Assembly (NCBI RefSeq): GCF_022760955.1
Contig: NZ_JAKTNU010000003.1
Span: forward strand, 62,001 to 126,000
Reading direction: 5' to 3'
Length of the DNA stretch: 64,000 bases
From: Thermus neutrinimicus
GTDB lineage: Bacteria; Deinococcota; Deinococci; Deinococcales; Thermaceae
A program made the translations under genes and the position numbers. Within the stretch, counting starts at the first letter, position 1, and the number at the start of each line of letters is the position of its first letter. Below the pieces are notes generated by a model. It did no database searches, was not told the DNA's origin, and worked only from the letters and a program-made list of their open reading frames with translations. Shown piece after piece: positions 1 through 64,000 of this stretch.

Positions 1-790
1 GGGCCTGGACATAGGCACCGACAAGCCCAGCCCAGAGGAGAGGCAGAGGGTTCCCCACCACCTGGTGGACGTCCTGGAGCCCTCGGAGGCCTTGAGCGTG
101 GTGCGCTGGGTGGAGCTGGCGGAGGCGGCCATCGCCGATACCCTGGCCCGGGGAAGGGTACCCTTGGTGGTGGGGGGGACAGGGTACTACATCCGGGCTC
201 TTTCCCAGGGGCTTCCCACCCTGCCCCCGCCTGATCCGAGGGTCCAAGAGGCGCTTTGGCGGGAGCTTGCGGAAAGGGGTATTGAGGCCTTGGTGGCGGA
301 GCTTTCCCGGGTTAGCCCGGAGGATGCCCTGCGGGTGGATGGGAACCCGAGGCGGCTGGTGCGCGCCTTGGAGGTTCTCCGGCGCACCGGCCTGCCCCCT
401 GCCCGCTTTCCCCCACGCCCGCCCCGCTTCGCCTTCAAGAAGCTGGTCCTCTGGCCCGAGCGCAGTTGGCTTTTCCCCAAGCTGGAGGAAAGGGCAAAGC
501 GCCAGTTCGCCCGGGGTCTGGTGGAGGAGGTGAGGGCCCTGGTGGCCCGGTACCCCGCCATGCCCACGGCGCTTCAGGCTATTGGTTACAAGGAGGTGGT
601 GGGGTACTTGCAAGGAGCCTACAGCCTGGAGGAAGCCCTGGCCCGGGACATCCGGGCGGTTAAGGCCTACGCCAAGCGACAGTACACCTGGTTTCGCCAC
701 GAGCCGGGGGACGTCACCTATTTGCCCAGGGGAGGGGAGGAGGGTTACCTGGGCTTTCGGGACTGGCTTAGCCTTCACTTCGGGCTATAG
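1..790 (+). CDS. miaA: tRNA dimethylallyltransferase, 5' truncated by the window edge
   Basis: MiaA transfers a dimethylallyl group to N6 of A37 in tRNAs that read codons starting with U. The frame is open from base 2 and reads [20 protein letters not shown], the region just after the N-terminal P-loop, followed by VDVLEP and [12 protein letters not shown], which are MiaA signatures. [10 protein letters not shown] and RQYTWFR near the end are the usual C-terminal elements. About the first 35-40 residues, including Walker A, lie outside the window. The gatA start follows 7 bases after the stop, so the two are probably co-transcribed. Confidence 0.95.
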
Positions 791-797
791 TAGGGGC

Positions 798-2213
798 ATG
801 TTGGCCCACGAGATCCGCGCCAAGGTGGCGCAAGGGGAGGTATCTCCCCTGGAGGTGGTCCAGATTTATCTGGAGCGGATCCGCTCCTTGGACCCAGGCC
901 TCGGAGCCTTTCTCACGGTAAACCCAAGGGTGCTGGAGGAGGCCAGGTCCTTGGACCCTTCCCTCCCCCTTGCCGGCCTTCCCGTGGCCGTTAAGGACAA
1001 CATTGTCACCAAGGGAATCCCTACCACGGCGGGCAGCCGTCTTTTAGAAGGATTCCTGCCCCCTTATGAGGCCACGGCGGTGGCCCGGCTAAAGGCCCTG
1101 GGCGCCCTGGTCATAGGCAAGACCAACCTGGACGAGTTCGGGATGGGTTCCTCCACCGAGCACTCCGCCTTTTTTCCCAGCCGCAATCCCTTTGACCCCG
1201 CCCGGGTCCCCGGGGGGTCCAGCGGGGGAAGCGCGGTGGCGGTGGCGGCGGACCTGGCCCCTTTGGCCCTGGGCTCGGATACCGGGGGTAGCGTGCGCCA
1301 GCCTGCGGCCTTTTGTGGCATTTACGGCCTTAAGCCCACCTACGGCCGGGTAAGCCGGTTTGGCCTCATCGCCTACGCCTCGAGCCTGGACCAAATCGGC
1401 CCCATGGCCCGCTCGGTGCGGGACCTGGCCCTTCTCATGGACGCCATCTCCGGCCCCGACCCCTCCGACGCCACCAGCCTGGACCTGAGGCCCCGGTTCC
1501 AGGAGGCCTTGGAAGCCCCCCTGCCCTCCTTGCGGCTTGGGGTGGTGCGGGAGGCCCTTTCCGGGAATAGCCCTGGGGTGGAGGGGGCTTTGCAGGGGGC
1601 CCTGGAGACTTTCCAGAGGCTTGGTCTTGGGGTGAAGGAGGTGTCCTGGCCTTCCCTGCCCCTGGCCCTGAACGCCTACTACATCCTGGCCCCCGCGGAG
1701 GCCAGCTCCAACCTGGCCCGCTACGACGGGACCCTTTTCGGCTACCGGGCCGAGGGGGAGGAGCTATGGCGGGTGGTGGAGGAGACGCGGGCCCGGTTTG
1801 GTCTCGAGGTGAAGCGCCGCATCCTGGTGGGTACCTTCGTGCTCTCCAGCGGGTACTACGAGGCCTACTACGGCCGGGCCCAGGCCTTCCGCAGGCGGCT
1901 TAGGGCAGAGGCCCAAGCCCTCTTCCAGGAAGTGGACCTTCTCCTCCTCCCCACCACCCCTCATCCCGCCTTTCCCCTGGGAGGCAGGCCCGATCCCTTG
2001 GCCATGTACCGGGAGGACCTTTACACCGTGGGGGCAAACCTCACGGGCCTTCCCGCCTTATCCTTCCCCGCGGGTTTTGAGGATGGTCTTCCCGTGGGCC
2101 TTCAGCTTTTCGCTCCCTGGGGGAGGGATGAACTCCTCCTGCAGGCGGCTTTGGCCTTTGAGGAGGCTACGGACCGGGCTTTCCTTCGCACCCCCTTGGG
2201 CGAGGCGCTATAG
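798..2213 (+). CDS. gatA: Glutamyl-/aspartyl-tRNA amidotransferase subunit A
   Basis: This is a 471-residue amidase-signature protein. The Lys-cisSer-Ser triad is visible as [16 protein letters not shown] and [15 protein letters not shown]. The ending and length fit GatA, which releases ammonia from glutamine for transamidation of Glu-tRNA(Gln) or Asp-tRNA(Asn) together with GatB and GatC (not in this window). I take the ATG at 798 because the GatA-like sequence ([20 protein letters not shown]) begins there; the longer open frame upstream overlaps miaA. The stop overlaps the next start by one base. A stand-alone amidase is the alternative but less likely. Confidence 0.9.
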
Positions 2214-2956
2214 TGGACGCCCTCTTCCGCCACCGCCTGGCCACCCGCCTGGCCCGAAGGCTTAGGGCCGAGGGCAGGCCCTTGCCCCTTCCCGCCCTGG
2301 GGGAGGCCCTGGGGCTGAGGGGGCCGGTGGAGCCCGTGGTGCGGCCCCTGCTGGACGGGCGTTTCCGCCTGGGGGAGGAGGTGGAGCTTTGGGAGTGGTA
2401 CTATCCCTTCCCCCATCCCGGGGAGGCGGTGGTGGTGTTGGACCTGGAAACCACCGGGCTTTCCCCTGGTCTCAACGAGGTGATCGAGCTGGGCTTGGTG
2501 CGGCTGGAAGAGGGGGAGCGGCGGAGCTTTCAAAGCCTGGTGCGCCCAAGCCGCCCTCCCAGCCCATTCATTGAAAAGCTTACAGGGATTTCCGCTTGGG
2601 AGCTGGAGGAGGCTCCTCCCCTCGAGGAGGTTCTGGAGAAGGCCTACCCCCTCTTGCGGGGGGCCACCTTGGTGATCCAAAACGCCAGCTTTGACCTGGG
2701 GTTCCTGCGGCCTGCCCTGGAGGGCATGGGTTACTTCCTGGAGAACCCGGTGGTGGACACCATCCGCCTGGCCAAAAGGGCCATGCCGGGGCTAAGGCGC
2801 TACGGCTTGGACGCCCTTTCCCAGGTCCTGGAACTTCCTCCTCGGGAAGCCCACCGGGCCCTTGGGGATGTGGAGCGCACCCTTGCCCTGGCCTATGAGA
2901 TGTATTATATGCTCACTGCAGGGATTCCCCGTCCCTTGGTGGACCTCGGGAGGTGA
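2213..2956 (+). CDS. DnaQ-like DEDDh 3'-5' exonuclease
   Basis: A 247-residue protein with a 70-residue N-terminal region of unclear fold, followed by a DEDDh exonuclease domain: ExoI VLDLETTGLSPG (about residue 76 on), ExoII around QNASFDLGFLRP, and ExoIII HRALGDVERTLAL. This is the family of the DNA polymerase III epsilon proofreading subunit. Thermus replicases usually carry a PHP domain in the alpha subunit as well, so this could be proofreading or a repair exonuclease. The GTG start at 2213 shares its G with the TAG stop of gatA. Confidence 0.85.
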   Translation: MDALFRHRLATRLARRLRAEGRPLPLPALGEALGLRGPVEPVVRPLLDGRFRLGEEVELWEWYYPFPHPGEAVVVLDLETTGLSPGLNEVIELGLVRLEEGERRSFQSLVRPSRPPSPFIEKLTGISAWELEEAPPLEEVLEKAYPLLRGATLVIQNASFDLGFLRPALEGMGYFLENPVVDTIRLAKRAMPGLRRYGLDALSQVLELPPREAHRALGDVERTLALAYEMYYMLTAGIPRPLVDLGR

Positions 2957-2957
2957 T

Positions 2958-4067
2958 ATGACCGCGCGCTATGTGCTGACCAGCACCTGTATTCAAACGG
3001 GCACCATGGCCTTAACCGTCTCCCTCCGCCAGCACCTCCTCGGCAAGGAGCGGGCGCGCTTTGTGGATGAGGATGGGGAGGTGTACGAGGTGGAGGTGGA
3101 CTGGAAGCAAGGGGTGGTGCGGGGGCTTCTGCCCTACTACCACAAGCGCCGCCTGGCTGTGAACGAGACCATCCTCCTCCACTTTCGCGGGGAGGAGGTG
3201 GAGCTTAAAGCTGCCCCTAGGGGTGGGCCCCGGCTGGGGCAGGCCGAGCCCAAGGAAGTCGGCCCTGCCGAGAGGTGGGAGGCCAAGCCCCTTCCTTCCC
3301 AAAAGGACCCGGAGGAGGCCGGGGATCCCCGGCCGGAGAAGAAGCGGGTTCGGGTCACCCCTTATCCCAAGGAGGTGCTTTTTCCCAATGAACCCCTAAG
3401 GGCTTTGAACCCCCCAGGGGTGACCGAGGACTTAAGGCGACTTGGCTTCCTTCTGGAGGAGGGCCCACCTTGGGTGTATAAGGCCTCCTTGGGGCGCCGC
3501 CAGGTGCGTTTGGTCTTGTTGCGCCCGGGGGAGGGGGATCCGGGCCTCCTCAAGGCCTACCGCCAGCAAGGGGCTTACGTGGCCATCCTGGCGCCGGAAT
3601 CCCAAAAGGAAGGGGTGCCGGAGGGGGTGGGCTACCTTTCCCCGGAGGCGGTGAGCCGCCTGGTGCGCCTAAAGGCCCGCTTTCCCCTTTCCCCCTTGGA
3701 CCTGGAGGACCTCCTTCGGGAAGGCTTGGTGGACCTCGAGGCGGTGGAGTCCCTGGAGGACCGGTTGGTGGCCGAGCTTTCCGAACGCGGGGCCTTCGCC
3801 GCCTTCCTCCTGTTGCTTTCCCGCAAGCCCATGGGAGAGGTGTTTCTGTTGGCGGATCTGGAGGCGGAGGCCTTGGAGGAAGGCCTCGTCCCCGAGGTGG
3901 TGCGCCAAGGGGTGGAGGTACTCTCCCAACCCCCCTTTCTCGTGCTTAAGCGCCTTTCCCCAGGGGAGTTCCTGCTAAGGCAGGGGGTGGAGGAAGCCCT
4001 TGCCGACCTCGAGGCCTTCGCCCAGGGGCTTAGGAGCCGCTTGAGCCGCGTCCGTGGGTCTTTTTGA
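2958..4067 (+). CDS. Conserved-looking protein of unknown function, 369 aa
   Basis: I do not recognise a named family. The ATG at 2958 is one base after the exonuclease stop, with GGGAGGTGAT before it, so it is translated with that gene. An N-terminal beta-rich segment (residues 1-78) contains a CIQTGTMALT stretch. A Pro/Glu/Lys-rich linker (about 80-135) follows. An alpha/beta domain (about 140-232) starts at LRRLGFLLEEG, and an acidic leucine-rich helical tail covers 235-369. The 3' end overlaps the convergent csaB by 38 bases. A DNA-metabolism role is only guilt by association with the exonuclease. Confidence 0.8.
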   Translation: MTARYVLTSTCIQTGTMALTVSLRQHLLGKERARFVDEDGEVYEVEVDWKQGVVRGLLPYYHKRRLAVNETILLHFRGEEVELKAAPRGGPRLGQAEPKEVGPAERWEAKPLPSQKDPEEAGDPRPEKKRVRVTPYPKEVLFPNEPLRALNPPGVTEDLRRLGFLLEEGPPWVYKASLGRRQVRLVLLRPGEGDPGLLKAYRQQGAYVAILAPESQKEGVPEGVGYLSPEAVSRLVRLKARFPLSPLDLEDLLREGLVDLEAVESLEDRLVAELSERGAFAAFLLLLSRKPMGEVFLLADLEAEALEEGLVPEVVRQGVEVLSQPPFLVLKRLSPGEFLLRQGVEEALADLEAFAQGLRSRLSRVRGSF

Positions 4068-5018
4068 CCAGGCTGGCCTCTCCCAGGGCCAGGTCAAAGC
4101 TCTGCCGAGCCCTTTCCTTCAAGGCCGCCACCTTTTCCCAGTCGGGGTAGCGGCCGTACATGGCGGCCTTGGAAAGCTTGATGGGGTCGCCGGGAAACTC
4201 CTGGTAGTAGGCCCCGGTTTCCTTGGCGAAGGCGGCCACCTTGGGGTCGTAGGAAAGGGCGGCGAAGGGGGTGCCGGCGGCCGCGGCCAGGATGAGGCCA
4301 TGGAGACGCATGGAGATCACATACCCCGCCTGGGCTGCCAGGTAGAGGACCCGCCTGGGGTCCGAGGTGGCTTCTATACGGTGCAGGCGGAACACCTTGG
4401 CCACCTCGTCGTCGTATCCGGGCTGGAGAAGGAGGACCAGCACCCTTCTCCCCTCGTGCACCAGGTGGTTGGCGGTGATGTAGAGGTTGGTGAGGGCTTC
4501 CTGGTCCACCCCAGCCCGGGGGATGACGAGGACCAAGTCCTCTTCCCGCTTTACTGGGGGCGGGGAAAGGAGGAGGGCGGGGTCGGCGCCCAAGGAGGGG
4601 GATAGGCCTAGTGTTCTGGCGTATTCCCAGGAATCTTGGTCGCGAAGGATTATGGGTACCCCCCGCAAAGCCCGTTTTACCTGCTTTTCCCCCCAAGGGG
4701 TAAGGGGGCCCAGGGACTGGTTGAAGACCACCACCTTTTTGCGGAAGAAGCGGATAGCCCGCAGCACGGACAGGTAGTAGAGAAGGCTTAGGGAGCTGGT
4801 AGCGTCCTGCAAAAGCCCTCCGCCCCCCAAAAGCCACAGGTCCGCCTGGAGAAGGGCCAAGGGGTTTAGGCGATGGGCAGCCCGGATCCCATGGTCCTTG
4901 GCGGTCTGCCTGGGATCGCCGGAAAGGGCTAGAACCTGGTGCCCCCGGGCCCTCAGCTCCCGGGCCATGGCCTCGAGGATGGCCTCGTCCCCGGCGTTTT
5001 TAAACCCGTAGTACCCCG

Positions 5019-5034
<16 letters not shown>
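4030..5034 (-). CDS. csaB: Polysaccharide pyruvyl transferase CsaB
   Basis: A 334-residue member of the polysaccharide pyruvyl transferase family. The N-terminus MVVGVAGYYGFKNAGDEAIL and the central LWLLGGGGLLQDATSS are the CsaB hallmarks, and MRLHGLILAAAAGTP is the conserved C-terminal nucleotide/acceptor region. In this family the enzyme adds pyruvate ketals to a secondary wall polymer that anchors S-layer proteins with SLH domains, which fits the Thermus envelope. I chose the ATG at 5034 because the family N-terminus starts there; the open frame extends another 58 codons inside the upstream gene. It overlaps the DUF5693 gene by 16 bases. Confidence 0.9.
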
Positions 5035-7399
<2,365 letters not shown>

Positions 7400-7404
7400 T
7401 CATC

Positions 7405-8535
7405 CTACCGGGCCACCGCTTCCCGCTCCTGGGCGTGGCCGATGGTCATGTCGCTCTCCACGTCAAAGGCATGGAGGCGGGAGGTGTCCGCCAGAAGCTC
7501 CACCTTGTCCCCGGGCTTCACCGGGGCGTGGCCGTCCACCTTGGCCACCAGAACCGTGCCGTCCACGCTCACGTGGATCTCGGTTTCCGCCCCCAGGGGT
7601 TCGGCCACCTCCACCTCGCCCCGGATGACGTTTTCCCCCTCGGGGATCACCGTGAAGCCCTTTAGACCCAGGTGCTCGGGGCGGATGCCCATCCAAACCT
7701 CCTTGCCCCCGTAGGGCCTCAAGGCTTGGGCCAGGATGGGGTTAGCCCGGACCCGGAAGCCCGGGGCCGCCAGGTATACCCTTTCCCCTTGCACCTCTAC
7801 CCCGGCCCGGATGAAGTTCATGGAGGGGCTACCGATGAAACCCGCCACGAAGCGGTTGGCGGGGAAGTCGTAGAGGTTTAAGGGGGTGTCCACCTGTTGG
7901 ATCTCCCCGTCCTTCATGACCACGATGCGGTGGCCCAGGGTCATGGCCTCCACCTGGTCGTGGGTCACGTAGATGGTGGTGACCCCAAGCCGCCTTTGCA
8001 GCTTGGCGATTTCGGCTCGCATCTCCACCCGGAGCTTGGCGTCCAGGTTGGAAAGGGGCTCGTCCATGAGGAAGACCTTGGGTTCCCGCACGATGGCCCG
8101 GCCCATGGCCACCCGCTGGCGCTGGCCGCCGGAAAGCTCCCGGGGTTTGCGGCTTAAGAGGTGCTCGATCTTGAGGATCCGGGCGGCCTCCTTCACCCGG
8201 CGGTCAATCTCGTCCTTGGGGTAGCGCCTCAGGCGCAGGCCGAAGGCCATGTTCTCGTAGACGTTCATGTGGGGGTAAAGGGCGTAGTTCTGGAAGACCA
8301 TGGCGATGTCCCGGTCCTTGGGAGGCACGTCGTTCACCAGGCGATCGCCGATGTAGATACGGCCCTCGGAGACCTCCTCGAGGCCAGCGATCATCCGCAA
8401 GGTGGTGGTCTTGCCGCATCCTGAAGGCCCCACGAAGACCACGAACTCCCCGTCCTCGGTTTCCAGGTTGAAGTCCTTGACCGCCACCACCTTGCCGAAG
8501 CGCTTCCAAACGTGCTCCAGCCTAACCTTGGCCAT
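7405..8535 (-). CDS. Sugar ABC transporter ATP-binding protein, MalK/UgpC/MsmX type
   Basis: 376 residues. Walker A GPSGCGKTT, Q-loop QNYALYPHMNVYENMAFGL, signature ELSGGQRQRVAMGRAI, Walker B VFLMDEPLSNLD and the H-loop THD are all intact. From about residue 235 there is a C-terminal TOBE/MalK regulatory region with GIRPEHL. No permease or binding-protein genes are adjacent, so it resembles the orphan multitask ATPases (MsmX type) that energise several carbohydrate importers. Those partners are an inference. Confidence 0.92.
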   Translation of the reverse strand: MAKVRLEHVWKRFGKVVAVKDFNLETEDGEFVVFVGPSGCGKTTTLRMIAGLEEVSEGRIYIGDRLVNDVPPKDRDIAMVFQNYALYPHMNVYENMAFGLRLRRYPKDEIDRRVKEAARILKIEHLLSRKPRELSGGQRQRVAMGRAIVREPKVFLMDEPLSNLDAKLRVEMRAEIAKLQRRLGVTTIYVTHDQVEAMTLGHRIVVMKDGEIQQVDTPLNLYDFPANRFVAGFIGSPSMNFIRAGVEVQGERVYLAAPGFRVRANPILAQALRPYGGKEVWMGIRPEHLGLKGFTVIPEGENVIRGEVEVAEPLGAETEIHVSVDGTVLVAKVDGHAPVKPGDKVELLADTSRLHAFDVESDMTIGHAQEREAVAR

Positions 8536-8623
8536 GCTTTACCTCCTAAGCCCCACGCTTTGAGCCTGCAAGGTAGCCCTTCGGGCTAACCTTGGCCCAT
8601 CGGGGGTTCAAAGGCATTATATA
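8536..8623 (-). promoter_or_regulatory. Promoter and structured leader of the ABC ATPase gene
   Basis: On the minus strand TATATAAT (8616-8623) is a good -10. It gives a leader of about 70 bases with a clear Shine-Dalgarno sequence (GGAGGTAA) before the ATG. TAGCCC (8574-8579) and GGGCTA (8583-8588) form a stem with a 3-base loop that continues outward with AAGG/CCTT around one bulge. Its regulatory meaning is unknown. The rest of the gap up to 8730 shows no gene. Confidence 0.5.
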
Positions 8624-8730
8624 CCGCCTGGGCCTCTTCCTTTGGCAAGGGTATTTCCAAACGCGGGCCAGGTGTGGAATGCAGGGTAAGGGCGGGAGGG
8701 ACCCTTCGGGCGGGGGTTCTTTTCACGGGA

Positions 8731-8778
8731 TTTTCAAGGGGGGTGCGTAACATGGATAATGGTCCGGAATTCGGACCG
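8731..8778 (+). promoter_or_regulatory. mscL promoter with inverted repeat at the start site
   Basis: TTTTCA (8731-8736), 18 bases, then GATAAT (8755-8760). GGTCCG (8761-8766) and CGGACC (8772-8777) form an inverted repeat around GAATT just downstream of the -10. It could be an operator or a hairpin at the 5' end of the mRNA. Confidence 0.45.
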
Positions 8779-8812
8779 GGTTTTACATCAAGGAACGCGT
8801 AGGGAGGTACGT

Positions 8813-9193
8813 ATGTTGAAGGGTTTTAGGGATTTCATCCTGCGGGGCAACGTGGTGGACCTGGCGGTGGCCGTGATCATCGGCGGGGCCTTCGGCCAGG
8901 TGGTGAACTCCTTGGTGGCGGATGTCATCACCCCCTTGATCGGGGCTTTGGGAGGGGCGCCGGATTTTTCTGCCATCAAACTGGGGCCCATCGCCTTGGG
9001 GAAGTTTATCAACGCCGTGGTCAACCTCCTGGTGGTGGGAGCCGCCGTTTACTTCCTGGTGGTGGTGCCCATGCAGGAGCTGGAGAAACGGCGTAAGAAG
9101 GCGGAGGAAGCGGCCCCACCTCCGCCCCCTGAACCCCCGGAGGAGGTCAAGCTTCTGAGGGAGATCCTGGCGGAGCTGAAGCGGAAGGCCTAA
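8813..9193 (+). CDS. mscL: Large-conductance mechanosensitive channel
   Basis: 126 residues with the canonical N-terminal helix [21 protein letters not shown], the pore-lining first membrane span, a short external loop, a second span ([20 protein letters not shown]), and a charged cytoplasmic helix ending [14 protein letters not shown]. It opens under membrane tension in osmotic down-shock. The ATG at 8813 is chosen over an upstream in-frame ATG because AGGGAGGT precedes it and the family N-terminus starts there. The 3' end overlaps the convergent gene by 47 bases. Confidence 0.95.
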
Positions 9194-10007
9194 GGCGATT
9201 CCAAATAAAAAGGGCCAGATACCCCAGGCCGAGTTCAGGCCTGGGGTTGCCCGTCACGCTGAGGGCGAAGGCGTGGAACAAAAGGCTTTCCAGGGCGTGG
9301 CGCGGGGAGTGCAGGAAAAGCGCCTTTAGGGCCGGGCCTTGCCGCCAGGCAAGAAGGCCCAGGTAGGGGAGGTAGGGCCAGGGCCCTGTGGGGAATCCCA
9401 GGGCGGAAAGGCCTAAAGCGGTAAAGGCCAGGCCCCGGAGGAATGGCAGGGGATCTGGGGATACAGGATGGAGCTCATCCCAGGGAAGGGTTTCGTCCCC
9501 TGGCCAGGGAGCCTTGAGGATTAGAAGCCTCTTTCCCTCGTGCCCGCCCAGGTAGATAAGGGGGTGGGGGGCCACGCCCAGGGGAAGGAGACGGCTTGGG
9601 TCTTCCTGAAGGGCTTGGTACATGAGGGGGTCCAGGGGAAGCCCGTCCACCAGGTACCAGGCGTGGGGCTGGCCAGAGAGGAGAAAGCCAAGGGCCCTTT
9701 CCACCTTATGCCCCTTGTGGGCCAGGATACCGGGCCAGGCCTCGGGGGGTTCAGGGAGAAGGGCTTTTCCCCAAGGGGGCAAGTGCTTCAGGGCCTCGGT
9801 CTTTAGCGAAAAGCGCACCTCGAGGACCTCCCCCTCCTGTAGGGAAAAGCGGGCCAGGATGTTGCCCTGGGCCTCGTACACCTCCTCGGGACGCTGGGAG
9901 AGGAATAGGTCGCCCACCTTTTGCCCGGGAAGGCTTTGGGGTAGGGGAAGCAGGAGGGTTTCCCCCCCTGGGCTTCGGCGGCGAAGGCGAAACAGGGGGT
10001 CTGGCAT
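9147..10007 (-). CDS. Unknown protein with C-terminal membrane segments, 286 aa
   Basis: I do not recognise the family. The first about 190 residues look soluble ([20 protein letters not shown], then a beta-rich region with [20 protein letters not shown]). The last about 90 residues hold two or three hydrophobic stretches ([47 protein letters not shown]). The ATG at 10007 is preceded on the minus strand by TATCAT about 20 bases upstream. The 47-base overlap with mscL is on opposite strands. GC-biased third positions support real coding. Confidence 0.7.
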
Positions 10008-10074
10008 AATGGGGCCACCGGCGGGACATGATACCACGTGGGGGTGTTGACAGGAGGGAGAGATAGGCCTAAGG

Positions 10075-10103
10075 TTGAAAATATGCGACTTTATTCATAT
10101 AGC
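10075..10103 (+). promoter_or_regulatory. Candidate promoter/operator of the arsR-ehr-like operon
   Basis: TTGAAA (10075-10080), 17 bases, TATAGC (10098-10103). Between and over these lies an inverted repeat ATATG (10081-10085), 10 bases, CATAT (10096-10100). The region is AT-rich compared with its surroundings. Such a repeat across the -10 is where ArsR/SmtB repressors usually bind, so autoregulation by the next gene is likely but inferred. Confidence 0.5.
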
Positions 10104-10116
10104 CAAAGGAGGATGT

Positions 10117-10446
10117 ATGCCTAGCGCCCTCCACCGCTATAAGGCGGAGTTCTTCAAGGCCCTGGGTCATCCTCTGCGCCTGGCTATCCTGGATGCCCTG
10201 CGGAGGGGAGAGCGGTCGGTTTCCGCCCTGCAACGGGAGCTCGGGGTGGAACAGTCGGTGCTTTCAAGGCAGCTTTCCTTACTGCGGGAACGAGGGTTGG
10301 TGGAAGCCAGGAGGGAAGGGCAGATGGTCTACTACCGCACCCGGGATCCCGAGGTCTATGCCTTTTTGGACCTGGGGCGGCGGATCTTCGAACGCCACCT
10401 CGAGGCGGAGCGGGAGCGCTTGGACGCCCTTAGGGAGGAGGAATGA
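10117..10446 (+). CDS. ArsR/SmtB-type winged-helix regulator
   Basis: 109 residues. FFKALGHPLRLAILDALRRG is the ArsR-family start, VSALQRELGVEQSVLSRQLS the recognition helix-turn-helix, and LVEARREGQMVYYRTRD the wing. There is no cysteine, so it lacks a metal-thiolate site of the classical As/Cd/Pb type. A long C-terminal helix (about 80-105) could bind another ligand or dimerise. AAAGGAGG precedes the ATG at 10117. The stop overlaps the next start (ATGA), tying its expression to the hydrogenase-like genes and suggesting it controls them. Confidence 0.88.
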   Translation: MPSALHRYKAEFFKALGHPLRLAILDALRRGERSVSALQRELGVEQSVLSRQLSLLRERGLVEARREGQMVYYRTRDPEVYAFLDLGRRIFERHLEAERERLDALREEE

Positions 10447-12098
10447 GCCCCCTTTGGACCTTCTTGCCCCTGGGTTTGGCCGTGGTGTCCGCTGGGACTC
10501 CCTGGCGTTTCCGGGGGCTTTCCCTCTCCGTGGGTTTGGCGGGCCTTGCGTGGGTGGCGTTGGGGGGGATGGGTTGGGCTTCGGGATGGGGCGCTCCCTA
10601 CCTCTACCTGCTCCTCCTCGGGGCTTTGACCTTGGGCCTTGCCCCCTACCTTCCTGCCTACTTGGCCCTTCACCCCCGTGAGGCGCACCTCTATGCCCTT
10701 CTCATTCCCCTTTTCTTGGCTAGCATGGCGGGGGTGGCCTTGACCTCCCCCGGGTTTGGCTTCCTCTTTTTGTGGGAGGGCATGGCCCTTTTGGGCTATT
10801 TTCTGATCGCCCTCGAGGGGCCAAACGCCCTGGCAGGGGCCCGGGCCTTTTTCCTGGCGAGCCGCCTTTCGGGGGCTGGGCTTTACCTGGCCTTTCTGGG
10901 ACACGCGCACCTTGGGGCCGATTGGGTGTGGGCTGGGCTTCTTTTGGGCTTTGGGGTGAAGGCGGCCCTCTTCCCCTTCCACACCTGGTTGCCCCAGGCC
11001 CACCCGGTGGCCATCAGCCCGGTTTCGGCCCTGCTTTCTGGGGCCATGACCAAGCTGGGCCTTCTCGGCTTGTACCAGTCCCAGCACTGGTTCGGCCCAC
11101 CCCCACCTTGGGTGGGGTGGGTTTTGCTCCTCCTGGGCCTTTCAGGTGCGGTGTATGCCTTGGTGCGGGGCCTGGGGGAGGAGGATCTTAAGGGGGCATT
11201 GGCCTACTCCAGCGTGGAAAACCTGGGCCTCATGCTTTCCGCCTTGGGGGCCTATTTTCTGAAACCCATACCCCTGCTCCTGGGGGCCTTCTTCCTTCAC
11301 CAGGTGGCCCACGCCCTGTTCAAAGGGCTCCTTTTCCTGGGGGCAGGTACCTTGGCAGAGCGGCGGATTTCCCATCTGGGCGGGCTTTTCCGCAAGGCCC
11401 CTGAGCTTGGAGCCCTTGCCTTGTGGGGGATGGTGGCAGGGGCAGGCCTCCCTCCTGGCCCGGTTTTTCTTGCGGAGTGGCAGCTTTACCAAGGCTTGCT
11501 GCAAGGGCCTTTCCTTGTTCCCTTGGCCGCCGGAGCCTTGGCCTTGGTGGGGGCCTTGGCCCTGTATTTTTACGTGCGCCTTTTCGGGTTGGCCTTTTTG
11601 GGCCTGCCTCGAGGCGAGGTGGAAGTGTACCGGAGCCAGGGTATGCACCTGGGTCTTGGGGTTTTGGCGGGGCTCCTCCTCCTATTAGCCTTGGCGCCCG
11701 GACTGGTCCTGGAGCCCCTTGGGGTTCGCACCTACCCTAACTGGGTTCTCCTTACTCTTCTTGGGGTTCTGGCTGGGGCGTTTTACCGGGGCCTTCTCCG
11801 GAGGCCCATGCGGGTATACGGAACCTGGGACTGCGGTTTCCACCCCCTCACCCCTAGAATGCAACCTAACGGCCTGGGCTTCGCCGAACCGGCCCTTCGC
11901 CTTTTCCCGTTCCTTCGCCTCCAGGTGGGGGAGCGTCCCCATCTGGAGGAACCCTTGGCCGAGGTATATCCCGGAATGGGGCACCTCTACGCCCGCCTTG
12001 CAGCCTTGGTGCAAACCCTGCAGTCGGGAAGCCTGCACCTTTACCTTCTCCTGCAGCTCCTCACCTTAGTGGTGGTTCTGGGGGTGGTCTTGCTATGA
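10443..12098 (+). CDS. HyfB/HycC-like membrane antiporter-type subunit
   Basis: 551 residues, almost entirely transmembrane (about 14-15 segments). It belongs to the NuoL/M/N-Mrp antiporter superfamily: FLFLWEGMALLGYFLIALEG carries the conserved Glu in helix 5, GFGVKAALFPFHTWLPQAHPVAISPVSALLSG the helix 7-8 Lys and broken-helix motif, and AYSSVENLGLM and LFKGLLFLGAGT the later conserved helices. A long C-terminal portion (TWDCGFHPLTPRMQP) is as in HyfB/HycC of formate hydrogenlyases. Proton- or sodium-pumping residues look intact. It is the first of six overlapping structural genes. Confidence 0.88.
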   Translation: MSPLWTFLPLGLAVVSAGTPWRFRGLSLSVGLAGLAWVALGGMGWASGWGAPYLYLLLLGALTLGLAPYLPAYLALHPREAHLYALLIPLFLASMAGVALTSPGFGFLFLWEGMALLGYFLIALEGPNALAGARAFFLASRLSGAGLYLAFLGHAHLGADWVWAGLLLGFGVKAALFPFHTWLPQAHPVAISPVSALLSGAMTKLGLLGLYQSQHWFGPPPPWVGWVLLLLGLSGAVYALVRGLGEEDLKGALAYSSVENLGLMLSALGAYFLKPIPLLLGAFFLHQVAHALFKGLLFLGAGTLAERRISHLGGLFRKAPELGALALWGMVAGAGLPPGPVFLAEWQLYQGLLQGPFLVPLAAGALALVGALALYFYVRLFGLAFLGLPRGEVEVYRSQGMHLGLGVLAGLLLLLALAPGLVLEPLGVRTYPNWVLLTLLGVLAGAFYRGLLRRPMRVYGTWDCGFHPLTPRMQPNGLGFAEPALRLFPFLRLQVGERPHLEEPLAEVYPGMGHLYARLAALVQTLQSGSLHLYLLLQLLTLVVVLGVVLL

Positions 12099-12949
12099 CA
12101 GCGGCCTTGGCCTTATTGTTGGCTCCGCTTTTTTCGGGAAGCGTCAAGTGGTTAAAGGCGCGGCTTACCCAACGGCAGGGGCTTAGCCCTTTAATGGAGT
12201 ACCGGAACCTGGCCAAGCTTTGGCGCAAGGTCTGGATAAGGCCCCATACCACCACCCCCGTTTTCCTCCTCGGGCCCATCCTGGCCCTTTTGGGAACCGT
12301 GGGGGCTTTGGTCCTGTTGCCTGTCCTCCCCGGGCCGGCCTTCAAGGGGGACTTCCTCCTCGCCCTTTACCTCCTTGGCCTCGGGCGTTTTTTTCAAATG
12401 CTGGCGGCCCTAGATGCGGGCAGCAGTTTTGGAGCCCAGGGAAGTTACCGGGAAGGTGTGGTCACGGTGTTGGCGGAGCCTGGGACCCTTATGGCCATAG
12501 CGGGGGCAATCCTCTTGGGGGACGGGTTTTCCCTTAGCGGTTTACCCGAGCTTGGGGTGGAAAACAGCTTGGTGCTGTTGCTGGCCCTGGCTTCCCTTGC
12601 CCTGGCCCTCCTGGCTGAGGGAGCCAGGATGCCGGTGGATGATCCCACCACCCACCTGGAGCTCACCATGGTCCACGAGGCGCAGGTGCTGGACCACAGC
12701 GGGCCTCTTTTGGCCCTGTATGAGCTTGCAGGGTCGCTCAAGATGCTGTTCTATGCGGGCCTGATGGCCTTGTTGCTGCCGGGGTTCAAGCCCCTGGTCT
12801 TCCTGGGGGTGGTGGTGGCCTGGGTCTTGGCGTTGGCCTACCTGGAGACCTACGGGGTAAAGCTCCGCTATCTGAGGCTTCCCGACTTCCTTTCGTACAA
12901 TACCCTTTTCGGGGTGCTGGCGCTTCTGGGGGCGGTATGGCGCTTCTAA
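12095..12949 (+). CDS. HyfC/HycD-like (NuoH family) membrane subunit
   Basis: 284 residues, about eight membrane segments. It is the homologue of NuoH, the subunit that joins membrane and peripheral arms in complex I and membrane-bound hydrogenases. GPLLQ-type N-terminal features are reduced to LMEYRNLAKLWRK. The key cytoplasmic loop EGARMPVDDPTTHLELTMVHEAQVLDHSG is well preserved and is characteristic of HyfC/HycD. The start overlaps the previous stop by four bases (ATGA). Confidence 0.88.
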   Translation: MTAALALLLAPLFSGSVKWLKARLTQRQGLSPLMEYRNLAKLWRKVWIRPHTTTPVFLLGPILALLGTVGALVLLPVLPGPAFKGDFLLALYLLGLGRFFQMLAALDAGSSFGAQGSYREGVVTVLAEPGTLMAIAGAILLGDGFSLSGLPELGVENSLVLLLALASLALALLAEGARMPVDDPTTHLELTMVHEAQVLDHSGPLLALYELAGSLKMLFYAGLMALLLPGFKPLVFLGVVVAWVLALAYLETYGVKLRYLRLPDFLSYNTLFGVLALLGAVWRF

Positions 12950-13569
12950 ACACCTTGGTCCTGGCGATCCTGTCCACAGGTTTCTTGATGGTGAGCCGCC
13001 GTAGCCTGGACGCCATCATTCGGCTCTACGCCCTGCAGAACATCCTCTTGGCCCTGGTTTCCTTTGGGCTTGCTGGGGGAGAGCTGCACTTCGTGTTGGC
13101 CGGTCTGGCCCTCTTCGCGGTTAAGGGGGTGCTCATACCCTGGTATCTGTTTTGGCTTATAGATCGCCTCGAGGTGAGCCACGAGGTGGAGGGGTACCTG
13201 TCCGTTTCCCTCTCCCTCCTTTTGGCGGGGCTTCTGACCGCCTTAGCCTTCCGGGTGGGGGAGGCCTTTGTCCTTCCCGAGGCTCCCTTGCCCCAAGGGG
13301 TGCCCGTGGCCCTGTCCTTGGTGCTTCTGGGAGTCCTTTCCATGGTGAGCCGCAAGAAGGCGATAAGCCAGGTTCTGGGCTTCCTAGCGCTGGAGAACGG
13401 GGTTTTCCTCATGGCCCTTTCCGAAAGCCACGGCTTGCCCCTCTTCGTGGAGTTGGGGGTGGCCTTGGATGCCTTCGCCGCCGTGTTCCTGGCGGGGATC
13501 CTCATCTTCCGCATCAAGGGGGAAATGGGGCATGTGGATACCGCGCGGATGCGCTCACTAAGGGGGTAA
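12937..13569 (+). CDS. HyfE-like membrane subunit (NuoK-related)
   Basis: 210 residues with six to seven hydrophobic helices. LYALQNILLALVSFGLAG and ISQVLGFLALENGVFLMALS are two NuoK-like halves, the second with the conserved Glu in the membrane, as in HyfE. The final cytoplasmic tail is short and charged (RIKGEMGHVDTARMRSLRG). It overlaps the HyfC-like gene by 13 bases and the HyfF-like gene by one base, so the operon is translationally coupled. Confidence 0.85.
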   Translation: MALLNTLVLAILSTGFLMVSRRSLDAIIRLYALQNILLALVSFGLAGGELHFVLAGLALFAVKGVLIPWYLFWLIDRLEVSHEVEGYLSVSLSLLLAGLLTALAFRVGEAFVLPEAPLPQGVPVALSLVLLGVLSMVSRKKAISQVLGFLALENGVFLMALSESHGLPLFVELGVALDAFAAVFLAGILIFRIKGEMGHVDTARMRSLRG

Positions 13570-14918
13570 TGGTGCTGTATCTTCTCGTCCTCTTACCCTT
13601 GGGGGTCTTCCTGGCCCGCAAGGAGGCCAGCCTGTTGGTGCGGCTTTCCGTTTTCGTGCCCCTCCTCAGCTTCCTTCTGGCCCCTTTCCTCCTGGGTGCG
13701 GCAGCCGGGCCTTTCCGGCTGGATGGGGTGGGGCTCTTCTATCTCCTTCTGACCGACCTGATCTACGCCCTGGTGGCGCTTTTTGCCCGGGGCTACTTTG
13801 CCCGGGAGGAGGCCTGGCGGTTCTACTGGGCGGGTGCCCTTTTCCTGGCCTCGGCCCATGGGGCGTACCTGGCCCACAATCTGGGCATGCTCTGGGTTTT
13901 CGTGGAGGGTAGCACCCTGGCCTCGGCCCTTCTGGTCTACCACAAAGGGGGGGCCCGGCCCCTCGAGGCCACCTGGAAATACCTCATGCTGGGCAGCGTG
14001 GGGATCGCCATGGGGCTCATCGGGGTCATCCTGGTCTACGCCCTGGTGGGCGGGGCCACCCTGGACTGGGGGGAGGTCCGGTCCCTGGTGGGAGAGGCCA
14101 ACCCTGAGGGGCTCAAGGTGGCCTTCGCCCTCCTCTTGGTGGGCTTTGGGACCAAGGTGGGGCTTTTCCCCTTGCAGGCGTGGCTCCCTGATGCCCACGC
14201 CGAGGCCCCGGGGCCGGCCTCGGCTTTGCTTTCGGGAACCCTCCTCAACGTGGCCTTTTACGCCCTTCTCCGCTACGCCGCCATCATGCAGGCGGCGGGG
14301 CTCTTCCCCTTTTCTTCGAGCCTTTTCCTAACCTTCGGCCTGCTTACCCTTTTGTTTGCGGCTCTTTTCCTCTTTGGACAAAAAGAGTACAAGAGACTTC
14401 TCGCCTACTCCAGCATGGAGCACATGGGCCTAGCGGTCTTCGCCTTGGGTTTGGGACTGCCCTGGCTGGCCCTTTTCCATACCCTGGCGCACTCCGTGGC
14501 CAAGACCTTGGCCTTTCTGGCGGCCAGCGGTATCCTGTCTGTCACGCACGCCAAGGAGGTGGGGCGGGTAGGCGGGCTGGTCTTCCACCTCCCGGCTTTG
14601 GGGATCCCCTACGTCCTAGCCTTGGCGGCCTTGGGGGGCCTGCCTCCTTTTCCCCTCTTCTTCGCCGAGTTCAAGGCGGTGGAGGCGGCCATGCGCTGGC
14701 CTGGGCTGGCGGGGCTCTACCTTTTTGGCCTGGGTATGGCGTTTGCTGGCCTCCTTTCTCCCATGGCCCAGATGGGCTTCGGTAAGGGGAAGCCCCTTAG
14801 GGGACAGGGCCTGGACCTCTGGATTCTGTGGTTGCTCTTGGGCATCCTGGTGATCCTCGGCGTGTTCCCGGGGATGGAGGTGTTTAAGGGATTGGAGGTG
14901 GTGCTGTGGGGAAAGTGA
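13569..14918 (+). CDS. HyfF-like membrane antiporter-type subunit
   Basis: 449 residues, a second NuoL/M-N family protein with about 13 helices. LGMLWVFVEGSTLASALLVYH includes the helix 5 Glu, GFGTKVGLFPLQAWLPDAHAEAPGPASALLSG the Lys and proline-rich segments, and AYSSMEHMGLAVFALGLG the helix 8-9 motif, matching HyfF/NuoN-like subunits. The ATG at 13569 shares its A with the TAA of the HyfE-like gene; the frame is also open far upstream, but that part lies inside hyfE. Two such antiporter subunits suggest more than one translocation site. Confidence 0.88.
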   Translation: MVLYLLVLLPLGVFLARKEASLLVRLSVFVPLLSFLLAPFLLGAAAGPFRLDGVGLFYLLLTDLIYALVALFARGYFAREEAWRFYWAGALFLASAHGAYLAHNLGMLWVFVEGSTLASALLVYHKGGARPLEATWKYLMLGSVGIAMGLIGVILVYALVGGATLDWGEVRSLVGEANPEGLKVAFALLLVGFGTKVGLFPLQAWLPDAHAEAPGPASALLSGTLLNVAFYALLRYAAIMQAAGLFPFSSSLFLTFGLLTLLFAALFLFGQKEYKRLLAYSSMEHMGLAVFALGLGLPWLALFHTLAHSVAKTLAFLAASGILSVTHAKEVGRVGGLVFHLPALGIPYVLALAALGGLPPFPLFFAEFKAVEAAMRWPGLAGLYLFGLGMAFAGLLSPMAQMGFGKGKPLRGQGLDLWILWLLLGILVILGVFPGMEVFKGLEVVLWGK

Positions 14919-16237
14919 GGGAGGCCCTGCGCGAGGGAAGGCCTGTGGCGCTTTTCCCTTATGGGGACCGGGTGGTTTTGTGGGTGGAGTACCCGGGGGG
15001 CGAGAAGGGGGTTTTAGGCCCCACCCAGGCCTTTTTCTTGGGAGAGAGGAGGCGCTTTCCCAGTCTGGCCGCCGAGTTTCCCGCTCTGGATTGGTTTGAG
15101 CGGGCCCTTTGGGAGAGGGGTTTTGAGCCGGTGGGGCACCCCGGGTTGAAACCCCTCAGGCGGCACGATCTTCCCCACACCTTCCGGGAGTTTCCCCACC
15201 TCCACGAGGTGCCTGTGGGACCGGTGCACGCGGGGATCATCGAACCCGGGCACTTCCGGTTTAGCGTTTTGGGCGAGCGGATCGTGAACCTGGAAATCCG
15301 CCTGGGTTACCAGCACCGGGGCCTGCTTTCCCTCATGCCGGGCAAAGGGGCTGAGGCCGCGCTCCTTCTGGTGGAGCGGGCGGGGATTGAGCCCGTAGCC
15401 CACGCCATGGCCTTTGCCGAGGCCTGGGAAAGGGCCTTGGGGTGGGGGGCTCCTCCTAGGGCGCAGTACCTTCGCCGGGCAGCCCTGGAGTTGGAGCGGG
15501 CCTTTGGTCATCTGGGACACCTGGCTGGGCTCTTCACCGACATCGGCTACGCCTACGGGGCCACCCAGGTGGGGCGGATCCGGGCTCTTTTGCAGGGGGA
15601 ACTGGACCGGCTAACCGGCCACCGCTACGGGAGAAACTTCATAAGGGTTGGGGGGGTGTGGCGGGAGGGCCAGCCGGACCTCGAGGTCATCGCCGCCCAT
15701 CGGGAGGAGCTGGCCCGCCTATTGCCCAGGCTTCTCAAAAATCCCCAGGTACTGGACCGTATGCGTTATGTGGGGGAGGTGCGCCGGGCTGAGGCCTTGG
15801 CCTTGGGTTTTGTGGGCCCGACGGCCCGGGCCAGCGGGGTGGGGAGGGACCTCAGGCAGGACGACCCCCTTTACCCCGGGTTTACTCCCGTGGTGCGCCA
15901 GGGGGGGGATGTGCTGTCCCGGGCGCAGGTGTATGCCGAGGAGGGCCTTAAGGCCCTGGAGTATGCTCTTTTCTTCCTTCGCCATCTTCCCGCAGGGCCT
16001 TTGGCCCTGGATCCCCCACCGGGAGAGGGCGAGGCCTTGGCCCGGGTGGAGGCAGGAAGGGGTGAGGTGGTGTGGTTTGTCCGGGTGGAGGCTGGGAGGG
16101 TGGTCGTGGCCGAAGGGGTGGACCCAAGCTTCAAGAACTGGCGGGCTTTGGAGCTTGCGGTCCGGGGGGAGGGTTTGCCAGACTTCCCCCTTTGCAACAA
16201 GTCCTTTGACCTCGCCTATGCGGGAAGTGACCTTTAG
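14906..16237 (+). CDS. HyfG/HycE-like large subunit lacking all NiFe cysteine ligands
   Basis: 443 residues. A short NuoC-like N-terminal region (1-95) precedes a NuoD/hydrogenase-large-subunit domain. GPVHAGIIEPGHFRFSVLGE and NLEIRLGYQHRG place it in the HycE/EchE family. Where hydrogenases have the first NiFe motif (ERxCGxC then an AH pair), this protein reads VERAGIEPVAHAMAF at about residue 156. Where they end DPCxxC, it reads SFDLAYAGSDL. The only cysteine in the protein is C430, outside both motifs. It therefore cannot bind a NiFe centre. This matches the group known as energy-converting hydrogenase-related (Ehr) complexes. No hydrogenase maturation genes are nearby. Confidence 0.88.
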   Translation: MGKVREALREGRPVALFPYGDRVVLWVEYPGGEKGVLGPTQAFFLGERRRFPSLAAEFPALDWFERALWERGFEPVGHPGLKPLRRHDLPHTFREFPHLHEVPVGPVHAGIIEPGHFRFSVLGERIVNLEIRLGYQHRGLLSLMPGKGAEAALLLVERAGIEPVAHAMAFAEAWERALGWGAPPRAQYLRRAALELERAFGHLGHLAGLFTDIGYAYGATQVGRIRALLQGELDRLTGHRYGRNFIRVGGVWREGQPDLEVIAAHREELARLLPRLLKNPQVLDRMRYVGEVRRAEALALGFVGPTARASGVGRDLRQDDPLYPGFTPVVRQGGDVLSRAQVYAEEGLKALEYALFFLRHLPAGPLALDPPPGEGEALARVEAGRGEVVWFVRVEAGRVVVAEGVDPSFKNWRALELAVRGEGLPDFPLCNKSFDLAYAGSDL

Positions 16238-16245
16238 GGGATGCC

Positions 16246-17034
16246 ATGAGCTTGCTGTACACGCTTAAGGTGGGAAATTTGGCCCGCAAGCTGGAGGATA
16301 TCCTTAAAGTTCCCCAGCACGCTTTCGGCTACCCTTTGCTGAAGCCGGAGGGCTTGACCCCGGGGGTTCGAGAGGGGCTAATGCGACTTTGCCCGAGCGG
16401 GGCTTTTGCGGAGGCAGAAGGGATTTTCAGCCTGGACCTCGCCCGGTGCGTGGGGTGTGGGCGGTGCGCCTTGGCGTACCCTCTAGGGGTGGGGGAGATG
16501 AGGTCCCTCGAGGTGGCCGTAACCCGCAAGGAGGACCTGGTTCAGCAGGTCGATCTAGAAAGGGGAGGGTTTTTGGACCCAGGCCCTGCCCCCGCTCCCC
16601 GGCGAGAGCTTCGCTTACCCACCCTAGCCTTTCGCGAGGTGAGCGCCGGGGACACGGGCCTTACCGATTCGGAGATTGCCCTTCTTAACAACCCATTTAA
16701 CGACATGGGCCGCTTTGGGTTCCAGGTGGTGGCTTCGCCCCGGCACGCCGACGCTCTTCTGGTCACGGGTCCGGTGAGCCGCAACATGGCCGAGGCCCTA
16801 AGGCGCACTTACGAGGCCATGCCAGAGCCGAAAGGGGTGGTAGCGGTGGGCAACGAGGCCATCTCGGGTGGGGTGTTTGCAGGAAGTTCCCAGGTTTTGG
16901 CCGGCGTGGACAAGGTGGTGCCTGTGGACGTGTACGTGCCTGGGGATCCACCAAGGCCCGGAGCCATCCTCCACGCCTTGATGCTTTTGGTGGGCCGCAT
17001 GACCCAGCGGCTGGTAGGGGGGGTTTTGCGTTAA
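16246..17034 (+). CDS. Fused ferredoxin / HyfI-NuoB-like small subunit lacking proximal-cluster cysteines
   Basis: 262 residues. Residues about 25-90 form a reduced bacterial ferredoxin domain with LCPSGA (C49) and CVGCGRC (C68, C71, C74). The first three cysteines of motif 1 are absent and the last of motif 2 is Tyr, leaving exactly one potential [4Fe-4S] site. Residues about 125-262 are NuoB/HyfI-like: DMGRFGFQVVASPRHADALLVTGPV and PVDVYVPGDPP. The four N2/proximal-cluster cysteines are replaced: CxxC region by TGLTD, GxC by GNE, and PGCPP by PGDPP. The gene begins 8 bases after the large subunit. Confidence 0.88.
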   Translation: MSLLYTLKVGNLARKLEDILKVPQHAFGYPLLKPEGLTPGVREGLMRLCPSGAFAEAEGIFSLDLARCVGCGRCALAYPLGVGEMRSLEVAVTRKEDLVQQVDLERGGFLDPGPAPAPRRELRLPTLAFREVSAGDTGLTDSEIALLNNPFNDMGRFGFQVVASPRHADALLVTGPVSRNMAEALRRTYEAMPEPKGVVAVGNEAISGGVFAGSSQVLAGVDKVVPVDVYVPGDPPRPGAILHALMLLVGRMTQRLVGGVLR

Positions 17035-17043
17035 GCTCTTGCC

Positions 17044-18102
17044 ATGGACTGGCTCCTCACCCCGGGTCCTGTGCGGCTTCATCCCAAGGCGCTGGAAGCC
17101 CTTTCCCATCCGCAGCTTCACCATCGGACCGAGCCCGCCAAGGCGCTTTTCCTCAAGGCCCGAGGCCTTCTTCGGGAAGCCTTCCGCACACAAGGCGAGG
17201 TCCTCATCCTCACGGGAAGCGGCACCCTGGCCATGGAAGCCTTGGTGTGGAATCTCTTCTCCCCTGGGGAAAGGGTGTTGGTACCGGTCTACGGCAAGTT
17301 TTCCGAGCGCTTCGCCGAGATTGCGGAAAGCGCGGGCCTCCAGGTGGACCGGCTGGAGCTTCCCTACGGGGAGGTGCCAAGCCCGGACCAGGTGGCCAGG
17401 CCCGGTTACCATGGGTTGCTTTTGGTTCACTCGGAGACCTCCACGGGGGCCATGGTGGATCTTCCCAGCCTGGCGCGGGCCTTCAAGGAGGTAAACCCCG
17501 GGGGGCTGGTGGGAGCCGACATGGTGACGAGCCTTTTGGTGCGGGAGGTGGCCCTCGAGGCCTGGGGTGTGGACGCCGCCGTTTCCGGTAGCCAAAAGGG
17601 GCTCATGTGCCCCCCGGGGCTGGGCTTCGTGGCCCTAAGCCCCGGAGCCCTGGAACGCCTGCGGCCCCGAGGCTACTACCTGAACCTTTCCCGGGAGCTC
17701 AAGGCCCAGCGGGAAGGGGAAAGCGCCTGGACCCCGGCCATCAACCTGGTGGGGGCGGTGGCGGCGGTGCTGGAGGAGGTGTTGCCCAAGCTTCCCCAAC
17801 ACCTGGCCCTCAAGGCCTGGCAGAACGACCTTCTGTATCGGGTGGGAGCGGAGCTTTGGCTAGGTCCTGTGCCCAAGGTCCCAAGTCCGGCGGTGGCGGC
17901 CTTTTACCTGCCCGAGGGGGTTTCCTACCGGGCGGTGAAGGAGGCCTTTGCCCGCAGGCAGGCGGTGATCGCCGGGGGTCAGGGGCCTTTGAAGGGCAGG
18001 GTGTTCCGGCTTTCCCTCATGGGTTATTACGACCGCTACGAGGCCCTGGGGGTGGCGGCCCTTTTCAGGGAAGCTTTTGCCGATATTCTTCCAGCCTCCT
18101 GA
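17044..18102 (+). CDS. Class V PLP-dependent aminotransferase
   Basis: 352 residues. LLTPGPVRLHP opens the alanine-glyoxylate/serine-pyruvate aminotransferase subgroup, ILTGSGTLAMEALVWNL binds the cofactor phosphate, GLVGADMVTSLL supplies the Asp that contacts the pyridine nitrogen, and SGSQKGLMCPPGLGF contains the Schiff-base Lys. The substrate cannot be read from sequence; serine-glyoxylate, alanine-glyoxylate or phosphoserine are all possible. It starts 9 bases after the hydrogenase-like small subunit, so it is probably the last gene of that operon. Some members are labelled soluble hydrogenase subunit in databases, which I treat as a misnomer. Confidence 0.88.
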   Translation: MDWLLTPGPVRLHPKALEALSHPQLHHRTEPAKALFLKARGLLREAFRTQGEVLILTGSGTLAMEALVWNLFSPGERVLVPVYGKFSERFAEIAESAGLQVDRLELPYGEVPSPDQVARPGYHGLLLVHSETSTGAMVDLPSLARAFKEVNPGGLVGADMVTSLLVREVALEAWGVDAAVSGSQKGLMCPPGLGFVALSPGALERLRPRGYYLNLSRELKAQREGESAWTPAINLVGAVAAVLEEVLPKLPQHLALKAWQNDLLYRVGAELWLGPVPKVPSPAVAAFYLPEGVSYRAVKEAFARRQAVIAGGQGPLKGRVFRLSLMGYYDRYEALGVAALFREAFADILPAS

Positions 18103-18655
18103 GCATCTCTTCCCGGGTGTAGACTGCCCTGGCCCCGCCCACCAGTTTGGGGCGGGTCTTGGCGGCGATGAGCACCGCCTCGCCGATCCTGCGTAGGGAA
18201 AGCCTAAGGGGCACGGCCACGGGGCGCAGGTGCATGCCGATGAGAACCCCCCCGATGTCCATTCCCCCATGGGCCTGGGCCCTCAAGGACTCCACCATCA
18301 CGGGGTCCTGGAAGCGGAGGAAGGCGGCCGTGGCCAGGCTTCCTCCCGCCTTGGGATGGGGGAAGACGCTGACCTCCTCCAGGCCGTAGGTAAGGGCTGC
18401 TTCCCTTTCCACCACCAGGGCCCGGTTCAGGTGCTCGCACCCCTGGACGGCCACCCATATCCCCCGTTCCAGTAGAGGGGGCAGAAGCCCCTCGAGGAGG
18501 GACTCGGCCACCTCGAGGCTGGGTTTCGTTCCCACCTTCTCCCCCAGGACCTCACTGGTGGAGCCCCCCAGGACGAAGAGGCTTCCCCTGGGCATGGGGA
18601 AGAGGTCCAAGAATTCCAAAATGGCCCCCTCTGCTGCCTTGCGGATACCTTCCAT
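18065..18655 (-). CDS. UPF0340 (YwlG/DUF436) family protein
   Basis: 196 residues. LFVLGGSTSEVLGEKVGTKPS, VAVQGCEHLNRALVVERE and HGGMDIGGVLIGMHLRPVAVPLR are the hallmarks of the UPF0340 family (TIGR01440). The fold is known to be alpha/beta, but the function is not established. Its end overlaps the convergent aminotransferase by 38 bases. It is the last gene of the minus-strand run that includes ubiA, panD, rqcH and trmI. Confidence 0.88.
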   Translation of the reverse strand: MEGIRKAAEGAILEFLDLFPMPRGSLFVLGGSTSEVLGEKVGTKPSLEVAESLLEGLLPPLLERGIWVAVQGCEHLNRALVVEREAALTYGLEEVSVFPHPKAGGSLATAAFLRFQDPVMVESLRAQAHGGMDIGGVLIGMHLRPVAVPLRLSLRRIGEAVLIAAKTRPKLVGGARAVYTREEMLRRLEEYRQKLP

Positions 18656-18689
18656 GCTAGGCCTCCACCTACATTCTAGACCCCAGGCC

Positions 18690-19538
18690 TTAGAGCCAGA
18701 GATCCAACACGATGGCGAGAAACATCCCCAGGCTCACCCCCACGTTGGCCTGGAAGAAGGCCAGGTCCACCCGGCCTAGGTCCTCGGGGCTCACCAGCTG
18801 GTGTTCGTAAAGGAGAAGCCCTCCCACCAAGACGAGGCCAAGGAAGTAGGGGCTTCCAGCCCCATAGCTGAGCCCGGCCAGGAGGAAGGCCATCCAGGCC
18901 AAAAGGTGGGTGCCCCGGGCTATCCAAAGGGCCTGGGGGATGCCAAAGCGGGCTGGGATGCTCTTGATCCCATGGGCGCGGTCAAAGGTGTAGTCCTGCG
19001 TGGCGTAGAGGATGTCGAACCCAGCGATCCAAAGCCCTACGGCTGCCCAGAGCCAGTAGGCGGTGGGGTGGAAGCTCCCGGTGACGGCGATCCAGCCACC
19101 TGCGGCGGCAGCCCCGATGGTGAGCCCCAGCACGTAGTGGCAAAGCCAGGTGAAGCGCTTGGTGTAGCTGTAGATGGTCAGGAAGAAGACGGCCACCGGA
19201 AGAAGATGGGCGGTAAGGGGGTTGAGGGATAGCCCGGCGAGGGTCAAAAGGAGGAGGCCCACCAGGGCCAAAAGGAGGGTTTCCCAGGGCTTGACCAACC
19301 CTTTGGGCAGATGCCGGTCCTGGGTCCTAGGGTTCAGGGCATCGATCCGCCAGTCTATGAGGCGGTTTAAGGCCATGGCCATGGTCCGGGCCCCCACCAT
19401 GGCCAGGGTAACCAGGAGGAAGGTGCGAAAGCCTGGCCAGCCTCCCGCTGCCAGGAGCATCCCCCCGTAGGCAAAGGGTAGGGCGAAAAGGGTGTGCTCG
19501 AAGCGGATTAGCTCCAGATAAAGCCGAAGCCGCCCCAT
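18690..19538 (-). CDS. UbiA-family polyprenyltransferase, likely menaquinone (MqnP) type
   Basis: 282 residues and about nine membrane helices. The first Asp-rich motif is MALNRLIDWRID and the second is YATQDYTFDRAHGIKSIP, the prenyl-diphosphate and Mg2+ sites of the UbiA superfamily. Thermus makes menaquinone by the futalosine route, in which a UbiA homologue (MqnP) prenylates dihydroxynaphthoate; LIRFEHTLFALPFAYGG is typical of that group. Ubiquinone or heme O synthesis is less likely. It starts 4 bases after panD. Confidence 0.85.
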   Translation of the reverse strand: MGRLRLYLELIRFEHTLFALPFAYGGMLLAAGGWPGFRTFLLVTLAMVGARTMAMALNRLIDWRIDALNPRTQDRHLPKGLVKPWETLLLALVGLLLLTLAGLSLNPLTAHLLPVAVFFLTIYSYTKRFTWLCHYVLGLTIGAAAAGGWIAVTGSFHPTAYWLWAAVGLWIAGFDILYATQDYTFDRAHGIKSIPARFGIPQALWIARGTHLLAWMAFLLAGLSYGAGSPYFLGLVLVGGLLLYEHQLVSPEDLGRVDLAFFQANVGVSLGMFLAIVLDLWL

Positions 19539-19542
19539 GCCT

Positions 19543-19920
19543 TCACGCCCCAGTGCTTCCCGAAGAAAACACCTTTAGGATCCGGTTTTTCTCGTCCACC
19601 AGGACCACGGTGGGTTTGAGGTTCCGTGCCTCCTCCTCCTCGAAAACCCCGTAGGCCACCAGGATCACCAGGTCCCCAGGGCGCACCAGGTGGGCGGCGG
19701 CGCCGTTGACCCCCACCACCCCCGACCCCCTTGCCCCGGGTAGGGCGTAGGTGGTGAGGCGGGCCCCGTTGGTGATATCGTAGATGTCCACCTGCTCGTG
19801 GGGCAGAATCCCGGCAGCGTCCAAAAGGTCCTGATCCACGGTGACCGAGCCCACATAGTTTGGGTCCGCGTGGGTCACCGTGGCCCGGTGGATTTTGGCG
19901 TGGAACATGACCCTTTTCAC
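19543..19920 (-). CDS. panD: Aspartate 1-decarboxylase (pyruvoyl enzyme) precursor
   Basis: 125 residues. It makes beta-alanine for pantothenate and CoA. The self-cleavage site Gly24-Ser25 (YVGSVTVD) generates the pyruvoyl group; [14 protein letters not shown] and [20 protein letters not shown] are the catalytic barrel segments. The start is GTG at 19920 ([15 protein letters not shown]), as I recall for Thermus PanD; the ORF runs further upstream inside rqcH, but without homology. It lies 11 bases after rqcH. Confidence 0.93.
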
Positions 19921-19931
19921 AAAGGGGAAGT

Positions 19932-21482
19932 TTACCCTTCGCCCGCTTCCAGGGGAAGCACCCCTTCCACGAAGAGGGTCTTGGCGTGGGTGTAGAGCAC
20001 CTGGCCGGGTGCCGCTTTTCTGGGTCGCCACACGTGCTTTTTGCGGGTGTAGTCCACGGGGACCTGGGTTTCCCCCCTGGCCTTGGAATGGTAGGCGGCT
20101 AGCCTGGCGGCAAAAAGGAGGTCCTCCAGGGGGGGATTTTTCCCCTCCGCCTTGAGGATCACGTGGCTGCCCGGTACCCCTTGGGCGTGGAACCATAAGT
20201 CCTCGGAGTGGGCCATGCGGGTGAGGAGGTCGTTCTCCTTGGCGTTTCTGCCCACCAGGACGGGATAGCCCGAGGGAGAGGTGTACCGTAGGCCAAGCCT
20301 TGGCCCTTTCCCCTCCTTAGGTTTTCGGGATAGGTCCAAGAGCTCCTGGAGGTCCGCCTGCTTTATCCGCTCCATTTCCCTTTCCAGGGACCTAAGCTTC
20401 TCCTCCGTTTGCGGGATGAGCTCTAGGGCCCTTTCTGCCAACTCCTCCAGGCGGCGGGCCCGGTGGTAGAGCTTTTGGGCGTTTTCCTGTGGGGGCAGGG
20501 TGGGGTCCAGGGGGATCTCCACCGGCTTGCCATCAAACCCCTCCAGGATGGCTTTTTCCGCACCCCGGGGCACGTCCTTGAGCCGGGCCAGGAGGAGATC
20601 GGCCATATGCCGCAAGCCTTCCGCTTCCTCCAGGCGCTTTAGGGCCCGGTGGTAGTCGGCAAGCCGGGCCAGAAGGGTCTTTTGCTCTTGCCTTAGAGCC
20701 TCGAGAAGGGGTTTCCGCAGGGCCTCTTTCTCTTCCTCCGCCCACTTTTCCCGAAGCTCCCCCGAGAGAACGGTGCCCAGGGAGGGATCTTCCGCAAGCT
20801 CCTTTAGCACCCCAAAAACCCGGGTTAGGCTGGCCTCGTCCAAGGGGGTTTCCGGGGTGAGGGAGGTCCTTCTGGCCAGCTCCCGCATGAGTTCCAGCCC
20901 TATCCCGTCCACGTAGCGCACCACTTCCTTGAGGGGTTTTCCCAGGAGGACCCGGAGATTTTCCAGGGTAAGGGTCCTGGGGTCCAGCTTCTCGTAAGGG
21001 GGCGGGGGCACGTAAGGCAGCCCGGGCTTCACCTGGCGGTAGCGGTTCACCGCCTGGGTGATGGGGCGGTCCACCCCCAGGATCAGGCCTTCCTCATCCA
21101 AGAGGATGAGGTTGGCGTTCCGCCCGGTGGCCTCGAGGACCAAGGTGGCGGGTGGGGAGTCCACGAACCCCTTTTCCCCGGCAAAGCGGAGGAGGACCAC
21201 CCGGTCCAACTTGATCTGCTCTGCCTCCAGCAAGGGGCCCTTTACCCGGGCCTGGAGCTGCCTTTGGAAAGGGGTCTTGGGCTCTCCCACCAGGGTTCCC
21301 TCCTCCAGGGCCAGGCTGGGGGAGGGGGGGCGGTAGCGGGCCACCAGGTTGAAGATGCGGCCCGACTGCCCCTTGAGGAGGACTGCCAGGCTTCCCTCCT
21401 CGGGGAAGGCCAGGCCCAGGTTCAGGGCGGGAAGCTCCCTCCTTAGCCCCCGCAGGAAGGCATGGATCAGGAGACCTTCCAT
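19932..21482 (-). CDS. rqcH: NFACT-family ribosome quality control protein RqcH
   Basis: 516 residues. The N-terminal NFACT-N domain includes [18 protein letters not shown], the bacterial form of the RqcH/NEMF signature. Helix-hairpin-helix-like and coiled-coil regions (about 250-390) follow. A C-terminal NFACT-R domain contains [20 protein letters not shown] and [16 protein letters not shown]. RqcH binds 50S subunits with trapped peptidyl-tRNA and adds alanine tails. It was long annotated as a fibronectin-binding protein. smpB (ribosome rescue) is also in this window. It overlaps trmI by 16 bases. Confidence 0.88.
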
Positions 21483-22231
21483 TTCCTAAGGACCACCAGA
21501 AAGGCAGTATGCCCCACCTGCTGGAAGCGGGGGTGGGCCACGGGAAGCTGGATATCCCACTCCCGCCAGGCTACCTCCAAGACCCGCTCCAGCCGAAGGG
21601 GTATCCCCTCTGTCCTTTGTACCAGCTCCACCACCTGGGTGATGTTGGGGAGGTAGGCCACCAGAAAACGATCGGGCATAAGAGCCTCGGTAGCCTTGGC
21701 CAGGACCTTCCAGGGTTCCATGAGGTCCAGGGCCACCCCGTGAAAGCTTTCCGGCTCCAGGGAGGCTTCCTCCAGGCTACCCAGGTGGAAGCGCACGTTT
21801 TCCACCTGCCAGAAGGCCTTCACGTTGGCTTCCGCCTGGGCCAGGTGTTGGGGCCGTTTCTCGTAGCTTTCCACAAGCCCCATGGGCCCCACCGCCCGGG
21901 CCAGGAAGAGGGTGAGCCCCCCGGAGCCCGTGCCCGCCTCGAGGACCCGCATCCCCGGGGCCAGGTCCAAGAGGGTCACCATGGCGCTGGCGTCCTTGGG
22001 GTAGGTGGGGGTGGCGCTTCGCCGCATGTGGAGGAGGTACTCCTCCAGGGTGGGCCGGTGGACGGAGAGTTCCTCCCCCAGGTGGGTCCGCACCTTGCCC
22101 CCTGGGCCAGCCTTGCGGATTTCCTCGTGAGGTACGGTGCCCCGGTGGTGGTGGAAGACGCCGCCCTCCTTTAGGCGGATGAGAAAGGCTCGGCCTTTGG
22201 CGTCCCTTAGAAGGAAGAGCTCACCTCCCAT
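21467..22231 (-). CDS. trmI: tRNA (adenine-58-N1)-methyltransferase
   Basis: 254 residues. A small N-terminal beta domain (GGVFHHHRGTVPHE) precedes a Rossmann methyltransferase domain with the SAM motif VLEAGTGSGGLTLFLARAVG and acidic-loop VESYEKRP. ALDLMEPW is motif IV. SATPTYPKDASAMVTLLDL and [23 protein letters not shown] match TrmI closely. It makes m1A58 in the T loop, important for tRNA stability in thermophiles. I chose the ATG at 22231; the longer frame runs into the dsbA-like gene. Confidence 0.93.
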   Translation of the reverse strand: MGGELFLLRDAKGRAFLIRLKEGGVFHHHRGTVPHEEIRKAGPGGKVRTHLGEELSVHRPTLEEYLLHMRRSATPTYPKDASAMVTLLDLAPGMRVLEAGTGSGGLTLFLARAVGPMGLVESYEKRPQHLAQAEANVKAFWQVENVRFHLGSLEEASLEPESFHGVALDLMEPWKVLAKATEALMPDRFLVAYLPNITQVVELVQRTEGIPLRLERVLEVAWREWDIQLPVAHPRFQQVGHTAFLVVLRKWKVS

Positions 22232-22241
22232 CCCGACCACT

Positions 22242-23093
22242 TTAGCGGGCCAAGGCCAGATAGTCCAGAAGCCTTTCCAGGTCAAAGGGATTGGGAACCC
22301 GGTAGGGGCCCGCAAACAAAGAGGGGGTTCCCCGCAGGCCCAGGCGCAGGGCCAGGGCCCTTTCGGCCTCCACCCTCGAGGCCACATGGGGGTCCTTGAG
22401 GCAGGTGGCAAAGGCCTTCAGGTCCAGGGAAAGGACGCGGGCCAGGCCCAGATAGTCTCCAAGCCGGCCCCCCATCAGGAGGTCGTGGTAGGGCCAGAAG
22501 CTCCCTTGGGCCCCGGCGCACTCCGCGGCTATGGCCGCGGGTAGGGCCTCGGGGTGGATTTCCTTGAGGGGGAAGTGCCGGTAGCTGAGCCGTAGTTCCC
22601 CCTTAAGGGCCCGGGGCTTCAGCTGGGGAAGCACCTCACGGGCCAGGCGTTGGCAGAAGGGGCATTGGAAGTCGGAGAAAATGCGAAGCCAAGGGCCCTT
22701 ATCCCCCAGTACCCATCGGTCCTGGCCCCAGGCGGTTTCGGGTACCTCATTAGGGCGGATGCGGGCCTGTATGGGCTCGGTTAAGGCCAGGTCCAGAAGG
22801 AAGGCCTCTTCCAAGCGGAGGCTTAACCGCTGCCCCTTTAGGCTGCCCCCGTTCTTGGCCAGCCATTCCTTCAAGGGGGCTCCAAAGGCCATGCCGGTGG
22901 CCCGGTCCACCATCTGGGCCAGGAAGCTGGGCTCCAGGGGTCCCGTGTAGGCCACGGCAAGAAGACGGCCGTTCCTCTGTTCCAGCCTCACCTCACCTCC
23001 GGGAGGAGGGGTTAGGACCTGGCCGAGCCCCTCCAGGGGCTTGCCAATCTGGGCCAGGGCTGAGCCAAGGAGGAAGAGAGCCCAAGCCCTCAT
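22242..23093 (-). CDS. Exported DsbA-like thioredoxin-fold protein
   Basis: 283 residues with a signal peptide (MRAWALFLLGSALAQ). Residues about 18-120 form an N-terminal region without cysteines. From about 130 there is a DsbA/DsbG-type thioredoxin fold: LRIFSDFQCPFCQRLAREVLP carries the CPFC active site, and GTPSLFAGPYRVPNP the cis-proline. A further cysteine pair lies in the helical insert (AECAG, TCLKD). It probably oxidises or isomerises disulfides outside the cytoplasm. The start ATG overlaps the end of the upstream gene by four bases. Confidence 0.85.
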   Translation of the reverse strand: MRAWALFLLGSALAQIGKPLEGLGQVLTPPPGGEVRLEQRNGRLLAVAYTGPLEPSFLAQMVDRATGMAFGAPLKEWLAKNGGSLKGQRLSLRLEEAFLLDLALTEPIQARIRPNEVPETAWGQDRWVLGDKGPWLRIFSDFQCPFCQRLAREVLPQLKPRALKGELRLSYRHFPLKEIHPEALPAAIAAECAGAQGSFWPYHDLLMGGRLGDYLGLARVLSLDLKAFATCLKDPHVASRVEAERALALRLGLRGTPSLFAGPYRVPNPFDLERLLDYLALAR

Positions 23094-23419
23094 ACCTTGA
23101 AGAAGCCCTCCACCGGCAGGACAAAGACCACAGCCCCGCCCACCTGCACCTCCACCGGCTGGGCCAGGAACGGATCGGGGGCCTCGGAGAGGGGAAAGCC
23201 CCGGGTGACCAGGCGGGTGCGGGTGCGGCATTTTTCCTGGATCAGCTCCAGAACTTCTTGGACCCTTTCGTCCCCCACCCCGATCAGTAAGGTGGTGTTC
23301 CCCTCCCGCAGGAAGCCGCCAGTGGAGGCCAGCTTGGTGGACTGCAAGCCCCGCTCCAGAAGGGCTTTGGTGAGCCCGGGGGCATCGGTATCCTGCACGA
23401 TGGCCACGATGAGCTTCAT
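23090..23419 (-). CDS. darA: PII-like cyclic-di-AMP receptor (DarA/PstA family)
   Basis: 109 residues of the DUF970/YaaQ family. MKLIVAIVQDTDAPGLTKALLERG begins the ferredoxin-like PII fold. TKLASTGGFLREGNTTLLIGV is the c-di-AMP-binding segment with the conserved Thr, Gly and Asn residues, and GGAVVFVLPVEGFFKV the usual end. A c-di-AMP system is implied, but no cyclase is present in the window. On the minus strand TACAAT (23428-23433) followed by GGAGG precedes the ATG, so the darA-dsbA-trmI-rqcH-panD-ubiA run could start here. Confidence 0.88.
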   Translation of the reverse strand: MKLIVAIVQDTDAPGLTKALLERGLQSTKLASTGGFLREGNTTLLIGVGDERVQEVLELIQEKCRTRTRLVTRGFPLSEAPDPFLAQPVEVQVGGAVVFVLPVEGFFKV

Positions 23420-23453
23420 TGGCCTCCATTGTACACCCTTGGGCCCTATGCCC

Positions 23454-26400
23454 TCAGGCCTTCTGCAGGATGCCGTGCCATTCCTGGAGGCTCTTCACCT
23501 CCAGGCCCTTTTCCCGGGCCCTCAGGATGGCCTTTAAGCTCCACCAGGCACCCTCCAGGGTGGTGATGAAGGGAAGGCCCTTTTCCACCGCCCGCCTCAG
23601 CTCGGGGTGGGTGACAGGGCTGATGAGGAGGTCATACTCCCCCTCGGAGGGGATGAAGCCCGCCTCCAGGTAGGCTTGGCGGAGCGCTTCCAAGCGGACG
23701 GCCTCCCCTTCGGGAAGCCCTTCTTGGATGAAGCGCACCCGTCCCTCTAGGGGAAGCCTTTGGCCCGCGCCCAGCTGCGCCTTGTAGTAGGCCAGGTAAG
23801 GGTCCTGGTCCAGGCCCATGCTTTCCCCAGTGGAGCGCATCTCCGGACCCAAAACCGGGATGACCCCGGGAAACTTAAGCCAGGGGATGACCACCTCCTT
23901 CACCGCGTGGTAGGGGGGTATGGGGTCCAGGTCCCGGATCCCCAGGTCCCTAAGGGTTTTCCCCACAGCGATGAGGGCAGCCAGCTTGGCCAGGGGCACG
24001 CCGATGGCCTTGGAGACAAAGGGGATGGTGCGGCTTGCCCGAGGGTTGGCCTCGAGGATGTACACCTCCTCCCCCAAGACGGCATACTGCACGTTCAGAA
24101 GTCCCTTAACCCCCAGGGCCAGGGCCAGCTTTCGGGTGTAGACCCTCACCTTTTCCAAGGCACTGGGGGAAAGGTGCACCGGGGGCAACACCGTGGCGGA
24201 GTCCCCGGAGTGCACCCCAGCCCGCTCCACGTGCTCCATCACCCCGGCGATCATCACCTCCTCCCCGTCGGAAAGGGCGTCCACGTCCAGCTCCAAGGCC
24301 CCTTCCAGGTAACGGTCCAGGAGGATGGAGGGCTTGTCCTGGAGGGGTTCGTAGACCTCCTCCAGGTAGCGCCCCAGTTCCTCAGGGCTGTGGAGCACCC
24401 GCATGGCCCTGCCCCCCAGCACGTAGCTGGGCCGCGCCAGGAGGGGGTAGCCCACCTCCTCAGCGAGTCGCACGGCCTCCTCAGGGGTGGCCGCCACCCG
24501 GCCCTCGGGCTGGGGGATCCCGAGCTCCCGGCAGATCCGGTGGAACTCGTGGCGGTCCTCCGCCTTGTGGATGGCGGCGAAGGGGGTGCCGAGGAGCTTT
24601 ACCCCGGCCTCCTCCAGGCCCTTGGCCAGCTTCAAGGGGGTCTGGCCACCCAAGGTAGCGATGACCCCTATGGGTTTTTCGTGCTCCACCAGGTTCAGGA
24701 CGTCCTCGAGGGTCAAGGGTTCAAAGTAGAGGCGGTCCGCGGTGTCGTAATCGGTGGACACCGTTTCGGGGTTGGAGTTCACCATGATGGTCTCGTACCC
24801 TGCCTCCCTTAGGGCCCAGACCGCATGCACCGTGGCGTAGTCGAACTCCACTCCCTGGCCGATCCTTATGGGCCCTGAGCCCAGGATCACCACCTTGGGT
24901 TTACTGGAGGGCCAGACCTCGTCCTCCACCTCGTAGGTGGAGTAGTGGTAGGGGGTATAGGCCTCAAACTCCGCGGCGCAGGTGTCCACGGTCTTGTACA
25001 CGGGCACCACCCCCAGGGCCTTCCGCTCCAGGCGGACCTCCTTTTCCCCCTTGCCCAGGAGCTCGCCCATGCGGGCATCGGTGAGGCCCAAACCCTTGTA
25101 GAAGCGCCAGTCCTCCCGGTCCTTGGGGGGGTGGGATTGGAGCCACGCCTCGGCCTGGACAATTTCCTGTATTTGGTACAGAAACCATGGGTCAATGCGG
25201 GTGGCTCCGTAAAGGTCCTCTATGGGCATCCCCCGCCGCAGGAGCTCCATGACCGCATAGATGCGGTCGGGGTTGGGGTAGAGCTTCTTCTCTAGGTCTT
25301 CCGTGCGCACCTGGGCCAGGGCCCTCACGTCCCGCTCCAGGCCCCTAAGGGCCTTCATCAAGGCCTCCTTGAAGGTGCGGCCGATGGCCATCACCTCCCC
25401 CACGGACTTCATCTGGGTGCCGAGTTCGTCCCTCAGCTCCCCCAGGGTGTTGGGGAGGTCTTTGAACTTCTCAAAGGCGAAGCGGGGGAGTTTCACCACC
25501 ACGTAGTCGATGGTGGGCTCAAAGGAGGCTGGGGTTTTGCGGGTGATGTCGTTGGGAAGCTCGTCCAAGCGGTAGCCCACCGCCAAAAGGGCCGCGATCT
25601 TGGCGATGGGGAAGCCCGTGGCCTTGGAGGCGAGGGCGCTGGAACGGGAGACCCGGGGGTTCATCTCGATGACCACCTGGCGGCCCGTCTTGGGGTCCAC
25701 GGCGAACTGGATGTTGGAGCCCCCGGTGTCCACCCCGATCTCCCGGATCACCGCCTTGGCGGCATCCCGCATCCTTTGGTACTCCGTGTCGGAAAGGGTT
25801 TGGGCGGGAGCCACGGTGATGGAGTCCCCGGTGTGGACTCCCATGGGATCCACGTTTTCGATGCTGGTGATGATGACCACCGTGTCCGCGTGGTCCCGCA
25901 TCACCTCCAGCTCAAACTCCTTCCACCCCAAAACCGATTCCTCCACCAAGGCGGTGTGCACCGGGGAAAGAAGGAGGCCTCGCCCCAGGACCTCCCTTAG
26001 TTCGGCCTCGTCTCGGGCGATGCCGCCCCCGGTGCCCCCCAGGGTAAAGGAGGGACGGACCACCACGGGATAGCCCACCTGGCGGGCGAAGTGGAGGCCC
26101 TCCTCCACGCTGGACACCATCTGCCCTCGAGGCACCTCAAGGCCGATCCTGCGCATGGCCCTTTGGAATTCCTCCCGGTCCTCCCCCTTTTTTATGGCCG
26201 CGGCCTTGGCCCCGATGAGCTCCACCCCATAGCGGGCAAGCACCCCTTCCTCGTGGAGGGCCATGGAGAGGTTCAAGGCCGTCTGCCCCCCCAAGGTGGG
26301 CAGAAGGGCGTCCGGGCGCTCCTTGGCCAGCACCTTTTCCAGGGACTCCAGGGTGAGGGGTTCCAGGTAGGTGCGTTCGGCCAGCTCGGGGTCGGTCATG

Positions 26401-26561
26401 ATGGTGGCGGGGTTGGAGTTCACCAGGATGGCCTCGTACCCCGCCCCCCTGAGGGCCTTTACCGCCTGGGTGCCCGAGTAGTCGAACTCCGCAGCCTGGC
26501 CGATGGTGATGGGCCCGGAACCGATGATGAGGATTTTCTTGAGGTCTCTTCTCGGCGGCAT
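23454..26561 (-). CDS. carB: Carbamoyl-phosphate synthase large subunit
   Basis: 1035 residues. Two homologous ATP-grasp halves are visible: [21 protein letters not shown] near the N-terminus and [21 protein letters not shown] in the middle, each followed by NSNPxT and [10 protein letters not shown] / [10 protein letters not shown] motifs. The C-terminal allosteric domain holds [20 protein letters not shown]. It makes carbamoyl phosphate from bicarbonate, ammonia and two ATP for arginine and pyrimidines; carA is not adjacent. I use the ATG at 26561 ([14 protein letters not shown]). Confidence 0.95.
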
Positions 26562-26683
26562 CGCGTACCCAATGGGCGAGGATAACATACTTGGCCCGGG
26601 TTGTCCAAGGAGAAGGCCACCTCTTATGCAAGGTTCCCGGGTTTAGTTGCATAACTTTGCGCAGGGCCCCCCCTTCGGCCTGG

Positions 26684-26696
26684 TACAATCAAGGGT
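26684..26696 (+). promoter_or_regulatory. -10 box of a leaderless rhodanese transcript
   Basis: TACAAT at 26684-26689 lies 7 bases before the ATG at 26697. Transcription would start at or next to the A of the ATG, so the mRNA is leaderless. No good -35 is seen at normal spacing. Confidence 0.5.
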
Positions 26697-26981
26697 ATGC
26701 GCAGGGTCAGACCCGAGGAGCTCCCGGCCCTTCTAGACCAGGGGGTTAAGGTGGTGGACGTCCGTCCCGCGGACAGGCGCCATACCCCCTTGCCCTTTCC
26801 CGCGGAGTGGGTGCCTTTGGAGAAAATCCAGGCGGGCGAGCACCGCCTGCCCAAGGTGCCCTTGCTTTTGGTGTGCGAAAAGGGGCTGATCAGCCAGGTG
26901 GCGGCCCTGTATCTGGAGGCGGAAGGGTACGAGGCCATGAGCCTGGAGGGCGGGCTACAGGCCTTGACGGGGGGCAGTTAG
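26697..26981 (+). CDS. Small rhodanese-domain protein
   Basis: 94 residues forming a single rhodanese domain. VRPEELPALLDQGVKVVDVRP is the N-terminal strand-helix-strand, and LLLVCEKGLISQVAALYLEAEGY is the active-site loop with catalytic Cys and the following helix. Such single-domain proteins move sulfane sulfur to cytosolic acceptors; the partner is unknown. It is divergent from carB and immediately upstream of tRNA-His. Confidence 0.85.
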   Translation: MRRVRPEELPALLDQGVKVVDVRPADRRHTPLPFPAEWVPLEKIQAGEHRLPKVPLLLVCEKGLISQVAALYLEAEGYEAMSLEGGLQALTGGS

Positions 26982-27008
26982 GCCCTTAGAATGGCGGATG
27001 CTGAGCGT

Positions 27009-27086
27009 GGTGAGCGTAGCTCAGCTGGTTAGAGCACCGGACTGTGGATCCGGGGGTCGTGGGTTCAAGTCCCATCGCTCACCCCA
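27009..27086 (+). tRNA. tRNA-His (GTG anticodon)
   Basis: The acceptor stem GTGAGCG (27010-27016) pairs with CGCTCAC (27076-27082). The preceding G27009 faces C27083, the G-1:C73 identity pair of tRNA-His. The anticodon loop is CTGTGGA within CCGGA/TCCGG. The T arm GTGGG-TTCAAGT-CCCAT and an encoded CCA (27084-27086) are present. Confidence 0.97.
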
Positions 27087-27092
27087 ATCCCG

Positions 27093-27116
27093 CCACCCCG
27101 CAAGGGGTGGTATTTT
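27093..27116 (+). terminator. Terminator after tRNA-His
   Basis: CCACCCC (27093-27099), GCAA loop, GGGGTGG (27104-27110), then TATTTT. This is a stable stem with a short U-rich tail. The same TATTTT could act as a -10 for tRNA-Leu. Confidence 0.65.
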
Positions 27117-27121
27117 AAAGG

Positions 27122-27239
27122 GGGGCCTCGCCCTCCCGCGCGAGGATGGCGGAACCGGTAGACGCGCCGGACTTAGGATCCGGTGGGGTAACCCGTGCGG
27201 GTTCAAGTCCCGCTCCTCGCACCACCTGGGCGAGGCCCC
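27122..27239 (+). repeat. 12-bp inverted repeat enclosing tRNA-Leu
   Basis: GGGGCCTCGCCC (27122-27133) and GGGCGAGGCCCC (27228-27239) are exact reverse complements. They flank the tRNA-Leu gene at 6 and 3 bases and are followed by TTTATTAG. In the precursor they could form a stem that presents the tRNA as a closed domain. Each arm also contains a copy of the opposite acceptor strand (CCTCGC and GCGAGG), so other pairings are possible. Confidence 0.75.
27140..27224 (+). tRNA. tRNA-Leu (TAG anticodon)
   Basis: The acceptor stem GCGAGGA (27140-27146) pairs with TCCTCGC (27214-27220). The anticodon loop CTTAGGA gives TAG for CUN leucine codons. A long class II variable arm (TGGGGTAACCCGT) is present, and A73 plus CCA are encoded at 27221-27224. 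It lies between the tRNA-His terminator and tig. Confidence 0.96.
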
Positions 27240-27258
27240 TTTATTAGCGAGGTGAGGT

Positions 27259-28473
27259 GTGGCGGAGATCCTGGAGCGTTCGGGCTATCTGGTGAAGGTC
27301 CGGGTGGAGGTGCCTAGGGAGAAGGTGGAGGAGAAGTACCAGGCCCTCCTTAGGGACGTGGCCAAGCGGGTAAAGATCCCGGGGTTCCGCCCGGGGAAGG
27401 CTCCCTTGAAGGTGGTGGAGGCCCGCATCGGTCGGGAGGAGCTTCTAGCTGACCTCAAGGAGCGCTTGGTGGAGGAAACCTATCCCCAGGCGGTGCAGGA
27501 GCTGGGCCTCCTGCCCGTGGCGGCGAGGGTGGTGGAGGAGGAGCTAAGGGAGGAGGAGGGTTTTCGCTACGTGGCCGAGGTGGAGAACTACCCGGAGGTG
27601 AAGCTTCCCGACTGGCGGAGCTTCGACCTCCAGGTAGGGCAGGAGGAGGTCACGGAAGAGATGGTGGACAAGGCCTTGGAGGAGCTCCGCCATCGCTATG
27701 CCGAGCTGGTGCCTGTGGACCGGGAGGCCCAGGAGAAGGACCACGTTTTCGTGCGCACCGAGGAGGGGGCGGAGTTTCCCATTGACCTTTCCAAGGCCCT
27801 CCCTCACGTGCGGGAGGCCCTTTTGGGCAGGCGGGCGGGGGAGGTGGTCATGGTTCCCGTCTTGAACGAGAAGGGGGAGAAGGTGCGGGAGGTGCGCACG
27901 GAGATCCTGGAGGTGAAGACCCTCGAGCTTCCCGAGCTGGATGAGGAGTTCGCCAAGACCCTCGAGGCGGAGAGCCTGGAGGAACTGAGGGAAAAGGTGC
28001 GCGCGAGCCTAAAGCGCCAAGCGGAGGCCCGCTACCAGGAGGCCCGGGAGCAGGCCTTCTTGGAGAGGTTGGCCGAGGGGCTAGAGGCGGAGATCCCCCC
28101 CTCCATGCTGGAGGCGGAGGAGCGCCACCTCCTGGAGCACCTGGCGGAGGACCTGGCCCGGCAGGGGATTCCCCTCGAGGCCTACCTCAAGGCCCTGGAG
28201 GAGAAGGGGGAGTTTGAGAAGTTCCGGGAGGAGCTAAGGCAGGAGGCCTCCAAGCGGGTTAAGCGTTCCCTGGCCAAGGAGCGCCTGGCGGAGGAGCTCA
28301 AGCCCGAGGTGAGCGAGGAGGAGTGGCAGGCCTACCTGCAGGCGGTGGCCCGCTCCTACGGCGTCTCCGTGCAGGAGCTCAGGCGGGAGTTTGGGGAGAG
28401 GGGCCTTGCCCGCCTGAGGGCAGCCTACATCCAGGACAAGGCGGTCAAGGAGGCCTTGGCCAAGCTCCTGTAA
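27259..28473 (+). CDS. tig: Trigger factor
   Basis: 404 residues. The N-terminal ribosome-binding domain has the signature [20 protein letters not shown] PPIase (FKBP-like) domain covers about 145-230, with [22 protein letters not shown] rather short. The C-terminal helical arms follow ([20 protein letters not shown]). It is a ribosome-bound chaperone and prolyl isomerase acting on emerging chains. The start is GTG at 27259 with AGGTGAGG upstream. It is followed by clpP and clpX, a conserved arrangement. Confidence 0.95.
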
Positions 28474-28486
28474 GGGTGCCATGGTG

Positions 28487-28524
28487 GCCCAGGGGGCTTT
28501 TCCCCCTGGGCTTGCCGCTACAAT
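28487..28524 (+). promoter_or_regulatory. Hairpin and -10 box between tig and clpP
   Basis: GCCCAGGGGG (28487-28496) and CCCCCTGGGC (28502-28511) form a 10-bp stem around CTTTT just after tig, likely a terminator or pause element though no long T run follows. TACAAT (28519-28524) then sits 10 bases before the clpP ATG and may start a separate clpP-clpX mRNA with almost no leader. Confidence 0.5.
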
Positions 28525-28534
28525 GGGGACTGGT

Positions 28535-29119
28535 ATGGTCATACCCTACGTCATAGAGCAGACCGCCCGCGGCGAGCGGGTCTACGACATCTACTCCCGG
28601 CTTCTCAAGGATCGCATCATCTTCCTGGGCACCCCCATAGACTCCCAGGTGGCCAACATCATCGTGGCCCAGCTACTTTTCCTGGATGCCCAGAATCCCA
28701 ATCAGGAGATCCGCCTCTACATCAACTCCCCCGGGGGCGAGGTGGATGCCGGGCTGGCCATCTACGACACCATGCAGTTCGTCCGGGCCCCGGTTTCCAC
28801 CATCGTGATCGGCATGGCGGCCAGCATGGCCGCGGTGATCCTGGCCGCCGGGGAGAAGGGCCGGCGCTACGCCCTACCCCATTCCAAGGTGATGATCCAC
28901 CAGCCCTGGGGCGGGGTGCGGGGCACGGCCAGCGACATCGCCATCCAGGCCCAGGAGATCCTGAAGGCCAAAAAGCTTCTGAACGAGATCCTGGCCCGGC
29001 ACACCGGCCAGCCCCTGGAGAAGGTGGAGAAGGATACCGACCGGGACTACTACCTCTCCGCCCAGGAGGCCTTGGAGTACGGCTTGATCGACCAGGTGGT
29101 GACCCGTGAGGAAGCCTAG
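28535..29119 (+). CDS. clpP: ATP-dependent Clp protease proteolytic subunit
   Basis: 194 residues. The catalytic Ser lies in [14 protein letters not shown], His in [13 protein letters not shown], and Asp in [36 protein letters not shown] and [19 protein letters not shown] are the ring-interface segments. It forms the 14-mer protease chamber used with ClpX. I use the ATG at 28535 ([20 protein letters not shown]); an upstream in-frame ATG would run through the hairpin. It overlaps clpX by 14 bases. Confidence 0.95.
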
Positions 29120-30299
29120 ACCCTACTGCAGCTTTTGCGGCCTGCGCCCTCCGGAAACGGGGCGCCTTTTGGAAAGCCCCATCGCCGAGGTCTACATCTG
29201 CGAGGACTGCGTGGAGCGGGCCCAGGAGCTTTTGCGCCAGGAAAAGCGGGGGCCCAAGGGGCCAGCGCGCCTCCCCAAGCCCCAGGAGATCAAGGCCCAC
29301 CTGGACCAGTACGTGGTGGGGCAGGAGGCGGCCAAGAGGGCTTTAAGCGTGGCCGTGTACAACCACTACAAGCGCCTCCTTCACCCCGAGGCGGAGATCG
29401 GCAAGGCCAACATCCTCCTCATCGGGCCCACGGGTACGGGCAAGACCCTCCTGGCCGAAACCCTGGCCCGCTTTTTGGACGTTCCCTTCGCCATCGCCGA
29501 CGCCACCACCCTGACCGAGGCGGGGTATGTGGGGGAGGACGTGGAGAACGTCATCCTCCGCCTTCTGCAGAACGCCGACTTTGATGTGGAGCGGGCGGAG
29601 ATGGGCATCGTCTACATCGACGAGATAGACAAGATCGCCCGCAAGTCGGAAAACCCCTCCTTGACCCGGGATGTTTCCGGGGAAGGGGTGCAGCAGGCCC
29701 TTTTGAAGATCATCGAGGGGACCATCGCCAACGTGCCTCCTCAGGGAGGCCGCAAACACCCGCACCAGGAGTTCATTCCCGTGAACACCAAGAACATCCT
29801 CTTCATCCTGGGCGGGGCCTTTGAGGGGTTGGAGAACATCGTCAAAGCCCGCACCGAGCGCACCACCATCGGCTTCACCCGCACCAAGGCCAAGGAGGAG
29901 CCTTGGGAGATCCTTCCCGAGGACCTGGTGAAGTTCGGCATGATCCCCGAGTTCGTGGGGAGGGCTCCCCTCATCGTCCAGCTTCATCCCCTTACGGAAG
30001 ACGACCTGGTGCGTATCCTCACCGAGCCGAAAAACGCTTTGGTGAGGCAGTACCAGGAACTCATGCGCATGGAGGGGATCGAGCTGCGCTTTACCCAGGC
30101 GGCCCTAAAGGAGATCGCCCGCCGGGCCCTCAAACGGGGCACGGGAGCCCGGGGCCTTAGGGCCATCCTGGAGAAGACCATGGTGGACCTCATGTTTGAA
30201 GCCCCGGGAAGCGGAATTCGGGAGCTGGTGATCGACCTTCCCCACCTGGACCAGCCCCTGAAGGCCCTCGAGGAGGCCAAACTCCGCCAGGCTTCCTAG
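29106..30299 (+). CDS. clpX: ClpX unfoldase
   Basis: 397 residues. The N-terminal zinc-binding domain has CSFC and CEDC pairs (residues about 8-35). The AAA+ core has Walker [16 protein letters not shown], Walker [11 protein letters not shown], pore loop GYVGEDVEN and the RKH-type [10 protein letters not shown] loop. The IGF loop for ClpP docking is GFTRT-adjacent (RTTIGF). It unfolds tagged proteins, including SmpB/tmRNA products, into ClpP. It starts with GTG at 29106 inside the clpP end. Confidence 0.95.
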
Positions 30300-30303
30300 G
30301 CGG

Positions 30304-31827
30304 TTATCCCTGGGCCAGTCGGGCCACCAGCTCCTCCTTCAAGGCGAAGAGCCGTTCGCTGAGGGACACGTGGTAGATATGGGGGTTCACCAGGCGCCGC
30401 ACCCCGGGGTCCAGGCGCTCCACATCCCTTCGCCGCCTCTCCTGCAGCACCTCCAGGGGTAGGGGCGGGAAGAGGCGCTTTCCCCGGTAGGCTTCCTCCA
30501 ATAGGGGCTCGAGGGTGAACTCCCCAGGACGGAGGGTGCGGCGCTTGGTGGGGTCCGTGGGGTGGCGCAGGCAGAGGGCCTCACCCTCCCGTACCTCCTC
30601 ATCGTGGGTGGTCAAAAGGTCGGCGGTGGCCAGGCCCCGGCGGTCATATACCCGGTAGACCTTTTTGTGCCCTGGGTTCAGCACCTTTTCCAGGGAATCC
30701 GAGATCTTTATGGCTGGGGCCCAGGTGCCGTTTTCCCGAATGGCCACCAGCTTGTAGACCCCTCCCAGGGCCGGATAGCCCCAGGAAACCACCATCCGGG
30801 TCCCCACCCCGTAGACCAGGCGCTTAAGGAGGCGGTCCGGATCCACCCCGTAACGGGGGGCCTCCTCCTGGATCTGGCTTTTGATCTGCCAGATGACCAG
30901 CTCGTCCAGGTCCCCGGAAAGGACGATGAGGGTGTCGGGGAAGCCTGCCTTATCCAGCTCCTTGGCCACCTGTATGGCCAGGTAGGCCAGGTCCCCGGAG
31001 TCTATGCGCACCCCCACGGGTTTGTGCCCCTTGCGGCGCAACCGCTCGAAGACCCGGATGGCGTTGGGAAGACCCGAGCCCAAGGTGTCCACGGTGTCCA
31101 AAAGGAGGATGGTGTCGTCGGGGAAGACCTCGGCAAAGGCCTGGAAGGCCTCCTCCTCGGAGTGGCCCAGGGCCAAAAAGGCCTGGACCATGCTGTGGGC
31201 GTGGGTGCCTGAGGAGGGAAGCCCGAGGAGGTGGGAAAGGCTCACGGCGCTACTGCGGTTGGCCCCCCCGATGAGGCTTGCCCGGGTGGCGGCCTCCCCT
31301 CCCTTGGCGGGGGCGCGGCGGAGGCCGAACTCCAGCACTGCTGCTTCGCCCGCCGCTTCCCTTACCCGGCTCGCCTTGGTGGCGATGAGGGTCTCGTAGT
31401 TGATGCGGTTTAAGAGGGCGGTCTCCAGGAGCTGGGCTTGCAGGAGGGGGCCTTCCACGCTGATGAGGGGCACCTGGGGGTGGGCAACCCGGCCCTCGGG
31501 AAGGGCCCTAAGGATGAGGCCCTGGAAACCCCCTATTCCCCTTAGGTAGCGCAGGTAGTCCTCCGCGAAAAGGGGTTTTCCGCTCCGGCCCTTCAAGGCG
31601 CTGAGGGCGGTGAGCTCCTCCTCGCCAAAGCGGGCTTCCTCCATCCAGGTGAGAAGGGGATCTAGCCCGGCGAAGACGGTGTACCCCGCCTGGTGAGCCC
31701 CGTAGTCGGGGTTCTTGCGGTAGAAGGCTTCAAAGAGAGCCTCTTTTTCGTGAAGGCCGAGCCTAAAGTAAACCTGGCCCATGGTGAGCTGGTAAAGGTC
31801 CGTGTAGAGGATGCCGAAGGGGTCCAT
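30304..31827 (-). CDS. pncB: Nicotinate phosphoribosyltransferase
   Basis: 507 residues. [30 protein letters not shown], and the PRPP/nicotinate segments [19 protein letters not shown] and [11 protein letters not shown] with the catalytic His. [13 protein letters not shown] and [11 protein letters not shown] follow. It converts nicotinate, PRPP and ATP to nicotinate mononucleotide in NAD salvage. It is divergent from metH with 42 bases between start codons and convergent with clpX. Confidence 0.93.
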
Positions 31828-31855
31828 GGGCCTAGCATAGCCCGCCCTTTTTCGC

Positions 31856-31869
31856 TACACTAGCGGGAT
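31856..31869 (+). promoter_or_regulatory. -10 box before metH
   Basis: TACACT (31856-31861) is 8 bases before the ATG at 31870. If used, the metH transcript starts at its first codon and has no leader. No cobalamin or SAM riboswitch consensus is seen here. Confidence 0.4.
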
Positions 31870-34800
31870 ATGGTGGAGGTCCACACCTGCAGCCCTGGTT
31901 GCCGCCACCACCTGGGAGGGGCGGGGTTTGGGGATGCCCCCTTGGTGCGGCTGGGTTACAACAAGGAGGCCCGGGCAGAGAAGTTCCCTTACCTCAAGGC
32001 CCTCTTGCAGAGACCCCTGGTCTTTGACGGGGCCATGGGCACTGAGCTGCAAAAAAGGGACCTCACCCCGGAGGACTACGGCGGGGAAGCGTACTTTGGT
32101 TGCCCGGAGGTGCTGAACCTAACCCGTCCCGAGGTCATCCGGGAGATCCACCGGGCTTACCTCGAGGCCGGGGCGGAGGTGATCGAGACCAACACCTTCG
32201 GTGCCCTGCGCCATGTGCTGGCCGAGTACGGTCTGGCCGAGAAGGCGGAGGAGCTGGCCTACCTGGGGGCCAGGATAGCCAAGGAGGTGGCCGATCCCTA
32301 CGGGGCCTTCGTGGCGGGGGCCTTGGGGCCGGGCACCAAGCTCATCTCCCTGGGGCAGATCTCCTGGGATGAACTCTTTGCCGCCTACAAGGAGGCCGTG
32401 CGGGGGTTGCTTAGGGGTGGGGTGGACTTGATCCTTCTGGAAACCGCCCAGGACATCTTGCAGGTGCGCTGTGCGGTCCTGGCGGCCCGGGAGGCCATGG
32501 CCGAGGTGGGCAGGGAGGTGCCCTTGCAGGTACAGGTGACCATGGAAGCCACGGGCACCATGCTGGTGGGCACGGACGAGCAGGCGGCCCTGGCGGCCTT
32601 GGAGAGCCTGCCCATCGATGTGGTGGGCATGAACTGCGCCACGGGCCCTGACCTCATGGACTCCAAGATCCGCTATTTTGCGGAGAACGCCACCCGCTTC
32701 GTGAGCTGTCTGCCCAACGCCGGCTTGCCCCGGAACGAGGGGGGAAAGGTGGTCTACGACCTCACCCCGGAGGAGCTGGCCCAGTGGCACCTCAAGTTCG
32801 TCACCGAGTACGGGGTGAACGCGGTGGGGGGGTGTTGCGGCACGGGGCCCGAGCATATCCGCAAGGTGGCGGAGGTGGTGAAGGGGAAGCCTGCCCCCAA
32901 GCGCAAGGAGACCTTCCCCCCCCAGGTGGCCTCCCTTTACCAGGCGGTTCCCCTGCGCCAGGAGGCCAGCGTTTTCCTGGTGGGGGAGCGTTTAAACGCC
33001 ACGGGGAGCAAGCGGTTTAGGGAGATGCTTTTTGCCCGGGACCTCGAGGGTATCCTGGCCCTCGCCCGGGAGCAGGTGGAGGAGGGAGCCCACGCCCTGG
33101 ACCTCTCGGTGGCCTGGACGGGAAGGGATGAGCTAGGGGACCTGGCCTGGCTCCTCCCCCATTTGGCCCCCGCGGTCACCGTGCCCTTCATGGTGGACTC
33201 CACCTCTCCCGAGGCCATGGAGTTGGCCCTCAAGCACCTTCCGGGCCGGGTCCTCTTGAACTCCGCCAACCTCGAGGATGGCCTAGAGAAGTTTGACCGG
33301 GTGGCCTCCCTGGCCAAGGCCCATGGTGCGGCCTTGGTGGTCCTCACCATAGACGAGAAGGGTATGGCCAAAACCCGAGAGGAGAAGGTGCGGGTGGCCT
33401 TGCGCATGTACGAGCGCCTTACCGAGCACCACGGCTTCCGCCCGGAGGACCTCCTCTTTGACCTCCTCACCTTCCCCATCACCCAAGGGGACGAGGAAAG
33501 CCGGCCTTTGGCCAAGGAAACCCTTTTGGCCATGGAGGAGTTACGGGAGAGGCTTCCTGGGGTGGGATTCATCCTGGGGGTATCCAACGTCTCCTTCGGC
33601 CTTAAGCCCAGGGCCAGGCGGGTCCTTAACTCGGTATTCCTGGACGAAGCCCGAAAAAGGGGCCTCACCGCCGCCATCGTGGATGCGGGAAAGATCCTCC
33701 CCATCAGCCAGATTCCCGAGGAGGCCTATGCCCTGGCCCTGGACCTGATCCATGACCGGAGGCGGGAGGGGTTTGACCCCCTCCTGGCCTTCATGGGCTA
33801 CTTCGAGACCCACCGGGAGGACCCTGCCCTCAAGGAGGATGCCTTCCAGGCCCTTCCCCTGCTGGAGAGGTTGAAGCGCCGGGTGGTGGAGGGAAGGAAG
33901 GGGGGCCTCGAGGCGGACCTGGACGAGGCCTTGCGGCAGGGGCATAAACCCCTGGACCTCATCAATGGCCCCCTCCTTTCGGGCATGAAGGAGGTGGGGG
34001 AGCTCTTTGGGGCGGGGAAGATGCAGCTCCCCTTCGTGCTCCAGGCCGCGGAGGTGATGAAGCGGGCGGTGGCCCACCTCGAGCCCCACATGGAACGCCG
34101 GGGCGAGGGCCGGGGCAAGATGGTGCTGGCCACGGTGAAGGGGGATGTTCACGACATCGGCAAGAACCTGGTGGATATCATCCTCACCAACAACGGCTAC
34201 CAGGTGATCAACCTGGGCATCAAGGTCCCCATTGAGGAGATCCTGAAGGCGCTGGAGGAGCACAAGCCCCATGCGGTGGGGATGTCCGGACTCCTGGTCA
34301 AAAGCACCGTGGTCATGAAGGAGAACCTGGAGTACATGCGGGATAGGGGGTATACCCTGCCGGTGATCCTGGGGGGGGCGGCCCTCACCCGCTCCTACGT
34401 GGAGGAGCTAAAGGCCATCTATCCCAACGTCTACTACGCGGAGGACGCCTTTGAAGGCCTTAGGCTCATGGAGGCCCTCACCGGCGGGGAGGCCACCTTG
34501 GTGAAGCAGCAAGCTCCAAAGCCCAAGGTGGAGGCTCCCAGGGCGGTACCCAGGGCCAAGCCTGTGGGGGAGGCCCCTTTCGTTCCCCGCCCCCCCTTCT
34601 TTGGGGTGCGGGTGGAGGAGAACCTGGACCTGGCCACCATCGCCCACTATGTGAACAAGCTGGCCCTTTTCCGCGGCCAGTGGGGGTATAGCCGTAAGGG
34701 CCTCACCCGGGAGGAGTGGCAGGCCCTGGTGGAACGGGAGGCGGAGCCCGTTTTCCGAAGGCTTCTTCGGGAAGCCAAGGAGGAGGGGTGGCTTAGGCCC

Positions 34801-35418
34801 AAGGTTCTCTACGGTTTCTTCCCTGTGGCCCGGGAAGGGGAGGAGGTTCTGGTGTTCTCCCCGGAAACCGGCCAGGTGCTGGAGCGCTTCGCCTTTCCCC
34901 GGCAGAAGGGCGGGGGCCTTAGCCTGGTGGACTACTTCCGCCCCCGCTTCGCCCCCCCTTTGGCGGATGAGGCGGAGTGGCTCCCCGCCTATGGGGCAGG
35001 GGCCAGGGATGTTCTGGGGGTGCAGCTCGTAACCATGGGGGAGGAGCCTGCCCGGAAGGCGAAGGCGCTTTTCCAGGCCGGGGCTTACCAGGATTACCTC
35101 TTCGTGCACGGCTTCAGCGTGGAGATGACCGAGGCTTTGGCGGAGTACTGGCACAAGAGGATGCGCCAGATGTGGGGTATTGCCGGGAAGGACGCCACCG
35201 AGATCCGCAGGCTCTTCCAGCAGGGGTACCAAGGAGCCCGCTACTCCTTTGGCTACCCCGCTTGCCCGGATTTGGCGGACCAGGCCAAGCTGGACCGGCT
35301 CATGGGCTTCGGCAGGGTTGGGGTACGCCTCACGGAGAACTTCCAGCTGGACCCCGAGCACAGCACCAGCGCCCTCGTGGTCCATCACCCCGAGGCGCGG
35401 TATTTCAACGTGGACTGA
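31870..35418 (+). CDS. metH: Cobalamin-dependent methionine synthase
   Basis: 1182 residues with all four MetH modules. The homocysteine domain has VFDGAMGTELQ, the zinc site GMNCATGPD and GGCCGTGPEHI. The pterin (methyltetrahydrofolate) domain starts about residue 365 (LVGERLNATGSKRF). The cobalamin domain has the lower-ligand motif VKGDVHDIGKNL followed by the GMSGLLVKSTV strand. The C-terminal SAM-activation domain has ARYSFGYPACPDLADQAKL and LTENFQLDPEHSTSALVVHHP. It remethylates homocysteine. The first about 35 residues (MVEVHTCSPGCRHHLGG) are extra compared with most MetH; no better start codon is seen downstream. Confidence 0.93.
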   Translation: MVEVHTCSPGCRHHLGGAGFGDAPLVRLGYNKEARAEKFPYLKALLQRPLVFDGAMGTELQKRDLTPEDYGGEAYFGCPEVLNLTRPEVIREIHRAYLEAGAEVIETNTFGALRHVLAEYGLAEKAEELAYLGARIAKEVADPYGAFVAGALGPGTKLISLGQISWDELFAAYKEAVRGLLRGGVDLILLETAQDILQVRCAVLAAREAMAEVGREVPLQVQVTMEATGTMLVGTDEQAALAALESLPIDVVGMNCATGPDLMDSKIRYFAENATRFVSCLPNAGLPRNEGGKVVYDLTPEELAQWHLKFVTEYGVNAVGGCCGTGPEHIRKVAEVVKGKPAPKRKETFPPQVASLYQAVPLRQEASVFLVGERLNATGSKRFREMLFARDLEGILALAREQVEEGAHALDLSVAWTGRDELGDLAWLLPHLAPAVTVPFMVDSTSPEAMELALKHLPGRVLLNSANLEDGLEKFDRVASLAKAHGAALVVLTIDEKGMAKTREEKVRVALRMYERLTEHHGFRPEDLLFDLLTFPITQGDEESRPLAKETLLAMEELRERLPGVGFILGVSNVSFGLKPRARRVLNSVFLDEARKRGLTAAIVDAGKILPISQIPEEAYALALDLIHDRRREGFDPLLAFMGYFETHREDPALKEDAFQALPLLERLKRRVVEGRKGGLEADLDEALRQGHKPLDLINGPLLSGMKEVGELFGAGKMQLPFVLQAAEVMKRAVAHLEPHMERRGEGRGKMVLATVKGDVHDIGKNLVDIILTNNGYQVINLGIKVPIEEILKALEEHKPHAVGMSGLLVKSTVVMKENLEYMRDRGYTLPVILGGAALTRSYVEELKAIYPNVYYAEDAFEGLRLMEALTGGEATLVKQQAPKPKVEAPRAVPRAKPVGEAPFVPRPPFFGVRVEENLDLATIAHYVNKLALFRGQWGYSRKGLTREEWQALVEREAEPVFRRLLREAKEEGWLRPKVLYGFFPVAREGEEVLVFSPETGQVLERFAFPRQKGGGLSLVDYFRPRFAPPLADEAEWLPAYGAGARDVLGVQLVTMGEEPARKAKALFQAGAYQDYLFVHGFSVEMTEALAEYWHKRMRQMWGIAGKDATEIRRLFQQGYQGARYSFGYPACPDLADQAKLDRLMGFGRVGVRLTENFQLDPEHSTSALVVHHPEARYFNVD

Positions 35419-37072
35419 AGGTGAGAAGGGTTCCGCAATTCCCCGCGATCACAAACAACCCATTGCCAAAGGTAATGGCTTCGGGCTCCATCCCGAGCCA
35501 AAGGTACTCTTCCCAGGTGAAGCCGTCTGGGGAGAAGGCGACTAGGCCCTCGCCGGGTCGGGCGTGTCCCACCAAGGCAAAGCGTTCCTGGCCGAAGGTA
35601 ATGCTAGGAAGGTACTTGGGTAGGTGCCTGGTGTTGGCCTCCTCCCAGTCCCAACCCCTTTTGGAAACCAGAACCTGTCCGTAGCCGGTTACCACGAAGC
35701 GGTCCCGGGCATACACCACGCCTTTGAACCAGAAAGAGCCATCTCCAAGTATTTCCTCCCAAGTTCGCCCATCATGGGACGCCAGGAGGGTGCCCTTTTC
35801 TCCCGCTGCCACAAAGGTTCCGTTGCCGTAGGCCACACCTAGAAGGGTTTTTCCTCCAGGTACCGGCAAGGGTTGCCACTCAAGACCATCTCGGGAAAGG
35901 AGGAGGGCTTCTCCCACTGCCACAAAACGGTCTTTGCCAAATGCAACCCCGTAAAGCCATTGGGAGAAGGGGGTGGGAGCCACTTCCCAATGGTAACCAT
36001 CCCGGGAAACCAGAATTAGGCCCTTTTCCCCCACCGCCACGAAACGATCCCGGCCCCAGGTCACACCCGTGAGCCATCCTGGCACGCGGGCTAGGAGGCG
36101 CCATCTCGACCCGTTGAGAGAGGCTAGGATTATTCCCTTCCACCCCTCGTATCCCACCGCTACGAAGCTTTTATCGCCGTATCCCACGTCCAAAAGTTGT
36201 TGCCCCGTACCTTGATACACGGGTTGCCAAAGGATGCCATCGGAGGAGGCATATAGGGCAAGGCCCCACCCCGAAGCGATGAACTGGGTTCCATTCCAAG
36301 CTACCCCGGTGAGGAAGGGCATGCCGTCGAGATGCCCGGGTTGCCAGCGGATCCCATCCGGTGAGGTGAGTACGGTGCCGTGTTCGCCCACCACCACCCA
36401 TCGCCCCTTTCCCCAGGTAACCCCAAAGAGCCCCTTCCAGACACCTGAGGACTGTCGGTTCCACTCTCTCCCGTCCCGGGAGGTAAGGATGAGACCTCCC
36501 CAGCCTACAGCTACCCATAACCCATCGGCAAAGGCTACCGCGTTGAGGATGCCAGGGAGGGACCCTGACTCAAAGTGAATCCCGTCCTGGGAGACCAAGA
36601 AGGTATGATCTCCTACGACTACGAAACGGTCCTGGGCAAAAGCGACTCCCCAAAGGTTGGCTTCTATCCCCAGGTCCAAGGGATGCCATGACGCACCATC
36701 TTGGGAGGTCAGGGCCAGGCCAGCCATTCCTACGGCCAAAAAGCGCCCTTTGCCATAGGCAACTCCCCAAAGCCCACGTTGGTCCTTTCCTTGGTGAACC
36801 TGTTGAAAGCCCTCGCCATCCTTGGCTAAGAGAACGGTGCCCTTGGCGCCAACGGCTACTTGAATTCCCCTTCCTTGGGTGCAAGAGGTCAGGGTGATGG
36901 GAGAGGGCACAGGCCTGGGATACCAATTCAGACCGTCTGGGCTTTCCAGACACAGGCCGTGCCATCCCAAGGTCAGAAAGCGGTTGTCTAACCAGACAAT
37001 GTCTAGGAGAGGGGTGGCTTCAACGTTTAGGGGAGGTATCGCGGTTCTTGGAAGAAAACGGTGCCCGTCCAT
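35405..37072 (-). CDS. Protein of fourteen ~40-residue beta-propeller-like repeats
   Basis: 555 residues made almost wholly of about 14 repeats of 36-41 residues with the pattern L-x-G-V-x-(Y/W/F)-G-x-x-x-F-V-A-V-G-x-x-G-x-x-L-x-S-x-D-G-x-x-W. Examples start LWGVAYGKGRFLAVG, LTGVTWGRDRFVAVG and LLGVAYGNGTFVAAG. This resembles BNR/kelch-like blades; fourteen would suit two seven-bladed propellers. No signal peptide, membrane segment or catalytic domain is visible, so location and partner are unknown. Codon use is less GC-rich than in neighbours. It has its own strong promoter and overlaps metH by 14 bases tail to tail. Confidence 0.8.
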   Translation of the reverse strand: MDGHRFLPRTAIPPLNVEATPLLDIVWLDNRFLTLGWHGLCLESPDGLNWYPRPVPSPITLTSCTQGRGIQVAVGAKGTVLLAKDGEGFQQVHQGKDQRGLWGVAYGKGRFLAVGMAGLALTSQDGASWHPLDLGIEANLWGVAFAQDRFVVVGDHTFLVSQDGIHFESGSLPGILNAVAFADGLWVAVGWGGLILTSRDGREWNRQSSGVWKGLFGVTWGKGRWVVVGEHGTVLTSPDGIRWQPGHLDGMPFLTGVAWNGTQFIASGWGLALYASSDGILWQPVYQGTGQQLLDVGYGDKSFVAVGYEGWKGIILASLNGSRWRLLARVPGWLTGVTWGRDRFVAVGEKGLILVSRDGYHWEVAPTPFSQWLYGVAFGKDRFVAVGEALLLSRDGLEWQPLPVPGGKTLLGVAYGNGTFVAAGEKGTLLASHDGRTWEEILGDGSFWFKGVVYARDRFVVTGYGQVLVSKRGWDWEEANTRHLPKYLPSITFGQERFALVGHARPGEGLVAFSPDGFTWEEYLWLGMEPEAITFGNGLFVIAGNCGTLLTFSPR

Positions 37073-37090
37073 CGTTGGCCCCTGAATAGA

Positions 37091-37119
37091 TATATACCAA
37101 ATAAGCCAGGCGGAGTCAA
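37091..37119 (-). promoter_or_regulatory. Near-consensus promoter of the repeat-protein gene
   Basis: On the minus strand TTGACT (37114-37119), a 17-base spacer and TATATA (37091-37096) are followed 18 bases later by the ATG. It is among the best sigma-A-type promoters in the window. The surrounding 150-base divergent gap is AT-rich. Confidence 0.8.
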
Positions 37120-37188
37120 CGGAAAGGCTTTGGGGGAGAGGGGAGTTCTCTGTACGTTCTTGCTGCTTACGGAATACCTGTCCTCCTC

Positions 37189-37216
37189 GTGAAATCCTGA
37201 TTCTTCCCGATATACT
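37189..37216 (+). promoter_or_regulatory. Promoter of the TrpE/PabB-type fusion gene
   Basis: GTGAAA (37189-37194), 16 bases, TATACT (37211-37216). The GTG start codon at 37224 is 7 bases after the -10, so the mRNA should be leaderless. No tryptophan leader peptide is visible. Confidence 0.55.
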
Positions 37217-37223
37217 TGGCTCC

Positions 37224-39074
37224 GTGCTGGGCCTTTACCACGCTGCCCGTGCCTTGGGGCTAAAGCCCTTTCTCCTGGAATCCTTGGGAGTTAGGACCCC
37301 TTTCTCCCGGCTTTCCCTCCTGGGAGTGCGGCCTAAGCACCGCCTCGAGGTGTGGGAGGGCCGGCTTTACCTGGACGGGAAGCGGGTGGGGGAGGCCCTG
37401 GACATCTTCGCCCACCTGGAGAAGGGGCTGGGAAGGGGGCATTTTCCCGCCTGGATTGGGTTTTTCGCCTACGAGTTTGCCCGGCATCTGGGCCTGGCCA
37501 CCCATGGGCCCCTTCCGGGTCTTCCCGAGGCCGCTTTCCACTATTACCCCGAGGGCTTTGCCCTCCTCGAGGGGCGGTTGGTGGAAGCCCCTTCCTTCCC
37601 CCTCAGGCCCCTTCCCTACAACCCCTCTCCCTTACCCCACCACCCCCTGGTGTCCGACTTCCCCAAGGGGGCTTTCCTGGAGGGGGTGGCCTCGGTCCAG
37701 GAGAGGATCCGGGCCGGGGTGGTCTACCAGGTGAACCTCTCCCACCGGTTCCGCCTCCTGGGGGATGTGGACCCCCTCCTCCTCTACGCCCGTCTCCGCT
37801 CCCTAAACCCATCCCCCTTTATGGGGCTCTTGGAGGGGGAAGGTTGGGCGGTGGTCTCGGGAAGCCCGGAGAGGCTCTTTAAAAAGGTGGGCACCCGGGT
37901 CCTGGCCCGGCCCATTGCGGGAACCCGGCCTAGGGGGCGGACGGAGGCGGAAGATTTGGCTTTGGAAAAGGACCTCCTTGCCTCCCCCAAGGAACGGGCC
38001 GAGCACGCCATGCTGGTGGACCTTTTGCGCAACGACCTGGCCCGGGTGGCCCTGCCGGGTACGGTGAGGGTACAAGAGCTCTTTACGGTGGAGCGCTACG
38101 CCCACGTGATGCACCTGGTTTCCCAGGTGGAGGGCTACACCCGGGCCTCCTTGGGTCAGGTCTTTGCCAGCCTCTTCCCAGGAGGCACCATCACCGGGGC
38201 CCCTAAGGGAACGGTGATGGAGGCCATTGGGGAGCTGGAGCCTGTGCCGAGGGGGGCCTATACGGGAAGCCTGGGGTACGTGTCGGGCCGGGGGGCGGAC
38301 TTCAACATCCTCATCCGCTCCTTCCAGAGGGTGGGGGAGGAGGTGTACTTCTCTACGGGAGCGGGGATTGTCATCGCCTCGGAGGCAGAGGCGGAATACC
38401 GGGAAACCCTCCACAAAGCGGAAAGCCTCCTTCTGGCCCTGGACCGGGGCCGGCCCGGGGTCAGACCCCTGCCTCCCAAGCCCACGGCCTCCTGGGTCCC
38501 GCCACCCCCTCCGAGGAGGGTAGGGGCCCGGGTGCTTTTCTTGGAAAACCGCGATTCCTTCAGCTACAACCTGGTGGACTACCTGCGGGCCCTGGGAGCG
38601 GAGGTGGCGGTGGTGGACCAGGAGGAGGCTCCGCGCCTCCAGGGTTTCAGCCACCTGGTGGTGGGGCCGGGGCCCAAAGATCCCTTTACGGCGGGAAGGG
38701 TGTTGGAGTGGACCCGAAAGGCCCTGGAGGAGGGCATTCCCTTCCTCGGCGTCTGCCTGGGCCACCAGGCCCTGGGGGTGGCCCTGGGGGCCGAGCTTTA
38801 CCAGGAAAGGCCGGTCCACGGGGAGGCCCACCCCATCTTCCATAGCGGGGAAGGGCTCTTTGCTGGCCTGCCCAACCCCCTCCCCTTTGCCCGCTACCAC
38901 TCCCTGGCCCTGAGAAACCTTCCGAGGGGGGTGCGCCTCCTGGCCTGGACGGGGGATGGGGTGCCCATGGCCATTTGGGATGGGAGGCGGGCCTATGGCG
39001 TGCAGTTCCATCCCGAGAGTATCCTTTCCCCGTGGGGGATGGAGCTCCTGGTGCGGTTTTTGGAGGAGGCATGA
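37224..39074 (+). CDS. Fused chorismate-utilising synthase and glutamine amidotransferase (PabB/TrpE-PabA/TrpG)
   Basis: 616 residues. Residues 1-415 are a chorismate-binding domain: GVVYQVNLSHRF, SGSPERLF, RPIAGTRPRGRTEAEDLALE, HAMLVDLLRNDLARV and FPGGTITGAPKGTVMEAI. Residues about 435-616 are a class I glutaminase with NRDSFSYNLVDYL, GPGPKDP, the nucleophile in FLGVCLGHQALGV and the His/Glu in VQFHPESI. The PIAGT motif has Ala where E. coli PabB has Lys, as in TrpE. The next gene is a class IV aminotransferase (PabC type), pointing to p-aminobenzoate. It could be either anthranilate or PABA synthase; context slightly favours PABA. Confidence 0.85.
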   Translation: MLGLYHAARALGLKPFLLESLGVRTPFSRLSLLGVRPKHRLEVWEGRLYLDGKRVGEALDIFAHLEKGLGRGHFPAWIGFFAYEFARHLGLATHGPLPGLPEAAFHYYPEGFALLEGRLVEAPSFPLRPLPYNPSPLPHHPLVSDFPKGAFLEGVASVQERIRAGVVYQVNLSHRFRLLGDVDPLLLYARLRSLNPSPFMGLLEGEGWAVVSGSPERLFKKVGTRVLARPIAGTRPRGRTEAEDLALEKDLLASPKERAEHAMLVDLLRNDLARVALPGTVRVQELFTVERYAHVMHLVSQVEGYTRASLGQVFASLFPGGTITGAPKGTVMEAIGELEPVPRGAYTGSLGYVSGRGADFNILIRSFQRVGEEVYFSTGAGIVIASEAEAEYRETLHKAESLLLALDRGRPGVRPLPPKPTASWVPPPPPRRVGARVLFLENRDSFSYNLVDYLRALGAEVAVVDQEEAPRLQGFSHLVVGPGPKDPFTAGRVLEWTRKALEEGIPFLGVCLGHQALGVALGAELYQERPVHGEAHPIFHSGEGLFAGLPNPLPFARYHSLALRNLPRGVRLLAWTGDGVPMAIWDGRRAYGVQFHPESILSPWGMELLVRFLEEA

Positions 39075-39889
39075 GGCGGGTGCTCCTTAAGGGGGAGCCC
39101 TTTCGCGAGCCCTTGCCCGAGGGTTTTTTGTACCATGGGGTGAGCGTCTTCACCACCTTGCGGGTGGAAAGGGGCCATGCCCTTTGGCTGGAGGCGCATC
39201 TCTTTCGCCTGCGCCGGCACGCCTTGGCCCTAGGGCTTCCTTACCCGGGGGATGGGGTGTTCTTGGAGGACCTAAGGGCCCTGGCCAAGGAGTTCGCCCA
39301 CCTGCCTTGTTTTCGTCTCCGCTTCACCGTGGGGGAAGGGGTGTGGCTTTCCGAGGCCCGTCCCTACTCCCCGCCCCCCCTGGCCGCGTACGAGGGGGGG
39401 GTCCGGGTTCTCCTTACCCCTTACCGGGTGCATCCGGATCTTTACCGCTTCAAGACCGGGAACTACCTGCCCTACCGCCTGGCCCAGAAGGAGGCGGAAG
39501 GGCAGGGGGCCTTTGAGGGGCTTCTGCAGGATGGCGAGGGGTACGTGGTGGATGGGAGCCGTACCAGCCCCCTTCTTTACCGGGAGGGGGTGCTGTTCCT
39601 CCTGGAGGGGGGCCTCGAGGGCATTACCCGGGAAAAGGTGGCGGAGGCGGCCAGGGAGCTGGGCCTCAGGGTGGAGCGGGCCCGGTTTTACCCGTGGGAG
39701 CTTCCCTTGGCGGAGCCCCCACCTTTGCCTCCCCGGCTTGCCTTGCGCCGCCGGGGAGGGGAGCGGGAGGCTGTGAAGGGGGTGTTGCTCCTGGCGGGAA
39801 GCGGGGTGGGGCTTCTGCCCGTGGGAGAAGCCCCCAAGGAGCTCCTTCCCCTGGTGGAGCGCTTCCTTCCCGCCTGCTATACTGAATAG
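39071..39889 (+). CDS. Class IV aminotransferase / aminodeoxychorismate lyase-like
   Basis: 272 residues of the fold-type IV PLP family. GVSVFTTLRVERGHALWLEAHLFRL is the N-terminal half, and RFKTGNYLPYRLAQKEAE carries the PLP Lys. EGYVVDGSRTSPLLYREG and LEGITREKVAEAARELGL are the cofactor-phosphate segments. The segment before VGLLPVG is unusually basic and proline-rich, with no clear DExFLT motif. Its start overlaps the fusion gene stop (ATGA), so it most likely acts with it as PabC, releasing p-aminobenzoate and pyruvate. A branched-chain or D-amino acid transaminase is the alternative. Confidence 0.8.
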   Translation: MRRVLLKGEPFREPLPEGFLYHGVSVFTTLRVERGHALWLEAHLFRLRRHALALGLPYPGDGVFLEDLRALAKEFAHLPCFRLRFTVGEGVWLSEARPYSPPPLAAYEGGVRVLLTPYRVHPDLYRFKTGNYLPYRLAQKEAEGQGAFEGLLQDGEGYVVDGSRTSPLLYREGVLFLLEGGLEGITREKVAEAARELGLRVERARFYPWELPLAEPPPLPPRLALRRRGGEREAVKGVLLLAGSGVGLLPVGEAPKELLPLVERFLPACYTE

Positions 39890-39944
39890 CGGTACCTCCA
39901 GCCCATGGCCATGGGCTGGTGCCCTTTTTACCTGGAGGGAAGGG
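39878..39944 (+). promoter_or_regulatory. greA leader with terminator and competing helix
   Basis: TATACT (39878-39883) may start the greA mRNA. CCAGCCCAT (39898-39906), GGCC loop and ATGGGCTGG (39911-39919) form a 9-bp stem followed by TGCCCTTTTTA, a good intrinsic terminator. CCTCCAG (39895-39901) is also complementary to CTGGAGG (39932-39938), which overlaps the ribosome-binding site before the ATG at 39945. The two pairings exclude each other. This could attenuate or autoregulate greA; it may also simply end the pab transcript. Confidence 0.6.
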
Positions 39945-40415
39945 ATGAAGAAGCCGGTTTACCTCACCCCAGAAGGCTTTAGGCGCCTTCAGGAGGAGCT
40001 CTATCACCTGAAGACCACCAAGCGGCAGGAGATTTCCGCTGGCTTTGAACAGGCCTTGGAGGAAGGGGATCTAAGGGAGAACGCCGGTTATGACGAGGCG
40101 CGCCGGGCCATGTGGCAGAACGAGGCCCGCATCGCCCAGTTGGAGGACCTCTTGTCCCGGGCGGTGGTGGTGGAGGGGAACGGCTCCTACGACCAGGTGG
40201 CCTTGGGCTGCCAGGTGGAGCTGGAAACCGAGTCTGGAGAACGGCTCTCTTTGGCCATTGTGGGCAGCCACGAGGCGGATATCTTTAGCGGCAAGATCTC
40301 CGACGAGTCACCCCTGGGCCAGGCGCTTCTGGGCAAAAAGGTGGGGGACGTGGTGGAGATTAGGGGCAAGAAGGGAGCCCAGGTCTACACCATCCTGGAG
40401 ATCAAACCCCTATAG
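39945..40415 (+). CDS. greA: Transcript cleavage factor GreA
   Basis: 156 residues. An N-terminal coiled coil has the tip EEGDLRENAGYDEAR with the Asp and Glu needed to stimulate RNA polymerase backtrack cleavage. A C-terminal FKBP-like domain holds GLGC-type strands and ISDESPLGQALLGKKVGDVVEI. The intact acidic tip separates it from the Thermus anti-cleavage paralogue Gfh1. It ends six bases into the convergent recO. TTACCTGGAGGGAAGGG gives the ribosome-binding site. Confidence 0.93.
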   Translation: MKKPVYLTPEGFRRLQEELYHLKTTKRQEISAGFEQALEEGDLRENAGYDEARRAMWQNEARIAQLEDLLSRAVVVEGNGSYDQVALGCQVELETESGERLSLAIVGSHEADIFSGKISDESPLGQALLGKKVGDVVEIRGKKGAQVYTILEIKPL

Positions 40416-41078
40416 GCCTGTGGCCACTAAAGTGGCCTTAAGGGGGCCTAGGGCCTCCTCCGCATGGTGTTTCAGGGCGAGGAATAACCTTTCCAATGGG
40501 GCTTCTTCCAGGTAGGGAAGGGCTTCGCTGCCTGGGAGGTGCAGGATAGCCCGCAAGGCCTCCACGCCCCTTTCCCCCAGGTAGAGGCCCTGATCCTCGA
40601 GGCGCCCCGCCTTCAGGTACAGGCCAGACCCCCGCAGGTTTGGGCCCAGGCCCCCCGCCTTCAGCACCCGCCATCCCGCCCATACCAGGGGCAGGAGGGG
40701 CCTGGGATGCTTGGCGATGCCCCTTAGGCCGGAGATGAAGACCGGGTAGATCCTGGGGGCGGCCTCCGGGGAGGCCAGACGGTAGGAGAGTTCCGCGAGA
40801 AAAGAGGCCATGAGGAAGCGCTGGGGCTCCTCCAGGCCGTGGAGCCTTCCGAGGAGCTCTGCCTGGGTGAGGGTGGGAAGGCCTTCCCCCTTGGCGTAGA
40901 GTTGGAAGCGCACGTGGTGGAACAAGGAGAGCCTGCCCGAGCGCCCCGAAGGGCGCATCCCCTTACGGGCCACGGCCTCGAGGCTTCCCTTGGGGGTGAG
41001 AAACCGAAGGAGGAGGTCTCCCTGGGGCAGGGCTCTCCTCCCCACCACGATGCCTTCCTCTAGCCGGTAGCGCTCCAC
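40410..41078 (-). CDS. recO: DNA repair protein RecO
   Basis: 222 residues. The N-terminal OB fold starts RLEEGIVVGRRALPQGDLLLRFLTPKGSLEAVARKG. The helical C-terminal domain includes QRFLMASFLAELSYRL. RecO with RecR loads RecA on SSB-coated gaps. No cysteine cluster for a zinc finger is visible. GGCCACT (40422-40428) and AGTGGCC (40431-40437) form a hairpin in the shared greA/recO end, which may limit read-through. Confidence 0.9.
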   Translation of the reverse strand: MERYRLEEGIVVGRRALPQGDLLLRFLTPKGSLEAVARKGMRPSGRSGRLSLFHHVRFQLYAKGEGLPTLTQAELLGRLHGLEEPQRFLMASFLAELSYRLASPEAAPRIYPVFISGLRGIAKHPRPLLPLVWAGWRVLKAGGLGPNLRGSGLYLKAGRLEDQGLYLGERGVEALRAILHLPGSEALPYLEEAPLERLFLALKHHAEEALGPLKATLVATGL

Positions 41079-41100
41079 CTTTCCAGTGTATGCTTAGGGC

Positions 41101-41331
41101 ATGGAACGGAGCCTGCGCAACATCCTGGAGTGGGTGGTTTTGGGTCTCTTGGTGGTGGTGGGGGTACTTTTGGCCCTCTGGGTGGGGGGATGGGTTTTCA
41201 CCTTCTTGGGCCGGGTGCTTCTGGCCCTTTCCGGCCTAATCTGGGAGCTTTTGCGGTTCGCTATCCCCTTGCTGATCCTGGCAGCCATCGGCTACGGGGT
41301 GGTTTACCTATTGCAGAAGCGGACTGCCTAG
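41101..41331 (+). CDS. Small membrane protein, 76 aa
   Basis: Two hydrophobic helices (WVVLGLLVVVGVLLALWVGGWVFTFL and FAIPLLILAAIGYGVVYLL) joined by a short amphipathic linker, with a basic end (LQKRTA). No family is recognised. TATGCT (41089-41094) lies 6 bases before the ATG, giving a leaderless mRNA typical of Thermus. It is divergent from recO. Confidence 0.65.
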   Translation: MERSLRNILEWVVLGLLVVVGVLLALWVGGWVFTFLGRVLLALSGLIWELLRFAIPLLILAAIGYGVVYLLQKRTA

Positions 41332-41373
41332 GGTAGCGGCACTAAGGAAAGTCCGGAAACCACCTGGTATACG

Positions 41374-41452
41374 AGCCCAGCCTCCTTCAAGCGGCTGGGC
41401 TTACCCTTGGTGGGCTATACCCTTGACGAAGGAGATGTGGGGGGTGTACGCT
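41374..41452 (+). promoter_or_regulatory. Hairpin then promoter before the DsrE-like gene
   Basis: AGCCCAGCC (41374-41382) and GGCTGGGCT (41393-41401) form a 9-bp stem that may end the small membrane gene's mRNA. Downstream, TTGACG (41423-41428), 18 bases and TACGCT (41447-41452) form a promoter for the next gene, giving a leader of about 18 bases with GGGGGGAGGAAG. Confidence 0.5.
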
Positions 41453-41476
41453 TCCCCCCAAGAGGGGGGAGGAAGA

Positions 41477-41980
41477 ATGGACCGTAGGTTTTTGCTGAGG
41501 ATAGGGGCCTTTCTGGGAGCGGGTTCCCTGCTGGGGGCCCGGGCCAACGAGCGGGTGGCCTACAAGGACTTCAAGAAGGAAACCCCGGTGGCGGTGGTTT
41601 ACCACCTGGACTTCGGGGACCCCAACCGCTTTGGACAAATGCTGACCAACATCAGCAACCACCTGTCTGTGTACGATAACGATCCCTTTAAGATCAAGAT
41701 CGTAGTGGTAGCCCATGGAGCTGGGGTGCAGTTTTTCCTGAAGGATCTGGAAGGAACGCCTTGGGCCTCGGCTCAGTACGACCGGGAGGCCCTGTTCAGC
41801 CGGGTGAAGCAGCTGGCCCTACTGGGGGTGGAATACTACCTCTGCGAGATCACCTTTAGCCGGAACAATATCCCTAAGGACAAACTTCGTTCGGATGAGT
41901 TCCTCAAGTGGGTACCTTCCGGGGTGGGGGCTTTAGGGGAACTCCAGGCCAAGGGGTATGCGTACATCAAGGTAGGCTGA
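41477..41980 (+). CDS. Exported DsrE/DsrF-like protein
   Basis: 167 residues. The N-terminus MDRRFLLRIGAFLGAGSLLGARA is a signal sequence with a twin arginine pair, possibly a Tat substrate. The rest resembles the DsrE fold: TPVAVVYHLDFGDPNRFGQML, a strand IKIVVVAHGAGVQFFL, and LGVEYYLCEITFSRNNI with one cysteine at the usual position for sulfur-relay proteins. A periplasmic sulfur or redox role is plausible. The ATG at 41477 has GGAGGAAGA directly before it. Confidence 0.75.
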   Translation: MDRRFLLRIGAFLGAGSLLGARANERVAYKDFKKETPVAVVYHLDFGDPNRFGQMLTNISNHLSVYDNDPFKIKIVVVAHGAGVQFFLKDLEGTPWASAQYDREALFSRVKQLALLGVEYYLCEITFSRNNIPKDKLRSDEFLKWVPSGVGALGELQAKGYAYIKVG

Positions 41981-42005
41981 ACCCAAAAGGACCCGCAGGG
42001 GTGCG

Positions 42006-42017
42006 TATAATGCCCCC
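42006..42017 (+). promoter_or_regulatory. -10 box of a leaderless ymdB transcript
   Basis: A perfect TATAAT (42006-42011) lies 6 bases before the ATG at 42018. No clear -35 is seen at 16-18 bases. Confidence 0.6.
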
Positions 42018-42776
42018 ATGCGGGTTCTCTTCATCGGCGACGTGATGGCCGAACCCGGCCTAAGGGCGGTGAGTCTCCACCTGCCTGACATCCGGGACCG
42101 GTACGACCTGGTCATTGCCAACGGGGAAAACGCCGCCAAGGGCAAGGGTCTGGACCGCCGTTCCTATCGCATCCTGCGTGAGGCGGGGGTGGACCTGGTT
42201 TCCCTGGGAAACCACGCTTGGGACCACAAGGAGGTCTATGACCTTTTGGAGAAGGAACCGGTGGTGCGGGCCCTCAACTACCCTCCGGGTACCCCAGGGC
42301 GGGGGTGGTGGCGGCTTAGCGCGGGTGGGGAGAGCCTCCTCTTTGTACAGGTGATGGGCCGGATCTTCATGGACCCCCTGGACGATCCCTTCCGCACCGT
42401 GGATGCCCTTTTGGCCCAGGAGAGGGCGGATTACATCCTGGTGGAGGTGCATGCCGAGGCCACCAGCGAGAAGATGGCCCTGGCCCACCACCTGGATGGA
42501 CGGGTTACGGCGGTGCTGGGTACCCACACCCACGTGCCCACCTTGGATGCCATGCGCCTGCCGAGGGGCACCCTGTACCAGACCGACGTGGGCATGACCG
42601 GCACCTACGCCTCCATCATCGGCGGAGAGGTGGAGACCTTCCTGGCCCGCTTCCTTACCGGAAGGCCCCAACCCTTCCGGGCTGCCCAGGGAAGGGCTCG
42701 TTTCCACGCCACCGAGCTGGTGATGGAGGGGGGCAAGGGGGTTTCCATAGGCCCTTACGTGTGGGAGGAGCCTTGA
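42018..42776 (+). CDS. ymdB: YmdB-family calcineurin-like phosphodiesterase
   Basis: 252 residues. The metal-binding motifs are [51 protein letters not shown] and [17 protein letters not shown], as in the TIGR00282 family. Bacillus YmdB hydrolyses 2',3'-cyclic nucleotides and affects RNA turnover; the Thermus role is inferred from family. Its stop overlaps the likely TTG start of ppc. Confidence 0.9.
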
Positions 42777-45358
42777 AGCCGGCCAGGGAGGATACCTTTG
42801 ACCTTTTGCGGGCGGAGGTGGACCTTTTGGGGCGCCTTCTTGGGGAGGCTATCCGGGCGGTCTCGGGGGAGCGGTTTTTCGCTTTGGTGGAGGAGGTACG
42901 CCTCCTTTCCAAATCCCGGCGGCAAGGGGATGAGGAAGCCCGGGCCACCCTTTTGCAACGGGTGGAGGGGCTTTCCCTGGAGGAGGCCGAGGCCTTGGTG
43001 CGGGCCTTCACCCACTACTTCCACCTGGTGAACCTAGCGGAGGAAAGGCACCGGGTGCGGGTGAACCGCCTTAGGGCGCAGGCGGAGACCCAGGAGAACC
43101 CGAGGCCTGAGGGTTTCCTGGCCTTGGCCAAGGCCTTAAGGGAGAGGGGGCTTTCCCTGGAGGAAGCGGAGGCACATCTGAACCGCCTGGAGCTATGGCT
43201 CACCTTTACTGCTCACCCCACGGAGACCCGCAGGCGCACCCTGCGGCATCATCTGGAAAGGTTGCAGGAGGAGTTGGAAACGGGGGATCTGGGCCGCCTG
43301 GCCGCCAGGGTCGCCCTTCTTTATGCCACCGAGGAGGTGCGCAAGGCCCGGCCCACGGTGGAGGACGAGATCAAGGGAGGGCTTTACTACCTGCCCACCA
43401 CCCTTTGGCAGGCGGTGCCCCGGGTGGTGGAGGGCCTCGAGGCGGCCCTGGAGAAACTCTACGGCAAGCGGCCCCGCCTGAAAAGCCCGGTGCGCTTCAG
43501 GAGCTGGATCGGGGGAGACCGGGATGGCAATCCCTTCGTGACCCCTGAGGTGACCGCCTTCGCCGCCCGGTATGCCCGCCAGGTGGCCCGGGAGCGGTTT
43601 TTGTCGGAGCTGGAAAACCTGGTGCGGGACCTTTCCCTTTCCCAAACCAAGGTTCCCGTGCCCAGGGGGGTACGGGAAGGAGGGGAGGGAACGGAGCGCT
43701 TTCCCGGGGAGCCCTACCGGCGGTTCTTCGCCAGGCTCTACGCCCGTCTGGAGAAGGGGGAGGCCAGCACGGAGGAGCTTTTGCGGGCTGTGAGGGTGGC
43801 GGAGGAGGGCCTGGCCTCTGTGGGTCTGGAAAAGGTGGCCGCCTCCTTCCTCCGTCCCCTCGAGGCCCGCCTTTTCGCCTTCGGCCTGGAGCTTGCTCCT
43901 TTGGACCTCAGGGAGGAGTCCGGGAAGCTTTTGGAGGCGGCGGCGGAACTCCTGAGGGTTGGGATGGTCCACCCGGATCTCCTCTCCTTGCCCCCAGAGG
44001 CGCAAGAGGCCCTCCTCACCGAAGAGCTGAGAAGCGCCCGTCCCCTTCTGCCCGTGGGCCATGAGCCCGAGGGGGAGGCTTTGCGGGTGGCCCTGGGGGC
44101 TATGCGGGCCTGGCGGGATAAGGGGGCCCATGTGGTATCCATGACCCACCATCCCGCGGACATCCTGGCGGTGTTCCTCCTGGCCCGGGAGGTGGGGCTT
44201 TACCGGCCGGGCGCGGCCTTGCCCTTTGACGTGGTCCCCCTTTTTGAGACCCTCGAGGACCTCCAGCGGGCCCCCCAGGTGCTGGCCCGTCTCCTCTCCA
44301 ACCCCGTCTTCCTAGCCCATGCCCGGGGCCGGGGTGGGGTAGAGGTGATGATCGGCTACTCCGACTCCAACAAGGATGCCGGCTTCCTGGCTGCCAACCT
44401 GGCCCTATACGAGGCCCAGGAGGCCTTGGCTAAGGTGGGGGAAGGTCTCGGCCTGCCGGTTTTCTTCTTCCACGGCCGGGGTACCTCCACCGCCCGGGGC
44501 GGGGGGCCTGCGGGCCGGGCCATCGCCAGCCTGCCTCCCAGGAGCGTGGGGCACCGCATCCGCCTCACGGAGCAAGGGGAGGCCTTGGCGGACCGGTACA
44601 GCCACCCCGAACTGGCCGTGCGCCACCTGGAGCAGCTTCTGTTCCACTTTGCCCAGGCGGCCCTGGGCGAGGGGGTGGAGCCTAGGCCTGAGTGGCGGGA
44701 GGCCCTGTGGCAGGCGGGGGAGGAGAGCATGCGCCGCTACCGCGCCCTCTTGGCCCAGGAGGGTTTCTTTCCCTTTTTCGAGGCCTTTACCCCCATTCGG
44801 GAGATCGGGGAACTTCCCATCGCCAGCCGCCCCGTGTACCGTCACGGCCGGGTGCGGGAGATCCGCGACCTCAGGGCCATTCCCTGGGTGATGGCCTGGA
44901 CCCAGGTGCGCCTGCTTCTGCCCGGCTGGTACGGGCTTACGGCCTTGGAAGCCTTGCCGCTGGCCCTTCTCAGACGCATGTACCGGGAGTGGCCCTTCTT
45001 CGCCACCACCTTGGAGAGCGCGGCCATGGCCTTGGCCAAGGCGGACCTGGGGGTGGCGGAGCTTTACCTGCGCCTGGTGCCGGAAAGGCTGCACCCCCTT
45101 TTCCACGGCCTTGCCCAGGAGTACCGGAAGACCGTGGTCCTTCTGGAGGCCATTTTCCAAGCCCCTCTTCTGCACAACCAAAGGACCCTGGAAAGGCAGA
45201 TCGCCTTGCGCAACCCCTACGTGGACCCCATCAACTTCGTGCAGGTGGAGCTTCTCCGCCGCTACCGTGCTCCTGGGGGCCGGGAGGACGAAGCCTTGAG
45301 GAAAGCCCTTCTCCTCTCCCTCCTGGGGGTGGCCGCGGGACTTAGAAATGCGGGTTAA
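42773..45358 (+). CDS. ppc: Phosphoenolpyruvate carboxylase
   Basis: 861 residues. [19 protein letters not shown] has the first catalytic His, [16 protein letters not shown] the PEP-binding region, [28 protein letters not shown] and [16 protein letters not shown] the C-terminal active site. It carboxylates PEP to oxaloacetate to refill the TCA cycle. I prefer the TTG at 42773, which overlaps the ymdB stop (TTGA) and has GGGAGGAG four bases upstream. A GTG at 42761 is also in frame but lacks such a site. Confidence 0.93.
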
Positions 45359-45369
45359 GATGGAGGCCG

Positions 45370-45906
45370 ATGGAGCTTGGCCAGCATCCTGACCAGCGGG
45401 TGGGCGTTTTCGTGGACACCCAGAACCTTTACCACTCCGCTCGGGACTTCTACGAGCGCAACGTGAACTTTGAAAGCCTCCTGCGCTTTGCCGTGGGGGG
45501 TAGGCGCCTTGTGCGGGCCACCGCCTACGTGGTGGAAAAGGAGGGGGATACCTCTGCCTGGCCTTTCATCTACAAGCTTTCCACCATCGGCTACCGGGTG
45601 CGGCGCATGTACCTCACGGTGAAGGAACTGGGCGAGGGGGGCAAACCCATCTACGAGGGGAACTGGGACATGGGCATTGCCGCGGACATGGTGAGGCTTA
45701 TGCCTTACCTGGATGTGGTGGTCCTGGGAAGCGGGGATGGGGACTTTGTGGAGATCCTCGAGGTCCTCATGGAACGGGGCATCCGGGTGGAGGTGATCGC
45801 CTTCCGGGAGACCACCGCCCAGAAGCTCATCGACGCCGTGGACCGTTTCGTGCACCTTCCCGATATCCCCAACGCCTTCATGGAGCCCAAGAATGCCGAG
45901 CGATGA
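45370..45906 (+). CDS. NYN-domain (LabA-like) predicted ribonuclease
   Basis: 178 residues of the NYN/PIN-like fold. RVGVFVDTQNLYHSARDFY holds the first acidic residue, GNWDMGIAADMVRLM the second, and VVVLGSGDGDFVEILEVLMERGIRVEV the third set, so the metal-binding acidic cluster is complete. Members act on RNA, but substrates are mostly unknown. It is placed between ppc and queA, and its stop overlaps the queA start (ATGA). Confidence 0.88.
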   Translation: MELGQHPDQRVGVFVDTQNLYHSARDFYERNVNFESLLRFAVGGRRLVRATAYVVEKEGDTSAWPFIYKLSTIGYRVRRMYLTVKELGEGGKPIYEGNWDMGIAADMVRLMPYLDVVVLGSGDGDFVEILEVLMERGIRVEVIAFRETTAQKLIDAVDRFVHLPDIPNAFMEPKNAER

Positions 45907-46937
45907 GCCTCGAGGCCTACGACTACCACCTGCCCCCGGAACTCATCGCCCAGGAGGGAGTGGAGCCCAGGGATAGGGCGCGGATGCTGGTGGTCTGGCG
46001 GGAAGGGCCTTTTCGGGCCGAGCACCGCCAGGTCAAGGACTTACCCGAGTACCTTCGTCCAGGGGACATTTTGGTCCTTAACGAGAGCAAGGTCATCCCC
46101 GCCCGCTTGTTGGCCCAAAGGCCCACGGGGGGGAAGGTGGAGGTGCTTTTGGTGCGGGAGCGGGCCCCAGGGGTTTGGGAAGCCCTGGTGGGGCCTGGCC
46201 GCAAGGCCAAGCCCGGCACCAGGCTCCGTTTCGTGTCTCCCCGGGACCTTCGCTTGGTTCCGGACCTCGAGGCGGAGGTGGTGGGGGTGGAGGAGGGTGG
46301 GGTGCGGATCCTTCGCTTCCAGGGGGATCTGGTGGCCCACCTGGAGGAAGTGGGGGAGGTACCCTTGCCCCCCTACATCAAGGGCCGGGTTCCCCTGGAG
46401 CGCTACCAGACCGTCTATGCCAAGCGTCCCGGTTCGGTGGCGGCTCCCACCGCCGGGCTTCACTTCACCCCGGAGCTTTTGGCGCGCTTAGAGGCCATGG
46501 GGGTGGAGCTTCGCTTTCTCACCCTGCACGTGGGCCCCGGTACCTTCCGGCCGGTGAAGGGGGACCCGGAGAAGCACGAGATGCACCCCGAGCCCTTTGA
46601 GGTGCCACAGGAGACCGCCCGCGCCATCAACCGGGCCAAGGAGGAGGGAAGGCGGGTGGTGGCGGTGGGCACCACCGTGGTCCGCGCCCTGGAAAGCGCT
46701 TTTCGGGAGGGGGTGGGCGTGGTGCCGGGGGCGGGGGAGACCCGGCTTTTCATCCGCCCGCCCTACACCTTTCGGGCCATTGACGCCCTTTTCACCAACT
46801 TCCACCTGCCCCGTTCCACCCTGCTTATGTTGGTGGCAGCCTTTTTGGGCTACGAGAAGACCATGGAGGCCTACCGGCTGGCTGTGGCCAAGGGGTACCG
46901 GTTTTACTCCCTAGGGGATGCCATGCTCATCCTCTAA
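45903..46937 (+). CDS. queA: S-adenosylmethionine:tRNA ribosyltransferase-isomerase
   Basis: 344 residues. DYHLPPELIAQEGVEPRDRARMLV opens the protein. VLNESKVIPARL, RVPLERYQTVYAKRPGSVAAPTAGLHFT and LHVGPGTFRPVKGDPEKHEMHPEPFEV are QueA signatures, and TNFHLPRSTLLMLVAAF is near the end. It builds epoxyqueuosine from preQ1-tRNA using the SAM ribosyl group. It overlaps the convergent pyrophosphatase-like gene by 11 bases. Confidence 0.95.
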   Translation: MSLEAYDYHLPPELIAQEGVEPRDRARMLVVWREGPFRAEHRQVKDLPEYLRPGDILVLNESKVIPARLLAQRPTGGKVEVLLVRERAPGVWEALVGPGRKAKPGTRLRFVSPRDLRLVPDLEAEVVGVEEGGVRILRFQGDLVAHLEEVGEVPLPPYIKGRVPLERYQTVYAKRPGSVAAPTAGLHFTPELLARLEAMGVELRFLTLHVGPGTFRPVKGDPEKHEMHPEPFEVPQETARAINRAKEEGRRVVAVGTTVVRALESAFREGVGVVPGAGETRLFIRPPYTFRAIDALFTNFHLPRSTLLMLVAAFLGYEKTMEAYRLAVAKGYRFYSLGDAMLIL

Positions 46938-47319
46938 GCAACCCGCTCACCCAGTTCCTGGCCTCCCCTGGCCCTAGGAGGCGGGGGTTGCGGCTTGGGT
47001 GGAACCAGGCGAGGAGCCCTTGGACCTCCCCCGGGCCGGGTTTTTGCCCTTCGGCCTCAAGGAGAAGTTTGTGATCCCCATCCGCCAGCCACACCATCCC
47101 CACCACCTCGCCCTCCACCTGGGTTCCCGGGGGAAGGGGCGGGCCCAAGTAGACGGCATCCAGCTCCTCCCCATCGGCGGGGTTGATGAGGCCAGGGATA
47201 AGGCCGTAGTTCACGGGGGCCGGCTGGTCCACGGCCACCAGGGCTAGGCGCCCCTCCTTCCAGGCGTAGCGGAAGGGGCTTCCCTTGCTCCACTCCACCA
47301 CCATGGAAAGCCGCATCAT
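46927..47319 (-). CDS. Short inorganic-pyrophosphatase-like protein, probably not a standard PPase
   Basis: 130 residues resembling family I soluble pyrophosphatases: VVEWSKGSPFRYAW, VNYGLIPG, ADGEELDAVYL and LPPGTQVEGEVVGM. Family enzymes are about 175 residues, and several catalytic positions differ: the K-x-E of IKYE becomes R17-Y-A19, the following Arg is lost, and the DGDPLD triad is D49-x-E51-x-x-D54. It could be a divergent phosphohydrolase or a non-catalytic relative. Its ATG overlaps the mgtE stop (ATGA), suggesting co-expression with magnesium uptake. Confidence 0.75.
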   Translation of the reverse strand: MMRLSMVVEWSKGSPFRYAWKEGRLALVAVDQPAPVNYGLIPGLINPADGEELDAVYLGPPLPPGTQVEGEVVGMVWLADGDHKLLLEAEGQKPGPGEVQGLLAWFHPSRNPRLLGPGEARNWVSGLLRG

Positions 47320-48665
47320 CCTAGGTTAAGCAATAGGCGGGCCACCGAAAGGTAGATGAGAAGCCCTGAGATGTCGGAAAGGGTGGCCACCAAAGGGTTG
47401 GAGACCAGAGCCGGGTCCACCCCAAGCCGCCTCAGCACCACGGGGAGCATGGCTCCCACCAGATTGGCGAAGAGCACCAGGAGGAAAAGGGCCAGGCCCA
47501 CCACCGGGGCTAGAAAGGCGTTCCCGTCCAGGAACACTTTTCCCAGGAGCAAGAGGGCGAGGGTGAGGCCCAGAAGGCTTCCCACCATCCCTTCCTTGAG
47601 GAGTATCCGCCGCCAGTCCCTGAGGTCCAGGTCCCGGGTGGCCAGGGCGCGGATGATGAGGGTGGCGGACTGGTTGCCGGTGTTCCCCCCCGTGCCCAGG
47701 AGCACGGGCACGTAGAAGGCTAGGGCGGTGGCGGCCTCGAGGAGGCTCTCAAACCCCTGGAGGATGGAGCTGGTGATCATGCCGGTCAGGATCAGGATCA
47801 CCAGCCAGCGCACCCGGGCCAGCCAGAGGGCGATGGGGGAGGCTTGGCTATAGACCAGGTCCGGCACGTCCACGGCCGCCAGGCGGTGGATGTCCTCGGT
47901 GGCCTCCTGTTCCAAAACGTCCAGGACGTCGTCCACCGTGACGATGCCCACCAGCACCCCCTCCTCGTCCACCACGGGCAGAACGGTGAAGTCGTAATCG
48001 GCCATGAGGCGGGCCACCTCTTCCTGGTCGGTGTCCGTGCGGACGAAGACCACCTTGGGGTTCATGATCTCCGCCACCTTGGTCTTGGGATCCGCCACGA
48101 TGAGGTCCCTCAGGGACAAGACCCCTCTGAGGCGCCCTCCCTCGTCCACCACATAGATGTAGTAAATGGTTTCCGCATCGGGGGCGGCCCGGCGCAGGAA
48201 GCGGATGACCTCCTCCACGGTCATGCCCTCCCGCACCGCCACGTACTCGGGGGTCATGAGGCCTCCGGCCTCGTCCTCCTCGTACTGGGTGAGCTCTTCC
48301 ACCTCGGCCCGGGTCTCGGGGTCCAGGGCCTCCTTGAGGCGGCGGAAAAGCTCGGGGTCCTCTTCCTCCACCGCCTGGAGGGCGTCGGCCAGGTCGTCCA
48401 GGGAGAGCTCCTCCAAAAGCTCCTGCACCCGCCAGGGGGGTAGGGTCTTCAGGTACTCCGCCTCCTCCTCCGCGGGGAGGTTGGCGAAGACTTCCGCGGC
48501 CCGTTCCTTGGGCAGGAGGGTGAGGACCACATAGCGGTGTTCCCCCTCCAGGTCATCCCACACGGCCAAGAGGTCCTGGGGATGGATTTCCTCCAGGAGC
48601 CTTTGGAGTTTCAGGGTGTCGCCTTCTTGCAGGGCTTGGCGCAGGGGGGAAAGGGTCGTCTCCAC
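47316..48665 (-). CDS. mgtE: Magnesium transporter MgtE
   Basis: 449 residues. The cytosolic N domain (1-130, EEIHPQDLLAVWDDLEGEHR) and two CBS domains (about 130-255, GGLMTPEYVAVREGMTVEE; IMNPKVVFV) form the Mg2+ sensor. Five membrane helices form a dimeric channel, with the pore motif VLLGTGGNTGNQSATLIIRALA. A late Asp near VATLSDISGLLIY lines the pore. Start GTG 48665 has AGGAGG six bases upstream. The channel is gated by intracellular Mg2+; the leader suggests an extra level of control. Confidence 0.95.
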   Translation of the reverse strand: METTLSPLRQALQEGDTLKLQRLLEEIHPQDLLAVWDDLEGEHRYVVLTLLPKERAAEVFANLPAEEEAEYLKTLPPWRVQELLEELSLDDLADALQAVEEEDPELFRRLKEALDPETRAEVEELTQYEEDEAGGLMTPEYVAVREGMTVEEVIRFLRRAAPDAETIYYIYVVDEGGRLRGVLSLRDLIVADPKTKVAEIMNPKVVFVRTDTDQEEVARLMADYDFTVLPVVDEEGVLVGIVTVDDVLDVLEQEATEDIHRLAAVDVPDLVYSQASPIALWLARVRWLVILILTGMITSSILQGFESLLEAATALAFYVPVLLGTGGNTGNQSATLIIRALATRDLDLRDWRRILLKEGMVGSLLGLTLALLLLGKVFLDGNAFLAPVVGLALFLLVLFANLVGAMLPVVLRRLGVDPALVSNPLVATLSDISGLLIYLSVARLLLNLG

Positions 48666-48781
48666 AGGCGGCCTCCTTTCACCCGAAGGCCGCCTGGTGG
48701 GCGGCCTTCAGGGCCTAAGACTCGAGGGCAAAGCCCCTAACATACCTTCCTTAGCCTAGGGGTCGCGGCCGGGGTCGTCAA
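48666..48781 (-). promoter_or_regulatory. mgtE promoter and candidate leader switch
   Basis: Minus-strand TTGACG (48776-48781), 17 bases and TAGGCT (48753-48758) predict a leader of about 80 bases. In it GAAGGCCGCC and GGCGGCCTTC (48700-48709 and 48685-48694) make a 10-bp hairpin. The same GGCGGCCT can instead pair with AGGCCGCC at 48667-48674, which includes the AGGAGG ribosome-binding site. The two structures exclude each other, so one would expose and one hide the start region. No M-box consensus is seen. Confidence 0.6.
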
Positions 48782-48814
48782 CCGTGCCCACTAGAAATGT
48801 GGGAAAAATTGAGG

Positions 48815-48866
48815 TTGACACGCTCAAGGGGCCTGGCCTATTCTAAGGCCCGGCCTGTTGGCCGGG
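48815..48866 (+). promoter_or_regulatory. ffh promoter and 5' hairpin
   Basis: TTGACA (48815-48820), 18 bases and TATTCT (48839-48844) form a near-consensus promoter, with transcription expected near 48851. CCCGGCC (48849-48855) and GGCCGGG (48860-48866) then form a stem around TGTT, directly followed by the ribosome-binding site. It may protect the 5' end of the long ffh-rpsP-khpA-rimM-trmD mRNA. Confidence 0.65.
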
Positions 48867-48872
48867 AGGCTC

Positions 48873-50177
48873 ATGTTTGCCAAGCTGGCGGGAAGACTGC
48901 AGGAGGCCATAGACCGCTTAAGGGGCCGGGGCCGCATCACCGAGGAGGACCTGAAGGCCACCCTCAGGGAGATCCGTCGGGCCCTGATGGATGCCGACGT
49001 GAACCTGGAGGTGGCGAGGGCCTTTGTGGAGAGCGTCCGGGAGAAGGCCTTGGGCCAGAAGGTCCTGGAAAGCCTCACCCCGGCAGAGGTGGTGCTGGCC
49101 ACGGTCTACGAGTCCCTGAAGGAGGCCTTGGGCGGGGAACCTCAGTTTCCCTCCCTGAGGAACCAGAACCTCTGGTTCCTGGTGGGCCTCCAGGGCTCTG
49201 GCAAAACCACCACCGCAGCCAAACTGGCCCTTTTCTACAAGGGAAAGGGTAGGAGGCCCCTTCTGGTGGCCGCCGACACCCAGCGCCCCGCCGCCCGGGA
49301 GCAGCTTCGCATCCTGGGGGAAAAGATCGGGGTCCCGGTCCTAGAGGTCCAGGATGGGGAGAGCCCCGAGTCCATCCGCCGCCGGGTGGAGGAACGGGCC
49401 AGGCAGGAGGTTCGTGACCTGATCCTGGTGGATACCGCCGGGCGCCTGCAGATGGACGAGCCCCTCATGGCGGAGCTGGCCCGCCTCAAGGAGGCCATGA
49501 ACCCCGACGAGGTGCTTTTGGTCCTGGATGCCATGACGGGCCAGGAGGCCCTTGGGGTGGCCAAGGCCTTTGACGAGAGGGTGGGGGTCACGGGGCTCGT
49601 CCTCACCAAGCTGGATGGGGATGCCCGGGGCGGGGCGGCCCTTTCCGCCCGGCACGTGACGGGGAAGCCCATCTACTTCGCAGGGGTTTCCGAGCGCCCC
49701 GAGGGCCTGGAGCCCTTCTACCCCGACCGGCTGGCGGGCCGCATCCTGGGCATGGGGGATGTGGCCACCTTGGCGGAGAAGGTGAGGGCGGCGGGCCTCG
49801 AGGCGGAGGCCCCCAAGTCCGCCAAGGAGCTCACCCTTGAGGACTTCCTCAAGCAGATGCAAAACCTAAAGCGCCTGGGCTCTTTTTCGGAGGTCCTCGC
49901 CATGCTTCCGGGGGTGGGCAAGGCCTTGCCCCCCGGGGTCCAGGTGGACGACAAGGCCATCAAGCGCCTCGAGGCCATCGTTCTCTCCATGACCCCCGAG
50001 GAGCGGAAGGACCCCCGCATCCTGAACGCCTCCCGGCGCAAGCGCATCGCCAGGGGAAGCGGTACCAGCGTGCAGGAGATCAACCGCTTCATCAAGGCAT
50101 TCGAGGAAACCAAGGCCCTAATGAAGTCCCTGGAGAAGAGCAAGGGCCGGGGACTCATGGGAATGTTCAGGAGGTAG
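48873..50177 (+). CDS. ffh: Signal recognition particle GTPase Ffh
   Basis: 434 residues. The N and G domains carry GLQGSGKTTTAAKLALFYKGK (P-loop), DTQRPAAREQL, LVDTAGRLQMDEPLM and TKLDGDARGGAALS. The C-terminal M domain (about 300-434) binds 4.5S RNA and signal peptides, with GSGTSVQEINRFIKAFEE and a short Met-containing tail. The ATG at 48873 gives the N-terminus MFAKLAGRLQEAIDRLRGRG; a GTG five codons upstream falls in the leader hairpin. It is first in the ffh-rpsP-khpA-rimM-trmD-rplS cluster. Confidence 0.96.
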   Translation: MFAKLAGRLQEAIDRLRGRGRITEEDLKATLREIRRALMDADVNLEVARAFVESVREKALGQKVLESLTPAEVVLATVYESLKEALGGEPQFPSLRNQNLWFLVGLQGSGKTTTAAKLALFYKGKGRRPLLVAADTQRPAAREQLRILGEKIGVPVLEVQDGESPESIRRRVEERARQEVRDLILVDTAGRLQMDEPLMAELARLKEAMNPDEVLLVLDAMTGQEALGVAKAFDERVGVTGLVLTKLDGDARGGAALSARHVTGKPIYFAGVSERPEGLEPFYPDRLAGRILGMGDVATLAEKVRAAGLEAEAPKSAKELTLEDFLKQMQNLKRLGSFSEVLAMLPGVGKALPPGVQVDDKAIKRLEAIVLSMTPEERKDPRILNASRRKRIARGSGTSVQEINRFIKAFEETKALMKSLEKSKGRGLMGMFRR

Positions 50178-50183
50178 GAAAGC

Positions 50184-50438
50184 ATGGTAAAGATCCGGCT
50201 CTCTCGTTTCGGCTCCAAGCATAACCCTCACTACCGCATCGTGGTCACCGATAGCCGCAGGAAGCGCGACGGCGCCTACATCGAAAAGATCGGGTACTAC
50301 GATCCCCGCAAGACCACTCCCGAGTGGCTGAAGGTGGACGTGGAGCGGGCCAGGTACTGGCTCTCCGTGGGGGCCCAGCCCACGGACACCGCCCGGAGGC
50401 TTCTTAGAGAGGCGGGGGTTTTCCGGCAGGAAGGCTAG
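50184..50438 (+). CDS. rpsP: Ribosomal protein bS16
   Basis: 84 residues, standard bS16: [30 protein letters not shown] and KIGYYDPRK, with a short basic-acidic end. It is a primary-to-secondary 30S binder needed for 16S folding. It starts 6 bases after ffh with GGAGGTAGGAAAGC upstream. Confidence 0.96.
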
Positions 50439-50454
50439 GATAAGGGCTTCCTGA

Positions 50455-50490
50455 GGGTGCCGGGCGGGTATCCTCGCCGGCGCCCTTGTC
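50455..50490 (+). terminator. Terminator-like hairpin after rpsP
   Basis: GGGTGCCGG (50455-50463) pairs with CCGGCGCCC (50477-50485), with one G-U pair, followed by TTGTCTT. It may partly end the ffh-rpsP mRNA before khpA. Confidence 0.5.
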
Positions 50491-50503
50491 TTAACATGAG
50501 GTC

Positions 50504-50722
50504 ATGAGGGACTTGGTGGAGTACCTGGCCAAGAGCGTGGTGGACCAGCCGGAGCGGGTCCGGGTGCAGGAGAGGCGTACGCGGGAAGGGCCCCTTTACC
50601 TGGTGGAGGTGGCCCCGGAGGACAAGGGCCGGCTCATCGGTAAGCAGGGCCGGGTCATCGAGTCCATCCGTACCCTGGTGCGGGCCTACGCCAAGCGCAA
50701 GGTGGGTGTGGAGGTGCGCTAG
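50504..50722 (+). CDS. khpA: KH-domain RNA-binding protein KhpA
   Basis: 72 residues. It is a single KH domain with the GxxG loop in GRLIGKQGRVIESIRTLVRAY. It binds RNA, often as a dimer with KhpB, and in several bacteria influences sRNA use and cell division. Its place between rpsP and rimM is conserved in many phyla. Confidence 0.9.
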   Translation: MRDLVEYLAKSVVDQPERVRVQERRTREGPLYLVEVAPEDKGRLIGKQGRVIESIRTLVRAYAKRKVGVEVR

Positions 50723-50749
50723 GGCGGGCTCTGGCATAATGGATTAGGG

Positions 50750-51238
50750 ATGCGCCTGGTGGAGATCGGCCGGTTCGGTGCCCCGTATGCCCTGCGCGGG
50801 GGGCTTAAGTTCCGGGGTGAGCCGGTGGTGGCTCACCTGGAACGGGTGTACGTGGAAGGCCATGGCTGGCGGGCGGTGGAGGATCTCTACCAGGTGGGGG
50901 AAGACCTGGTGGTCCACCTGGCAGGGGTTTCCAGCCGGGAGCTGGCCGAGCCCTTGGTGGGTCTTCGGGTGTACGCGGAGGTGGAGGAGCTCCCCCCCCT
51001 CGAGGAGGGCCGGTACTACTACTTCGCCCTCATCGGGCTTCCCGTTTACGTGGGGGACTTGAAGATGGGGGTGGTGGTGGACATCCTGGACGCGGGAGCC
51101 CAGGATGTCCTGGTGATCAAGGGCGTGGGGGAAAGGCTTCGCGACCAGACGGAGCGCCTGGTGCCCCTGCAGGCCCCCTACGTGCGGGTGGAGGAGGAGG
51201 GCATCCACGTGGAGCCGATCCCCGGCCTCTTTGACTGA
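50750..51238 (+). CDS. rimM: Ribosome maturation factor RimM
   Basis: 162 residues. The N-terminal RimM domain begins RLVEIGRFGAPYALRGGLKF, and a C-terminal PRC barrel contains YYYFALIGLPVYVGDLKMGVVVDILDAGAQDVLVIKG and IPGLFD. It helps assemble the 30S head and binds uS19. CATAAT (50735-50740) lies 10 bases before the ATG. Its stop TGA overlaps the trmD start (TGAATG context). Confidence 0.93.
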   Translation: MRLVEIGRFGAPYALRGGLKFRGEPVVAHLERVYVEGHGWRAVEDLYQVGEDLVVHLAGVSSRELAEPLVGLRVYAEVEELPPLEEGRYYYFALIGLPVYVGDLKMGVVVDILDAGAQDVLVIKGVGERLRDQTERLVPLQAPYVRVEEEGIHVEPIPGLFD

Positions 51239-51958
51239 ATGCGCTACACTATCCTCACCCTTTTCCCTCGCCTCATACTCCCCTGGCTTTCGGAGTCTCT
51301 CCTAAAGAAGGCCCAGGAGCGGGGCCTTATCCGGGTGGAGGTGGTGGATCTCAGGGCTTATGGCCTGGGGCGGCACCGCACCGTGGACGATACCCCCTAT
51401 GGCGGCGGGGCGGGGATGGTGATCCGCCCCGATGTGGCGGTGGCGGCCTTGGAGGCAGTTCTGCCCGCGGATGAGGTGATCCTCCTTTCCCCGGCGGGGG
51501 AACCCTTCTCGCAGCGGATGGCGGAGGAGCTGGCCCAAAGGGATCACCTGGTCCTTCTTTCCGGGCGCTACGAGGGATTTGACGCCAGGGTGGAGGCCTT
51601 TGTGACCCGGTCCCTTTCCATTGGGGACTACGTGCTCATGGGGGGGGAGGTGGCGGCCCTGGCGGTGCTGGAGGCCACCGCCCGGCTTATTCCCGGGGTG
51701 ATCGGGGATCCGGAAAGCCACCTAAGGGATTCCTTCGTCCGTGGGCTTCTGGACCATCCCCACTACACCCGCCCTCCGGAGTTCCGCGGGCTTAGGGTGC
51801 CGGAGGTTCTCCTTTCGGGAAACCATCCGGAGGTGGACCGGTGGCGCAGGGCGGAGGCCTTGAGGAAGACCCTGGCCGTGAGGCCGGAGCTGGTGCGGGA
51901 GGCCAGGCTTGGGCCCCTCGAGGTGGCCTGGCTTGCGGAAATGGACCGCGAGGGCTAG
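51239..51958 (+). CDS. trmD: tRNA (guanine-37-N1)-methyltransferase
   Basis: 239 residues of the SPOUT family. [67 protein letters not shown] (knotted SAM site) and [26 protein letters not shown]. It makes m1G37, which prevents +1 frameshifting. The start directly abuts the rimM stop. Confidence 0.96.
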
Positions 51959-52013
51959 ACTTAGGTCTGTTGCCCATGAACCCCTAGGGGTTCCTCTGGG
52001 GAGGGAGGCGAAC
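51933..52013 (+). promoter_or_regulatory. rplS promoter inside trmD, with palindromic leader
   Basis: TTGCGG (51933-51938), 17 bases and TAGACT (51956-51961) would start an rplS mRNA near 51968. The leader holds the perfect palindrome GAACCCCTAGGGGTTC (51978-51993) upstream of GGGAGGGAGG. This allows bL19 to be made independently of trmD. Confidence 0.5.
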
Positions 52014-52475
52014 ATGAACCGAGGAGCGCTGCTTAAGGTGGTGGAGGCCAAGTATACCCGCACCGATCTTCCCGAGTTCCGGCCTGGGGACACCGTGCGG
52101 GTGGCCTACCGGGTAAAGGAGGGCAACCGCACCCGGGTGCAGAACTTTGAGGGCATCGTCATCAAGGTCAAGCGGAACGGGTACAACACCAGCTTTACCG
52201 TGCGCAAGGTGAGCTATGGCGTGGGGGTGGAGCGCATCTTCCCCTTGAACTCCCCCCTCATCGAGAAGATCGAGATCGTCCAGCGGGGCCGGGCCCGGCG
52301 GGCCAAGCTCTACTTTATCCGCGAGCTTTCCGAAAGGGAGATTCGCCGCAAGCTCCGTGCCGACCGCAAGCGCATCGGTCAGGACCAGGAGAGGGCTCGG
52401 GTGGCCAAGGAGGAGGCGGAAGCCGCCAAGAGCGCTACCCAGGCGGTTTCCGAAGGGGAAGCCCCAGCCGAGTAA
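52014..52475 (+). CDS. rplS: Ribosomal protein bL19
   Basis: 153 residues. [60 protein letters not shown] and [18 protein letters not shown] are the bL19 core at the 30S-50S interface. A charged, alanine-rich tail of about 40 residues follows, longer than in E. coli (115 residues). The ATG at 52014 follows a strong ribosome-binding site. Confidence 0.96.
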
Positions 52476-52484
52476 GCCGGGGGC

Positions 52485-52518
52485 TAGGGGAAGGGTGGGT
52501 TTGCCCGCCCTTCCCCTA
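52485..52518. terminator. Bidirectional terminator between rplS and the response regulator
   Basis: A 15-bp stem from 52485-52499 to 52504-52518, with one G-U pair and loop TTTG, lies between two convergent genes and contains the minus-strand stop codon. T tails are weak on both sides. Confidence 0.65.
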
Positions 52519-53121
52519 CATCTTCGCCAGGAAACCCAGGGACCTCGCCTTTTCCAGAGCTTCCACCCGGTTTCGGGCCAGAAGCTTGCCGTAAAGGCTT
52601 TCCAGGTGGTCCTTCACCGTGTCCGGGGAAAGGCCTAGGGCCTTGGCCATCTCCTTCACGGAAAGCCCCTGGGCCAGAAGGTGGAGGACCTCCTCCTCCC
52701 TGGAGGTGAGGCTGGGAAGGTCTGGGGGCTTCAGCGTCTCCTCCCCTTGCGCCACCCGTAAAAGGCGCCTTTTGAGCTCGGCGGCGGAGAGCTCCTTGGA
52801 AAAATAGGCGTCGGCCCCGGCCAAAAAGGCTTCCCGTACCAGGGCGGGCTCCTGGTAGGTGGTGAGAAGGGCGATCAGACCGGCATACCCCTTCTTCCTT
52901 AGCGCCCGGGTGCACTCCAGGCCGTCCATTTTGGGCATCCTTAGGTCCAGGAGGACCGCTTCTGGGTTCAGCGCCAGGGCCTTTTCCAAGGCCTCCTCCC
53001 CATCCTGGGCCTCGGCCACCACCACGAGCCCTTCCCCCTCGAGGCCCGCCCTAAGCCCCAGGCGGAAGAGGGGGTGGTCGTCGGCGATCAGCACCCGGAG
53101 ATTGGGGTTTAGATGCCGCAT
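52516..53121 (-). CDS. NarL/FixJ-type response regulator
   Basis: 201 residues. The receiver domain has [18 protein letters not shown], the phospho-acceptor Asp in [15 protein letters not shown], and the Lys in [11 protein letters not shown]. The C-terminal LuxR-type HTH is [45 protein letters not shown]. No histidine kinase gene is adjacent, so the partner is elsewhere. It is divergent from sdaAA with 59 bases between. Confidence 0.9.
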
Positions 53122-53168
53122 CCTCGCCCTCTAGGATAGGCCCACCCTGTGAAAATCAGGCTAAAACC

Positions 53169-53180
53169 TATACTAAGGCT
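53169..53180 (+). promoter_or_regulatory. -10 box of a leaderless sdaAA transcript
   Basis: TATACT (53169-53174) is 6 bases before the ATG at 53181. No convincing -35 is seen. Confidence 0.5.
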
Positions 53181-54044
53181 ATGCCGTTGACCCTGAACGA
53201 CCTTGCAGCCCTTCCCGGCCGGGCATCCGAGGCCTTGCTCCTCGAGGAGGTGGAGGAAACCGGGTTGGCTCCCGAGGCCATCCTGGCTAAGCTCCGGGAG
53301 CGCCTGGGCATTATGCGGGATTCCATCCGAAGGGGTCTTGCCTCGGACGCCCCCAGTGTGGCGGGAATGGTGGGGAAGAACGCCAAGACCTTGTGGGAGG
53401 CCCCGGACCCCTTGCGGGATCCGCTTCTCAAGCGGGTTCAGGCTTACGCCATGGCGGTCAACGAGGAAAACGCCCGCATGGGCCGGATTGTGGCCGCACC
53501 CACCGCGGGCAGCGCCGGGACGCTTCCTGGGGCCTTGCTGGGGGTAGCGGATCACCTGGGCATCCCCGATGAGGAACTCCTCATGCCCATGGTCCTGGCC
53601 GCCGGGGTGGCCAAGATCATCAGCCGCCAGATCTACATCGCTGGGGCCAGCGGGGGATGCCAGGCGGAGATCGGCTCCTCGGCGGCCATGGCGGCGGCCG
53701 CCGTTACCGAGCTTCTCGGGGGGAGCTCGGAGGCCTCCAGCCATGCGGCGGCTTTGGCCCTGCAGAACACTTTGGGTTTGGTTTGCGATCCCGTGGGGGG
53801 ATTTGTGGAGGTGCCCTGCGTGATGCGCAATGGCTTTTATGCGGTTCACGCGGTGAGCGCGGCTTCCATGGCCCTGGCGGGAATAAGGAGCGTGATCCCT
53901 CCCGACGAGGTGATCCTGGCCATGGCGGGCATCGGCCGCCTCCTGCCCTTGGAGCTCAAGGAGACTGGCCTGGGAGGCTTGGCGGACACCCCTACAGGGC
54001 GTCGGCTCGCTGCCCAAGCCCTGGGGGAGGCTTCTGAGGGCTAG
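53181..54044 (+). CDS. sdaAA: L-serine dehydratase, iron-sulfur-dependent, alpha subunit
   Basis: 287 residues. [19 protein letters not shown], the cluster cysteines in [24 protein letters not shown] and VPCVMRNG, and the [17 protein letters not shown] end identify the alpha chain of the two-subunit [4Fe-4S] enzyme that deaminates serine to pyruvate. The beta chain (sdaAB) is not next to it. It ends one base before the convergent sulfurtransferase. Confidence 0.92.
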
Positions 54045-54045
54045 G

Positions 54046-54903
54046 CTATTCCTCCCCCTTGGCCACCGGAACTCCCACCAGGTTGCCCCACTCCGTCCAG
54101 GAGCCGTCGTAGTTCTTCACGTGGGGGTAGTCCAGGAGGTACTTGAGGACAAACCAGGAGTGGCTGGAACGCTCGGCGATGCGGCAGTAGACCACCACAT
54201 CCTTCTCCGGGGTGATGCCCAAGGACTCGTAGAGGGCCTTAAGTTCCTCCGCCCTTTTGAAGGTCCCGTCGGGGTTCACCGCCTTGGCCCAGGGGATGTT
54301 CTTGGCGCCCGGGATGTGGCCGGCCCGCAGGGCTCCTTCCTGTGGATAGTCGGGCATGTGGGTGCGTTCCCCGCGGTACTCCTCGGGGCTTCGCACGTCC
54401 ACCAGGGCGCCCTTGCCCTCCTTAACCTTGAGGGTGTGCTTGAGGACCTCGTCCCGGTAGGCGCGGATGGTCTCGTCCCGGTAGGGCACCCGATAGGCGC
54501 CCCGGGGATAGGTGGGCACCTCGGTGGTGAGGGGGCGGCCCTCCTCCACCCACTTCTGCCGCCCTCCGTTCATGAGGCGCACATCCTGGTGGCCGTTGTA
54601 CTTGAAGAACCAGAAGGCGTAGGCGGCCCACCAATTGTTCTTGTCCCCGTAAAGGACCACGGTGGTGTCGGTGGAGATGCCCAGGCGTTCCATGAGCTGG
54701 GTGAACCCCTCCTCGTCCACAAAGTCCCGTACCACCGGATCCCAGAAGTCCCGTTGCCAGTCCACCTTCTGTGCCCCTGGAATGTGGCCGGTTTCGTAGA
54801 GCAGGATGTCCTCGTCCACCTCGAGGATCCGAATCTGCGGGTCCTGTAAGTGCTTTTGAACCCAGTCCGTGCTCACCAGAACCTCGGGATGCGTGTAGTC
54901 CAT
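54046..54903 (-). CDS. Two-domain thiosulfate sulfurtransferase (rhodanese)
   Basis: 285 residues. The N-terminal inactive rhodanese domain ([42 protein letters not shown]) is followed by a C-terminal catalytic one: [29 protein letters not shown] and the active-site loop [18 protein letters not shown]. The CRIAER loop is the type seen in SseA-like enzymes. The ATG at 54903 is preceded by GGGAGGTGGGGT on the minus strand. Confidence 0.9.
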
Positions 54904-54921
54904 ACCCCACCTCCCAATCCC

Positions 54922-54949
54922 AAGATACCCATGAGTAAAAAAGAGTAAA
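54922..54949 (-). promoter_or_regulatory. Promoter of the sulfurtransferase gene
   Basis: Minus-strand TTTACT (54944-54949), 16 bases and TATCTT (54922-54927), 18 bases before the ATG. Confidence 0.6.
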
Positions 54950-54978
54950 GGGTATCCGTGCACATTCCATCCAAGGCC

Positions 54979-55007
54979 TTGCGAGAAGGGGCTGGGTCTG
55001 GTATAAA
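54979..55007 (+). promoter_or_regulatory. Promoter of the riboswitch-peptidase operon
   Basis: TTGCGA (54979-54984), 17 bases and TATAAA (55002-55007) place the transcript start near 55014, just before the aptamer. Confidence 0.7.
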
Positions 55008-55013
55008 GGAAAC

Positions 55014-55161
55014 CGCGGGGAGTAGCCGCCCCCCATGGGGCCAGCCGGTCGTCAGTACGGGAGCCATCCCCGGTCGGCTGGGGCGCCAAAGGGCGCATGG
55101 CGAGACCACCTACCTAGGTGGCCTCGGTTTTTTGCTACTCTCCGTAAGGAGGTGGACGGGA
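55014..55161 (+). promoter_or_regulatory. yybP-ykoY-type (manganese) riboswitch with terminator
   Basis: GGGGAGTAGC (55017-55026) pairs with GCTACTCTCC (55134-55143) as the closing stem. Inside are GTCGTCAGTACGG (55048-55060), a CCAGCCG/CGGCTGG helix (55041-55047 with 55075-55081), GCGCC-AAAG-GGCGC (55083-55096) and ATGGCGAGACC (55097-55107), the conserved blocks of this Mn2+-sensing family. CGAG-A-CCACCT pairs with AGGTGG-C-CTCG (55101-55126) and is followed by GTTTTTT: an intrinsic terminator that uses the conserved GAGACC. CTCC (55140-55143) can also pair with GGAG of the ribosome-binding site. Ligand binding would be expected to favour expression. Confidence 0.85.
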
Positions 55162-55842
55162 ATGGACATGTTGGCGCTTTTGCTCATGGGGCTGGTTTTC
55201 TTGGCCAGCTTGGCGATTCAAGGGGGTTTGCAGGCTACCTTTGCCCGTTTCAGCCGGGTGGCCAATAGCCGTGGCCTTACGGGAGCCCAGGTGGCCCGGG
55301 CCATTTTAGATGCCCATGGCCTCACCCATGTCCGGGTGGAACCGGTGCCCGGGGCGCTCACCGACCACTACGATCCCCATGCCAAGGCGGTGCGGCTTTC
55401 CGAGCCCAACTACGCCTCGTCCAGCCTGGCGGCCTTGGCGGTGGCGGCCCACGAGGTGGGGCATGCGGTGCAGGATGCCCACGGCTACACCTGGCTTCGG
55501 GTGCGGGCTAGCCTCTGGCCAGCGGCTAGCCTGGGCACCAACCTGGGCCCGATCCTGGTGGTGGGAGGCTTGATGCTGGGGGCCATCGGTCTGGCCAAGC
55601 TCGGGCTTTACCTCTACCTGGCGGTGGCCCTATTCCAGCTGGTGACCCTGCCCGTGGAGTTTGACGCCTCGAGGCGGGCCCTGGAGTTCCTACGGCGCAT
55701 GGGCTTCCTCTCCCAGCAGGAGATGGTCCCTGCCCGGCAGGTGCTCACCTGGGCGGCCCTTACCTATGTGGCCGCCTTGGCCAGCTCCTTGGCCACCATC
55801 CTCTACTACGCCAGCCTCCTCATGGGTCGGAGGGAAGAGTAA
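55162..55842 (+). CDS. YugP-family membrane zinc metallopeptidase
   Basis: 226 residues. An N-terminal membrane helix (MLALLLMGLVFLASLAIQGGL) is followed by LTGAQVARAILDAHGLTHVRVEPVPG and the HExxH site in LAALAVAAHEVGHAVQDAHGY. Further hydrophobic helices (ILVVGGLMLGAIGLAKLGLYLYLAVALFQLVTLPVE) and EFDASRRALEFL, with the third metal ligand Glu, follow. It belongs to Zn_peptidase_2 (PF04298); substrates are not known. AAGGAGGTGG lies 9 bases upstream. It is preceded by the Mn-type riboswitch and followed without a gap by a zinc-ribbon gene. Confidence 0.9.
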   Translation: MDMLALLLMGLVFLASLAIQGGLQATFARFSRVANSRGLTGAQVARAILDAHGLTHVRVEPVPGALTDHYDPHAKAVRLSEPNYASSSLAALAVAAHEVGHAVQDAHGYTWLRVRASLWPAASLGTNLGPILVVGGLMLGAIGLAKLGLYLYLAVALFQLVTLPVEFDASRRALEFLRRMGFLSQQEMVPARQVLTWAALTYVAALASSLATILYYASLLMGRREE

Positions 55843-56091
55843 ATGCCCCTTCTCCTTTGCCCAAACTGCCAGGTGGGCATGAAGGAGGTGGAGAGGCGGG
55901 GGGTCCTATTGGACGTTTGCCCCCAGTGCGGGGGGGTGTGGCTGGATCGGGGGGAGTTGGAAAAGCTCCTGGCGGAGGCCAAGGAGGTGGAGCGGGCTTA
56001 CGAGGAGGAGCGGGAGGCGTACCACCGCAAGGAGGGCAAGCCCTACAAGAAGAAAAGGGGCTTCCTGGAGGTGCTGGACCTCTTTGACTAG
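55843..56091 (+). CDS. TFIIB-type zinc-ribbon protein
   Basis: 82 residues. CPNCQVGMKEVERRGVLLDVCPQCGGVWLDRGELEKLL is the zf-TFIIB/YlxR-like single zinc ribbon with two CxxC pairs. A charged helical tail (KEVERAYEEEREAYHRKEG) follows. The function of these small proteins is unknown. Its ATG immediately follows the peptidase TAA, so it shares the riboswitch-controlled mRNA. Confidence 0.88.
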   Translation: MPLLLCPNCQVGMKEVERRGVLLDVCPQCGGVWLDRGELEKLLAEAKEVERAYEEEREAYHRKEGKPYKKKRGFLEVLDLFD

Positions 56092-56102
56092 GTGTCCAAG
56101 GT

Positions 56103-56130
56103 TAACCCCCGGGGTCGAACCCGGGGGTTA
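56103..56130. terminator. Bidirectional terminator
   Basis: TAACCCCCGGG (56103-56113), loop GTCGAA, CCCGGGGGTTA (56120-56130): an 11-bp perfect stem between the convergent zinc-ribbon and peroxiredoxin genes. Confidence 0.75.
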
Positions 56131-56136
56131 GGGCAT

Positions 56137-56784
56137 CTAGGCCTTTTTCAGGCGCAGGTACCAGCGCTTGTACTCGGCGTATTCGGACTTTTTGGCCTCG
56201 TCCGCCTTGAGCTCGTCCAGGGTGGCCGGGGGCTTGACGATGGCGGGGTCACCCGGCTGCCAGTCCGCGGGGGTGTTCAGTCCGGTGCGGTCGGTGAACT
56301 GCAGGGCCCGGACGAAGCGCAGGATCTCCTCGATGTTGCGGCCGGTGGTAAGGGGGTAGTAGAGCATGCCCCGCAGGATGCCGTTGGGGTCAATGATGAA
56401 CACCGCCCGCACCGCAGCGGTTTCGCTGGCGGCGGGGTGGATCATGCCGTAGAGCTTGGACACCTTCATGTCCAAGTCGGCGATCACTGGGAAGTTGATG
56501 CTAACCCCGGACATCTCCTCCAGGTCCTTGAGCCAGGCCAAGTGGGAGTAGATGGAGTCGATGGAAAGCCCCACCAGCTGGACTCCCAGCTCCTCAAACT
56601 CCTTCTGCCGACGGGCGAAGGCCAAGAACTCCGTGGAGCACACCGGGGTGAAGTCGGCGGGGTGGCTGAAGAGCACCACCCACTTTCCCTTGAGGTCGGA
56701 TAGCCGGAGCTCCCCAGCCGTGGTCTTGGCCACGAAGTCGGGGGCAGGCTCGTTTAAACGGGGTAGGGTAACCATCTCTTCCAT
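56137..56784 (-). CDS. 1-Cys peroxiredoxin, Prx6 type
   Basis: 215 residues. KWVVLFSHPADFTPVCSTEFLAFARR carries the peroxidatic Cys, and SIYSHLAWLKDLEEM and AVFIIDPNGILRGMLYYPLTTGRN are typical of the Prx6 group. The long C-terminal region (TPADWQPGDPAIVKPPATLDEL) is family-like. No second cysteine is present, so it works as a 1-Cys enzyme, reducing peroxides with an external thiol. It has its own promoter and a leader hairpin. Confidence 0.93.
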   Translation of the reverse strand: MEEMVTLPRLNEPAPDFVAKTTAGELRLSDLKGKWVVLFSHPADFTPVCSTEFLAFARRQKEFEELGVQLVGLSIDSIYSHLAWLKDLEEMSGVSINFPVIADLDMKVSKLYGMIHPAASETAAVRAVFIIDPNGILRGMLYYPLTTGRNIEEILRFVRALQFTDRTGLNTPADWQPGDPAIVKPPATLDELKADEAKKSEYAEYKRWYLRLKKA

Positions 56785-56800
56785 GCGTACCTCCTTGTCT

Positions 56801-56852
56801 GGCTGGCATACCAGCCAAGGGCTACTATACCCTAAAGGGGTACAAGATGCAA
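56801..56852 (-). promoter_or_regulatory. Peroxiredoxin promoter, leader hairpin and possible operator
   Basis: Minus-strand TTGCAT (56847-56852), 17 bases and TATAGT (56824-56829). An inverted repeat TACCC-N5-GGGTA (56828-56842) sits in the spacer and touches the -10, a position suited to a repressor. GGCTGG-CATA-CCAGCC (56801-56816) forms a hairpin just before AAGGAGGT. Confidence 0.6.
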
Positions 56853-56862
56853 GTGATTTTCG

Positions 56863-57189
56863 TTAGCGATTATCTCCCGCGCCCCCGATCTTTCCCCGCT
56901 CTAGGCGGGAGCGGAGCTTGGCCAGGTTGCCTTGGGCTACCTCCTCCAGGCTGACTCCCAGGTCGGTGGCCAGCTGGGCCACATACCAAAGCACGTCCCC
57001 AAGTTCCGCCACCAGGTCCTCCCGGGTGGCCTGGCTTAGGTTTCCCCCATGGTCCCGGAGGATTTTTTTGACCTTGTTGGCCAGTTCCCCACTTTCCCCC
57101 GCCAGGCCCAAGGTGGGGTACAGAAGCCGGTAGACCTCAGGGTAGAGGGCGGTTTTCTTGGCCTCCTGCTGGTACTCATTTAGGGTCAT
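56863..57189 (-). CDS. MazG-like nucleotide pyrophosphohydrolase
   Basis: 108 residues. GLAGESGELANKVKKILRDHGG and REDLVAELGDVLWYVAQLA give the ExxE-12-28-ExxD metal site of the MazG/all-alpha NTP pyrophosphatase superfamily. It likely hydrolyses non-canonical or excess NTPs to NMP and PPi. It overlaps the end of smc by 14 bases and is last in the bioY-smc run. Confidence 0.88.
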   Translation of the reverse strand: MTLNEYQQEAKKTALYPEVYRLLYPTLGLAGESGELANKVKKILRDHGGNLSQATREDLVAELGDVLWYVAQLATDLGVSLEEVAQGNLAKLRSRLERGKIGGAGDNR

Positions 57190-60100
57190 GGGCTACCTCC
57201 TTGCGGATGGAGTACACCCGGCTCACGCCTCCTTGGGCGGTGACCCCGTAGAGGGCGTGGCAGGCCTCCATGGTGCGCTTTTGGTGGGTGACCAGGATGA
57301 ACTGTCTGCCAGAGTGCAGGAAGCGGGTGAAGCGGACGAGGTTAGCCTCGTCCAAGGCGGCGTCCACCTCGTCCAAAACCGCCAAGGGTAAGCCCCCTTG
57401 GAGTTCGCCCAAGGAGAAGAGGAAGGCGAGGGCCCCCAGGGTTTTCTCCCCCAGGGACAGAAGCCGGAGGTCTTGGGTGCGCTTTCCTGCGGGGATCACC
57501 ACCAGTTTCAGCCCCTTTCCCTCCCGCTTCACCTGGGCCTGGGCTCCAAGAAGGGCTAGGGCATGTTTTTGGAAGGCACTTTGGAAAAGCCCGAAGCTTT
57601 CCCTCAGCCTTTCCCCGTAGGCCCTTTCCACCGCCTTGGCTTCAGCCTCGAGGCGAAGGAGGGCCTGGGTGGCTTCCTCCACCTCCTTGGTCTGGGCCTC
57701 GAGGCGGGCTTCCAGCTCCCTTAGCTCCCTTTCCGCCAGGGCGTTTACGGGTCCCAAGGCCGCCCTTTCCCGCTCCACCTGGGCCAGCCTCGCTTGGAGG
57801 GCCCTGGGCGTGCCAGGCAGGCGGTCCAGGGGGGGGAGGGAGTCCCTTTCCCGGCCCAGTTCCTCCAGGAGGGCTTCCCTGCGGGCCAGGAGCAGGCGGA
57901 GGTTTTCCCGCTCGCTCAAGAGGGCGTTGGCCCGGGTAAGAGCCCGGGTTTGCTGGTCCTCGAGTTTGCTCCTTTCCGCCCGCACGGCCCCCAGGCGCTC
58001 CTCCAACTCCTGGGCCCTGGCCAGAAGGGGCTGGCTGGCGGCGAGTTTGGCCTTTAGCTCCTCCAACTTTACCTGGATGCGGCGCACCTCCTCCTGCGAG
58101 GCTATCCAAGCTTCCCTGGCCTGGGAGAGGAGGCGCCAGCCCTCGTGGGCCTCCGCCTGGGCCAGGGTTTTCTCCAGCTCCTCCCTTTCTTTCTCCAGGG
58201 CCCGAAGCCGGGCTTCCTCCCCCGTTTCCTGGGGAGGGGTGGGGGATTGGGGAGGCGGGGGTAAGGGGGAGCGAAGGCGGGCTTGTAGGGCTCCCACCTG
58301 GGCCCGGGCCTCCTCCAGAAGGCGGTGGGGGGGTAGGGAGGCCAGGGCCTCTTCCAAGGCCTTTATCTCCCTGGCAAGCTGCTCCTTTTCGGCTTCCAGC
58401 TCCTCCAAACGCCGCCTCAGGAGGAGGGTTTCCCCGCCCCCTTTCACACGCCCGCCGGATAGGGCTCCCAGGCGCTCCAGCACCTCGCCTTCCAGGGTGA
58501 CCGCCCTTTCCCTTCCCCCGGCCCTCCGGTAGGCCAGGGCTGCGTCCAGGTGGGCGAAGACCAGGGTATCCCCCAGGAGGGCCCGGAGGACTTCCTCCTC
58601 GGGCAGGCCCGGGTGCCGGAGTCGGGCCAGGCGGAAGGCGGGTCCCAGGAGTCCGGGCACGGAAGGGGGGGAGGGGGGAGGTGGTGGGGAAAGAAGGGTG
58701 AGGGGCAGGAAGGTGGCCCGGCCCCCTTCCCGTTTCAGGAGGGCGATGGCGGCCTTGGCCGCCTCCTCGTCCTGGGTGAGCACCCACTGGAGCCGGGGGC
58801 CCAGGGCCACCTCTATGGCCAGCTCCAGCCCCGGCTCAGGCGCAACCAGGTCCGCCAACACCCCCAGCACCCCAGGAAGCCTCCTCACCCTTCGGGGTCC
58901 CTCATGGAGGTCGCTGCCGGCCTCCACAAGCCGCCTTAGGCGCTCGGCCTCCCTAAGGCTTCCTTGGGCCTGGGCGCGCAGGTCAGCAAGGCGGGCTTCC
59001 AACCGCCTTCTTTCGGCCATCTGCGCCTCGAGGTCCCGGAGCTCCTCAAGCCTGTGGGCAAGCTCCTCCTCCAAGCGGGAGCGTTCTGCCAGGGCCTCCT
59101 GGTAGGCCTTAAGGCGTTCCTCGTAGCGGGCGGTTTCCGCCAGGTACCTACGGAAGGCCTCCTCTTGGCGCCTTTTGGCAGCCAGCAGGCGTTCTACCTC
59201 CTCTTTCAAGTGCTTCAGCCGGGTGCGAAGCTCCTGGAGGGGCCGGGGGGGAGGGGGTACCGGAGGGCCGGGGTCCGGGGGCGGGGGACGGTCCAGGGCC
59301 CTTTGCAGGCGGGTAAGCTCCTTAAGCTCCCGTTCCAGGCCCTCCCGCTCCTTTAGGCGCAGGCGCACCGCTTCCAGTTCCTGGCGCAGGGACTCCTCCT
59401 CGTGGGCCAGGGCCAGGCGCCTGGCCTCCAGGGCTTCCCGTTCCCTCTCTAGGGTTTCCTCCTCCCTGGCCAGGGCCTTAAGTCGCTCCTCGGCCCTCGC
59501 CATCTCGGCTTGGGCTTCCTCCATGCGGGCTTCCAGGAGGCTTGCCTTGAGGGCTAGGGCCTCGAGGTCCAGGGCTTGGGCGCGCCTAGCCCGCTCTGCC
59601 TCCCCTTTAAGCCGCTCCGCCTGGGCCTTAAGCTCCCGAAGTTCCCGCTCGCGCTCTTCCAGTAGGCGGTGCGCCTCTTCCAGCTCCTTCTCCGCCACCC
59701 GGGCTGCTTCCGCCACCGGCTTGAGCCCGCTAGCCTCCTCCAGCTGGGCCAGCAGGACTTCCTCCGGGGCTTCCAGGAGGCCGGCCACCTCTCCTTGGCC
59801 CACGATGGCGTACCCTCCGCGGCCCAAACCCGTGCCCGCAAGGTGGAGGGCCAGGGCCTTGGCGCTTAAAGGGCGGCCGTTTACCCGGAAGAGGGAGCGG
59901 TCCCCCTCGATGCGCCGTTCCACGGTGAGGCGTTCCCTTCCCCGGGAAAGCTCTAGGCGCACCTCCGCCATGGCCTGGGGCGGACGGCCCTCGCCCCCGT
60001 GGAAGAGGAAGGTGCCGAGTTCCTGTCCGCGTAGCTCGTGGGCGCGGGCCCCGGTCACGAAGCGCAAGGCCTCCACCAGGTTGCTCTTACCGGAACCATT

Positions 60101-60208
60101 GGGCCCGATGATCCCGGTGATGGGATCCGGAAAGTCTAAGGCGGTGCGCTCCGCGAAGGATTTGAACCCCTGGAGGACGAGGCGGTCTATGCGCCAGGTT
60201 TCCCTCAT
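57176..60208 (-). CDS. smc: Chromosome segregation protein SMC
   Basis: 1010 residues. The N-terminal ATPase half has Walker A GPNGSGKSNLVEALRF (about residues 35-50). Two long coiled coils flank a hinge at about 430-560 (LPGVLGVLADLVAPEPGLELAIEVALG). The C-terminal half has signature LRLLSLGEKTLGALAFLFSL and Walker B LAVLDEVDAALDEANLVRF. It is shorter than typical SMC (about 1150-1200) because the coils are short, as I recall for Thermus. It acts with ScpA and ScpB in chromosome compaction. It overlaps the GerMN gene by four bases. Confidence 0.95.
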   Translation of the reverse strand: MRETWRIDRLVLQGFKSFAERTALDFPDPITGIIGPNGSGKSNLVEALRFVTGARAHELRGQELGTFLFHGGEGRPPQAMAEVRLELSRGRERLTVERRIEGDRSLFRVNGRPLSAKALALHLAGTGLGRGGYAIVGQGEVAGLLEAPEEVLLAQLEEASGLKPVAEAARVAEKELEEAHRLLEERERELRELKAQAERLKGEAERARRAQALDLEALALKASLLEARMEEAQAEMARAEERLKALAREEETLEREREALEARRLALAHEEESLRQELEAVRLRLKEREGLERELKELTRLQRALDRPPPPDPGPPVPPPPRPLQELRTRLKHLKEEVERLLAAKRRQEEAFRRYLAETARYEERLKAYQEALAERSRLEEELAHRLEELRDLEAQMAERRRLEARLADLRAQAQGSLREAERLRRLVEAGSDLHEGPRRVRRLPGVLGVLADLVAPEPGLELAIEVALGPRLQWVLTQDEEAAKAAIALLKREGGRATFLPLTLLSPPPPPSPPSVPGLLGPAFRLARLRHPGLPEEEVLRALLGDTLVFAHLDAALAYRRAGGRERAVTLEGEVLERLGALSGGRVKGGGETLLLRRRLEELEAEKEQLAREIKALEEALASLPPHRLLEEARAQVGALQARLRSPLPPPPQSPTPPQETGEEARLRALEKEREELEKTLAQAEAHEGWRLLSQAREAWIASQEEVRRIQVKLEELKAKLAASQPLLARAQELEERLGAVRAERSKLEDQQTRALTRANALLSERENLRLLLARREALLEELGRERDSLPPLDRLPGTPRALQARLAQVERERAALGPVNALAERELRELEARLEAQTKEVEEATQALLRLEAEAKAVERAYGERLRESFGLFQSAFQKHALALLGAQAQVKREGKGLKLVVIPAGKRTQDLRLLSLGEKTLGALAFLFSLGELQGGLPLAVLDEVDAALDEANLVRFTRFLHSGRQFILVTHQKRTMEACHALYGVTAQGGVSRVYSIRKEVAHDPK

Positions 60209-60702
60209 GGTAGCTGGATGGGGCGGCTAAGGTCCAGGTGGGCCAGGCCCGGTCTGGGTTCTCCCTCCACCAGGAAGCGCACCTCCTGGGCCTGGGGGAA
60301 GGTGGAAAGGAGGGTATAGGCCAGGCTGTAGAGGCGCAGGGCTTCCTGGCTGGCATCCAATCCCTGGGCAAAGTCGGCGGGAAGGTCCACCACGAGAAGC
60401 CTGTCCAGCCGGTAGAGGCCCCGGGGCTTGGGGGCCTTTAGGGCCTCGGCCCAGGCGGCCAGAACTTTGTTCTCCGGCGTATCCCCCGGGGCCAGCTCGA
60501 GGGTGCGGGTTTCCTTAAGGAGGCCCTGAGGCGGGTTGGGGAGGTAGAGGATCATGGGCAGGGTGTTAGCGGCCGGGGTTTCCTCTGAGGGCAAGGGGAG
60601 GGCAGATGGGGCCTGCCCTCCCTGGCCTTGCCAGTAGACCAAGGCCCCCAAGCCGAAGAAGGCGAGGCCAAGGAGGTTAAAGGGGGTCAAGAGTCGGCGC
60701 AT
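60205..60702 (-). CDS. Membrane-anchored GerMN-domain protein
   Basis: 165 residues. A single N-terminal membrane helix (FNLLGLAFFGLGALVYWQG) and a Pro/Ser linker are followed by a GerMN domain (ETRTLELAPGDTPENKVLAAWAEALKAP; DLPADFAQGLDASQEALRLYSLAYTLLS). GerMN proteins act at the cell surface, often beside amidases, as here. The exact function in non-sporulating bacteria is unknown. Confidence 0.85.
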   Translation of the reverse strand: MRRLLTPFNLLGLAFFGLGALVYWQGQGGQAPSALPLPSEETPAANTLPMILYLPNPPQGLLKETRTLELAPGDTPENKVLAAWAEALKAPKPRGLYRLDRLLVVDLPADFAQGLDASQEALRLYSLAYTLLSTFPQAQEVRFLVEGEPRPGLAHLDLSRPIQLP

Positions 60703-60704
60703 GG

Positions 60705-61850
60705 CTACTCCAGATAGGCGCGGATGGCCTGGGCGATGGCCTCCGCTATCTGATTGCGGGCCTCAGGGGTCTTTAGCCGTTGTGCCCCCACCTCGAGGAC
60801 CACCCCCGCCCCGGGGATGTCCGTGAGGGCATAAGGACCCTCCGCCTGGGCCAGCACGATGCCTAAGGCGGAGAAGGCCTTTTGTAGGCCCTGTGCCAGG
60901 CGCCTTGGGTCCCCCGCGTAGACCTTGAGCAAGGCGGCTTGCTCGGCGGGGGCTGAGGCCAGAAGGGTTTCGGCGTTTTGGGCTAAAGGGGTGGAGCGGA
61001 CCTTGGGCAGGTAGAGGTAGACCGCGCTGCCTTGGGTGACGTGCAGGGAAACCACCACCGAAGCCCCCTGGGCCAGGCGCAGGCGGGCCTCGAGGGGTAC
61101 GGTTTGATCCCCTTGCCGGGTGAGCTGGGCCTTGGGTAGGCGGGCGGCCACCCGCCTGGCCAGATCCAGGGTGAGGTCCTTTTCCAAAAGACCCCCCACC
61201 GAGATCCCCGGGTCCTTCCCCCCATGGCCGGGGTCCAGGAGTACCGTGGGTCTGGGTTTAGCGGGGGAACCCCACTCCAAGGCCACCTGGCCCCCTCCGG
61301 GGTAGTAGAGCCGGGTGGGTGGGGTCTCCAAGGCGAGGCGAAGCCCCCGGGCCTCCTGCCTCAGGCCCGCCCCTTCTCCCTGGGCCAGGAGAAAGAGGAC
61401 GCTGTTGCCCTCCAACAGGGCGTTCACCTCCCGGGAGAAGCGGAGGAGGACCTGCCCCGGCTTCCGCTCAACCCCCAAAAGCCTGGCCCAGGGCAGTTGG
61501 AGGAGGATCCCCTCCTGGGCCCGGTATTCTAGGCCCAAGGCCTCGCTTAAGGGCCGCAAGGGGACGAAAACCTCCTGCCCCCGTTTCCAGGCGGCCCCCT
61601 GGGCGGCGGCCTGGGCCTCCTGTGCCACTAAGGGAAAAACCTTATAGCGGCTTCCCAGGCCCAGGGCCACCCGGCCTTCCCCTTGCCACAGGGCGAGCCC
61701 CAGGCCCCGGGCTACCAGGCGCACCTCCCCATAGGACACGCCCCTCCCCCCAGGGTAAAGGGCCTGGCCCACCTCTCCTCCCACCAGGAGGGGCCTTGGG
61801 GCCTGGGCCAGGGCGGGAAGGAGAACCAGGACCAGGGCAAAGAACCTCAT
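60705..61850 (-). CDS. N-acetylmuramoyl-L-alanine amidase (Amidase_3) with N-terminal copper-amine-oxidase-like domain
   Basis: 381 residues with a signal peptide (MRFFALVLVLLPALAQA). Residues about 20-120 resemble a Cu_amine_oxidN1-type domain (VARGLGLALWQGEGRVALGLG; VPLRPLSEALGL). An AMIN-like beta region precedes the catalytic domain: VLLDPGHGGKDPG and LEKDLTLDLARRVAARL supply zinc ligands, VVSLHVTQGSAVYLYLP the third His, and GVVLEVG the catalytic Glu. The usual SxHxN reads SLHVT. It cleaves peptide stems from peptidoglycan glycan. It overlaps smpB by four bases. Confidence 0.9.
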   Translation of the reverse strand: MRFFALVLVLLPALAQAPRPLLVGGEVGQALYPGGRGVSYGEVRLVARGLGLALWQGEGRVALGLGSRYKVFPLVAQEAQAAAQGAAWKRGQEVFVPLRPLSEALGLEYRAQEGILLQLPWARLLGVERKPGQVLLRFSREVNALLEGNSVLFLLAQGEGAGLRQEARGLRLALETPPTRLYYPGGGQVALEWGSPAKPRPTVLLDPGHGGKDPGISVGGLLEKDLTLDLARRVAARLPKAQLTRQGDQTVPLEARLRLAQGASVVVSLHVTQGSAVYLYLPKVRSTPLAQNAETLLASAPAEQAALLKVYAGDPRRLAQGLQKAFSALGIVLAQAEGPYALTDIPGAGVVLEVGAQRLKTPEARNQIAEAIAQAIRAYLE

Positions 61851-62281
61851 AGTTCCTCCAAGGCGCGGCGCACAGCCCGCTTCTTGTCGTCTTCCTTTTT
61901 TTGGTAGGCCTTCTTGCCCCGCCCAAGCCCCAGGAGCACCTTGGCGTAGCCCCGTTCGTTGAAGTAAATCTTTAACGGTACTAAGGTGAGGCCCTTCTGC
62001 TCCACCCTGCCCCTTAACCGGTTGAGCTCGTGGCGGTGAAGGAGGAGCTTGCGCTTTCGCCTGGGGTCCACGTTGGTGTAGGACCCCTTCTCATAAGGAG
62101 CGATGTAAAGGTTTTCCAGGTAAAGCTCGCCATTTTCAAACTTGGCAAAGCTTCCCGTAAAATCCACCTTACCGGCGCGAAGGGACTTCACCTCGGTTCC
62201 CTTTAGGACGATCCCCGCCTCGTAGGTTTCCAGGATCTCGTAGTCGTGCCGTGCCCGGCGGTTCTCCAGCACGAGGGCCAT
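61847..62281 (-). CDS. smpB: tmRNA-binding protein SmpB
   Basis: 144 residues. ENRRARHDYEILETYEAGIVLKGTEVKSLRAGKVDFTGSFAKF and RKRKLLLHRHELNRLRGRVEQKGLTLVPLKIYF are the SmpB beta barrel, and a basic tail (GRGKKAYQKKEDDKKRAVRRALEEL) enters the mRNA channel in trans-translation. tmRNA itself is not in the window. Confidence 0.96.
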   Translation of the reverse strand: MALVLENRRARHDYEILETYEAGIVLKGTEVKSLRAGKVDFTGSFAKFENGELYLENLYIAPYEKGSYTNVDPRRKRKLLLHRHELNRLRGRVEQKGLTLVPLKIYFNERGYAKVLLGLGRGKKAYQKKEDDKKRAVRRALEEL

Positions 62282-62282
62282 C

Positions 62283-62993
62283 TTACCAGAGCCGGTAGGC
62301 CCCTATCCGGCGATGGCGGAGGATGGGGTAGCGGGCGCGGTACTCCTCCAGGAAACCCAGGTCCAGGTCCACCACCGCCAGGCCTTCCTCCCGCCTCGAG
62401 GCCAGGAGGCGGCCATCAGGGGCCACCGCCAGGGAGGGGCTTCCCGTGTCCGCCCGGTTGGCGAGGAGGAGGTAGGCCTGGTTCTCCGCGGCCCTAGCCC
62501 TGGCCAGGACAGAAAGGAGCTCCTGGTACTCCCCGGGCCAGGCCGAGCCCACCAAAAAGGCTTCGACGCCCATCAGGGCGTAGCTGCGGAAGAGTTCGGG
62601 GAAATCCAGGTCGTAGCAAAGGGCAAGCCCAAACCTTCGCCCCCCTAACTCCCACGTCACGGGGCCTTCCCCGGGCTCAACCCCCTCGTCCCCTTCCTCT
62701 CCCTGGGCCAGGAAGGGGTGCACCTTGTCGTAAAAGGGGCCCTGGGGGAAGACGCCAAGCCGGTTCCTGGGGCCAGGGGCCAGGTAGCCGGCCAGCACCG
62801 CCATGCGGTTTTCCCCGGCCAAGGCCTCGAGGGCACGGGGAAGCTCCTCATGCCCTTGCCTTCCCAGGACCAGCTCGGGAAGGAGGAGGGCCAAGGCCCC
62901 CTCCTCCCGGGCCTGGCGCACCAAGGGGGTGAGGGCCTGAAGAAACTCCGAGAGGCTTTCCCGCTTGGCGATGTGCCCCAGGGCTAGCCGCAC
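62283..62993 (-). CDS. Nitrilase-superfamily C-N hydrolase
   Basis: 236 residues. The catalytic triad is visible as Glu in LALLLPELVLG, Lys in GPFYDKVHPF and Cys in FGLALCYDLDFPELFRSYALMG. Substrate class cannot be read directly; omega-amidase or deaminated-glutathione amidase types are common in this size range. It lies one base after bioY and one base before smpB. Confidence 0.88.
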   Translation of the reverse strand: MRLALGHIAKRESLSEFLQALTPLVRQAREEGALALLLPELVLGRQGHEELPRALEALAGENRMAVLAGYLAPGPRNRLGVFPQGPFYDKVHPFLAQGEEGDEGVEPGEGPVTWELGGRRFGLALCYDLDFPELFRSYALMGVEAFLVGSAWPGEYQELLSVLARARAAENQAYLLLANRADTGSPSLAVAPDGRLLASRREEGLAVVDLDLGFLEEYRARYPILRHRRIGAYRLW

Positions 62994-62994
62994 C

Positions 62995-63600
62995 CTAGCG
63001 CCTTCCCAGCACCTTCCAGGCGGAGGGCAGAAGCAAAGCTGCCACCACCGCCTTCACCAGGTCCAAAGGGATGAAGGGGAAAAGCCCCATGGCCAGAAGA
63101 GCACCTGTTCCGGTAAACTTTCCTGCCCCCATGAGCCAGGCGGCAAGCCAGGGAAGCCCCACCAGGTAAAGCAGGGCATTGCCCGCCAGCATGGCCAAAA
63201 GGGTTCCCAGGAAGCTCCGGTCCAGGCCGAAACGCTCCACCAGTAGCCCCACCAAGCCTGCGGCCAGGGGGAAGGCCAGGAGAAAGCCTCCGGTAGGGCC
63301 CAGGATCTTGGCCAGGCCGCCCGTTCCCCCAGCGAAAACGGGTAGCCCCATGGCCCCTTCCGCCAGGTAGGCGAGAAGGGCCAGGAACCCCAGGCGGCTT
63401 CCCAAGGCGGCACCCACCAGGAGAACCCCTAGGGTCTGGCCGGTGATGGGTACAGGGGTGAAGGGCAAGGGGATGCTGACCCTGGCGGCCAAGGCCACCA
63501 GGAGGCTACCCCCCAGGATCAGGGCCAGGTCTCGGGCCAGGGTGCGGTGGGGCCAGAGGGTTTTAACCAGGGGTGGATAAGGGAGAACCTCGGTTTTCAT
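62995..63600 (-). CDS. bioY: Biotin ECF transporter S component
   Basis: 201 residues and six membrane helices. IPLPFTPVPITGQTLGVLLVGAALG, GPTGGFLLAFPLAAGLVG and FIPLDLVKAVVAALLLP are BioY signatures that form the biotin pocket. The EcfA/EcfT energising module is not adjacent. The upstream BirA-like operator supports biotin as ligand. Confidence 0.93.
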   Translation of the reverse strand: MKTEVLPYPPLVKTLWPHRTLARDLALILGGSLLVALAARVSIPLPFTPVPITGQTLGVLLVGAALGSRLGFLALLAYLAEGAMGLPVFAGGTGGLAKILGPTGGFLLAFPLAAGLVGLLVERFGLDRSFLGTLLAMLAGNALLYLVGLPWLAAWLMGAGKFTGTGALLAMGLFPFIPLDLVKAVVAALLLPSAWKVLGRR

Positions 63601-63615
63601 CGCCTCTACCTCCTA

Positions 63616-63631
63616 GACCACCCGGGTGGTC
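63616..63631. repeat. Perfect 16-bp palindrome in the bioY leader
   Basis: GACCACCCGGGTGGTC lies between the bioY -10 and its ribosome-binding site, adjoining the left arm of the BirA-like repeat. It could be a second operator or an RNA hairpin. Confidence 0.6.
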
Positions 63632-63668
63632 GTCAACCAAATATACGGGCTTGGGGTTGACGGGTCAA
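63631..63668 (-). promoter_or_regulatory. bioY promoter overlapped by a BirA-like operator
   Basis: Minus-strand TTGACC (63663-63668), 17 bases and TATATT (63640-63645). CGTCAACC (63631-63638), 16 bases and GGTTGACG (63655-63662) form an inverted repeat across the -10 and spacer. It fits the known BirA operator layout (GTTAACC-N14-16-GGTTAAC type). Biotin-loaded BirA would block transcription. Confidence 0.75.
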
Positions 63669-63709
63669 GGGGAGGTTTGCTTAAGCCAAGTGCCGTCAAT
63701 CACTTATGA

Positions 63710-64000
<291 letters not shown>

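Follow-up and report, generated by a model that had tools for sequence, protein, structure and literature searches.

Energy-converting hydrogenase-related (Ehr) complexes are known as a class, and their reaction is not established (PMC6349859; PMC10284858; PMC10432482; PMC6728331), as a sequence-only reading of the DNA studied here had also stated. Two further papers likewise describe a known class of unknown function (PMC4378227; PMC6147122). The hyc genes of the M. tuberculosis Rv0081-Rv0087 locus, with the regulator Rv0081, have been related to Ehr (PMC6728331). In the hydrogenase HycE, Glu193 is a proton-exchanging carboxylate near the Ni site (PMC9474812).

The window analysed here is a stretch of 64,000 nucleotides from Thermus neutrinimicus. 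Judged by its genes, the complex encoded at 10117-17034 is a member of the Ehr class. It shares with other Ehr complexes the HyfB-C-E-F membrane set, whose Hyf-type genes (antiporter-like and HyfE-like) stand in the same operon as those for NuoB- and NuoD-like proteins, and its NuoC/D-like large subunit, homologous to those of group 4 hydrogenases, lacks both NiFe CxxC motifs. As far as the sequences tell, it is an Ehr variant that has lost both the NiFe site and the adjoining proximal [4Fe-4S] cluster and has kept its ion-transport part intact.

The cassette and its membrane arm

The sequence-only reading had correctly assigned four membrane partners to the large subunit; small-subunit and ArsR genes belong to the same operon. 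The locus contains the following features.

10047-10052, forward strand: promoter-like TTGACA, read directly
10070-10075, forward strand: promoter-like TAAGGT, read directly
10081-10100, forward strand: operator-like inverted repeat ATATG-N10-CATAT just before the ArsR start, read directly
10117-10446, forward strand: regulator of the ArsR/SmtB family, 109 aa, the cassette's first gene (PF01022, NF033788)
10443-12098, forward strand: HyfB/HycC-like antiporter-type subunit (B), 551 aa (PF00361; 7z0s_C, HycC)
12095-12949, forward strand: HyfC/HycD/NuoH-like subunit (C), 284 aa (PF00146; 7z0s_D, HycD)
12937-13569, forward strand: HyfE-like subunit (E), 210 aa (PRK11492 match)
13569-14918, forward strand: HyfF-like antiporter-type subunit (F), about 450 aa (PF00361), starting at GTG 13566 or ATG 13569
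14906-16237, forward strand: NuoC/D-, HycE- and HyfG-like large subunit (L), 443 aa, GTG start
16246-17034, forward strand: small subunit (S), with an N-terminal ferredoxin-like domain and a C-terminal NuoB/HycG fold (PF01058)
17044-18102, forward strand: class V aminotransferase, a neighbour outside the cassette 9 bp downstream of S (PF00266)

The gene order ArsR-HyfB-HyfC-HyfE-HyfF-L-S is intact in 16 of 16 orthologous loci. Flanking genes differ in five of them and the cassette is whole in all five; it therefore behaves as one seven-gene module. The aminotransferase adjoins the cassette in 11 of the 16 loci and was rejected as a member of it, since it is missing beside relocated copies. The neighbouring ABC ATPase and MscL genes do not travel with the cassette in these loci either. 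Among 78 Ehr loci, no redox-enzyme family recurs beside Ehr in at least four. An HTH_17 plus PTS_EIIA_2 gene lies near HyfB, mostly directly upstream, in 20 of the 78 (e.g. L022:3953-4651 and L033:4030-4701), and is possibly a regulator tying Ehr to PTS/Ntr signalling and ion homeostasis.

ArsR stands upstream in all 16 cassettes; the protein as started at 10117 contains no Cys. Among solved structures, its nearest match is Rv0081 of M. tuberculosis (6jmi, E 1e-17). The Rv0081-Rv0087 locus likewise has an ArsR regulator followed by Hyf/Hyc-like genes. The two loci differ in the position of the small-subunit gene, which in M. tuberculosis, as Rv0082, stands ahead of the membrane genes. An ATATG-N10-CATAT-type repeat precedes ArsR in most of the 16 cassettes and is degenerate in the non-Thermus copies, and TTGAC recurs at about -70 upstream of ArsR in the Thermus cassettes; a generic sigma-70 scan gave nothing above threshold. 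The inverted repeat would fit the expected autoregulation.

In the membrane arm, B, C, E and F keep the Ehr-conserved ionizable residues with four exceptions (A33 and Q212 in B, N38 in C, Q205 in F), and every channel Lys and Glu is present, which bears out the earlier claim that the four membrane partners are intact. These channel residues include E112, K173, K204, K294 and E345 in B, and E115, K198, K314 and others in F; C retains R119, E120, E128, E175, D182, H187, E189 and E195. Position 205 of F is His in other Ehr and Gln in 10 of 17 Thermaceae. The sole NCBIfam match of the HyfE-like subunit is the hydrogenase 4 membrane subunit PRK11492, at 84.9 bits and under the cut-off. The proton-path residues of the arm are largely intact. 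B and F, as antiporter-type subunits with Lys/Glu channel residues, resemble those of Mrp antiporters. However, Mrp has a full subunit set (MrpB and others) and no NuoB/NuoD-type head, whereas the Thermus complex retains a conserved head, and MnhB was not found anywhere in the host genome. A search for Mrp replacing Ehr in the Thermus genomes that lack Ehr gave no clear pattern.

Orthologues occur in 14 of 27 Thermus genomes (counting the host) and in two other Thermaceae genera, represented by three genomes; 18 Thermaceae copies from these 17 genomes were compared. For ArsR and all six structural genes, pairwise dN/dS lies at 0.03-0.28 (16 comparisons), which indicates purifying selection and rules out a pseudogene. 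In one relative, near-identical duplicates of the Ehr large and small subunit genes (L017 and L019, G033:C2) lie about 230 kb apart on one contig.

The large subunit and its former NiFe site

The two former metal sites of L are located as follows.

15380-15391, forward strand: first NiFe CxxC site, residues 159-162 (A-G-I-E), with a deletion of one residue just before
16214-16225, forward strand: C-terminal NiFe CxxC site, residues 437-440 (A-Y-A-G), after N431-K432-S433

L, whose start overlaps the preceding HyfF-like gene by 13 bp, matches HycE of E. coli formate hydrogenlyase first in a sequence search of solved structures (E 3e-38), then MbhL and Nqo4. The structure prediction that the sequence-only reading had proposed is confident (pLDDT 92), and the model follows HycE end to end, the NuoC-like N-terminal domain included (Z 41.3, 2.0 Å, 430 residues), so the description of L as HycE-type holds for sequence and model. 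Two stretches of low confidence, 108-113 (the beta1-beta2 loop) and 440-443 (the C-terminus), both line the former active site. Fold searches with the L and S models gave HycE, HycG and complex I subunits, and both subunits are predicted to fold normally.

Alignment with HycE and other relatives leaves L without any NiFe ligand, and the C-terminal maturation extension is missing too. At the first site ER-AGIEPVAH stands against DRVCGICGFAH in HycE, and at the last DLAYAGSDL against DPCYSCTD, in agreement with the motifs reported earlier (ERAGIEPVAH and DLAYAG). The ligands are missing in 18 of 18 Thermaceae copies. C430, already noted as the sole cysteine of L, aligns with Ile in HycE, and its position is Ile in 4 of the 18 copies (those of the non-Thermus genomes); C430 is therefore no displaced NiFe ligand. 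The earlier reading had also allowed that cysteines might have shifted nearby or that a sequencing error hid the CxxC motifs. No NiFe-site cysteine has moved to a neighbouring position in the Thermaceae copies (a Cys one residue off, in SYCG, occurs in 47 of 78 other Ehr proteins), and the agreement of 18 copies from 17 genomes rules out sequencing error or frameshift.

Group 4 [NiFe] hydrogenases have four NiFe Cys ligands and Hyp maturation. HypD was found neither in the host (genome completeness 99.97%) nor in any Ehr-carrying Thermus genome searched, and the single Thermus genome with HypD has no Ehr. With the ligands missing as well, the claim that L cannot be a NiFe hydrogenase stands. 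A decaying, non-functional hydrogenase operon would have lost every hydrogenase cofactor ligand, as seen here, but the genes are all under purifying selection, the cassette is whole in 16 loci and the new pocket residues are invariant, which makes decay very improbable. Neither decay nor sequencing error explains the ligand loss, given the agreeing copies, the selection and the absence of HypD.

In a family scan with one genome per species (84,980 species), 80 loci were kept, at ~33-42% identity, and the NiFe ligands are missing in 78 of them. A quick tree of L sets 96 Ehr rows apart from L089/L098, HycE and MbhL with support 95 and places the Thermaceae as one clade on a long branch. The first site reads AG[SG]E in Thermaceae and [AS]GDT, mostly [AS]GD[TNS], in other Ehr; Thermaceae L thus differs from most relatives by its deletion and by AGxEPVAH in place of [AS]GDTxxxH. 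The last-site motif in other Ehr is mostly NKSFxLSYxGxDL, and five residues (N431, K432, S433, Y438 and D442) do not vary among the 96 Ehr proteins compared. The two loci that keep NiFe motifs (CGVC and CYSC), L089 and L098, encode NiFe large subunits of group 4 that have the NKSF motif of Ehr and sit beside all Ehr in the tree. They are candidates for a NiFe-bearing sister of Ehr, and the shared motif suggests that NKSF predates the loss of NiFe.

The HycE Glu193 equivalent is kept in L as E113, and the equivalent of the adjacent HycE Asp192 is I112. In complex I, H38 and Y87 of Nqo4 are quinone-site residues; their positions in L are I112 and G160. L and S share the folds of Nqo4 and Nqo6, but the quinone-site His/Tyr and the N2 ligands are gone, and the host encodes a separate complex I (L002). 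E. coli formate hydrogenlyase and hydrogenase-4 (HycE/HyfG) offer the closest fold over the whole of L and the same membrane subunit types, whereas the Thermus cassette has no NiFe site, no proximal cluster and no FdhF, HycB or HycF genes. Sulfane sulfur reductase MBS (6u8y) also has Glu for the second NiFe Cys (E162 here), with Pro adjacent. MBS catalysis requires the proximal cluster, and in MBS/MBX the proximal [4Fe-4S] is the catalytic or terminal site; in contrast, it is absent in the Thermaceae complex.

The small subunit and the proximal cluster

Two groups of positions in S bear on its cofactors.

16390-16467, forward strand: remaining Fe-S site, C49 and C68xxC71xxC74, present in 18 of 18 Thermaceae
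16654-16947, forward strand: former proximal (N2-position) [4Fe-4S] ligand sites, where T137, T140, E204 and D234 replace four Cys

The S model has a mean pLDDT of 94 and HycG as closest fold (Z ~20), with the N-terminal ferredoxin-like part barely probed by the fold search; the C-terminal domain aligns well with MbhJ and HycG. Among 74 other Ehr small subunits aligned with S, 67-69 retain Cys at each proximal site. The cluster is a common, though not a defining, feature of Ehr. Its ligands are gone in 18 of 18 Thermaceae copies, which have T; T, A or D; E; and D or S at the four sites; this loss, the key point of the locus, had escaped the sequence-only reading. Thermaceae S has also lost the second cluster of the ferredoxin domain, and the remaining C49, C68, C71 and C74 are enough for one [4Fe-4S]. 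Cysteines number one in B, none in C, E and F, one in L and four in S, six in total. By this count the six structural proteins could possibly hold one ferredoxin-type site and none at the catalytic interface, and the invariance of the four S cysteines in Thermaceae suggests some redox or structural role. Seven other Ehr small subunits (L020, L021, L030, L037, L050, L058 and L059) keep the proximal cluster and have lost the ferredoxin-domain cysteines, the reverse of the Thermus pattern. In the Ehr papers cited above, which do not include the founding one (Marreiros et al. 2013, pmid 23000657), we found no description of small subunits lacking the proximal cluster.

The same sites have changed elsewhere in the family. 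They read D, A/T, D, N in 17 of 17 Methanoregulaceae genomes, with the same pattern in a Dehalococcoidales relative, and D, C, D, N in 14 of 14 Bacteroidales. Within one family of Verrucomicrobia, all four Cys are present in most members; the sites read S, E, E, W in L091 and L174, and D, A, C, W in L161. In Methanoregula, S lacks a ferredoxin domain and the six-gene operon has unrelated neighbours, so no cofactor site is recognisable there. A single clade of all cluster-less rows was rejected (AU p=6e-6), and Methanoregula with Bacteroidales was marginal (p 0.053). Four fully independent losses are unsupported, as the likelihood improved when Thermus and Methanoregula were constrained to group (AU p 0.82). 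Glu at the second NiFe-Cys site (E162) is shared by 18/18 Thermaceae and 3/3 Methanoregula and occurs in 1/75 other Ehr. With the joint tree kept and E162 shared, Thermus and Methanoregula may have one origin. The trees thus point to at least two, probably three, origins of the loss.

Asp, Glu or Asn occupies 7 of 11 substituted proximal sites in three lineages (expectation 0.096 for each site, binomial 2e-5) and 10 of 15 in four lineages (chance 1e-7), under a simple BLOSUM62-based replacement model, in a test chosen once the pattern had been noticed. From a Cys codon, Asp and Asn each need two nucleotide changes and Glu three. One explanation is that a hard metal ion (Mg2+, Ca2+, Na+ or Zn2+) replaces the [4Fe-4S] cluster at the proximal site, held by the O-donors D/E/N/T, with binding as the catalytic or gating event. 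The enrichment, with each such residue at least two changes from Cys, would speak for this. However, T and T/A/D stand at two of the four sites in Thermaceae and W at one site in Verrucomicrobia, the test was picked post hoc and two of the lineages may share their origin; we give such a metal site a low probability. A broader proposal is that the complex I superfamily has a redox-free branch, where the N2-position [4Fe-4S] site would have been rebuilt convergently as a carboxylate/amide site in at least two, probably three, lineages, and ligand or cation binding there, not electron transfer, would work (or be driven by) the membrane pump. We regard this as possible but rather unlikely.

Possible modes of action

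The alignments describe a complex under selection with a complete membrane arm, but without the set of ligands that an electron path to the former active site would need. The sequence-only reading held that ion transport must be coupled to some other reaction. If a redox reaction in the pocket was meant, this is unsupported: the proximal [4Fe-4S] feeding the pocket is also missing, which makes redox chemistry at the old active site unlikely, so that a non-redox role (ion exchange or ligand gating) should be considered first. Our tentative reading, held with a little less than even confidence, is a Mrp-like complex, stripped of cofactors, that translocates ions and whose redox-inert head is possibly gated by a ligand or cation. 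In this proposal, the complex would move H+ and/or Na+/K+ across the membrane in the manner of Mrp antiporters, with no electron transfer through the L/S interface. The former hydrogenase head would serve as a gate or sensor. A ligand or cation would bind the remodelled L/S pocket (N431-K432-S433-Y438-D442, E113 and H166 of L; T137, E204 and D234 of S), and the signal would reach the membrane arm through the loops that in complex I relay changes driven by redox chemistry. The one Fe-S cluster left would have a structural role or sense redox state or oxygen, rather than act as a wire, and the cassette would be switched by its own ArsR repressor. We know of no transport assay for any Ehr.

The main rival to a redox-free transporter is redox chemistry through the ferredoxin-type cluster, which would take electrons and hand them to a partner protein or to an acceptor bound close to the old pocket, driving ion pumping as proposed for other Ehr. 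The invariance of C49, C68, C71 and C74 in 18/18 copies is consistent with it, as are the proximal cluster and ferredoxin domain kept in most Ehr and the hypothesised FDH-Ehr link (PMC6349859). A redox partner is possibly encoded elsewhere, which counts against the redox-free reading. However, the relay is interrupted by the loss of the proximal cluster and one ferredoxin cluster (neighbouring clusters in FHL are under 14 Å apart; PMC9474812), the cassette has no partner gene, and the Methanoregula relatives have neither a ferredoxin domain nor a recognisable cluster site. On balance we judge a redox enzyme unlikely.

A non-redox catalytic reaction is also possible, as the pocket residues appear to be conserved as strongly as in an enzyme. 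Such an enzyme coupled to ion flow might convert or transport CO2/bicarbonate. DAB is a precedent, in which a DabB-type NuoL relative works with DabA. The invariant pocket agrees with this, and Ehr has SulP permease genes nearby in 4 of 78 loci (L028, L030, L050 and L096) and a beta-carbonic-anhydrase-like gene in two (L050:14616-15203 and L052:3829-4530), in one beside an ArsR gene. However, about 5 of 78 loci is a weak association, the Thermus cassette holds neither a SulP nor a carbonic anhydrase gene, and beta-carbonic anhydrase is in none of the 23 Thermus genomes searched (G000-G022). We judge such a non-redox enzyme improbable, and the redox-inert, gated transporter remains the reading that we tentatively prefer.

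A central open question of complex I is how antiporter-like channels are driven by electron transfer in the far-off N2/quinone region. Here, an electron-driven pumping machine may now work without that electron path. A natural, selected complex that has head and pump, but no N2-position cluster or known acceptor site, would directly test where the coupling depends on redox chemistry and where it does not. Ehr, found in M. tuberculosis, methanogens and nitrifiers, would gain a concrete and testable functional hypothesis.

Follow-up and report, generated by a model that had tools for sequence, protein, structure and literature searches.

The window, that is, the whole 64-kb stretch of DNA analysed from Thermus, a genus of hot-spring bacteria, contains a two-gene operon preceded by a leader of about 145 nt. 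The first gene, yugP, codes for a putative membrane zincin, and the second, which begins directly after the yugP stop codon, codes for a small zinc-ribbon protein. The rhodanese gene located upstream points away from the operon and the peroxiredoxin gene located downstream faces it. The features of leader and operon are:

54979..55007 (+), promoter with -35 TTGCGA, a 17-nt spacer and -10 TATAAA (sequence)
55011..55110 (+), yybP-ykoY (Mn2+-type) aptamer, a four-way junction of P1-P4 that includes GGGGAGUAGC, CGUCAGUACG and GAGACC (RF00080, model R2, covariation)
55017..55026 (+), core strand a, GGGGAGUAGC, the 5′ side of loop L1 (invariant in the 24 aptamers of alignment A3)
55052..55059 (+), loop L3, UCAGUACG, which holds A55054 (UCA invariant in 24/24)
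55102..55107 (+), core strand b, GAGACC, the 3′ side of L1; its CC pairs with GG at 55017-55018, and it is also part of the terminator (conservation)
55101..55133 (+), intrinsic terminator CGAG-A-CCACCU/AGGUGG-C-CUCG followed by GUUUUUU (sequence, folding)
55134..55143 (+), anti-core linker a′, GCUACUCUCC, 10 bp with 55017-55026 (duplex energy against shuffles)
55146..55152 (+), Shine-Dalgarno sequence AAGGAGG (sequence)
55162..55842 (+), yugP, 226 aa, putative membrane zincin (peptidase family M65) with HEVGH (PF04298, E 1.2e-81)
55843..56091 (+), gene for a small zinc-ribbon protein, 82 aa (PF13453, E 1.8e-20)

The -10 box of the promoter and the CTTG of its -35 box are conserved among the aligned Thermus leaders; the promoter was absent from the list given by a generic promoter scan. 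In 27/27 leaders, 6, 7 or 9 nt separate the end of the -10 box from the GGGG, a spacing so short that the transcript would begin almost at the aptamer and helix P1.1 would be short. A sequence-only reading of this DNA had described an operon for a membrane HExxH peptidase (YugP) and a small zinc ribbon, preceded by aptamer blocks, a terminator that uses GAGACC and a promoter. All of these leader elements are present in the sequence, and the matches to PF04298 (273.9 bits against a cut-off of 27 for YugP) and PF13453 confirmed both gene assignments.

Identity of the aptamer

The top-ranked Rfam family at the yugP leader is RF00080 (yybP-ykoY), which matched positions 55005-55179(+). The covariance-model match expected by the sequence-only reading was thus found, with an E value of 8.7e-6 across the whole genome, yet its 27.6 bits lie below the gathering score of 45 bits, which is a library cut-off and not a structural feature. 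A default Rfam scan misses the aptamer because its score is under this value; at the gathering threshold, the scan of the 64-kb window returned tRNAs alone (two). The RF00080 gathering score is passed by 0/111 Deinococcota genomes, clear terC leaders among them.

Two covariance models were used in addition. R1, derived from 24 aptamers of the phylum Deinococcota, recovers the experimentally known E. coli mntP riboswitch with 43.0 bits (E 7.5e-11 in 5 kb), the sole test case of its reach in far phyla. R2, derived from 29 aptamers located before genes other than yugP (E. coli mntP included) in an alignment made with R1, a model whose own training included yugP leaders, assigned the yugP aptamer 70.9 bits (E 2.9e-15), while the runner-up match in the 64 kb reached 15.1 bits. 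Across the yugP leaders, R2 scores were 66-82 bits in 25 and dropped to 29.2 and 25.9 bits in two Thermus genomes (G040 and G047).

The leader folds better than 200/200 shuffles (z -3.84). In alignment A3 (24 aptamers), 90.2% of the cells pair and 17/27 pairs change on both sides; the covariation scores were matched by 0/500 shuffles, sliding the partners abolished the signal, and a further alignment, A5, gave the same outcome. The sequences GGGGAGUAGC, CGUCA and AGACC are unchanged in 24/24 aptamers of A3. So is the conserved L1 sequence GGGGAGUAG at 55017-55025 with its 3′ partner RAGACC at 55102-55107, and the UCA of L3, found at 55052-55054 in the window, is kept in all 24. The R2 structure match and the covariation support a four-way junction of P1-P4, in which P4, with 70-75% of cells paired, is the weakest of the helices and P1 consists of GG/CC plus GCC/GGC. 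We use P1.1 and P1.2 as strand names according to what we take to be the published fold, fitted to R1. The L3 sequence of the window, GUCAGUAC, is identical in several Meiothermus terC aptamers. An invariable L3 adenosine contacts Mn2+ through its N7 in the crystal structures described in PMC6754395, and A55054, which follows UC in L3, corresponds to it.

The leader shares with RF00080 members such as E. coli mntP and L. lactis yoaB the four-way junction, the L1 sequence, the UCA of L3 and the 3′ GAGACC, as well as a terminator that competes for the 3′ strand. It differs from them in its score below the gathering value, in a target that is a peptidase instead of a transporter, and in having a very short P1.1 together with a dedicated linker that competes for the 5′ core strand. 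Because of its structural features and its R2 score, we file the aptamer under RF00080. The leader upstream of yugP is an ordinary member of this known class, as the sequence-only reading had proposed, and is predicted to bind Mn2+. Rather than defining a new riboswitch class, it adds a member to the regulon, and its expression platform is a variant one. What appears to be new is the target, its fixation in the genus Thermus beside terC, and an exchange of two strands.

Distribution and a second aptamer before terC

The recurrence check suggested in the sequence-only reading was clearly positive: the association is present in 26/26 yugP-holding Thermus genomes, in a sister genus and in two other Deinococcota. 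The Thermaceae set comprised 50 genomes, with yugP in 47 and R1 matches in 42. It included 27 Thermus genomes, of which the only one lacking yugP is 65% complete; in the other 26 an R1 match lies 44-57 nt upstream of the yugP match. In the sister genus (G049) the R1 aptamer is located 91 nt before yugP. This leader (L061:2179-2368(-)) lacks a U-tract and contains a long nested hairpin, but has retained both the anti-core linker and the core hairpin (CCGC/GCGG). No such leader was found at yugP in three other Thermaceae genera (22 genomes, 20 with yugP), which indicates that YugP needs no manganese control in general. Deinococcota-wide, PF04298 was present in 103/111 genomes and R1 in 60/111, and a comparison of coordinates added two yugP-linked aptamers from another family (G100 and G109), for a total of 29/103. 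In these two genomes, frames of 40 and 39 codons, one of them cysteine-rich, lie between riboswitch and yugP (L070:1620-1742; L213, minus strand).

In addition, 80 named yugP loci from many phyla were searched with R1, a Deinococcota-trained model, and matches before yugP were found in the five Thermus loci only; the 72 loci of other phyla showed no manganese leader by R1. A scan of 76 yugP loci (72 from other phyla, three from other Thermaceae and Thermus L135) at the Rfam gathering threshold detected no RF00080, a negative that carries no weight because the real L135 aptamer was missed too; the R1 search of the full set of 80 is more informative.

A second R1 match was located 63-71 nt before a TerC profile match in 27/27 Thermus genomes. 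In the genome of the window (G000), this aptamer lies at C8:63919-64008(-) (L003:1582-1672(-)) and scores 64.7 bits with R1 and 10.3 with Rfam; two further TerC genes of the same genome had no R1 match. In the three other Thermaceae genera, six of the inspected aptamers precede a TerC-like gene. The sequence-only reading had stressed that neither gene of the operon is a known Mn transporter, unlike the usual targets. This is correct for the peptidase and the zinc ribbon, but Thermus also has the usual partner, with its own aptamer before terC. The sequences thus suggest a manganese riboswitch regulon of two genes, terC and yugP, in Thermus.

Other aptamer targets were also seen. In some Meiothermus, a further aptamer precedes the gene of a small basic protein (~61-71 aa) whose N terminus is hydrophobic and whose tail is rich in Tyr and Gly (L030, about 1497-1620; L217:313-417(-)); the version from G020 had no Pfam match, and this is possibly a new Mn-controlled small protein. 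Genome G097 has two aptamers (L069:1571-1672(-) and L071:1548-1651(-)) before genes that, on reading their sequence, resemble sodium/calcium exchangers.

Expression platform and direction of control

The terminator stem with its U6 tract takes in core strand b (GAGACC), and the linker GCUACUCUCC, located 3′ of the U-tract, is complementary to core strand a. The sequence-only reading had considered the resulting 10-bp stem to close the aptamer; instead, it pairs core strand a with the linker and takes the aptamer apart. In the window this duplex has -18.0 kcal/mol against a shuffle mean of -7.3. It was measured in 26/27 leaders (L051 was left out as identical to L050) and was better than with shuffled linkers at p <= 0.022 in 25/26, the exception being L053 (p 0.17). 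Counted by eye, the linker forms 10 pairs with the core in sixteen leaders, 9 in eight and 8 in two. Pairing between the linker and the Shine-Dalgarno sequence was no better than with shuffled linkers (median p 0.47 at 37 °C and 0.35 at 65 °C). The Thermus and Meiothermus terC leaders have the same aptamer core and a terminator starting at GACC, but the anti-core linker is lacking in 27/27 Thermus terC leaders (duplex median -4.0 kcal/mol, median p 0.68). Each core strand of the yugP leader would then have its own competitor, and the aptamer and the combination of terminator and closing stem appear to be mutually exclusive. The GCUA that follows the T-run is also found before yugP in two aptamer-less relatives (L062 and L064). 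Part of the linker could therefore be inherited for another reason, which would not account for all of the 8-10 bp formed with the core.

Computed energies, which represent secondary structure alone without a tertiary or Mn2+ term, were -43.8 (aptamer), -53.7 (terminator) and -71.6 kcal/mol (terminator and closing stem) at 37 °C, and -16.8, -20.7 and -30.9 kcal/mol, respectively, at 70 °C. Since the off fold is predicted to be much more stable than the aptamer, switching would have to be kinetic, and the fact that the aptamer is made first in transcription fits such control. Kinetic control has been described for the L. lactis Mn riboswitch (PMC11087558). P1.1 serves as the switch helix in this class, and the median number of its contiguous pairs is 2 in the 27 yugP leaders and 3 in the terC leaders; with a difference of just one pair, the idea that a missing P1.1 is special to yugP was toned down.

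The U-tract has 6 T in the 8 positions after the hairpin in 15/26 leaders, including that of the window. G049 and a few Thermus genomes have a weak U-tract although their aptamers are intact, which suggests that termination may not be the switch everywhere. Two Thermus genomes, G040 and G047 (leaders L052 and L059), have aptamers without L3 or P3, the two low R2 scores cited above, and also lack the U-tract (3 T in 8) and the zinc-ribbon gene; both retain the two core strands, the hairpin and the linker. The YugP tree places them apart, at weakly supported forks. The joint loss of zinc ribbon and aptamer in the same 2/26 Thermus has a chance of 1 in 325 if independent, a figure that comes from two events only. 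Loss of the U-tract along with decay of the aptamer fits activation by Mn2+ because an unrelieved terminator would silence yugP, although G049, with an intact aptamer and no U-tract, is a counter-case to such disarming.

Taken with a probability of about 0.68, our main reading is that the operon of yugP and the zinc ribbon is controlled by transcription attenuation through a Mn2+-responsive yybP-ykoY riboswitch, a second unit beside the terC riboswitch. The direction of control would most likely be activation, with Mn2+ stabilising the aptamer, keeping the terminator from forming and switching yugP on. Transcription would start a few bases upstream of the aptamer. At low Mn2+ levels, the GGCCUC of the terminator hairpin would capture strand b and most transcripts would stop. 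At high levels, Mn2+ would be bound by A55054 and the L1/L3 phosphates with strands a and b held in the aptamer; the lower terminator stem could then not form and RNA polymerase would read through. In the full-length transcript, linker a′ could pull strand a from an empty aptamer, and the off fold would be locked from both sides.

Control might instead operate mainly at the level of translation or mRNA stability, the closing stem tying up and protecting the 5′ end and the hairpin not being a working terminator. The persistence of hairpin and linker despite poor U-tracts (G049, G036 and G041), and even with a decayed aptamer, would agree with this, but the T-rich tract that follows the hairpin in 15/26 leaders, the window among them, makes it unlikely. 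The direction could also be the opposite, with Mn2+ repressing yugP: the aptamer would keep strand a and the freed linker would cover the Shine-Dalgarno sequence through its CUCUCC, while without Mn2+ the linker would sit on strand a, leaving that sequence open. The linker CUCC is complementary to the GGAGG in most leaders, and the closing stem does leave the Shine-Dalgarno sequence unpaired. However, linker pairing exceeds shuffles with the core and stays at shuffle level with the ribosome site, and an anti-Shine-Dalgarno role of the linker was put second on these grounds; furthermore, the overlap of the terminator with GAGACC favours activation, and the characterised members considered here, E. 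coli mntP, E. coli alx and L. lactis yoaB, have been described as ON switches. We consider repression quite unlikely.

We give a similarly low likelihood to the aptamer sensing a different divalent metal. Such a ligand would explain the zinc peptidase and the zinc ribbon, which are unusual downstream genes, and some yybP variants are suspected of a changed ligand in the account given in PMC7266159. On the other hand, the leader retains the Mn2+-contacting adenosine and all invariant core bases, and its L3 is that of several Meiothermus terC aptamers. Chance adjacency or a functionless relic, for which nothing but the sub-threshold Rfam score could be adduced, is hardly credible: the aptamer is at yugP in every yugP-holding Thermus genome, sequence and promoter are conserved, and no other R2 match in the window exceeds 15.1 bits.

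YugP and manganese in Thermus

H97, E98, G100 and H101 of YugP are invariant across the 29 sequences of alignment A6. The AlphaFold model (pLDDT 94.5) is largely helical and includes the HEVGH. A comparison of the sequence with solved structures gave no relative, and Foldseek gave no match at E<=0.001; by VIA, the model reached Z values of 5.0-6.5 with the zincins ArdC, IrrE/PprI, BlaR1 and ZMPSTE24, which are weak and stand amid unrelated helical rows. The zinc-ribbon gene follows yugP in 24/26 Thermus loci, and a rough pattern search did not find it beside yugP in 75 other named loci. The B. subtilis YugP, of the same peptidase family (M65), is described as a membrane protease; germination is slightly delayed in cells that lack both it and HtrC (PMC13393411).

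Work on B. subtilis offers precedents for a connection between manganese and membrane proteolysis. According to PMC10550928, the Mn that its TerC proteins export serves to metalate exported enzymes; these TerC proteins co-purify with FtsH and HtpX, both membrane proteases, and cells that lack them cannot do without FtsH. One of the TerC proteins, MeeY (YkoY), is under a Mn riboswitch, so that a riboswitch-controlled TerC is linked to membrane proteases, as may be the case in Thermus; unlike Thermus yugP, the protease genes are not reported to be under a riboswitch in the portions of that paper considered here. B. subtilis also has the rhomboid YqgP, which Mn activates; it cleaves MgtE and helps the cell to withstand Mn stress (PMC7231995). 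With FtsH acting along with YqgP on MgtE, the Mn level is likewise tied to membrane proteolysis, but there Mn acts on the protease protein, a serine protease, and no RNA takes part. Based on the TerC-FtsH/HtpX and YqgP precedents, we prefer to see YugP, by analogy, as a protease partner of TerC. In manganese excess YugP would be made together with TerC, and its likeliest role would be the clearing of wrongly metalated membrane proteins or of proteins stuck in the translocon. Manganese level and membrane protein clean-up are probably linked in Thermus, in line with the link that the sequence-only reading had suggested. A bolder version, which we consider less likely than not, is that Thermus has its two-gene regulon because YugP performs quality control as a protease in the TerC/translocon pathway, and that the switch has a new kind of platform in which the two core strands change partners simultaneously, b moving to the terminator and a to a linker by the ribosome site, so that the off state is zipper-closed at 70 °C.

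Our literature search, within the papers it covered, retrieved none joining a yybP-ykoY riboswitch with YugP or a metallopeptidase; the supplements of PMC3766115 (five Deinococcus-Thermus genomes) may list the operon. The case raises the concrete questions of whether YugP is a Mn-stress protease and which membrane protein it cuts. The two-strand exchange, if true, would let a metal switch operate at 70 °C by simple means. Mn riboswitches serve to find Mn transporters, and in Thermus one marks a predicted membrane protease, fixed through the genus and paired with TerC, elsewhere a partner of membrane proteases.
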